NCBI GenBank assembly: GCA_947628155.1
Contig: CANQYQ010000009.1
Span: 1 to 33,360 of the forward strand
Reading direction: 5' to 3'
DNA from: an uncultured Clostridia bacterium
GTDB taxonomy: Bacteria; Bacillota; Clostridia; UBA1381
Length of the DNA: 33,360 nt
Shown: piece by piece, positions 1 through 33,360 of the stretch
Numbering within the stretch: the first letter of the stretch is position 1
How the letters are laid out: the number at the start of each line of letters is the position of its first letter
Position numbers and translations under genes: made by a program
Notes under the pieces: model-generated
Database searches by the model: none
Seen by the model: the letters and a program-made list of their open reading frames with translations, nothing else
What the model was told of the DNA's origin: nothing

Positions 1-1130
1 TCTTCGATGTCGGAATAATCAACGCATTTCGGCAGCTCCGCTCTGAATGCCTTTTTCGCCTTTTCGATCAGCTCGTCCGTATAGAACAGCTTCCCGTCGC
101 GAACATCCTCGACTCCGTCAAGGTACATCGAGCGCCTGTTTGCGGCGTTCATCTCTTCTAAGCTGAAGACCGAGTCGTCGATCCACGCGTTCAGCTCGCC
201 GTTTCTGTATCCGATGAGCACCGGGTAACCGCCTATATTTCCGAACGCCCCGGGGGAGAAGATCAGTCTGTCTTCTTTCGTGCGGATTGTCTCTATCACG
301 GAGGCTATGATCCGGTAGTTGCTCGACGCGTTCATCATATTTCTCTGAGCGTCGACAGGCATTGAGATCTTGCACGCTTCAAATATTTTATCGTGAGGAA
401 GCGATTGCTCTTTTCCGTTGTAACAGATCTTCAGCGGGAGCTCCACGCCCTCGGTGTGTCCATCTTTGCTTATGCACACATCATGAAAATGTCCCGCCGC
501 AAACATTACGTCAATGTTCCAGAAATCCTTGACTCCGAGCATCTCCGCCGCCGCAAATTTGATCCTGGGCACAAGGTGGTTGAGATTTCCCGAACCGAGA
601 TCGGGGTATGCCTTGCCCGCGCTCCTGAGCCACGGGATTACCGCGTCCGAATACGAAGTGTTTATAACGACCGCATCGGTGTACGCGAGCTCGCAGGCTT
701 CCATGATATTTTTGGTGAAGCGGATCGACAGCGGCGTCCATATCCCGTATGCCCTGACATTTCCCCAGCTGATGCTGCCGTATTTCAGGCCGGGATATGC
801 GCGGCTCGAATTCACTATAAAGTCGGGCGAATGCTTCGCAATCACCTCCTTGATCGCATCAACGTCGTTCAGATCGACGCCCGCCTCAATAGTTATTTGC
901 GTCCTGTTGATGTCGCGTATCAGAGCGGAAACGCGCACGATGTTGACGTTTTGTTCCATCTTCGCAAAATTTCTCCCGACAACGACGATGTTTATCGCGG
1001 GATCGTTCATGGAAACAAGATAATCGAGCAAATATGTTCCAACGCTGCCGAGCCCGATGATCATAACGGTCGCGCTGCCAGAATTTACATGACTCTCAAC
1101 AGTACCGAGCCTTTCCTTTATAGGTTTCAT
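1..1130 (-). CDS. Lactate/malate-dehydrogenase-like NAD(P)-binding protein, 3' end cut by window edge
   Basis: About 376 codons are visible and the frame is still open at the left edge. The start ATG (1128-1130) overlaps the TGA of the preceding gene as ATGA, so the two are probably translationally coupled. An N-terminal Rossmann motif is clear: IIGLGSVGTYLLDYL followed by an IVVVGR strand, near residues 22-50. Further on, a VINTSYSDAV segment, a GSGNLNHLVPRIKFAAAEML segment and an AAGHFHD segment occur in the order of the NP-D, LD-R and GEHGD elements of lactate/malate dehydrogenases. I therefore infer a distant member of that superfamily. The substrate is unknown. Its place at the end of a module with nucleotidyltransferases and a phosphatase suggests that it oxidises or reduces a small substituent for the polysaccharide. 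Confidence 0.7.
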   Translation of the reverse strand, partial: MKPIKERLGTVESHVNSGSATVMIIGLGSVGTYLLDYLVSMNDPAINIVVVGRNFAKMEQNVNIVRVSALIRDINRTQITIEAGVDLNDVDAIKEVIAKHSPDFIVNSSRAYPGLKYGSISWGNVRAYGIWTPLSIRFTKNIMEACELAYTDAVVINTSYSDAVIPWLRSAGKAYPDLGSGNLNHLVPRIKFAAAEMLGVKDFWNIDVMFAAGHFHDVCISKDGHTEGVELPLKICYNGKEQSLPHDKIFEACKISMPVDAQRNMMNASSNYRIIASVIETIRTKEDRLIFSPGAFGNIGGYPVLIGYRNGELNAWIDDSVFSLEEMNAANRRSMYLDGVEDVRDGKLFYTDELIEKAKKAFRAELPKCVDYSDIE

Positions 1131-1915
1131 TTTGCTTTCTCCCAACGGTTTCTTATTTTTTTGTAGTCTTCACGCGTGTTGCAGTTTGTCCATTCAGATA
1201 GCTTCATTATTTCAACACCCGAGGACGGTACCGCGTCGAGATACTTCTGAATAATGCTGAGATTCGTTCCGCCTTTATCGGCGCTGAAGAACTCGGCGTT
1301 CGCTTTTCTCAGCGTGCCAGGATCGGTGAACTTCCAAAGCTGCCCGGAATTGAGGATGACAGAAAACGGTTCGGAGACCGTCAACAGACCGTGCTGGCTG
1401 TTGAATGCGTATCTGAATCTGTCCGACGCGTCCTTATAGAAAACGACGGACTTGCTCGCGACGATCATTTCGTCCGTATATGTAAGCACGGTCTTTTTTG
1501 AGCTGACGACAGACTGAAACGAACCGTCGTCTATATCAAGATCGCCTTCCACAAAGAGGATATCGCGTATGTCTTTCTCTCTGAACGCCGCCTCGAGCCC
1601 CAGATACAGACTGTATCCGGAGGCGAGATCGGAATAGTGCTCATTTTCAACAAGCTCAGTCTTTTCTCTCAGGGGTGCCGGGAACGTGTGCCCGAAGTAC
1701 TCCTTCAGATCACCGAATTTATAGCCTCCGACGATGATGATCCTGTCCGCATATCCGCACTGACCGACGAGATGCGACAGAAGCGTCTTTCCGCCGTCAC
1801 CGTCCGAATATATAGCCTTAAGTATCTTACGCTCCTCGTCTATCCCTTCGTTGAAGCGGCTCGATATCCCCGCAACCGTGATTATTGCAATTCTTGCGCC
1901 GTTATCCTTTGACAT
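1127..1915 (-). CDS. Nucleotidyltransferase-like protein (GT-A/MobA-like fold), putative sugar- or polyol-phosphate activating enzyme
   Basis: 262 aa. The N-terminus AIITVAGISSRFNEG resembles the GxGxR loop of NTP-transferases, although the glycines are partly replaced (AGISSRF). FVEGDLDID near residue 125 matches the metal-binding acidic strand of this fold, and a late LNSGQLWKF segment resembles the substrate loop of LicC/MobA-like enzymes. It begins 6 nt after the SDR gene and overlaps the next gene by ATGA. The degenerate glycine loop leaves catalytic activity uncertain, and it could be a binding or regulatory paralogue. The reaction inferred from fold and context is activation of a phosphorylated small molecule with CTP or another NTP. 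Confidence 0.75.
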   Translation of the reverse strand: MSKDNGARIAIITVAGISSRFNEGIDEERKILKAIYSDGDGGKTLLSHLVGQCGYADRIIIVGGYKFGDLKEYFGHTFPAPLREKTELVENEHYSDLASGYSLYLGLEAAFREKDIRDILFVEGDLDIDDGSFQSVVSSKKTVLTYTDEMIVASKSVVFYKDASDRFRYAFNSQHGLLTVSEPFSVILNSGQLWKFTDPGTLRKANAEFFSADKGGTNLSIIQKYLDAVPSSGVEIMKLSEWTNCNTREDYKKIRNRWEKAK

Positions 1916-1921
1916 ATGCAG

Positions 1922-2932
1922 TCATTCTCCGGATTTGAGATAGTTTGAAACACATTCGTCAAGACCGATGTCGAGATTTACGACAGGTTTCCAAGTCGTC
2001 CTTTTTCGTATCTTTTCGGTCGAGAGCAGCCGACGCTCGGGGTCGGACGCGCGATATCCTTCAAACTCTATAACGGGCTCCGCTATACCCATCTTTTCAG
2101 CACAGAGCTTTACCAAATCTATGATCGTTATTTCTTCATCCGTGGCTACGTTGTATATCGTTCCGTCGAGCGCGGAATCCTCCTTTGCAAGCGCAAGAAC
2201 GGCACTGCAGCTGTCATAATTATTGAGGAATGTTCTGCGGTTCTTACGGCTATTTTCGAGAAGGACGACTTTTCCGTCATTTTTAAGGCTGTTTATTATA
2301 AACGGAATGATATGCTTGGGAAATCTTTCGTTTTTGCTGTACACGTTTGCAAAGCGGATCGAGCAGCCTTTGATCTTTCCGCTGTCGACCGCGTCCTTCA
2401 TAAAGAACTCGGTAAGCATCTTGCCCGTTGCATAGCTCGTTCTCTGGCTGTGCTCCGCGTCCGCCATTGTAACATAATCGTCTTCTCTGACACCACCGTT
2501 ATCGTTCCACGAATTCATGGAATAGATCTCAGACGTTGAACAGTTTATGTACTTCTGCGCTCCGACGCGGATTGCCTGCTGCAAAAACGCCTCCATCCCG
2601 ACGACGTTGGTCTCGTACGTCTCGTAAACATGATAGAAATGCTCCGTGTGTACGACGGCGGCACAGTTGATGTATATGACCTCGTCAAAGTCTTTTTTCA
2701 TGCATGATACTCTCTGCTCGATATCCGCCATATGATCCCCATTGTTGAGATCGTATTCAAAAAACTCAAATCCCGGGTCGCCGATGCAGTCCCTGACTGT
2801 CTCTATGCTCGAGGCGTAGAAGTTGTCAAATCCTATAATATGGTTCCCGCCGTTTTTTTCGGCAAGTATCTGACGGACAAGCTCGTTTCCCGTCATGCCC
2901 GTCACTCCGCTGATAATGTATAAGGTTTTCAT
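1922..2932 (-). CDS. NAD-dependent epimerase/dehydratase (extended SDR)
   Basis: 336 aa, a normal length for extended SDRs. It has an N-terminal nucleotide-binding loop (ISGVTGMTGNELVRQIL), the family NAA-like strand (INCAAVVHTEH), a catalytic serine region (INCSTSEIY) and the catalytic YATGK (YxxxK), followed by RFANVY. The overall layout is that of UDP-glucose 4-epimerase/dTDP-glucose 4,6-dehydratase relatives. An AAGGAGT ribosome site lies upstream of the ATG. It sits between the metallophosphoesterase and a nucleotidyltransferase-like gene. The substrate cannot be read from the sequence; a nucleotide-activated sugar is the most likely guess. Confidence 0.85.
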   Translation of the reverse strand: MKTLYIISGVTGMTGNELVRQILAEKNGGNHIIGFDNFYASSIETVRDCIGDPGFEFFEYDLNNGDHMADIEQRVSCMKKDFDEVIYINCAAVVHTEHFYHVYETYETNVVGMEAFLQQAIRVGAQKYINCSTSEIYSMNSWNDNGGVREDDYVTMADAEHSQRTSYATGKMLTEFFMKDAVDSGKIKGCSIRFANVYSKNERFPKHIIPFIINSLKNDGKVVLLENSRKNRRTFLNNYDSCSAVLALAKEDSALDGTIYNVATDEEITIIDLVKLCAEKMGIAEPVIEFEGYRASDPERRLLSTEKIRKRTTWKPVVNLDIGLDECVSNYLKSGE

Positions 2933-2950
2933 CTGCTGCTTTGACTCCTT

Positions 2951-3691
2951 TTATATTCCTTTTGTCAATCTGTCTTTATAGAAACCGTCCACGCTGCCGT
3001 CGAAATACGACTGCGCCTTTTCAATATCATACGGAACGCAGCGCATGTTGACAGACATCGTCTGAATATCCATGATCGCGTACTGCGCCTCCGGGTGATG
3101 GTTGCGGGGCTGTCCTACCGAACCGGGATTTATGAAGAATACCGCGTGCTTGTTTCTCATCTCCGGGTCATCTCTGTCATAAAATTTCGTGAAAATATGA
3201 GAGTAGTGTGAGTGGCCGGAAAAGACTATATCATACCGTTCGTAATCGCCGCGGACATTGTCCGGTGAGATCGGTTTCCAGTAGTGATCGTCAAGTGAAC
3301 CGTGAACGGAAAGGCACCGCCTCCCATCGAGCTCAAATTCGAGCATCCCGGCGTTTTCCACCTCATTGCGAAGATACGCTCTTTCGCCATCACCCAGCAT
3401 TTTTGAAGTGTGCATCGCCGACGAAACGCCCCTCGGCGAAGAGAATCGCGTAAAATCTTCGAGCATAATTGCCCGTTCATGATTACCCCATATATTGCAA
3501 AGTATGGGGCGGCGGACATTCTCCCGCAGATACCCGACAACTTCGTTCGACTGCATGCCGTAGTCGATGATGTCTCCAAGGAGAATGACCCCGTCGACCT
3601 TAAAACAGTCCATATCATGTATAACCGCCTCGACCGCCTGAAGATTTCCGTGCAGATCTGACAAAATCGCTATATTGCGCATCTCTTTCAT
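2951..3691 (-). CDS. Calcineurin-like metallophosphoesterase (YfcE/MJ0936-like)
   Basis: About 246 aa from the chosen ATG, which has a GGAG ahead of it; upstream in-frame ATGs exist up to 3727 and overlap the previous gene. All dinuclear metal motifs are present in order: SDLHGN, LLGDIIDYG, WGNHE, SVHGS and FSGHSHYS, then NPGSVGQPR. This is the pattern of small soluble phosphodiesterases and phosphatases of the YfcE group. In this operon it is more likely a biosynthetic or proofreading phosphatase for a phosphorylated precursor than a nuclease. It follows the HTH-nucleotidyltransferase gene, whose stop codon lies just upstream. Confidence 0.9.
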   Translation of the reverse strand: MKEMRNIAILSDLHGNLQAVEAVIHDMDCFKVDGVILLGDIIDYGMQSNEVVGYLRENVRRPILCNIWGNHERAIMLEDFTRFSSPRGVSSAMHTSKMLGDGERAYLRNEVENAGMLEFELDGRRCLSVHGSLDDHYWKPISPDNVRGDYERYDIVFSGHSHYSHIFTKFYDRDDPEMRNKHAVFFINPGSVGQPRNHHPEAQYAIMDIQTMSVNMRCVPYDIEKAQSYFDGSVDGFYKDRLTKGI

Positions 3692-3716
3692 GATTTTCGC
3701 CGCTCCGATATGCCGG

Positions 3717-4610
3717 TTATACATCATACGTTTTGTCTATGGTCTTCAGTTCTCGAAAAGTATCTATCTCAACGATATCGCTTTCAAAGCACTCGCGCGG
3801 CTCGACAGCATAGTGTTCTTTTTTATATACGAGCGGGACTTGCTCCCAATATCTTTCTTTCCCGCCGGGGGACGCATAAACATCAGCTATATCCTGAGAC
3901 AGTTTGTGCCCATCCGCTTCATTCCAATATGATATCCCTGCCATCTGCCAGCAGTCCGTACCGCCCACCTTTTCCTCGGCGATGATCCCGTCCTTGACTG
4001 TAAAGCACCAGTCGTCGGTCCTGTCTTTTTTTATTCCTAGAAAATTGGAGGCGTAGTGATATTTTTTTATTATCTCTGGGTTTGAAAGCAAAAGGTCGGC
4101 CTCAAAAACATATGCGTTTGAAAGCATATACCGCGCCACCAGCGCGGAGCTAATGTTGTTCGCCTCATTGTACGCCGGATTTTCTAGAAATCTTATCATC
4201 GGGTACTTGTAGAGGAGCTGATCGAACTGCTCCGCAAGATAACCGCGCACGATGTAGATTTCATTTATTCCGACATCGAGACACGCATCTATCAGACGGT
4301 CAATGATCCTGACGCCGTGAACGCGCACGAGAGGTTTCGGCGTATTGAATGTTATCGGCACCATTCGCGTACCGAATCCGGCAGCGATGAATACCGCGCG
4401 TTTGACTCGGTACGTCTCCAAGGCGTCAAGCCCGGAATTTGTTATTTCGCTGTTCCTTATGTATCCGAGGTCGGCAAGCTCTTTGGAAATTTTATTTACG
4501 GTGCCGAGAGAATAGCCCGTCTTTTCTTCAAGCTGACGTTGAGTAAGAGATTTTTTAAAAAAAGCGAGTTCTGTGAGTACATCGAACTGTTTACGAGTTA
4601 ACTTCTGCAT
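3717..4610 (-). CDS. Winged-helix domain fused to a LicC-like nucleotidyltransferase
   Basis: 297 aa. Residues 1-65 form a MarR-like winged helix (LTRKQFDVLTELA, LTQRQLEEKTGYSLGTVNKI, a wing around LGYIRNSEIT). From residue 70 there is a sugar-phosphate/choline-phosphate nucleotidyltransferase domain with VFIAAGFGTRM, the PITFNTPKPLV lysine motif and the acidic VFEADLLL. ATG at 4610 is chosen because AAAGGA lies upstream and the longer in-frame extension looks non-conserved. First gene of the left module, preceded by a 295-bp gap with a candidate promoter and a palindrome. LicC activates phosphocholine with CTP; no choline kinase or transporter is visible here, so the substrate is open. The HTH may autoregulate the operon (inference). 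Confidence 0.88.
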   Translation of the reverse strand: MQKLTRKQFDVLTELAFFKKSLTQRQLEEKTGYSLGTVNKISKELADLGYIRNSEITNSGLDALETYRVKRAVFIAAGFGTRMVPITFNTPKPLVRVHGVRIIDRLIDACLDVGINEIYIVRGYLAEQFDQLLYKYPMIRFLENPAYNEANNISSALVARYMLSNAYVFEADLLLSNPEIIKKYHYASNFLGIKKDRTDDWCFTVKDGIIAEEKVGGTDCWQMAGISYWNEADGHKLSQDIADVYASPGGKERYWEQVPLVYKKEHYAVEPRECFESDIVEIDTFRELKTIDKTYDV

Positions 4611-4678
4611 TGCTGCTTTCCTTTCTTTTTGGGCTTTGATGTTCAAACAAGCCCGCCTTTGTTTCAAATCAGCGGTTA

Positions 4679-4731
4679 TGTGTAAACGGTTTAAAACACA
4701 TTTTCATATGAGATCCTTATTTTTGCGCCAA
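4679..4731 (-). promoter_or_regulatory. Candidate promoter with overlapping palindromic operator, upstream of the HTH-nucleotidyltransferase gene
   Basis: On the minus strand, TTGGCG (4726-4731) and TATGAA (4703-4708) are 17 bp apart and each matches the sigma-70/SigA hexamer at 4 of 6 positions. The predicted transcription start falls near 4696. The perfect 11-bp palindrome TAAACGGTTTA (4683-4693), flanked by TGTG and CACA, covers that start, which is where a repressor would bind. This is a pattern-based prediction only. Confidence 0.4.
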
Positions 4732-4735
4732 TTAT

Positions 4736-4758
4736 GCCCACCGTTCCGCACGGAGGGC
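4736..4758 (-). other. Imperfect hairpin in the licD/HTH-nucleotidyltransferase gap
   Basis: GCCC-T-CCGT pairs with ACGG-T-GGGC around a GCGGA loop. This gives eight base pairs with one T-T mismatch. No T-run follows on the minus strand, so it is at best a weak or factor-dependent terminator for the licD transcript. It sits just upstream of the candidate promoter of the left module. The rest of the 4611-4905 gap shows no coding potential. Confidence 0.3.
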
Positions 4759-4905
4759 AATATTGCTGTAAAATATAACGTCGAACGGTATGGCATCACG
4801 CCCTGTATCTCACATTCTGTGCGACTATACGATCCGAAAATCGTTTTTATGCTTATTTTTCACGGCCCTGTTACAGTATGACTTTTTTACTTTACCGTAC
4901 CCGAC

Positions 4906-5757
4906 TCATTCTTTCCAATAAGCTTCAACTCCGTGTGAAAAGCGATCTTCGACCGGAGGAAGCTTGTTGTAATCTCCGTAAACTTGACGAAGAAGTCTGT
5001 CGTATCCGGACGGTACACAGAAATTTCTTTTTTCAAACATCATTTGAATCGGATCGTAGTCTGCTTTTTCTACTACTGCTTTATATACGGCATCATGATT
5101 GACCATTCCGACATATTTCGAATCATCATATGCATATTTGTCAAAAGCATGATCCATTTTTTTGTGAATATCACTGATTGATATCGGTGCCGTTATAGCT
5201 AAAATAATCTTTTTTAAGAAGGTTTTCAGCTTTGTCTTTCCGGCGCCGCTTTCTGTCATTTTTATTACCAATAGATTTCTCCAAAGATTCAATCTAATAC
5301 ACATCAAATTGCGCAAAAGCGTATTATTAGGTAATCCATCTATCGGAAAGACATCAATATATACTCCTATTGTGTAGCATGGCTTTAAATATTCTTCAAA
5401 AACTATGGTCCGATTATCTATAATTTTCATAAAATTGTAATTGGTTTTTTTGTTATCATATGAAAATGTTTCGTAATATGCGCCTATATCATTTTCTTTT
5501 GTGAGTTGTTTAAATCTCTCATAATCCGGTCTTGGCATCGCAACATCTATATCATCATCCCACGGAATGAAGCCTTTGTGTCTGACCGCTCCCAAAAGTG
5601 TGCCGGAATCCAAGAAATATCTCAAATTATTGTTTTCACAGAAATCAGCAAACGAACAAAGTATGTTGTATTCGATTTCTTTAATCTCATCAATAGCGAT
5701 TTTGCTTTTTTTATCATAATTTACACTTTTATCGCCATAATTGTTTAATTTAGCCAT
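4906..5757 (-). CDS. LicD-family phosphotransferase
   Basis: 283 aa from the ATG preceded by AGAGGA; one TTG codon lies just upstream in frame. It carries the LicD signature: YFLDSGTLLGAVRHKG followed by FIPWDDDIDVAMPR and PDYERF, near residues 45-80. The aspartate cluster is the nucleotidyltransferase-like active site. LicD proteins transfer phosphocholine or other phospho-substituents from CDP-activated donors to sugars. The gene is clearly more AT-rich than the left module, which suggests a separate origin. No licA/licB gene is visible, so the transferred group may instead come from the nucleotidyltransferases encoded just downstream (inference). Confidence 0.9.
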   Translation of the reverse strand: MAKLNNYGDKSVNYDKKSKIAIDEIKEIEYNILCSFADFCENNNLRYFLDSGTLLGAVRHKGFIPWDDDIDVAMPRPDYERFKQLTKENDIGAYYETFSYDNKKTNYNFMKIIDNRTIVFEEYLKPCYTIGVYIDVFPIDGLPNNTLLRNLMCIRLNLWRNLLVIKMTESGAGKTKLKTFLKKIILAITAPISISDIHKKMDHAFDKYAYDDSKYVGMVNHDAVYKAVVEKADYDPIQMMFEKRNFCVPSGYDRLLRQVYGDYNKLPPVEDRFSHGVEAYWKE

Positions 5758-5768
5758 CAAAATCCTCT

Positions 5769-6002
5769 TTACTCTAGTAAATTATTTCTAATGCTTTCTG
5801 CAATTATCAGATCCTCTTCGGTATTTATGTCGACCGCCTCGAATTTGCTTACAAAATGAATATACGGTCTCGCTCCGATACGGCAGTGACACCTCTCGAG
5901 CGCATCTTTCGTCATACCGTAAAGATCTGTCGTCTCTTCTACCATCGGCAACATATCCTGACTGCGAGGCAGAATGCACGGGTCGCCATCAGGACTGGGA
6001 CG
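5769..6002 (-). pseudogene. 3' remnant of a NeuA-like acylneuraminate cytidylyltransferase
   Basis: Only about 77 codons remain, closed upstream by a TAA at 6003-6005. The segment ILPRSQDMLPMVEETTDLYG, then RIGARPYIHF and FEAVDINTEEDLIIAESI, matches the C-terminal third of CMP-acylneuraminate synthetases, including the DIN-EED element that precedes the last helix. The N-terminal nucleotide-binding half (PARGGS...) is absent from every frame of the upstream 255 bp, so this is a truncated gene and not a simple frameshift. It differs from the intact NeuA-like gene at 8921-9676, so it was a separate enzyme. Confidence 0.7.
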
Positions 6003-6257
6003 TTATCTACTCACAGCTGTCAATCTTTTTCGGGGATCGTATCCCCGAATAGCAGAAACCGTGCCGCGCGTCAAGAATAAAATGAACGGCGGCATGCCGG
6101 CGCCCATAACACGCGTCCCTATTTCCGCTTGTATTGTTGATAGAGCGGTCGACAAAGCCGACAGATTACGAGACACACATTATGCCATGATGGGGTGTTT
6201 ACACAAAATTGGGATAGAACTGATTAAATCAGAGTTTACTTATTAATGATCGCGTCT
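6003..6257. other. Non-coding or degraded stretch between the NeuA remnant and the KdsC-like gene
   Basis: No minus-strand frame reads into a recognisable protein. A plus-strand frame (5974-6246) is open but has no family resemblance and no clear ribosome binding site. An inverted repeat CGGGGATCGTATCCCCG lies near 6030-6046. The stretch is best read as the scar left by loss of the 5' part of the neuA-like gene. Confidence 0.4.
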
Positions 6258-6725
6258 TTATTCACCGATAATCAAATCAATAAACTCCCTGACAGCCCCT
6301 CGGCCGCCATAGCTTTGGCATATATAATCAGCTATTGACTTCACCTCGGGAACAGCGTCTCCGGGGCAGCCGACAAAACCACACAGCGACATCGCCCCCA
6401 AATCGTTTATATCATCGCCTATATATGCCACTTCCTTTTTCCGAAGTCCTTGCGATGCCAAAAATTCTTTCAAAACGCATGCTTTGTCATTTGACGCGCC
6501 CTGAAGCACATTCTCTATACACAGTTCCTCTGCGCGATGTTCAACGATCACGGATCTTCTCGAGGTAAGTATTGCCGATTGAATACCATGATCACGCGCA
6601 TAGAGAATTGCCAAACCGTCTCTTGCATAAAAACTTTTAAACAGCTCTCCATCGGGACCGATATTGATCGTACCGTCTGTCAGGGTACCGTCTACATCCA
6701 TGACAAGCAACTTTATGCCGAGCAT
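6258..6725 (-). CDS. HAD-superfamily KdsC-like 3-deoxy-ulosonate phosphatase
   Basis: 155 aa, the normal length of the tetrameric, cap-less HAD phosphatases of the KdsC/YrbI group. Motif I is MDVDGTLTDG (Asp10 nucleophile, Asp12 acid/base), motif II is ILTSRRS, and motif IV is VAYIGDDINDLGAM. A late GGRGAVREFIDLI segment matches the active-site-closing C-terminal tail of this family. KdsC removes the phosphate from KDO-8-phosphate, and relatives act on KDN- and sialate-9-phosphates. Here it should dephosphorylate whatever 3-deoxy-ulosonate phosphate the upstream DAHP-synthase-like enzyme makes. It is 24 bp after the RraA-like gene in the same operon. Confidence 0.9.
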   Translation of the reverse strand: MLGIKLLVMDVDGTLTDGTINIGPDGELFKSFYARDGLAILYARDHGIQSAILTSRRSVIVEHRAEELCIENVLQGASNDKACVLKEFLASQGLRKKEVAYIGDDINDLGAMSLCGFVGCPGDAVPEVKSIADYICQSYGGRGAVREFIDLIIGE

Positions 6726-6749
6726 AATTATAATTCATGCCCCCTTATA

Positions 6750-7385
6750 CTAAAACTCTGTAACCTGTTTAAGCAGTTCATCTACAGACATCTTTGAAGC
6801 AATTAAGTTGGCTATGCGTTCCTCATCTGCAAGCTTTTCTTTCACTTTTTCAATTACTTCCGTTTCAATTTCCTTTGGTATTACACATACAGCTTCGTTA
6901 TCGCAATAAATCAAATCTTCGGGTCTAATCTCTACCTGATCTATGCGTATCGGTACGTCTGTCTGCTGAACGCGTCCTCTTCCCTTGATATCTATCGGTG
7001 AATACCCCTTTGCCAAAATGGGCAATGTTACCTCTAATGAATGAGTGTAATTTGTGTCTCTGGTCAATCCATCGATTACCACGCCCTCTATGCACATCTG
7101 TGTAGACAGCTTGGTCATCAGTTCACCAAAGTACGCAAATTCCTTGCTTCCTTTTACAATAAGGATGTCTCCCTTTTTGCACTGTCCAAGAAATGACAAT
7201 CCCATGCGAATATTTTCGTCGTCGGTATCTTTTGTTTCAATAAGAACAGTACGCGCTCTACCCATAAAGTTTACCGTACTTTTGTTTTTCAAAAAGCCTG
7301 TAATGATCTGGTGCTTCCAACCCATACGGTCCATAACATCAGAAAACAGACCGCTGCAAAGTTTCTCAATATCAAGCTCAGACAT
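6750..7385 (-). CDS. RraA-family protein (HMG/CHA-aldolase-like)
   Basis: 211 aa. The family core is visible: GRARTVL, KKGDILIVKG, FGELMTKLS, and GVVIDGLTRD with the Asp/Arg-Asp that carry metal and substrate in HMG/CHA pyruvate aldolases, then GRGRVQQTDVPI. It starts at a TAATG overlap with the preceding DAHP-synthase-like gene and has its own GGAGG, so it is translationally linked to it. Family members cleave or decarboxylate 2-oxo acids with a pyruvyl moiety, or bind RNase E. Inside an operon for a pyruvate-derived 3-deoxy-ulosonate, a role on the 2-keto-3-deoxy acid (retro-aldol, salvage or editing) is plausible but unproven. Confidence 0.85.
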   Translation of the reverse strand: MSELDIEKLCSGLFSDVMDRMGWKHQIITGFLKNKSTVNFMGRARTVLIETKDTDDENIRMGLSFLGQCKKGDILIVKGSKEFAYFGELMTKLSTQMCIEGVVIDGLTRDTNYTHSLEVTLPILAKGYSPIDIKGRGRVQQTDVPIRIDQVEIRPEDLIYCDNEAVCVIPKEIETEVIEKVKEKLADEERIANLIASKMSVDELLKQVTEF

Positions 7386-8197
7386 TATTTTACCTCCTTG
7401 CCAATAACATTCCCAATATTTTTCATTGTCTCATACAAATCCTTGAATTGGTCAAGATTCAGCGCCTGATCCTTGTCGCACAGGGCCTGTTCGGGATTGT
7501 GATGAACCTCAATTAAAATTCCTTCACAGCCAAATGCCACGCAGGCCTTCGCAATATCGGGCACACCGAAACTGTAACCCATCGAGTGGCTAGGGTCAAG
7601 AATTAACGGAGCGCGGCTTTCATTTTTTATCACAGCAGCTCCGCATAAATCCAATGTAAATCTGCTGGAGGTTTCAAAAGTGCGTATTCCCCTCTCGCAC
7701 AACATAAGATTACGGTTGCCCTCGACCAAAACATAATCGGCCATTTTAAAAAGCTCATCAACCGTTGCGCCGAAATGACGTTTCAACAAAACGGGCTTTG
7801 AGGCTCTTCCCGCAGCACGAAGCAGAGAATGATCATACATTGCTTTTGCGCCAATCTGTATGATATCCGTAACTTGCTCAACTGCCGAAAAATTCGTGGC
7901 GTCAGATGTCTCTGTGATGACTTTCATGCCATATGTATTTTTCACTTCTTCAAGCCACTTAAGTCCTTGTTCGTGTGCTCCTTGAAAAGCATACGGATTT
8001 GTTCTCGGCTTAAAAGCCCCCGCGCGGAATATCTTAATTCCCATTTCTGCCAGCTTTTCGGCTGTGTACATGATTTGATCCCTACTCTCAACAGCGCACG
8101 GACCCGCCATGATACGACAGGTATTCGGATTAAACAGCTCCTCTCCACCGATAGATATATTTCTGTTCAGCTCATTGCCTTTTGATATAAGTTCCAT
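7385..8197 (-). CDS. DAHP-synthase-like (type I-beta) 3-deoxy-ulosonate-phosphate synthase
   Basis: 270 aa TIM barrel of the NeuB-unrelated DAHPS/KDO8PS family. It has GPCAVES (metal-ligand Cys34), FRAGAFKPRTNPYAFQG (63-KPRT-66), LLKRHFGAT, LCERGIRTFE, LDPSHSMGY and GILIEVHHNP. The KPRT motif, rather than the KANRSS of KDO-8-phosphate synthase, and the ERGIRTFE pattern place it closer to DAHP synthases than to KdsA. Automated pipelines may nevertheless call it KdsA. There is no N- or C-terminal ACT or chorismate-mutase extension, so no feedback control by aromatic amino acids is evident. It overlaps the KdsB-like gene by 26 nt and has a GGAGGATC ribosome site inside it. It should condense PEP with an aldose phosphate; which one is open. 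Confidence 0.87.
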   Translation of the reverse strand: MELISKGNELNRNISIGGEELFNPNTCRIMAGPCAVESRDQIMYTAEKLAEMGIKIFRAGAFKPRTNPYAFQGAHEQGLKWLEEVKNTYGMKVITETSDATNFSAVEQVTDIIQIGAKAMYDHSLLRAAGRASKPVLLKRHFGATVDELFKMADYVLVEGNRNLMLCERGIRTFETSSRFTLDLCGAAVIKNESRAPLILDPSHSMGYSFGVPDIAKACVAFGCEGILIEVHHNPEQALCDKDQALNLDQFKDLYETMKNIGNVIGKEVK

Positions 8198-8924
8198 TTT
8201 GATCCTCCATTATTTTCTTCACACGTACTAAGTCTTTCGGCGTATCTACCGATATTGTTGACGTGTTTCGCTTATACGCTTTTATTTTTATTCCGTTTTC
8301 AAGCATTCTCATAAAATCATGATCTTCAGCCTTTTCCAGCTCCCCCTTTGACAGCAATGAATATTCCAGAAGAATATCTCTCGGATAAGCATATACGCCT
8401 ACCGACTTACAATATTCAAAATCAATGCCTGCCTTTGGATACGGAATAGGGCTTCTTGATGCAAATAAAACGTTATCTAATCTATCCGTAACGATTTTGA
8501 TGATAGTTCCGTTGACAGCGTCTACGGGGTTCTTTATCGGCGTTCTGAATGTTCTCACGCAATCAGCTTTTGATTCTTTTTTAATTCTGATGACCATTTC
8601 CTCGATAAGGTCTGTCTCAATCAGCGGTTCATCGCCCTGCACCAGCAAATAGTAATCAGCCTGAATCTTTTCCGCCACTTCCGCGATCCTATCAACGCCT
8701 GTCGGATGATTTTCAGATGTCATGACAACAGGGATAGCATAGCTTTCGCACACGCTTTCTATGATTTGACTGTCCGTAGCCACATATACCTCTTGAATTC
8801 CGTTTGCTGATTTCACTTTCTGGTATACCCACCAAATCATAGGCTTGCCAAGCAAGTCTGCCAGAGGCTTACCAGGAAAACGCGAGCTTTTATAACGCGC
8901 AGGGATGGTGCATACAATCTTCAT
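8172..8924 (-). CDS. KdsB-like CMP-3-deoxy-ulosonate cytidylyltransferase
   Basis: 250 aa from the ATG at 8924, preceded by GGGGAGGT. The motifs are those of CMP-KDO synthetase: IPARYKSSRFPGKPL, IYVATD-like EVYVATDS, HPTGVDRIAEVA, YLLVQGDEPLIE, and FASRSPIPYPK, with the late DTPKDLVRVK. The enzyme transfers CMP from CTP to the anomeric hydroxyl of a 3-deoxy-2-ulosonic acid. Its ATG overlaps the TGA of the NeuA-like gene (ATGA, 8921-8924). Combined with the DAHP-synthase-like and KdsC-like genes it completes a synthesise-dephosphorylate-activate route. Confidence 0.9.
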   Translation of the reverse strand: MKIVCTIPARYKSSRFPGKPLADLLGKPMIWWVYQKVKSANGIQEVYVATDSQIIESVCESYAIPVVMTSENHPTGVDRIAEVAEKIQADYYLLVQGDEPLIETDLIEEMVIRIKKESKADCVRTFRTPIKNPVDAVNGTIIKIVTDRLDNVLFASRSPIPYPKAGIDFEYCKSVGVYAYPRDILLEYSLLSKGELEKAEDHDFMRMLENGIKIKAYKRNTSTISVDTPKDLVRVKKIMEDQNGTYIKRQ

Positions 8925-9676
8925 GCGGCGCACCTCCCCGCACATTCCTTTATTTTTACGCTTCTATAATGTACCCCCCCCGCGTGGGAAATTATATTGC
9001 TGGATTTGTAAATCGAGTTTTCGTCAAGCCCTTTTTCAACAGCATCAGCCAGCAAAAAATCATCGGGATAATTTATATCAATCTGCTCAATTTTGTTTAC
9101 GGCTATCATTTTATACTTTTCTCCAATCCTAAGTCCCTCCTTCAAATGGGCTTCTCTGCTAATCACATAAAACCCCATCGTCTCAAATACAGTTTCCTTT
9201 AATGTAAAGCTGTTGGGGATGTGCTTCAGATCATATCTCGGCTCTTCCTTATCGGGATCCCACAAATAATAATGCTCTTTCCCGACGCAGACGATAGAAT
9301 CGTATTCTCCGCTTCTAACGGCATCAATTCCTTCCATCAGCGTATTCTTTGACAAAAACGGCATTGGCGGAAGGTGCTGGATATATATATCAGCGTTCGG
9401 AAAATTAGATGTCTCCCATCTGAAAAACGCATTCCCATCCGTGCCGTTTGTGGCTAACTTATCAGGTCTCTTTAGCGTATTGAAGCCATGTTTATTCGCC
9501 AGTTCCAATATCTCAGCATCATCCGAGTCTACGACAATATCCTCTTTCGGAAGCGCCTGATGCAGGTTATAGCACGCCCTTAAAAACATGGGCAGTCCGC
9601 CAATCTCCTTTAAATTTTTTCTCGGAACTCTTGAGGAGCCTCCTCGTGCAGGTACAAACCCTATAATTTTTTGCAT
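8921..9676 (-). CDS. NeuA-like acylneuraminate cytidylyltransferase family protein with a G8 tract near its 3' end
   Basis: 251 aa, preceded by a near-perfect AGGAGGT six bases before the ATG. The N-terminus FVPARGGSSRVPRKNLKEI is the CTP-binding loop of CMP-sialate synthetases, and DIVVDSDDAEIL and QIDINYPDDFLLAD follow in the expected places. The recognised domain ends near residue 228. The rest is a tail encoded across a run of eight Gs (8974-8981). With eight Gs the frame reads on for about 17 codons past the run to the KdsB-like start (ATGA). With seven or nine it stops after a few residues. Having both this and a KdsB-like enzyme in one operon implies two activated acids, or a specialised non-CMP role for one of them. 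Confidence 0.88.
   Translation of the reverse strand: MQKIIGFVPARGGSSRVPRKNLKEIGGLPMFLRACYNLHQALPKEDIVVDSDDAEILELANKHGFNTLKRPDKLATNGTDGNAFFRWETSNFPNADIYIQHLPPMPFLSKNTLMEGIDAVRSGEYDSIVCVGKEHYYLWDPDKEEPRYDLKHIPNSFTLKETVFETMGFYVISREAHLKEGLRIGEKYKMIAVNKIEQIDINYPDDFLLADAVEKGLDENSIYKSSNIISHAGGVHYRSVKIKECAGRCAA
8974..8981 (-). repeat. G8 homopolymer tract in the NeuA-like gene
   Basis: Eight Cs on the plus strand, hence eight Gs in the coding strand. The tail frame is open to the next gene at eight Gs; at nine Gs it ends ...GGGTL-stop and at seven ...GGYIIEA-stop. Candidate slipped-strand mispairing site. Confidence 0.75.
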
Positions 9677-9710
9677 ATTCTTACCTCCTGTTTTTACACA
9701 AGCATTTTTG

Positions 9711-10709
9711 TCATATTCCTATTCGCAGATCGATTGCCCCAAGCAACTTCCCATTTTCAACCACGGGCACCACATCTATCCCTTTTCTCATAATCAAAAG
9801 AGCAGCGTAAATATCCTCAATATTTTTGTTGCTGTCAACAGTAAAGGGTGATGCGTTCATGATGTCTTTAGCATTCTTTTCAAATATGCTTTGGCTGAAC
9901 TGAATATACCCTCGGCGAATGTCGCCGTCTGAAATGATTCCCTGCAAGGTCTCTCCCTCCGCAACCATCACTACGCCCAAACGATAGTGGTTCATCGTGT
10001 TTATAACTTCCATGAAAGAAGCTTGTCCTGTTACGATAGGAAGAAAATTGACCTTAATCATGATCCTTGTTACATTCACGCCCTGCTCGTTCATATATTT
10101 CAGACTATATGCGTTCATTCCTAACTGTTCCATATCTTTGCAAAGATATGATCCTGAAACCACCATCTCCACCCCAAGCTTTTCCATCTTTTTGCTGATG
10201 ATGTTATTTATGCCGCCATCAGCAAAAAGACTCAGCGAAGGATATTTATCATGGATCAATTCGATTCTGGCAAAATTGGAATCGTCAAATTTTGCGCCTG
10301 ATATTCCCGGCTCGCTGCACATGAACAAAACCTGTGAAATATGATCTATATACTTGTCTATAACATCAAGGCTTGTCCTGCTTGTGACCGCTATTCCGAA
10401 ATCGCCCTTAAATCTCTCGGCTATTCTCAGAATATCGTCCTTATTTTTTAAATTTTCAAACTGCACATTTAAATACCTGACATTCGCCTGATTTAAAATA
10501 TCTATGTACTCGTTCGGCACAGACTCAAAAATCAGGTGAACGTCAAGCGGCGGATATGAATCGTCAAATCTCAGAATATCCGCCACCGCAAAGTCCTTTT
10601 CCTCCTGAAAAATATCTATATGAAGGCAGTCAATCTTTGCAAATTTCAAAATTTCGGCATATCCGAAATAATCCGCTTTCACGGCTAAAATACTTCCCGA
10701 TACTCTCAT
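9711..10709 (-). CDS. Ribulose-phosphate 3-epimerase-like TIM barrel fused to a CBS-domain pair
   Basis: 332 aa with a strong AAGGAGG before the ATG. Residues 1-205 follow ribulose-5-phosphate 3-epimerase: GSILAVKADYF at the start, LHIDIF (His30, Asp32), PLDVHLIF (His58), a PGISGAKF loop and FADGGI (Asp164). The four metal/catalytic residues of that family are therefore retained. Residues 215-332 form two CBS repeats, with GIISDGDIRRGY, which is very like the CBS pair of KdsD/GutQ arabinose-5-phosphate isomerases. I know of no standard family with this order. By position it replaces the SIS-CBS isomerase expected to feed a KDO-type pathway. It may supply the sugar phosphate for the DAHP-synthase-like enzyme (inference). 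CBS domains suggest control by a nucleotide or CMP-sugar. Confidence 0.87.
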   Translation of the reverse strand: MRVSGSILAVKADYFGYAEILKFAKIDCLHIDIFQEEKDFAVADILRFDDSYPPLDVHLIFESVPNEYIDILNQANVRYLNVQFENLKNKDDILRIAERFKGDFGIAVTSRTSLDVIDKYIDHISQVLFMCSEPGISGAKFDDSNFARIELIHDKYPSLSLFADGGINNIISKKMEKLGVEMVVSGSYLCKDMEQLGMNAYSLKYMNEQGVNVTRIMIKVNFLPIVTGQASFMEVINTMNHYRLGVVMVAEGETLQGIISDGDIRRGYIQFSQSIFEKNAKDIMNASPFTVDSNKNIEDIYAALLIMRKGIDVVPVVENGKLLGAIDLRIGI

Positions 10710-10726
10710 TTTCCCTCCTTATAATC

Positions 10727-10780
10727 AACGCTTTTTAGAGCCTTAAACTCTTGATTCAAAAGCGTTATGTTTGGGGCTCT
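10727..10780 (-). promoter_or_regulatory. Structured 5' leader with interleaved inverted repeats (pseudoknot or switch candidate)
   Basis: Reading the minus strand, AGAGCC (10780-10775), AACGCTTTT (10766-10758), GGCTCT (10742-10737) and AAAAGCGTT (10735-10727) occur in the order a-b-a'-b'. Both pairs are perfect (6 and 9 bp) but cross each other, so they either form a pseudoknot or are alternative hairpins. The last strand ends 6 nt before the AAGGAGG of the epimerase-CBS gene. The arrangement suits control of translation, but no known riboswitch class is recognised. Confidence 0.45.
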
Positions 10781-10833
10781 GGAAAAATGATGAATATCAA
10801 AATGCGGTTGCAACAAAAATAAAGTTCTCAACC

Positions 10834-12282
10834 TTATCTCTCCTTCATCTTCTTAAATTTATCTATAATTTGCTTACGTTTTATAATGCAAACTATCATC
10901 CCGACCGCAATCAACGAATACCTTATTATCGGACGATCGTATATCACCATCATGCCAAATGCGGCGATGACAAAAATAGCCGACATTGCAAATATAACCT
11001 TTTCGTCATAAACTTTGTCGCCATCAATGTGCTTTTTGCAGACCTTTCTCATAAATGCATAGTGTGATACGCTGAAAAGAATATAGCAGAAAAGCGTGGT
11101 GTATCCGGCGGCATAATAGCTGAAGATTTGCATAAATATATAATTAAGTATAATATTTGCGATTGCCCCGATCACCGACGCAGTGGTGATGAATTTGTTT
11201 TCCTCGAAGAAAAATTCAATATTGCCGAACATCGAGTAAAGGAACGTGAAATACGAACTGAGGCTTATTACCGGCACGAGATATATCGCCTCGTAGTAAT
11301 CCTCCGTCGCGACGATCTTAATAAGCTCAGGAGCAACCGCCGAAAACGCAAGGCACATTCCACCGACCATAAGAACAAGGAAGTTTACTATCGGCTTGAG
11401 AGCTTTGTAATCGCGCTTGCTGAGTTTATTGTAAGTATAAGGAATAATAGCGCTATTGATGGAACCGGTGACGATATTCATAACAAGCGAGATATTGTAT
11501 GTAAAGCTGTAGATTCCCGCCTCAGCATCGCCTATGTAGCGGCGGATCATCACGCGGTCGGCTTGCCCCAAAACCATGCCCGAAAGATAGTGGGGTATGA
11601 GCGGTAGATTGAAAGACAACGCATATTGCCAAAACTCATGATTGTAAAAGCATTTGCCTTTAATGTAGTTATACGTCATGAACGCTGCGCCGAAGCCGAC
11701 CTGAACTATCACTCCGCTGTATATTACCGCTTTCAAGCGCTGCTCCTGTGGGAACATAAGCGCGCTAACGATTGGCACCAGTGTATTTGAAACGGCCAGC
11801 AACGCCGTGAACACAAGCAGATTTACATAGCGATACTCATACCTCTGACGAGCAGTCCAAAGAAGGTAGCTTTGCGTCAGAAGAATTTGCAGGAACATCA
11901 GCGCAACAAGGTCAGATCCCATGCCCATGAGATCGTTCCAAAAGCCAATGAACATCAGGTACATCGCGAAACATATCACAGTCGCAGTCGCAGATAGGCT
12001 CTGCGATGAGGAAGTATAGCTGTCCCGCCTGTCGGGAAACTTGAACATCGCATTGTTAAAGACCCCGGCGCTGAGGTTAAGCGTGGCAAATATGCTTATA
12101 AGCGACGTCCACGACGCGAAAACGCTGTAGACTCCGTACTGCTCGGTCGTGAGAAGGCGCAACAAAAACGGCATCGCAAGGAATTTTATACCGCTTTGGA
12201 CCGCTTGGCATACTGTGAACCAAAAGGCAGCTTTAGCTTGGAGCGGTAGAGACGAATATTTATTTATCATTTTTCGGAGCAT
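10834..12282 (-). CDS. wzx: Wzx-type polysaccharide flippase (MATE/PST family)
   Basis: About 482 aa from an ATG at 12282, which has GGAGGG about 12 nt upstream; a second ATG at 12270 is possible and the longer frame to 12354 is not credible. The protein is almost wholly hydrophobic, with 12-14 predicted membrane segments. It starts with the family pattern AAFWFTVCQAVQSGIKFLAMPFLLRLLTTEQYGVYS (shortened here to its meaning: a first helix followed by the L-x-x-x-x-YG motif). It should flip the lipid-linked repeat unit across the membrane. The start overlaps the end of the preceding gene stump (12260), which is consistent with recombination at this junction. Confidence 0.93.
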   Translation of the reverse strand: MLRKMINKYSSLPLQAKAAFWFTVCQAVQSGIKFLAMPFLLRLLTTEQYGVYSVFASWTSLISIFATLNLSAGVFNNAMFKFPDRRDSYTSSSQSLSATATVICFAMYLMFIGFWNDLMGMGSDLVALMFLQILLTQSYLLWTARQRYEYRYVNLLVFTALLAVSNTLVPIVSALMFPQEQRLKAVIYSGVIVQVGFGAAFMTYNYIKGKCFYNHEFWQYALSFNLPLIPHYLSGMVLGQADRVMIRRYIGDAEAGIYSFTYNISLVMNIVTGSINSAIIPYTYNKLSKRDYKALKPIVNFLVLMVGGMCLAFSAVAPELIKIVATEDYYEAIYLVPVISLSSYFTFLYSMFGNIEFFFEENKFITTASVIGAIANIILNYIFMQIFSYYAAGYTTLFCYILFSVSHYAFMRKVCKKHIDGDKVYDEKVIFAMSAIFVIAAFGMMVIYDRPIIRYSLIAVGMIVCIIKRKQIIDKFKKMKER

Positions 12283-12600
12283 TTTTTTCGTTGCCCTCCG
12301 ACGGAAAAAGGCTGTCAAAGTCCTCCCTTTCAAAAACTTCGAGCTTGCCTCCACGCGTGGCGTTGTAAATCTTTATGCCGTGGGAGTCGGCGTAATCTTT
12401 GGCGGCTTGGTAGGCTAATATCATTATGTCCCCGGCTTTTGAATCAGATTTCATCCCATAATATGTGAAATGCTGTTTAGGTCCGCTGTAATCACAATCG
12501 CAACTCAAAAGATATATCTCTTTAAAACCCATATATACAGCTATTTGAATAAGAGAGATTGTCACGGTACTGGACATATAGCACCTTTTGTCTTCACTGT
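12260..12600 (-). pseudogene. 3' stump of a second DUF115/GT42-like transferase
   Basis: About 113 codons resembling only the C-terminal half of the neighbouring DUF115-like protein. MSSTVTISLIQIAVYMGFKE then IYLLSCDCDY match its GFSTV...YMGFSEVYLLGCE, and DSHGIKIYNATRGGKLEVF matches SSHGTKIYNCTPFTLIDCI. The N-terminal half with the GNGPS motif is missing. The upstream end merges into the last codons of the intact gene, and base composition changes at the junction. It is probably the older transferase gene, truncated when the AT-rich gene was acquired. It might still be translated, but should not be an active enzyme. Confidence 0.7.
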
Positions 12601-13523
12601 ATTTGTGAATTGCGTTGTTTATGAAAAACATCATCAATATCTCTGCGTTCAATACAGTCAATTAGAGTAAAAGGAGTACAATTATAAATTTTAGTTCCAT
12701 GGCTTGAACAATATAAATCTAAATTTTCATAATCCAACATTGCTCTATAAAATGCACGAAGTTCTTGACTAAATGGAAGTGTTTCTCTCAATGATTTCAT
12801 GCGTTTCTTTTCGTTCTCACTTATTTCATACGCATATGTATCATTGAGTTCAAGATGCATTCTGACCTTTATTGATGTTAAAATGCTTGTAGTCTCACAT
12901 CCTAACAAATACACTTCAGAAAAACCCATATAGTTAGCTAAAAAAATTGCATATTGAATAACCGTACTGAACCCAGGTATCATTTTGCAATAATTATTTT
13001 TACGCTTCATAAAATATTCTAATCCATATGAATTAAAAAAATAATTAGCATCAACAAAAGTGGCTAATCCAGAACTAATAATATACTGTCTAAATTTAAT
13101 AGGAAAGAAGCACATGGGGGTATTATCTTTTGTATTAACATTTTTCATAACGTTAAATAATTCAATATTTTCAGGTTTAGTTAAATCAAGATTGAAAAAC
13201 TGAGTGTCAACCCAAAAATGTATATTTGTTTTTAATTTTGCAAAATTGGGGTTTCTAGCTATTTGATTAACTGTAAAAACAAACTCGTTTTCAAAATTTG
13301 AAAAATCTAATTCCTGAATGGACGGACCATTGCCAAAAATAAAGCAACGTTCATTTTTGTGAGTATTTTTTAATTTTTTGTTTTGATCCATATAGCGATA
13401 ATTTGAGCAATTTTCAATCCATAATTTTAGCATAGCTGCATACTCAACTTGTTTTTCCATAAATATTTTAATTTTTGTAGTTAGTTTCATATCTTTCAGC
13501 ACATCCTTTATATTATTAATCAT
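12594..13523 (-). CDS. DUF115 / GT42-sialyltransferase-like protein, putative CMP-ulosonate transferase
   Basis: 309 aa and strikingly AT-rich compared with its neighbours. After an N-terminal helical stretch, CFIFGNGPSIQELDF (about residue 60) carries the GNGPS motif shared by DUF115 (MptE-like/Maf) proteins and GT42 sialyltransferases. VNQIARNP follows at the place of the GT42 CNQF element. PGFSTVIQYAIFLANYMGF then SEVYLLGCE matches the SGV...ALGYKEIYLSG region. Maf and GT42 enzymes transfer acids from CMP donors. With a CMP-ulosonate operon just downstream, a role as the acid-sugar transferase is the best inference, although generic annotation would be hypothetical or DUF115. Low GC suggests recent lateral acquisition. 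Confidence 0.78.
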   Translation of the reverse strand: MINNIKDVLKDMKLTTKIKIFMEKQVEYAAMLKLWIENCSNYRYMDQNKKLKNTHKNERCFIFGNGPSIQELDFSNFENEFVFTVNQIARNPNFAKLKTNIHFWVDTQFFNLDLTKPENIELFNVMKNVNTKDNTPMCFFPIKFRQYIISSGLATFVDANYFFNSYGLEYFMKRKNNYCKMIPGFSTVIQYAIFLANYMGFSEVYLLGCETTSILTSIKVRMHLELNDTYAYEISENEKKRMKSLRETLPFSQELRAFYRAMLDYENLDLYCSSHGTKIYNCTPFTLIDCIERRDIDDVFHKQRNSQIQ

Positions 13524-13554
13524 GCCATAAAAGCAATAATTATTTTATTTTGTT

Positions 13555-14192
13555 CTATTTTATTTTATTTTTCCATTCTCCAGTTTCGGGGTCATATCTT
13601 TTAACCACCCTTGCTGGCACACCTGCAAGGACCGAATAGTCAGGATAATCTCCCGCCAAGACTACCGCATTGCTGCCGACTATGCACTGTTTCCCAAGCG
13701 AAACGCCCGGATGTATGCATGCACCGTAGCCGATAAAACAGTTGTCGCCTATATGCGTGGGCTTGACAATAAGCGGCTGCTCCAGAACATTCACGCCTAT
13801 GTTCCTGTATTCATGTGCAACATCAGCAATATATATGTTTGCGGAAAATGTGACGTCTTTTCCAATCGTCAATTCTTTGCAGCATATCATATGCAAATTT
13901 TGACCGAAGCTCGTGCGTTCGCCGATCTCTATTTTTGGTTCATACGGAACGCCGTTATAATTTGATATAGCTTCTATTCTTGCATTAGGCATAACGTTTA
14001 CCCCCCCCCGAGAAAAATATGATTTTTCCCAGAAATACGCAGAGGTTTTGAAATTATGCAATTTCTTCCAAGCTCTCCAAACGAACGCTTATTTTTTGCT
14101 TCAAACAAAATTCCATAAATTTTTTGCCTTACAAGTCGCCATTTGTTTTCGCTTTTGATCAAGAGATGAATTTTGTTACGAAATGTACTCAT
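13555..14192 (-). CDS. Hexapeptide-repeat O-acetyltransferase, frameshifted at a G9 tract (probable phase-OFF)
   Basis: Two frames make one protein. The first 64 codons (from ATG 14192) run to ...GKNHIFLGGG-stop at 13998. The rest continues in another frame from VNVMPNARIEA through left-handed beta-helix repeats (IEIGERTSFG, LTIGKDVTFSANIYI, THIGDNCFIGYGACIHPG) to the conserved VLAGVPARVVKRYD. The break lies exactly at a run of nine Gs (14001-14009). Ten or seven Gs would restore a 212-aa (or 211-aa) acetyltransferase; 638 bp plus one is divisible by three. The family O- or N-acetylates sugars using acetyl-CoA. It could alternatively be a fixed pseudogene or a homopolymer miscall. Confidence 0.85.
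14001..14009 (-). repeat. G9 homopolymer tract in acetyltransferase gene
   Basis: Nine Cs on the plus strand. The tract creates the reading-frame break of the surrounding acetyltransferase: nine Gs end the protein at a TAA right after the tract, while ten or seven connect both halves. Confidence 0.85.
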
Positions 14193-14205
14193 GGATTTCT
14201 CGCTT

Positions 14206-14778
14206 CTATTCTATGTATTTGACTATTTTCGCAGGGACCCCGGCAACAACAGCGTTGTCAGGGACATCCCGAGTTACCACGGCATTCGCCCCGACAACAG
14301 CGTTTTGCCTATCTTTATATTTCTGTGTCCTAAGATGCGCGCTCCCATCCCTATAACAGCAAAGTCGCCAATCTCGACGCTGCCGATATTTAAATTCGTA
14401 TTTCTTAAAGACTTATCAGTAACATACTCGTGCTCAATATCGGTGATTATCATATCTGGCAATATACTTACACTGTCACCTATACTTATTTTGTTTATAC
14501 ACGTTATGTGGCATTTTGACCTATATTGACATCGTCGCCGACATTGATCTCCGGAGAATATGTCTTTTCAAGCCACCTGTCTATCGCTTCCATGCGAAGC
14601 CCATTTACAATATAGACATAATTTCCGATTGAAATATACTTTTTGCCGACGATTTTTATAGGATGTTTAACATTGCTTGTCTTGTCAAAGGATCGGTAAC
14701 CAATTCCGATTCCCTCCCCCGGAGATTTTTCAAAGCTCTGTATGGAGGGCAAAGTATGGCTTTTAAATATTTATTCAT
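14206..14778 (-). pseudogene. Decayed hexapeptide-repeat acetyltransferase with three single-base losses
   Basis: ATG at 14778 overlaps the end of the SDR gene (ATGAATAA). The product begins MNKYLKAILCPPYRALKN, then the frame changes in the G-rich stretch 14712-14720. IGIGYRSF, HPIKIVGKKYISIGN and INVGDDVNIGQ follow. A second change at the A4 run 14514-14517 leads into HITCINKISIGD and VEIGDFAVIGMGARILG. A third at the A4 run 14303-14306 restores the end, VVAGVPAKIVKYIE, before a TAG. Adding one base at each site gives a single protein of about 191 aa of the serine/maltose acetyltransferase-like family. Three losses in 570 bp, while the flanking SDR and rml genes are intact, favour real decay. 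Confidence 0.8.
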
Positions 14779-15613
14779 CACTTTTCTCTGATAATTTCAA
14801 TATATTTTCTATTTTCATGCTGTCTCCCCAAACCGCCTTTGAATCATACGGTCTGTCGGGATATTTTCCATAATCAAGTTTTATTTCGAAACCGTTTTCT
14901 TTGATAAATCTTTCAACACGCTCGGCGAGCTTTTCCGGTCGACCTGAGCATATATTTATTATGCCGTTTATTTTATCCTGTTCAACGGTTCTTGCAACTC
15001 TTTTGCAAAAATCATCATAGTCCAAAAAATCGTATTGATTTAAACCGCTTGTAAACGGAAAGGCTTTCTCTCCTCTTTCCTCCGCAGATGCTATTTTTGA
15101 AAAAATAGAGGCTCCGGCTTTATCCGGACTCACTATATAAAATCCTCGCAGCCACTGAAAGATAACTCCGCTTTTTTCGGTTATTATTTCCGTATACTGC
15201 CTCAAAGCGTTTTTTGCTATGCCATAATTATTCTCGGGAAAGCACGGCGTAGTTTCTTTGATACTGCCCTCAAAGAAGCCCACTTCATGCATCGTTCCGA
15301 GAACGGACAGCTTTTTTATACCGCTCTCTGCCATTTTAGTTATAAAATCAACGTGCGCCGGCAGGTCCCCGATATGAGTGACGGCGTTATGTACAAACCC
15401 GTTTCGCCAAGCAAGGTGCAGCAGACCGTCCAAATGGCCGAAATACTCGTATGGATCTGATATGTCAAATAAATTGCAGTCAACTCTTTTTGCGCGTTGA
15501 TCAACCGAATCGGTAGAAAAATCGGCGGCAGTCACTTCGATCCCGTCATCAAGAAGCCGCTTTACAATGCCTCTGCCGAGATATCCGTTCGCGCCTGTAA
15601 CCAATACCTTCAT
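14771..15613 (-). CDS. Extended SDR, putative dTDP-4-keto-6-deoxyhexose reductase
   Basis: 280 aa. It has an N-terminal VTGANGYLGRGIVKRLLDDG nucleotide-binding loop, LHLAWRNG where most SDRs have an NxAA strand, VLGTMHEVG before the active site, and the catalytic YGIAK. It lies 4 bp after rmlB at the end of an rmlA-rmlC-rmlB run, where rmlD would be expected, but it lacks typical RmlD features. Reductases of this shape make dTDP-fucose (Fcf1-like) or dTDP-6-deoxy-L-talose (Tll-like) from the keto intermediate. Because RmlC is present, an L-configured product such as 6-deoxy-L-talose, or L-rhamnose with an RmlD elsewhere, is likely. This is an inference from context. Confidence 0.85.
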   Translation of the reverse strand: MKVLVTGANGYLGRGIVKRLLDDGIEVTAADFSTDSVDQRAKRVDCNLFDISDPYEYFGHLDGLLHLAWRNGFVHNAVTHIGDLPAHVDFITKMAESGIKKLSVLGTMHEVGFFEGSIKETTPCFPENNYGIAKNALRQYTEIITEKSGVIFQWLRGFYIVSPDKAGASIFSKIASAEERGEKAFPFTSGLNQYDFLDYDDFCKRVARTVEQDKINGIINICSGRPEKLAERVERFIKENGFEIKLDYGKYPDRPYDSKAVWGDSMKIENILKLSEKSDE

Positions 15614-15617
15614 CTTC

Positions 15618-16637
15618 TCACCTGTTTCCGTACATTTTTTCGTAATAATTTCTATATTCGCCGCTGATGATGGTCTCCCACCAGTCGCGGTTATTGAGAT
15701 ACCAGTCGATCGTCTTTTCTATGCCATCGGCGAACTTCGTTTCCGGCAGCCAGCCAAGCTCGGTGTGTATCTTCGTCGGGTCGATCGCGTAGCGCATATC
15801 ATGCCCCTTGCGGTCGGTGACGTATGTGATAAGGCTCTCCGGCTTGCCGAGCTTTTGGCAGATCAGCTTCACGATGTCGATGTTCCGCATCTCGTTGTGT
15901 CCGCCGACGTTATATATCTCGCCGACGCGCCCTTTGTGTATGATGAGGTCGATCGCGCGGCAGTGATCCTCGACATAGAGCCAGTCGCGGACGTTCTCTC
16001 CCTTGCCGTACACCGGCAGAGGCTTGTCGTTCAGGCAGTTCGCTATCATAAGCGGGATTAGCTTCTCAGGAAAATGATACGGCCCGTAATTGTTCGAGCA
16101 GCGCGAGATCGTCACAGGCAGCCCGTATGTACGGTGATACGCAAGCACGAGCAGATCTGCCGATGCTTTCGACGCGCTGTAAGGGCTTGACGTGTGCAGC
16201 GGAGTTTCCTCTGTGAAGAACAGGTCGGGTCTGTCGAGCGGCAGGTCGCCGTAGACCTCGTCCGTGCTGACCTGATGATATCTTGTGATACCGTATTTGC
16301 GGCACGCATCCATCAGAACCTGCGTGCCGAGAATATTCGTTTGCAGGAATACTTCCGGATTTTCGATGCTTCTGTCAACGTGACTTTCCGCCGCGAAGTT
16401 GACGACAATGTCGGGATGCTCTTCTTCAAACAGATTATACACGCCCTCGCGGTCGCAGATGTCGAGCTTTACAAAGCGGAAGTTCGGCTTGTCCATGACA
16501 GACGCGAGCGTCGAAAGATTGCCCGCGTATGTGAGCTTGTCGAGGCACACGATGCGATAGTCAGGGTGTGAGCCGAGCATATGGAATATGAAATTCGAGC
16601 CTATGAAGCCGGCACCGCCGGTCACGATGATTGTCAT
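15618..16637 (-). CDS. rmlB: dTDP-glucose 4,6-dehydratase
   Basis: 339 aa, normal length. It shows VTGGAGFIGSNF, the dTDP-glucose-specific DKLTYAGNL, NFAAESHVDRSI, the STDEVYGDL motif carrying the catalytic Asp-Glu, and YSASKASADLL (YxxxK). It converts dTDP-glucose to dTDP-4-keto-6-deoxyglucose in the cytoplasm. It is 2 bp from rmlC and part of a compact rml block. Confidence 0.97.
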   Translation of the reverse strand: MTIIVTGGAGFIGSNFIFHMLGSHPDYRIVCLDKLTYAGNLSTLASVMDKPNFRFVKLDICDREGVYNLFEEEHPDIVVNFAAESHVDRSIENPEVFLQTNILGTQVLMDACRKYGITRYHQVSTDEVYGDLPLDRPDLFFTEETPLHTSSPYSASKASADLLVLAYHRTYGLPVTISRCSNNYGPYHFPEKLIPLMIANCLNDKPLPVYGKGENVRDWLYVEDHCRAIDLIIHKGRVGEIYNVGGHNEMRNIDIVKLICQKLGKPESLITYVTDRKGHDMRYAIDPTKIHTELGWLPETKFADGIEKTIDWYLNNRDWWETIISGEYRNYYEKMYGNR

Positions 16638-16639
16638 AT

Positions 16640-17197
16640 TTACACCTCAAACTCGATTCTTGATTCGCGGAGCGTCGGGTGATGCTTGTCCTTTTCACTC
16701 AGTATTATCTCGCCGACGTCAGGCCATTCGACGCCCACGTCGGGATCATTCCACATTATCCCGCCCTCGTCCTCGGGATGGTAAAGCTCGTCGCATTTAT
16801 ACGCAAATTCCGCTGTCTCAGACACAACAATGAATCCATGCGCAAAGCCTCGCGGTACCATGAACTGATGCTTATTCTCGTCAGAGAGCAGCACGCCGAT
16901 CCATTTGCCGTATGTTTTGCTTCCCTTTCGCAAGTCGACTGCAACGTCGAAAACCTCACCTTTTAAAACGCGCACAAGCTTCGCCTGCGGGTGGGTTTTC
17001 TGAAAATGAAGTCCGCGTAAAACACCTCTGCAGCTGCTCGACTGATTGTCCTGTACGAACGTGTAATCAAGTCCTGCAACCTTGAAATCCGCTTCATTGT
17101 ACGTCTCCATAAAATAGCCGCGGTTGTCGCCGTAAGCTGTCGGCTCGATTATGTATACACCTTCTATTTTCGTTTTGATAAAGTTGAACTTGCCCAT
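16640..17197 (-). CDS. rmlC: dTDP-4-dehydrorhamnose 3,5-epimerase
   Basis: 185 aa from ATG at 17197, directly after the rmlA stop; a longer frame to 17224 would overlap rmlA by 26 nt and adds residues not typical of the family. The cupin motifs are clear: QDNQSSSCRGVLRGLHFQ with the catalytic His, LVRVLKGEVFDVAVDLRKGS, FMVPRGFAHGF, YKCDELYHPEDEGGI and the closing DPDVGVEWP. It epimerises C3 and C5 of the 4-keto sugar and so commits the pathway to an L-sugar. Confidence 0.96.
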   Translation of the reverse strand: MGKFNFIKTKIEGVYIIEPTAYGDNRGYFMETYNEADFKVAGLDYTFVQDNQSSSCRGVLRGLHFQKTHPQAKLVRVLKGEVFDVAVDLRKGSKTYGKWIGVLLSDENKHQFMVPRGFAHGFIVVSETAEFAYKCDELYHPEDEGGIMWNDPDVGVEWPDVGEIILSEKDKHHPTLRESRIEFEV

Positions 17198-17198
17198 A

Positions 17199-18083
17199 TC
17201 AATATACCAGCTTACCTTCCGCAACGTTTTTCAGATGCTGTCCGTACGGTGATTTTCCGTATTTCACGGCGGAGTGCAATAGTCTCTCTCTTGTGATCCA
17301 GCCGTTTTTATATGCGATCTCCTCCGGCGCCGATATCTCGATGCCCTGCCTGTTCTGTATCATCTTCACAAAATCCGTCGCCTCGGCAAGGCTGTCCATC
17401 GTGCCCGTGTCAAGCCATGCGAAACCTCTGCCCAAAAGCTGCACATCGAGCAAACCTTCGTCTAAATACATCTTATTAAGCGTCGTTATCTCGAGCTCGC
17501 CTCTTGCCGACGGCTTGACATACTTTGCAATTGCCGAGACGCCCGAAGGATAGAAGTACAGCCCCGTGACGGCATAGTTTGACTTCGGCTCACTCGGTTT
17601 TTCTTCGATAGAAACCGCATGTCCATCGTTGTCAAATTCGACTACCCCGAACCTCTCCGGGTCCGGAACATAGTATCCGAACACTGTCGCGCGGCCCGAT
17701 TCGGCGTTTGCAGCCGCCACGCGAAGCAACTTCCCAAATCCGTTACCGTAGAAGATGTTGTCACCGAGAACCATCGCGCACGGCTCGTCGCCTATGAACT
17801 CTTCGCCGAGAATAAACGCCTGCGCAAGTCCGTCCGGCGACGGCTGTTCTATGTACGACAACTTTATCCCGTAATCTGACCCGTCACCGAGCAGCCGTTC
17901 AAAGTTCGGCAGATCGGACGGGGTCGAAATTATGAGGATATCGTTTATACCCGCAAGCATAAGTGTTGAGAGCGGGTAATATACCATAGGCTTGTCGTAA
18001 ACAGGCAAAAGCTGTTTCGACGTTACCATTGTAAGCGGGTAAAGCCGTGTTCCGGCTCCTCCTGCCAAAATTATGCCTCGCAT
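17199..18083 (-). CDS. rmlA: Glucose-1-phosphate thymidylyltransferase
   Basis: 294 aa. N-terminal [14 protein letters not shown] with the [17 protein letters not shown] signature of Rml[11 protein letters not shown], the EKP-containing [20 protein letters not shown] and [12 protein letters not shown]. It makes dTDP-glucose from glucose-1-phosphate, which the phosphohexomutase at 28.4-30.1 kb could provide. A CTGGAGAG ribosome site precedes the ATG. Confidence 0.97.
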
Positions 18084-18097
18084 AAATTCTCTCCAGT

Positions 18098-19075
18098 TTA
18101 ATTGCCGGTGTTCTCTTCGAGATCTATAATATAATCAATAAGCTTTGACGGGGAAAAACGTCCGTCGTAGTGATAGTCAACCGGTATTCGCTCCGTAACC
18201 CAATTCCAATTTATATCATCAATGTTATCGTACACATGAATATAATTTGGATTGTAAAACGGAAAATCTACAACATATTTATTGTTGGTCAATAACTTTT
18301 TATTGTAACAAACCGCCTCATAATATCTTAAAGTCGCGCCTGTTTGATTTTCCACCAACATTTCAAGTATGCAATTGCTTTTTACTGTTTCTTCAACCAA
18401 TGTTTTGTATGAAATGTACTTGTTGTATGTGATCTCATTTTTGTATTTTTGATCTTTGCGCTTGGCTTTATAAATTCTGAATTTTTCTGTTACTCCATGA
18501 TTTTTAGCCTGCTTATAAATCTCTAATATCTCCGTCAATCTTCCTTTATCCGAACCTGCCATGTATAAATCATATTGGACGTTTGTGTCAACATCATAAA
18601 GGATCGAATACGGCAGATAAGTGTAAATAAACCCATTGTTTTTGGCATCCAGAATATCGAAATCCAAAACATAATCGAATTTTATTTCAGACAGATATTC
18701 CTTAACTTGATCGCAATCGGCAGAATCCCATTTATCCCAAATAAGCATAACGAGTTTAATATTATATTTTGTCTGCAGTTCCGCCAATTCCGAAGGTTTT
18801 ATCGGATATATCGATGTGTTTACGAAAAATAAAAAATACTCGACGTCCGTTTGCCAATCTATTTTTTTTAAACTGTTACACCATATTCTTTTGAAAGGTA
18901 TGTCTATATTTCTGTTCATCAACGGACTGAAATGTATTCTTTGAATAAAATTAATGATTTTAAAACGTGAATCCTTCCTTGCCATCCATACAGTGGCTCG
19001 TTCGTCCGAATAAAAATCATTAAATATAACATCTGTAATTCCGTGTAATCTTACTATAATAAATTCTCTATCCAT
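18098..19075 (-). CDS. Putative glycosyltransferase (GT-B-like, family not assigned)
   Basis: 325 aa from ATG 19075; an alternative ATG at 19096 would overlap the wzy stop by 8 nt. AT-rich. The C-terminal third has a pattern seen in uncharacterised capsule glycosyltransferases: [20 protein letters not shown], then [19 protein letters not shown] and LTNNKYV, equivalent to the donor-binding E-x7-E region of GT-B enzymes. [12 protein letters not shown] and YLPYSIL lie in the middle. No membrane helices or signal peptide. Located between wzy and rmlA, it probably adds one sugar of the repeat unit. Donor unknown. Confidence 0.7.
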
Positions 19076-19088
19076 ACTTTTTCTCGAC

Positions 19089-20576
19089 TTATGCATTAGC
19101 GGGTACCTGCGGGGAAGTATCTTTATTTTCCAAGCAAACAACACTGGTATTTATTTTATATTTTGCGTATGTTGATATTAAAAAAAGCATCGGAATGATT
19201 CGCGTTGAATAAATCATTGTCAAATCACCCTTTAAAATATTCGGCAGAATAAATACTGTAATATATATCCACTCTATATTTTTCTTGTTTCTTATGCCGT
19301 CAAAATTGATGTACTGCTTAAGCAACTGCATCCATGACAGCACCCCTAAAATACCAATCTGTCCCAAAGCACAAGCTATTCCGCTGTGAGCATATGCTGT
19401 GCCAAGTCCAAATCCAAACAGAGGCCTATTCGTAAGAACCGTCCTTATTGTGTCAAATGCACCATATATTCTTGCCGTTTCAGATGACGAACCCAATTTT
19501 CCGATAGAAGCCGTATTATAAATTGTTGTTATAACAGCAATCGCTTTCTCCATTCTGGAAACTAAATATTCGTTATTAAATATTAAAACAGTAAATCCAA
19601 TGCCCCCTATTATAAGAATACATATTATGATTATGCTGCTTCGGATTTTTATTTTACGTCCCTCATTTTCTTTGATTGTTATTCTTTCCTCACGATAACA
19701 AATATAATACATCAACCCCAAAGCAGCTATATACATTATTGCAGAAAATGCCCCTGATATAAGCCACAAAAAAACAGTTAAAACTAGCCATATAATGTTT
19801 TTATTTACGCTTTTTGTAAGTATAATAAATGCAACAAACAAAAACAGTACATCGGATAAATGAGACGGCTCTTTTGTGAAGCCTTGCAGCTCCGCATGGC
19901 TGCCTCTAAAGATTATTCCTGTGTATGTAGCTTTAGCTAATCCAAAAAACGCTGTTCTGAACTGAGAAGCAATCGACAAGCTGAAGAATGTTTGTGTTAC
20001 ATATTCAAATAAAACAAAAATTAAATGTATCTTTATCGTAACAAGGATGCTTGAGACGATCTTTTGATAATCTTTTCTTTTCAAGAACGCCTTGCTTACA
20101 AGCAAAAGAAGCGAAATAATGGCGCAGCGTACAAGCATTAAATAAGTTTGATTGCCAATCACTATGCTTGTTTTTTCAGATTCTCCTGCCAAAAAAGCAT
20201 CCCAATTGCCTGTTGTAGCATCAAGTATTTTAGCGTCGCTTGGCAAAATCACCGCAAAGGCAATCCCTAAAAAAATAATTAAGTTGAATATCAAAAGTCT
20301 TATTAAAAGCTTCTTTTTTATTCGCATTTTATTAGAAACAAGCATGATCAATGCGATAGCACTTGTGAGTCCTATTACAACTTCGTTGTATGCAATTTCA
20401 TACCCGCCGGCTGTTTTAAACATGTATCCGCCCAAGCTGTTAATCTCAAGGCAGCACGAAAATGCCATCGAAAAGACATATAAGCTATACAGTGACTTGC
20501 CTTTGAACAAGCAATGGAAAACTTGATACAAGTATATGGCAACCACGATAAAACCGAAATAAGGAATCCCTAACAT
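19089..20576 (-). CDS. wzy: O-antigen/capsule polymerase (Wzy-like)
   Basis: 495 aa, AT-rich and hydrophobic, with about 11-12 predicted membrane segments and a large soluble loop following the GFTKEPSHLSDVLFL region. GFGLGTAYAHSGIACALGQI near residue 395 resembles the G-rich loop of O-antigen ligase/polymerase proteins. Sequence conservation in Wzy is always poor, so the call rests on topology, length, motif and location among glycosyltransferases with a Wzx in the same locus. GGAG precedes the ATG. Confidence 0.87.
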   Translation of the reverse strand: MLGIPYFGFIVVAIYLYQVFHCLFKGKSLYSLYVFSMAFSCCLEINSLGGYMFKTAGGYEIAYNEVVIGLTSAIALIMLVSNKMRIKKKLLIRLLIFNLIIFLGIAFAVILPSDAKILDATTGNWDAFLAGESEKTSIVIGNQTYLMLVRCAIISLLLLVSKAFLKRKDYQKIVSSILVTIKIHLIFVLFEYVTQTFFSLSIASQFRTAFFGLAKATYTGIIFRGSHAELQGFTKEPSHLSDVLFLFVAFIILTKSVNKNIIWLVLTVFLWLISGAFSAIMYIAALGLMYYICYREERITIKENEGRKIKIRSSIIIICILIIGGIGFTVLIFNNEYLVSRMEKAIAVITTIYNTASIGKLGSSSETARIYGAFDTIRTVLTNRPLFGFGLGTAYAHSGIACALGQIGILGVLSWMQLLKQYINFDGIRNKKNIEWIYITVFILPNILKGDLTMIYSTRIIPMLFLISTYAKYKINTSVVCLENKDTSPQVPANA

Positions 20577-20592
20577 TTTTCTCCTATCGTGA

Positions 20593-20619
20593 GTGAGACA
20601 GCATTTTCGCTTTTCTCAC
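20593..20619 (-). other. Hairpin in the leader of the Wzy-like gene
   Basis: GTGAGA and TCTCAC form six pairs, with an inner AGC/GCT stem. It sits between the upstream GT4 stop and the GGAG of the polymerase gene. No T-run follows, so it is more likely an mRNA processing or translation element than a terminator. Confidence 0.3.
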
Positions 20620-20639
20620 TTTCATAAAACTATTGCATT

Positions 20640-21680
20640 TTATATATTTTTTAAAATGTGCGCCAGCTTTTCAGAGCTTTTTTCCCAACTGAACTTATTT
20701 AAAATCTTTTCGTTGCTCTCTACCGGACTAGAAAGGAGCTTTTCCAAATCAACGTCTGCATTGTTCGGATCGATGTAGTATACGGAATTTTCAAATATCT
20801 CCCTCATGCAGCTGGCGTCAGAAACTACCACCTTTGCCCCAACGGTCAAAGCCTCGAGGGGAGGAATGCCAAATCCTTCATAAAAAGTTGGAAACAAAAA
20901 CGCTTTGCAGTCTTGCATCAGGGCCTTGGCCTCTTCATCGCTCACATATCCCAAAAGTTTTAAATTCTTCGGCAAATCAAAGCTATACTCAGTCCCGAAG
21001 ACTTTTGAATTAATGCCGCCCGCAACCGCAAAATAGCTTCCGGGATTGTTTTTTGCCGCTTCAGCTATCCACTTAAAATTCTTATTCGGAGACAAGCTGC
21101 TCATAGCAAAATAATATTCATTTTTCTTTAAATCGTATTTTTTGAGCGCATTCTCGTCACATTCTGCTCGAACGTAATGCTGCCATGCATTCGGAATAAC
21201 TTCAATTTTATTTTTATCTAATTTGTAATATTTGCATATTTCATTTCGGCTGAATTCAGAGACCGTAACGATTCTTTTGATTCGATGAATGCAAAGTTTA
21301 AATACGAGCTCATACCAAATCCTAAATTTTCGAGAATAGAATGTAGGGTTTGATTTAAAGCTTACATCATGTATGACGACAATATGCGGCGTCAGAATCG
21401 GCATTACATTGCACAGATTGACACAAGTGCCGAAATTTTTTATTACATGCAGTGGCAAGCTGATCTGCTCCCACATACTGCCTTTAAATCTTCCTATCTT
21501 TTTTACGGAAATATTCTTGTATTCGGGTACATTCTTTGAGTCGGAACTTACAGCAATCTCGATGTTGTCATCTTTTGTAACGATCTTATCAAGCTCAAGT
21601 AGAACTTCTCTCGCATAACGTTGAACGCCTGTGACTGTTTGAAACAAAAATTTGCCATTTATAATTATTTTTTTACTCAT
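20640..21680 (-). CDS. GT4-family glycosyltransferase, WbaZ/MtfB-like
   Basis: 346 aa from ATG 21680 (AGGTGAG 4-5 nt upstream); the ATG overlaps the stop of the preceding gene (ATGAGTAA). It has an N-terminal GVQRYAREVLLEL acceptor-side motif, IVVIHDVSF, VSEFSRNEI, NKNFKWIAEAAK and the GT4 donor motif FLFPTFYEGFGIPPLEAL (E-x7-E). GVQRYAR-type GT4 enzymes include mannosyl- and rhamnosyltransferases that use GDP donors, which fits the GDP-D-rhamnose genes just upstream. The exact linkage is unknown. Confidence 0.92.
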   Translation of the reverse strand: MSKKIIINGKFLFQTVTGVQRYAREVLLELDKIVTKDDNIEIAVSSDSKNVPEYKNISVKKIGRFKGSMWEQISLPLHVIKNFGTCVNLCNVMPILTPHIVVIHDVSFKSNPTFYSRKFRIWYELVFKLCIHRIKRIVTVSEFSRNEICKYYKLDKNKIEVIPNAWQHYVRAECDENALKKYDLKKNEYYFAMSSLSPNKNFKWIAEAAKNNPGSYFAVAGGINSKVFGTEYSFDLPKNLKLLGYVSDEEAKALMQDCKAFLFPTFYEGFGIPPLEALTVGAKVVVSDASCMREIFENSVYYIDPNNADVDLEKLLSSPVESNEKILNKFSWEKSSEKLAHILKNI

Positions 21681-22839
21681 CAAGCTCACCTATAAGCTTC
21701 ATCAAGTTTTTTTCGAAATTCTTTTCAGTAAAGTTGTCAAGTACTCTGGTTCTCGCAGCTTCACCGTATTTTTCTCTCAAATTTGAATCACTCGCCAATA
21801 TTTTCAGCGCCTCTGCATATGCTTTGCTGTCACCATTCGGGCACTCTATTCCGGTTACACCGTTAAGGTTGACATAATTCACCCCGCTTCCCGGTATCGC
21901 AAAAGTCACGGCAGGCTTGCTAAAGTACATTCCTTCAGCGAGTGCAAGACCGAAAGCTTCGTTTCTTGTGACAGAAGGAAAGCAAATTATGTCGCATGCA
22001 TATAAATACTGTCTTCGCTCCGAAATGCTGATTTTTCCTAAAAATTCTATTTTGCTGTCTCCTTCCGCCTGCTTTTTAAGTTCATCAGTCAGCGGACCTG
22101 CACCGGCAATAAGAAATTTAAAGTCTGAATTTTCAAGTTCTTTCGACGCCTCTATAAGATAATTCAGTCCTTTATACGGAACGTGCCGTCCGATAAACAG
22201 CCCTATTGTCTTACCATAATATTTTTCTTTGATTTCCTTTGCCTTATTTATTTCATCATCTGACATCACAAGGCTTTTTTGATCAATCGTATAGGGCAGC
22301 AGAGCCTTTTTTTCGCCAAAATACTTGCTATATGCCGACTGCTCGATATGCATAGGCGTTGCACCGACAATCTTATCCGCGCGCTTTATAAGTGCCAAAG
22401 TCTGAGGGTGAAATAATTTACCTAAAATCTTTTGCTTTGTGATATCAAGATGCCAATAAATAATCAGCTTTGTTTCTTTTTTTAGATTCGGCAGCAAAAA
22501 TGCAGCAAGATACGGACTCGGATAATGGAAAATAACTATGTCCGGATCAAAAGACCTCATCAATCTTTTAATCTCACCAGGATATGTAAGAGAAATGAGC
22601 TGAGAAGCTATTTTAGCAACACAGCCGCATCGCGTCACCTCGACCTCGTCGACTTCTTCTGTCACAGTTTCATTTCTATGACAGACATATCCTTCAGACA
22701 CGGCGTCTTCGTTAAAGCAAATTATCTTCTGTTCGATATCTTTATTTGTCTTTAAGGCATTTGCAACATCTCTCGCTACTTGTTCTATCCCGCCAATTCG
22801 CGGATACATTCCACAAACGACTTGCAAAACTTTAGTCAT
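21673..22839 (-). CDS. GT4-family glycosyltransferase
   Basis: 388 aa. N-terminal GMYPRIGGIEQVARDVANAL is the glycine loop of GT4 enzymes. VIFHYPSPYLA and IYWHLDI follow, then the donor half with IGLFIGRHVPYKGLNYLIEA and CFPSVTRNEAFGLALAEGM (E-x7-E). Cytoplasmic, retaining, nucleotide-sugar dependent. It directly follows the GDP-D-rhamnose genes, so GDP-mannose or GDP-D-rhamnose are the likely donors (inference). Confidence 0.92.
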   Translation of the reverse strand: MTKVLQVVCGMYPRIGGIEQVARDVANALKTNKDIEQKIICFNEDAVSEGYVCHRNETVTEEVDEVEVTRCGCVAKIASQLISLTYPGEIKRLMRSFDPDIVIFHYPSPYLAAFLLPNLKKETKLIIYWHLDITKQKILGKLFHPQTLALIKRADKIVGATPMHIEQSAYSKYFGEKKALLPYTIDQKSLVMSDDEINKAKEIKEKYYGKTIGLFIGRHVPYKGLNYLIEASKELENSDFKFLIAGAGPLTDELKKQAEGDSKIEFLGKISISERRQYLYACDIICFPSVTRNEAFGLALAEGMYFSKPAVTFAIPGSGVNYVNLNGVTGIECPNGDSKAYAEALKILASDSNLREKYGEAARTRVLDNFTEKNFEKNLMKLIGELDE

Positions 22840-22853
22840 TTTACTGTCCCACT

Positions 22854-23762
22854 CTATTTGATATAAGCTGCCACCATCTCCCTCAGCGCATCAAAAACGC
22901 TGAACTCCGGCCTCCAACCTAATTTTTTACATATCAGTGCGTTATCACAACAAATCATGGGCGTGTCTACCGGTCTGAACCTTGCGGGATCGATCTCGAC
23001 TTTTATCTCCTGCCTACTGAATTTGAGAATATATTCGAGTATATCGCGAAGGCTGTGTGCCATTCCGGAGCCGACGTTGTAGACAGTCTCGCAGTCGTCA
23101 CTTTCGAGTATCATTCGATATGCCCTCACGATATCCTTCACATGGCTGAAATCGCGCCTTGCCGAGAGATTTCCGACCTTTATGACGCCCGGCTTGCCCG
23201 ACTTTTCTATTTCGGCGACCTGCTTGCAGAAGCTTGGCAGCACGAAACTGTCCGACTGGCCAGGACCGGTATGATTGAACGGTCTTACACAGTATATCTT
23301 CATGTTGAAGCGTTCCCTGTAAACTTCTGCAAATCTCTCCTGTGCCATCTTTGAGATGCCGTAGGGATTGTTCGCGTTGAGGGGGTTTTTCTCGTTGATC
23401 GGCTTGTTTGAAGCTTCATATTCCTCGCTCGAACCGACAAACAGTATTTTCGGCTTTTTCTCAAGATGCCTTGCCGCTTCTAAGATGTTCAGCGCGCCTA
23501 TGACATTCACGGAAACAGTCGTCTGCGGTATGCTCCATGACTGCCCAACGCTGCTTATCGCAGCGAGGTTCACCACCATGTCGGGAACAGTTTCTCTGAT
23601 AACGCGTTCCACCGAGCCGGCATCCAAAATATTCGCACTCATAAACGGGATGGCGCCCGTTTCTTTTATGTCGGTTCCGACAACATCATATCCGTGTTCC
23701 ATAAATTCTCTCGCGAGATACGGTCCGACAAATCCAGAGACGCCGAATATCAGGACTTTCAT
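22854..23762 (-). CDS. rmd: GDP-4-dehydro-6-deoxy-D-mannose reductase
   Basis: 302 aa from ATG 23762, which shares one base with the gmd stop (TGATG). It shows FGVSGFVGPYLAREFMEHGY, VNLAAISSVGQSW, FVGSSEEY and the catalytic YGISKMAQE. The length and FVG loop resemble Rmd (D-rhamnose) more than the fucose synthase Fcl. It should reduce the Gmd product to GDP-D-rhamnose. Confidence 0.9.
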   Translation of the reverse strand: MKVLIFGVSGFVGPYLAREFMEHGYDVVGTDIKETGAIPFMSANILDAGSVERVIRETVPDMVVNLAAISSVGQSWSIPQTTVSVNVIGALNILEAARHLEKKPKILFVGSSEEYEASNKPINEKNPLNANNPYGISKMAQERFAEVYRERFNMKIYCVRPFNHTGPGQSDSFVLPSFCKQVAEIEKSGKPGVIKVGNLSARRDFSHVKDIVRAYRMILESDDCETVYNVGSGMAHSLRDILEYILKFSRQEIKVEIDPARFRPVDTPMICCDNALICKKLGWRPEFSVFDALREMVAAYIK

Positions 23763-24796
23763 CACTTTATTCCGGCTTCCTTTTTGGCAAGTTCAAGGTC
23801 GTGTTTTGCCATCAGCGCACAAAGCTCCTCATAGCTCGTCTTTTGGGGATTCCACCCGAGCTTTGTCTTTGCCTTTGTCGGGTCGCCCAAGAGATTTACA
23901 ACATCTGTCGGTCTGAACCACTGAGGATTCACGCACACGATCATTTTGTCCGTCTTTTTGTCGTATCCCTTTTCATCAAGTCCACTGCCTTCCCATCTGA
24001 GTTCTATGCCTACATGCTTGAAAGCAAGCTCCGTAAACTCTCTGACCGTATGCTGAACGCCGGTCGCTATAACGTAATCGTCCGGCTCGTCCTGTTGTAG
24101 TATCAGCCACATGCACTCGACATAATCCTTCGCATATCCCCAATCACGGAGAGAATCAAGATTTCCGAGTTCTAGATGATCCTGAAGTCCGCATGCTATT
24201 CTTCCAGCGGCAAGTGTAATCTTGCGAGTTACAAAGTTGTCTCCTCTACGCTCAGATTCATGGTTGAACAGAATCCCGTTGCATGCGAACATTCCGTATG
24301 CATCTCTGTATTCCTTTATAATCCAGAACCCGTACTGCTTCGCTACCGCGTAAGGACTGTACGGATGGAACGGCGTGTTTTCGTTCTGCGGACACTCCTC
24401 GACCTTTCCGTAAAGCTCCGATGTTGATGCCTGATATATGCGGCATGTCTTGTCGAGTCTCGCCGTATGCACAGCTTCAAGTATCCGCAAAACGCCGAGC
24501 GCGTCGACATCGCCTGTATACTCTGCCGCGTCGAACGATACCTGAACATGTGACTGAGCAGCAAGGTTGTATATTTCGTCCGGCTTCACCCGAAGCACTA
24601 TCTTTGTGATACTCGAAGAATCGGAAAGATCCCCCTCGTGTATGATGAGTTTGTCCAATATGTGATCAATGCGTGCGGTCGTTGAAACGGACGCACGGCG
24701 GATTATGCCGTGTACCTCATAGCCCTTCTCTAGCAGAAGTTCCGCAAGATAGGAGCCGTCCTGTCCCGTTATACCTGTTATGAGTGCTTTTTTCAT
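23762..24796 (-). CDS. gmd: GDP-mannose 4,6-dehydratase
   Basis: 344 aa. The start [20 protein letters not shown] and GIIRRAS are diagnostic of Gmd, followed by [33 protein letters not shown] and [16 protein letters not shown]. It dehydrates GDP-mannose to the 4-keto-6-deoxy intermediate, the first step towards D-rhamnose, and is directly coupled to rmd. Confidence 0.97.
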
Positions 24797-24833
24797 GTGT
24801 TAAAACCCTTCCGTTGTTTTTGTCCTCTATTTT

Positions 24834-25802
24834 TTAGCATCTCACCTTTAACAATTCCGCATCGCCCACCGCCAAGCATTTACCTATTCCGGCAGGAATA
24901 AACATTGTTTCACCTTTGATAAAACGCAAGGGCTTCTGTCCTGCATTGTCAATTACATCTATATGACCGTAACCGTCAAGGCACATCAGGATTTGAAACG
25001 ATTCGTCTCTTACCGGAAAAGAATAGCATTTCGTGATTTGTATGCGTTCGACCTCGAAGTATCTGCATCTGCACAATAGCTCGCGCGAAGCGCCAGGATA
25101 ATATCTTACCGTCCGAGGTATCTGCTTCACATCGGGCGACGGATTCATATTCATGACCTCGACAGCCTTGTCAAGATGGAGTTCGCGCTTTTTTCCGTCC
25201 TTGTCAACTCGGTCATAATCGTAGACGCGATAGGTCACATTTGAACTCTCCTGAACCTCCGCCAGGAGTATGCCCTTGCCGACGCCGTGTACCGTCCCTG
25301 CCGGGACATAATACATATCGCCCCTGTGTACCTTGACCTTTTGCAAATGCTTGTCAAGAGTTTTCGTTCTAACCGCGTTTCGAAGTATCTTCTCGTTGAC
25401 TTTATGCCTAAACCCGTAAATAAGACTCGCGCCGTCATCTGCATCAAGCACATACCACATCTCTGTTTTGCCGCTATCCTGCTCATGTTCACGAGCATAG
25501 TCATCGTCGGGATGTACCTGCACAGACAGGTCATTCTTCGCGTCGATAAGCTTCACCATAACAGGCAGTTTGCCGTTATTAAATTTTGTACCGAGATACT
25601 CGGGATGCTCACGCAAAACGTCCGCGAGCGTCATGCCTTTGAACGTGCCGTTCGCAACAGTGCTTTGACCGTCCGTATGCACCGAACACTCCCACGTCTC
25701 GGCGAGCGGCGTCATATCTATGTTTTTGCCGTACTCGTCTTTCAGTCGTGTGCCGCCCCAAAGGTAATCTTTTCCCGCCGGTGACAGCTTGATTATTTCC
25801 AT
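24834..25802 (-). CDS. manA: Type I mannose-6-phosphate isomerase
   Basis: 322 aa, the short Bacillus-type form. The Zn and active-site motifs are present: LSVQVHPDDDYARE, KTEMWYVLDA, YYVPAGTVHGVGKGILLAEVQ, and the arginine in TYRVYDYDR. It interconverts fructose-6-phosphate and mannose-6-phosphate at the head of the GDP-mannose route. Its ATG shares one base with the manC stop. Confidence 0.95.
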   Translation of the reverse strand: MEIIKLSPAGKDYLWGGTRLKDEYGKNIDMTPLAETWECSVHTDGQSTVANGTFKGMTLADVLREHPEYLGTKFNNGKLPVMVKLIDAKNDLSVQVHPDDDYAREHEQDSGKTEMWYVLDADDGASLIYGFRHKVNEKILRNAVRTKTLDKHLQKVKVHRGDMYYVPAGTVHGVGKGILLAEVQESSNVTYRVYDYDRVDKDGKKRELHLDKAVEVMNMNPSPDVKQIPRTVRYYPGASRELLCRCRYFEVERIQITKCYSFPVRDESFQILMCLDGYGHIDVIDNAGQKPLRFIKGETMFIPAGIGKCLAVGDAELLKVRC

Positions 25803-27127
25803 CAGCTCCGCTCCGGATCAAATTTGATCTTGTCGCTGACGCTTATCTCGTCTCCGAGCTGCACCTCAACGATGTCGAGCGCGGTAATGGCATCTACGGT
25901 ATGCTTGCATCCTGCGGCAATCGTTATTACGTCGCCTGCGCGAAGTATCTGCTCCATTCCGTCTACTATCGCTTTGCCTTCACCCGAAACGACCGTCCAG
26001 ACCTCCTCACGGTAATTGTGCATATGGTAGCTCATGCGCTGCCCCGCACGCATAGATACCTTGACAGTCATTGAACCGGGCTGCACATCTATGACTGTGT
26101 AAGTTCCCCAGGATTTCTCGGCGTACATCGCCTCTGTCTCGATCTTTTCAACATACGGCTTCATTGACGCACTGCGTTCTTTATCCGATATCAAGATGCC
26201 GTCGCCGCTCGCGGCAATTATCATGTCGTTACAGCCTATACAAAGTATCGGTATATTAAGCTCGTTTATTACGTTCGTGTTCTCGCAGGTTTCGTCGAGA
26301 ATAACGTTGCCCTTTGCGGTGTCCGCCATGACCTCAGCCATCATGTTCCAAGTACCGACATCCTTCCATGAACCGCCGTAGCGCAACACCTGTATAGACG
26401 GCTCCTTCTCGACCACCGCATAGTCAAAGCTAATCTTTTCGAGCGAATCGTACTTACCGAAAAGGTCACGGTAATCATCGAATGCTATCATTCCGTGCGC
26501 CTTTTTCAGGAGGTAGTCAAGCTTGAACGCAAATATTCCTGCATTCCAAAGGGCGTTTTGCTCTATATACTTTTTCGCGATCTCGGCATCGGGCTTCTCC
26601 TTGAACTCGCGCACCCTGCTGACTTTCTCCCCGCTCTCGGGTATTATGTACCCGTACTTTTCGCTTGGATATGTCGGCTCAACGCCCATCAGCGTTATGT
26701 TCGCGTCCCCAAGCTCAGCCAACTCCTGAAGACGTTTGACAGCCTCGTAATATGTATTGTCCACATACGGGTCGACAGGACATACAACGACGGATTCGTT
26801 CGCGTCTACCCCGAGCTCGTCATGCAGATACGCGGCGGCAAGCACTATCGCCGGAAACGTGTCGCGGCGGCAAGGCTCGACACATATCGAGACCTTCTCT
26901 CCAAGCTGATTCTTGATTGCAGAAACCTGCGACTTCGATGTTGCAATCGTGACCGAAGCCATCGGCGAGACAGTTGTGATCTGACGGTAGACCCGCTGAA
27001 CCATTGACTCATAGGGCTCGTCCACGCGGCCGGTTTTAAATAACTTTATAAACTGTTTCGAGCGAATCTCGTTAGACAACGGCCATAGTCGTGTACCGGA
27101 TCCGCCGGAAAGTAGAATGAGGTTCAA
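25802..27127 (-). CDS. manC: Mannose-1-phosphate guanylyltransferase with C-terminal cupin domain
   Basis: 441 aa from a TTG start. AAGGA lies 8 nt before the TTG, and the nearby ATG runs into a TGA. N-terminal ILLSGGSGTRLWPLSNEIRS, VVCPVDPYVD, the FKEKP motif and NAGIFAFK make up the GT-A nucleotidyltransferase. From about residue 340 a cupin carries MRAGQRMSYHMHNYREEVW. It makes GDP-mannose. The cupin resembles type II phosphomannose isomerase, but a separate manA is present too. Confidence 0.94.
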   Translation of the reverse strand: MNLILLSGGSGTRLWPLSNEIRSKQFIKLFKTGRVDEPYESMVQRVYRQITTVSPMASVTIATSKSQVSAIKNQLGEKVSICVEPCRRDTFPAIVLAAAYLHDELGVDANESVVVCPVDPYVDNTYYEAVKRLQELAELGDANITLMGVEPTYPSEKYGYIIPESGEKVSRVREFKEKPDAEIAKKYIEQNALWNAGIFAFKLDYLLKKAHGMIAFDDYRDLFGKYDSLEKISFDYAVVEKEPSIQVLRYGGSWKDVGTWNMMAEVMADTAKGNVILDETCENTNVINELNIPILCIGCNDMIIAASGDGILISDKERSASMKPYVEKIETEAMYAEKSWGTYTVIDVQPGSMTVKVSMRAGQRMSYHMHNYREEVWTVVSGEGKAIVDGMEQILRAGDVITIAAGCKHTVDAITALDIVEVQLGDEISVSDKIKFDPERS

Positions 27128-27151
27128 ACTATCATTCCTTTCTTTTTCTGC

Positions 27152-28173
27152 TTATTGACCAAATAAAATATCTCTCACTTTAGGAATATAAGAAAGTAAA
27201 TATGCCGCCAAAAGAGGAAACGCTAATCTGATAAAAAGCAGTCCTAGCCCGCTGATCAGCATATTATTCATAAAATTACCATTGATAAAAAATGACGTCA
27301 TTCCTTCAAGGATATATATAAACATGGTGTATTGACCGATATATGCTGCTATTTTTACGGGTTTTTTCAAAAAATCCAACCGCGAAAGAACATCAGCTAT
27401 AAACCATGCGAACATTATTCCGAATGCCGCAACAACAACATGATTATAAAACAGTGCCGCGATATGAATTAATCCTCCAAATGATGAAATACCGAGCGCA
27501 CTTTGTACTTTCGATATAACTAAGTCGTACTGTCTGTATGTAAAAAACACCATCGACACGGGATAAAGCAGCGCGCCAAGCCATAAGTGCTTTTTCAAAA
27601 ACGACATCCACGCCTTATCTTTTGAACGGAATATTATATGTCCTGCAAGATAAAACGGGAAAAACATCGCTATGTTTTTAATTACCAAATTGTTTTCTCT
27701 GAACAGCCCGTATAATGCAAGGAATAAAATGCAAGCTCCTGCCAATATTAAGTATTTCATCTTTTTAGCGTGGACTGATATAAAGAGGACCGAATCGCAG
27801 ATAAAAAGATTGATCAAATACCACAGTATAGGTTCTATAAACAAAGCGTTGAAAAAATCAATGCGTCCGTCAAGCAAACAATAAACAATGCTCCAAATAA
27901 CATACGGAATCATCAGTCTTTTAAAGCATTTAATTATCCATTTAAATTGCGAAAGCTTCTTATCGGTTTTAAATGCTGTTAACCCCCCCCGATGAAAATA
28001 AACAGGGGCATGTGAAATGAATAACAAATCTTGAATAAAAGCTTATCATCGCAATTTTCAGGATATAGAGAAACCATTATATGACCGACGACTACAAGAA
28101 TAATTGCAGCAAATTTCAAAAGGTCTATGGTAATATTGCGTTCCTTAGCTTTAATGTCTATTATCTCACTCAT
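27152..28173 (-). CDS. OafA-like membrane acyltransferase (acyltransferase 3), frameshifted at a G8 tract (probable phase-OFF)
   Basis: The first 64 codons from ATG 28173 read ITIDLLKFAAIILVVVGHIM and SFHMPLFIFIGGG, then stop at 27979. These are the first two conserved elements of acyltransferase 3 proteins (the D-x-x-K and H of helix 1, and FHMPLF). The following frame continues LTAFKTDKKLSQF through about nine hydrophobic helices to 27152. The break sits at eight Gs (27983-27990). Nine or six Gs would give one protein of 340 or 339 aa, the normal family length. The family O-acetylates cell-surface sugars. The ATG overlaps the end of the manC fragment (TGATG). Confidence 0.87.
27983..27990 (-). 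repeat. G8 homopolymer tract in acyltransferase gene
   Basis: Eight Cs on the plus strand, followed in the coding strand by TTAAC. Eight Gs give GGG-GGG-GGT-TAA and premature termination; nine or six keep the frame. Confidence 0.85.
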
Positions 28174-28358
28174 CAACAATCTTCTCCCTTAATGGCGTTT
28201 TTTAAGTCTTTATTGTTTGGCATCACACGCTGCACCATAGATTCGTATTCGTCGCCTTTTTTAAACAGCTTTATGAACTGCTTGCTGCGTATATCGTTTG
28301 AGAGAGGCCACAGGCGCTTGCTGCTTCCTCCCGAAAGCAAAATGATGTTCATTTTCAT
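28173..28358 (-). pseudogene. 5' fragment of a manC-like mannose-1-phosphate guanylyltransferase
   Basis: 61 codons. The first 45 match the N-terminus of the full manC nearby: IILLSGGSSKRLWPLSNDIR and SKQFIKLFKKG, then YESMVQRV. After that the resemblance stops and the frame ends in TGA overlapping the acyltransferase start. At the DNA level it differs from the full manC at many third positions, so it is not a fresh tandem copy but the remnant of a diverged manC. It marks a recombination joint through which the acyltransferase probably entered. No activity expected. Confidence 0.82.
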
Positions 28359-28364
28359 ATTCTC

Positions 28365-30071
28365 TCATTCTAATCCGAGTGTTTTCTTGACAGTGCTGCG
28401 TATTTCTTCGAGTTTTCTCTCGGCAGCCGCGCGGTCTTCGTCCTTAATGCTGTAATATATCTTTATCTTCGGCTCGGTGCCTGACGGTCTTACAGACACC
28501 CACGAGCCACCGTCGAGCGTGTATTTGAGGACGTTCGACGTCGGCAGCACGCCGAAGCCCGGCTCCGCCGGAACCGGCACACTGTAATCAGTCACGATCT
28601 TTGTATTCTCAAACGGTGACTTGCCTCCGCGAAGGTTCTTCATCATTGACTTTATGCGTTCGGCTCCGTCCGCGCCCTTGAGTGTGAAGCTGTCGAGCGC
28701 GTCAAGATAATAGCCGTATTCGCAGTACAGCTCGTCCATTTTGTCGCAGAGCGTCCTGCCCGCCGCCTTAGCCTCCGCCGCCATCTCGCATATCAGCAAG
28801 GACGCGACGGCGGCGTCCTTGTCTCTCGCGTGCGTACCTGCGAGATAACCGTATGATTCCTCGTAGCCGAAAAGGAAATCGTAGTCGCGTGCTTCGTCGC
28901 CCGTCAACTTTGCCTCTTCGAACTGTGTTATCTTTTCGCCTATATATTTGAAGCCCGTTAGAGTTGAAAACACCATAATCCCGTGTTTTTTCGCGATTTT
29001 TGCTCCAAGCTCCGATGTCACGACCGTTTTGACGACTGCGGGATGACGGTACGCGCCCATATCCGTATGCGATAGGACGAAATCCATCAAAAGCGCTCCG
29101 GTCTGATTTCCGGTCAGGAGCTTGTACCTGTCTGCCGTTTTCACGGCAACGCCGACTCTGTCGCAGTCGGGGTCCGTGCCGAGCACGATGTCTGCGCCTG
29201 TTTCTTCTGCCTGTGCGATTCCCATCAGAAGTGCGCGCCTGTCCTCCGGATTAGGAGACTGCACCGTAGAAAAATCGCCGTCCGGGACTGATTGCGCTGC
29301 GACTTTTGCGACATTCACAAATCCGTCGCGTGCAAGTACCGTTGACACGGGGACGTTTCCCGTCCCGTGAAGCGGGGTATATATGACACGCAGGTCGGCT
29401 TTTGCTGCCGCGTTGCAGTATCGACTCTGTTTGAGGACTGCGTTCACAAATTCGTCTGTAACGTCGACGGCCTCTATAAGGTCATTACTGCCCTCAAAGT
29501 CAATATCTCTGTAATCTTCGACGCCGTTCACATACGCGATGACTCGTTCCGCCTTATCCGGCACGAGCTGGCAGCCGTATTCGTCATAGACCTTGTAGCC
29601 GTTGTACTCCTTCGGATTGTGCGACGCCGTTATGACGACACCGGCGACAGCACCGAAATATTTGACCGAGAAGCTCAGCTGCGGCGTTGGCCTCGCGTCC
29701 GAGTGAACGCGGACGCGTATGCCCATACCGCTTAAAACCGATGCGGTCACGTCGGCGAAATCCTTGCTGTTGTTTCGCGTGTCGTAGCCGACAACGACGC
29801 CGCGAGTTCGGCACGCGTCCGCGCCGAACGTGTCGATAAGATATTTGCCGAGTCCGCGCGTTGCCTTCCCGACCGTGTATTTGTTCATGCGGTTCGTCCC
29901 CGCACCCATAACGCCGCGCAGCCCGCCCGTGCCGAATTCGAGATCACAGTAGAAGCGGTCCTCGATCTCCACCGCATCGCGTGCGGCGTCAAGTGAGGCA
30001 AGCTCGGCACGCGTTTGTGCGTCGAATAAAGCGTCTGTTTTCCAAAAATTATATGTTTCAAAGCAATTCAC
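28365..30071 (-). CDS. Phosphoglucomutase/phosphomannomutase
   Basis: 568 aa, the long PgcA-type alpha-D-phosphohexomutase. FGTGGLRGVMGAG lies near residue 47, the catalytic serine is in ITASHNPKEYNGYKVYD, the metal loop is GTDPDCDRVGV, the sugar-binding loop is GYEESYGYLAG, and the C-terminal phosphate loop is VRPSGTEPKIKIY. It can interconvert hexose 6- and 1-phosphates, feeding both RmlA and ManC. It is more GC-rich than the central genes. Confidence 0.95.
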   Translation of the reverse strand: MNCFETYNFWKTDALFDAQTRAELASLDAARDAVEIEDRFYCDLEFGTGGLRGVMGAGTNRMNKYTVGKATRGLGKYLIDTFGADACRTRGVVVGYDTRNNSKDFADVTASVLSGMGIRVRVHSDARPTPQLSFSVKYFGAVAGVVITASHNPKEYNGYKVYDEYGCQLVPDKAERVIAYVNGVEDYRDIDFEGSNDLIEAVDVTDEFVNAVLKQSRYCNAAAKADLRVIYTPLHGTGNVPVSTVLARDGFVNVAKVAAQSVPDGDFSTVQSPNPEDRRALLMGIAQAEETGADIVLGTDPDCDRVGVAVKTADRYKLLTGNQTGALLMDFVLSHTDMGAYRHPAVVKTVVTSELGAKIAKKHGIMVFSTLTGFKYIGEKITQFEEAKLTGDEARDYDFLFGYEESYGYLAGTHARDKDAAVASLLICEMAAEAKAAGRTLCDKMDELYCEYGYYLDALDSFTLKGADGAERIKSMMKNLRGGKSPFENTKIVTDYSVPVPAEPGFGVLPTSNVLKYTLDGGSWVSVRPSGTEPKIKIYYSIKDEDRAAAERKLEEIRSTVKKTLGLE

Positions 30072-30098
30072 TATTGCTTCTCCTTTGGGTCTTTCGTT

Positions 30099-30833
30099 TC
30101 AGCAATTCCATCCCTTGAAAATATGCATTATCGTCTTCAAAATAATCTTCAAATCCGTCGCAATGCCGCGCTCTCGTATGTATTTGTAATCGAGCTCGAT
30201 CTGTTCATCATATCCCATTTTTGTAGTGTCCGTTATCTGCCAATAGCAAGAAAGCCCTGGCTTGACACAAAGCCTGTCATCAGGCAATTGCGCCTGCTCA
30301 GACGGGATAAAAGGACGAGGTCCTATAACAGACATCGTGCCGGTCAATAAATTGATTGCCTGCGGTATCTCGTCGAGCGACGTTCGCCGTAAGAATCTGC
30401 CTACTCTCGTTATTCTCGGGTCGTTCTTCATCTTGAAGTGGACGCAGTCGTATTCGTTCTCAGCCATAAGTTCCGGTTTCAGCTTTTCAGCGTCACGATA
30501 CATCGTTCTCAGCTTGAGCATATGAAACGTGCGTCCGTTAAGGCCTACTCTTTCTTGAATGAAGAACGGGTTGCCGGGGTCGTCTATCACGATGGCAAGA
30601 ATGAGTATCAAATATACGGGCAAGCCCACCGTCAGGCACATAAGCGCGACAAATATATCGAACGCCCGCTTTATGAAATCATATACGGGCTTGCGCTTTA
30701 CCGCGATATGCCCCTCTGACGGAGCAACGGCATATTTCTGCTGACCTGCCCCGTCATACTGTGCCGTCGCTTCATCTAATTGCACAGCTAAATCGTCTGT
30801 CTCAAAATCGACAGTCTGCTCTTTTAAACTCAT
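30099..30833 (-). CDS. Undecaprenyl-phosphate sugar-1-phosphate transferase (initiating enzyme)
   Basis: 244 aa from ATG 30833; a GTG 21 nt upstream is an alternative. After a variable N-terminus comes KRAFDIFVALMCLTVGLPVY and one re-entrant or membrane helix, then FFIQERVGLNGRTFHMLKLR with the catalytic DAEK region, RVGRFLRRTSLDEIPQ and the MSVIGPRPF motif, ending PGLSCYWQITDTTKMGYDE. This is the catalytic PF02397 domain of WcaJ/RfbP-like enzymes. Without the long membrane domain it is the small PglC-like form. It starts repeat-unit assembly, and being first in the operon is typical. Confidence 0.94.
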   Translation of the reverse strand: MSLKEQTVDFETDDLAVQLDEATAQYDGAGQQKYAVAPSEGHIAVKRKPVYDFIKRAFDIFVALMCLTVGLPVYLILILAIVIDDPGNPFFIQERVGLNGRTFHMLKLRTMYRDAEKLKPELMAENEYDCVHFKMKNDPRITRVGRFLRRTSLDEIPQAINLLTGTMSVIGPRPFIPSEQAQLPDDRLCVKPGLSCYWQITDTTKMGYDEQIELDYKYIRERGIATDLKIILKTIMHIFKGWNC

Positions 30834-30880
30834 TATCTGTACTTCTTCTCTCACATGAAATCATTCTGCTTTTTTCAAGT

Positions 30881-30902
30881 GGAGCGGGAGTCGTCCCGTT
30901 CC
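30881..30902 (-). other. Hairpin in the leader ahead of the initiating transferase
   Basis: CGGGA and TCCCG pair around a CGAC loop, extended by GG/CC beyond a 2-nt mismatch. It lies between the helicase stop and the initiating-transferase start. A T-run is lacking, so it may be a weak terminator, an attenuator, or a leader element of the operon. No confident -35/-10 pair could be placed in 30834-30944. Confidence 0.3.
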
Positions 30903-30944
30903 CTCTAAAAGAGAAGCATTTTAATAATTACCTTTTTATTTATC

Positions 30945-33360
30945 CTATCTTCCGAACACGACGCCGATATCGGCGAGCCGTTTTACCTTGTCGCTCTCTA
31001 GCACGCCGCGGCGGAAACGGCGTTCCTGCGAACGCATCCACTCACCGAGCGGATAGCCGTCGCCGGTCACATATGTCTGCGGTATCGGGATAGAGCCGCC
31101 GCGCGTGCAGTATGTCTGCGCGTAATCGTAGCCGCGGTTCCACTTGTCCGTGTTCGTGTTCCAAACCATGCCGATCTGACGTAAAAGCTGGGCTCTTTCC
31201 TCCGACAGTTTTCCGTCCTTGTACGCGCGCCTCTGCGATAATATCCAGTTGTTCAGCGTAAAGCCGTCCTCACAGACATATTTTTTCGGTACGTTCAAAT
31301 CACCATACAGTTTGAAATATGCTTTCGCGTGCTCATACCCCATCTGCCACTTGTCGCGCAAAACCTGCCAACGCATGCCGAGTTTATCTAGAAGCCCTCG
31401 CTGTTCATCAGTCAGAGCATTTGTCCTGTACTTCGTCCGCTGATTCGCGATCCATACGCCGAGCCTGTACCCGTCCTCGGACACATACTGACCGCTCGCG
31501 TCAAGGTCGCCGTTTTTGTCAAAATACGACTTCGCGTGTTCGTATCCGCGCTGCCATTGCTTCTCTGATACATCCCATGACATGCCGATCGATTCAAGAC
31601 GTTTGATTTGCGTCGGTTTCAGTTTGCCCGCCGCGTACTTGCCGCGCTGCGATGCTACCCATGTACCGAGCGCAAATCCGTCGTCGGTCTTGTATTCTGC
31701 CGGAACATCGAGCGCGCCGTGCTCGTCATAGTATGCCTGCGCGTACTCGAACGCTGCGTCCCATTTGCTTGCGGATCGCTGCCAGCTCATGCCTATTTCG
31801 TCGAGCAAGCGTATCTGTTCATCTGTGATGTGAGCGCCCTTTTTCTTGTTTTGCCGCTGCCCGGAGATCCACACGCCAAGCTTTACACCGTCCGGCGTCG
31901 TATAGTTCACGTTGACGTTGAGGTCGCCGTGTTCTTCGTAATATCTCTTTGCAAGCGCATAATACTGCATCCAGTTGCGTGCCTGTACGGACTCCCACTG
32001 CGCGCCGATCGATTCGAGCTTTTGCCGACGTTCATCTGTCAGCGTGCCGTTGCTGTATTGATTGCGAACGCCGCGATACCATGCTCCGAGGCGTGTCCCG
32101 TCGTCGGTCTTGTATGTCGCGGGAATGTCGAGATCACCGTGCTGTGCATAATACTCTTTCGCAAGCTCAAACTTCCGCTCCCATGAATCCTCGAACTCCC
32201 ACGTCATGCCGAGTGCGGACAGCTTCTCAAACTGCTCATCCGTGAGCTTGCCCTCGCGCTGCTTTTGCCGCTGGCGCACGAGCCAGTCCGACAGCTTTCC
32301 GGGCATTTCGGGGGATGTCTCCAAATTTCCGTGTTCGTTGTGATACGACTGCGCAAGAGCGAAGCCCTCATTCCACTGACGTTCGTGTATCGTCCGCCAG
32401 TTCATGCCGATTTCGTTCAGCTTATCTATGCGGGCCTGCGAGATGCCGCTCTTGTTCCTGTAATTTATCCTCTGCGTGACGAGCCACTGCCCTAACTTCG
32501 CGCCGTTTTCGGTAACGTAGCTCTGCGTTGGGAGAAGATCGCCGTTTTCCTCGTAATACGCTTTCGCCTCGGCGTACATAAAATCCCATGACGCTGACAG
32601 CGTGCCCTCGAGCTCGTCGAACAGAAGGCGGCAGTCCTCGACCGCGTCGATGACGCGGAAGCGGTCGTTGACGATGTAGCGCGATTCGCCGAGAAACTGA
32701 TAATACTGAACGACCTCCTGCATCTCGTCCTCGATAGAGTCGATGCTGTAAAGTCCCGCAATGTTGTTGACGATGTCGAATATGACCGGCTCCTTAGACT
32801 TGCTCGCCGAGAGCGCGCGGCCAATCTGCTGCTTATATATAATGGGGGAAATCGTCGGGCGAAGCAGGATCACGCCGCTGACGTTCTCGACGTGTATGCC
32901 CTCGTTGAGCGCGTCGATGCAGTAAAGCAGGCGCAGATGAGTGTCGTCATTGTCCGCTTTGAAATCCGCGAACGATTTGTTCGCACCGGGGTTGTCGGAA
33001 TATACCGAATAAACGTGCGGATGCTCGTCAACCCTGCGGAACCACTCGCCGGTTTTCTCCATCATCTCATCCATGTGCTCTTTGTTGGCACAGAAGATGA
33101 TGTATTTGCCTGTCCGGTCGGTCATATGCTTGTCGAAGATAACGTCAAGACCGTCCGCCATTTCGAGCGCACGGCGCAGCGCTTCGAGATACTGCTCCGC
33201 TTTGTCACGCTGTTTCTTGCCGCGCAGTCTCCTCGCGCGCTGCGCAAATCGCTCCAAGTCTTTTTTGTAGGAGTAAACTGTCGTGACGTACTTCGGTGCG
33301 GCGAGAATGCCGCGGACGATGGCCTCGCCGAGCGTCATCTCGGAGGCGACGTTGCCGTCG
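30945..33360 (-). CDS. DEAD/DEAH helicase C-terminal domain with eight helicase-associated (HA) repeats, 5' end cut by window edge
   Basis: At least 804 codons, open at the right edge; the ATG at 33338 is internal because DGNVASE precedes it in frame. Residues up to about 230 are the second RecA-like domain of a superfamily 2 helicase: YIIFCANKEHMDEM, LYCIDALNEGIHVENVSGVI and motif VI IYKQQIGRALSA. Motifs I-III lie outside the window. Eight repeats of about 66 residues follow, each with a W/A-x-YY-x-x-x-GDL half, a GxxLGxW half and IGMxW. They resemble PF03457 HA domains, which are linked to DNA or RNA binding. Probably not part of the polysaccharide pathway but a flanking gene. Confidence 0.92.
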   Translation of the reverse strand, partial: DGNVASEMTLGEAIVRGILAAPKYVTTVYSYKKDLERFAQRARRLRGKKQRDKAEQYLEALRRALEMADGLDVIFDKHMTDRTGKYIIFCANKEHMDEMMEKTGEWFRRVDEHPHVYSVYSDNPGANKSFADFKADNDDTHLRLLYCIDALNEGIHVENVSGVILLRPTISPIIYKQQIGRALSASKSKEPVIFDIVNNIAGLYSIDSIEDEMQEVVQYYQFLGESRYIVNDRFRVIDAVEDCRLLFDELEGTLSASWDFMYAEAKAYYEENGDLLPTQSYVTENGAKLGQWLVTQRINYRNKSGISQARIDKLNEIGMNWRTIHERQWNEGFALAQSYHNEHGNLETSPEMPGKLSDWLVRQRQKQREGKLTDEQFEKLSALGMTWEFEDSWERKFELAKEYYAQHGDLDIPATYKTDDGTRLGAWYRGVRNQYSNGTLTDERRQKLESIGAQWESVQARNWMQYYALAKRYYEEHGDLNVNVNYTTPDGVKLGVWISGQRQNKKKGAHITDEQIRLLDEIGMSWQRSASKWDAAFEYAQAYYDEHGALDVPAEYKTDDGFALGTWVASQRGKYAAGKLKPTQIKRLESIGMSWDVSEKQWQRGYEHAKSYFDKNGDLDASGQYVSEDGYRLGVWIANQRTKYRTNALTDEQRGLLDKLGMRWQVLRDKWQMGYEHAKAYFKLYGDLNVPKKYVCEDGFTLNNWILSQRRAYKDGKLSEERAQLLRQIGMVWNTNTDKWNRGYDYAQTYCTRGGSIPIPQTYVTGDGYPLGEWMRSQERRFRRGVLESDKVKRLADIGVVFGR

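Follow-up and report, generated by a model that had tools for sequence, protein, structure and literature searches.

We found that in the window, a stretch of 33,360 nucleotides from an uncultured Clostridia bacterium, a ribulose-5-phosphate 3-epimerase (RPE) barrel is fused to a pair of CBS domains. The RPE-CBS protein is a real, recurring architecture that belongs to a conserved cassette. Our literature search found no description of it, nor of any RPE with CBS and CMP-Kdo. As far as the sequences allow us to judge, the fusion rather likely catalyses, under feedback control, the opening step of a pathway dedicated to an activated 3-deoxy-2-ulosonic acid that is not Kdo. The likely product of the gene set is an acidic sugar, so far unrecognised, that would be placed on the cell surface or the flagellum.

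The fusion gene and its surroundings

The initial annotation of the window described the gene as a fusion of RPE with a CBS pair, without giving the strand. Using Pfam and a structure model, we confirmed the fusion, which lies on the minus strand (Table 1). The ATG is preceded by a Shine-Dalgarno-like aaggaggg. The Pfam model Ribul_P_3_epim (PF00834) matches residues 21–189 with 71 bits (cut-off 21.1), and the CBS model matches two stretches with 50.2 bits. The score with the NCBIfam RPE equivalog TIGR01163 (64.2 bits) is below the cut-off of 212.6. The KpsF HMM aligns with the fusion only at HMM positions 156–267, which is the CBS part, and neither Pfam nor NCBIfam finds a SIS domain in the protein. 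The AlphaFold model has a mean pLDDT of 79 and a pTM of 0.58, and its linker is ill-defined. RPE structures match the modelled barrel with a VIA Z of 22–23.5 over about 195 residues, and AlsE (3ct7) matches it with a Z of 21.5. The C-terminal part of the model matches the CBS pair of E. coli YrbH/KdsD (3fna) with a Z of 17.5 and the CBS pairs of the arabinose-5-phosphate isomerases 4o9k and 3k2v with a Z of about 17; 4o9k matches by sequence too. Thus, the closest solved relatives of the CBS pair include those of KdsD, in agreement with the KdsD-like character assigned to it at first. The ligand of 4o9k is presumably CMP-Kdo; a literature search on this ligand found nothing. The barrel residues His30, Asp32, His58 and Asp164 are present and had been numbered correctly. 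Since all catalytic residues are kept, a catalytically dead barrel was ruled out. An assembly artefact was also ruled out, because five other, independent contigs, which come from two phyla and include a viral record, show the architecture too.

As had been proposed, the fusion indeed opens a CMP-ulosonate operon: it is the first of six cassette genes, followed by the genes of a PseF-like cytidylyltransferase, KdsB, a DAHP synthase (DAHPS)-like enzyme, an RraA-like protein and KdsC, with intergenic gaps of 34, −25, −26, −1 and 24 bases. The annotation missed the RraA-like gene, which is no less conserved in the system. A gene for a Wzx-type flippase (10834–12354) and one for an MptE-like/DUF115 protein lie upstream of the cassette. 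The latter protein is a candidate CMP-ulosonate transferase, tied to the cassette by proximity only. We ruled out a NeuB-type nonulosonate pathway, since the window cassette has no NeuB and the DAHPS-like protein barely reaches the threshold of PF03102.

Table 1. Features of the cassette and of an upstream gene (window coordinates).
Feature	Position	Strand	Evidence and remarks
RPE-CBS-CBS fusion, 332 aa	9711..10709	-	first cassette gene; Pfam/NCBIfam, structure model, PDB fold match, 6 relatives
RPE-like TIM barrel, residues 1–192, with His30, Asp32, His58, Asp164	10134..10709	-	
CBS pair, residues 212–328, with GIISDGDIRR	9726..10076	-	Pfam, KpsF HMM positions 156–267, 4o9k, 3fna, 3k2v
PseF-like CMP-ulosonate cytidylyltransferase, 251 aa	8921..9676	-	CTP_transf_3; PseF model below cut-off
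KdsB-type cytidylyltransferase, 257 aa, accessory	8172..8945	-	PRK13368 273 bits, cut-off 255
DAHP-synthase-like class I-beta synthase, 270 aa, KPRTN motif	7385..8197	-	TIGR01361 298.8 bits, cut-off 267.75
RraA-like pyruvate-aldolase-fold protein, 211 aa, GLTRD motif	6750..7385	-	PF03737 88.8 bits
KdsC-type HAD phosphatase, 155 aa	6258..6725	-	TIGR01670 134 bits, cut-off 107
MptE-like/DUF115 protein, GNGPSIQELDF motif	12594..13523	-	PF01973 39.3 bits

Elsewhere in the organism's own genome there are a housekeeping RPE (C187, L077) and a housekeeping DAHPS (C6, 395 bits). The presence of this RPE ruled out a housekeeping gene displaced into the operon. With the KpsF HMM, no SIS-CBS isomerase (KdsD) was detected in the own genome, whose assembly is 86% complete; the standard isomerase that would have spoken against the annotation's reading was thus not found. 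The HMM gave two matches, one of them the fusion, and the alignments start at position 156 or 174, that is, at the CBS end.

Other parts of the window also deserve mention. Directly after the intact MptE-like/DUF115 gene, a C-terminal piece of a second such protein (12260–12661, minus strand) looks like a duplicate that has decayed or suffered a frameshift. At 3717–4667 (minus strand), a MarR-type helix-turn-helix is fused to a nucleotidyltransferase domain close to a LicD gene (4906–5760); this region is a lic-like phosphoryl-decoration cluster. In an ORF of 797 aa (30945–33338, minus strand), a unit of about 70 aa is repeated many times and resembles helicase-associated domains.

Distribution and gene neighbours

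The search for the domain order RPE-CBS-CBS and its neighbours, advised in the annotation, gave five further fusions, all beside RraA-like and DAHPS-like genes, and one homologue without CBS. Together with the window, this makes seven homologues in genomes and viral contigs. About six fusions are known in all, from MAGs, other genomes or virus contigs. Among 398 genomes of the phylum, two fusions belong to other classes (G492, locus L035, and G603, locus L036). A scan of genome contigs recovered the G492 fusion again (L042) and gave a sister Ruminiclostridium MAG (L041, 84%) with the identical six-gene order. At about 11770–12535 of L041, kdsB is split between two frames, while the other cassette genes are intact; this is either an assembly error or a real loss. 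Another fusion is in the viral contig L070, and one that is 45% identical to that of the window is in the Fidelibacterota genome G1066 (L089). The homologue without CBS is in the viral contig L045. The fusion was absent from 60 near relatives, and no further fusions were found in the classes of G603 and G492. In plasmids, a tblastn search for the fusion matched nothing but housekeeping RPEs, and these only in part, and no match in phage records covered more than 80% of the fusion. RraA and the cytidylyltransferase found only distant general family members in phages and plasmids, and single-protein scans of viral contigs gave no match beyond the query.

RraA-like and DAHPS-like genes adjoin the RPE homologue in all seven loci. 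RPE-CBS and the RraA subfamily occur in the same three of the 398 phylum genomes, the own one included, and among the 391 genomes of the class both are confined to the own genome. The cassettes of L070 and L089, which hold RPE-CBS, DAHPS and a cytidylyltransferase, were found by the RraA query alone. Therefore, their RPE-CBS genes are an independent confirmation of the association.

Two forms of the cassette can be told apart. In the CMP version (window, L041, L070 and L089), a PseF-like cytidylyltransferase is added to the trio; the enzymes of the window and L070 are 49% identical. The bacterial loci of this version (window, L041 and L089) also carry the KdsC phosphatase. The kdsB gene is absent from the cassettes of L070 and L089. 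A small ORF directly upstream of the L070 fusion has no Pfam match. The L089 cassette comes after flagellar genes (FliW by Pfam; flgK, flgL and others putative) and contains a cytidylyltransferase-KdsC fusion (L089:10044–11222). Two large viral contigs (160 and 118 kb) each encode a cytidylyltransferase joined to RraA in a single protein (L073:7992–9293 and L074:7992–9293), and a GT29 sialyltransferase-like gene precedes it; no RPE relative was found in these records. Both kinds of fusion tie the joined activities together.

In the ThDP version (L035, L036 and L045), the trio is accompanied by an acetolactate-synthase-type (YerE-like) ThDP enzyme and by putative CDP-dideoxyhexose genes, and there is no cytidylyltransferase. 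The viral record L045:1–16501 (IMG/VR) holds a large sugar-biosynthesis block with an RfbH-like aminotransferase-fold protein, epimerases and the ThDP enzyme, which suggests a branched deoxy sugar. According to the available text of PMC12247030, ErwE and other YerE-like enzymes take 4-hydroxy-2-oxo acids as donor substrates and accept long hydroxy-2-oxo acids, and MMAR_2332 from caryophyllose synthesis has a similar donor preference. That text mentions no RPE-RraA-DAHPS trio in these pathways, whereas our sister clusters combine the trio with the ThDP enzyme and the CDP-dideoxyhexose genes; the window cassette differs in having no ThDP enzyme and activating its product via CMP. Given this donor preference, the simplest common product of the trio would be a 3-deoxy-2-ulosonate, which is a hydroxylated 2-oxo acid.

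Active sites and alternative readings

His30, Asp32, His58 and Asp164 are invariant in all seven family members and occur without exception in the 54 housekeeping RPEs used for comparison. Six members (L089 was not in this alignment) were aligned with these RPEs; they keep Ser6 and Met130 as well as the four residues. The MDG.FV loop, the methionine of HLM and the glutamine of GGQ are gone in all six; the RPE set was gathered with a pattern that includes H.D[VI]MDG.FV, so this motif is conserved in it by construction. L089 retains a partial LDG. In the tree, the RPE-CBS family forms a single clade (99/96) with a CMP branch and a ThDP branch, both part of a long-branched topology. Thus, the family shares with RPE (PF00834, TIGR01163) the fold, the SxL, PG.xG and GG phosphate motifs, and the two Asp acid/base residues and His ligands typical of epimerases that work by 1,1-proton transfer. 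It differs from RPE in the missing MDG.FVPN loop, HLM methionine and GGQ glutamine, and it is a clade of its own, fused to a CBS pair and with dedicated gene neighbours. Because of the lost residues, the substrate of the barrel has probably changed and is probably not ribulose-5-phosphate. The lost residues may lie round the C1 side of the substrate.

It could be supposed that the fusion is an ordinary ribulose-5-phosphate 3-epimerase under CBS control, duplicated to push pentose phosphates to erythrose-4-phosphate for a dedicated DAHPS, the sugar being CMP-3-deoxy-D-arabino-heptulosonate. The intact catalytic residues agree with this, as do the RPEs at the top of the matches by sequence and fold. 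We consider it quite unlikely, since the housekeeping RPE (L077) is already present, residues found in 54 of 54 housekeeping RPEs are lost in the six aligned members, the equivalog score (64 bits against 212.6) is too low and no transketolase was seen in the cassettes. The lid changes permit another substrate, and AlsE, which acts on allulose-6-phosphate, is among the matching RPE-fold enzymes (3ct7, Z 21.5). The substrate of the RPE domain could therefore be a hexulose- or heptulose-phosphate, a larger ketose phosphate, or else a tetrulose phosphate from which an L-sugar would arise; another enzyme, perhaps the always present RraA, would then make the aldose. However, the KPRT motif of the synthase favours a tetrose phosphate and no sugar isomerase was recognised in the cassettes; we find this reading very improbable.

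The partner enzymes bear on the product. The window synthase scores 298.8 bits with TIGR01361 (DAHPS) and 120 bits with the KDO8P synthase model TIGR01362 (cut-off 314). The motif KPRT is a mark of enzymes that use tetrose-4-phosphates, and KANRS is a mark of Kdo8P synthases. The module synthases have KPRT (KPRTN in the window), not KANRS. In the tree with 21 housekeeping DAHPSs, they form a single clade (100/100). The sequence GARNxQN, invariant in these 21 enzymes, reads GAKAMYD in the window, and its R, N and Q positions are lost in all seven module synthases. Class I-beta DAHPSs can be promiscuous, which weakens the case for erythrose- or threose-4-phosphate as substrate. The RraA proteins of the window, of the cassettes in other classes and of the viral contig L045 are 53–58% identical, and they are 37–40% identical to that of L070. 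The RraA proteins keep the RD pair, a feature of pyruvate aldolases of the RraA fold. Taken together, KPRT in place of KANRS, the loss of GARNxQN and the loss of the RPE invariants make ordinary Kdo an unlikely product.

The annotation, largely borne out, placed the fusion "in place of" KdsD. The Kdo pathway that this implies proved too narrow. Like KdsD/KpsF/GutQ (SIS-CBS-CBS, TIGR00393), the fusion has a C-terminal CBS pair of the same type and enters before a PEP-condensing synthase, a phosphatase and a cytidylyltransferase. However, catalysis falls to an RPE barrel with different chemistry where KdsD has SIS, and the synthase is of DAHPS type. The cassette likewise follows the logic of the CMP-Kdo pathway (KdsD-KdsA-KdsC-KdsB) and has relatives of KdsC and, in the window, KdsB; it differs in a DAHPS-like enzyme for KdsA, a PseF-like cytidylyltransferase and the extra RraA-like protein. 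For a true replacement of KdsD, the RPE domain would have to make arabinose-5-phosphate (e.g., by C2 epimerisation of ribose-5-phosphate), and the DAHPS-like enzyme would have to accept it, with CMP-Kdo as the product. The KdsB- and KdsC-type neighbours in the window exceed the curated cut-offs, the CBS pair is of KdsD type and no SIS-CBS was detected in the own genome, all of which fits. We nevertheless regard this as unlikely: the synthase is KPRT, scoring 298 bits as DAHPS against 120 as KDO8PS, kdsB is missing from L070 and L089 and frame-broken in L041, the same epimerase occurs in clusters with a ThDP carboligase and no cytidylyltransferase, RraA is left unexplained, and the lineage is Clostridia-like, in which no lipid A need for Kdo is expected. 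Against our non-Kdo reading, the similarity of the window proteins to KdsB and KdsC points to a C8 acid.

Proposed pathway and its meaning

We propose that the RPE domain would invert the carbon beside the carbonyl of a small sugar phosphate, which agrees with the first prediction, a regulated entry step that delivers an unusual sugar phosphate. The preferred substrate would be D-erythrose-4-phosphate, converted to D-threose-4-phosphate via the same two Asp residues, because erythrose-4-phosphate is ribulose-5-phosphate minus the C1 hydroxymethyl group, and the same chemistry applies. The DAHPS-like enzyme would condense the product with PEP to a 3-deoxyheptulosonate-7-phosphate, by preference the lyxo isomer; our literature search found nothing on threose-4-phosphate with DAHP synthase. 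KdsC would then remove the phosphate. The RraA-like protein, with its pyruvate-enolate active site, would take the free 2-oxo acid as its substrate and perhaps epimerise it at C4 through a retro-aldol/aldol reaction; this role is a guess and the weakest step of the pathway. The PseF-like enzyme would yield a CMP-sugar for a surface or flagellar transferase. The CBS pair, placed as in KdsD, may sense the CMP-sugar or a nucleotide and would throttle the first step. In the ThDP clusters, the same 2-oxo acid would pass to the YerE-like enzyme and become a branched sugar.

The conversion of erythrose-4-phosphate to threose-4-phosphate, giving CMP-3-deoxy-heptulosonate, is our best specific guess, drawn from the chemistry and the KPRT motif. 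In its complete form, it would be a pathway not previously described, in bacteria and viruses, in which an RPE-fold aldose-phosphate 2-epimerase under CBS feedback and a DAHPS-derived synthase lead to CMP-3-deoxy-D-lyxo-heptulosonate; we put this forward tentatively, as a rather improbable proposal.

Thus, a gut bacterium has led to a compact, transferable gene set that is spread across Bacillota, Fidelibacterota and viruses. At the step where KdsD stands in the pathway logic, it has the KdsD-type CBS pair joined to another catalytic fold. The gene set predicts a surface or flagellar ulosonic acid distinct from Kdo and from nonulosonates, and its enzymes are candidates for supplying long hydroxy-2-oxo acids to YerE-like ThDP enzymes in the synthesis of long branched sugars.
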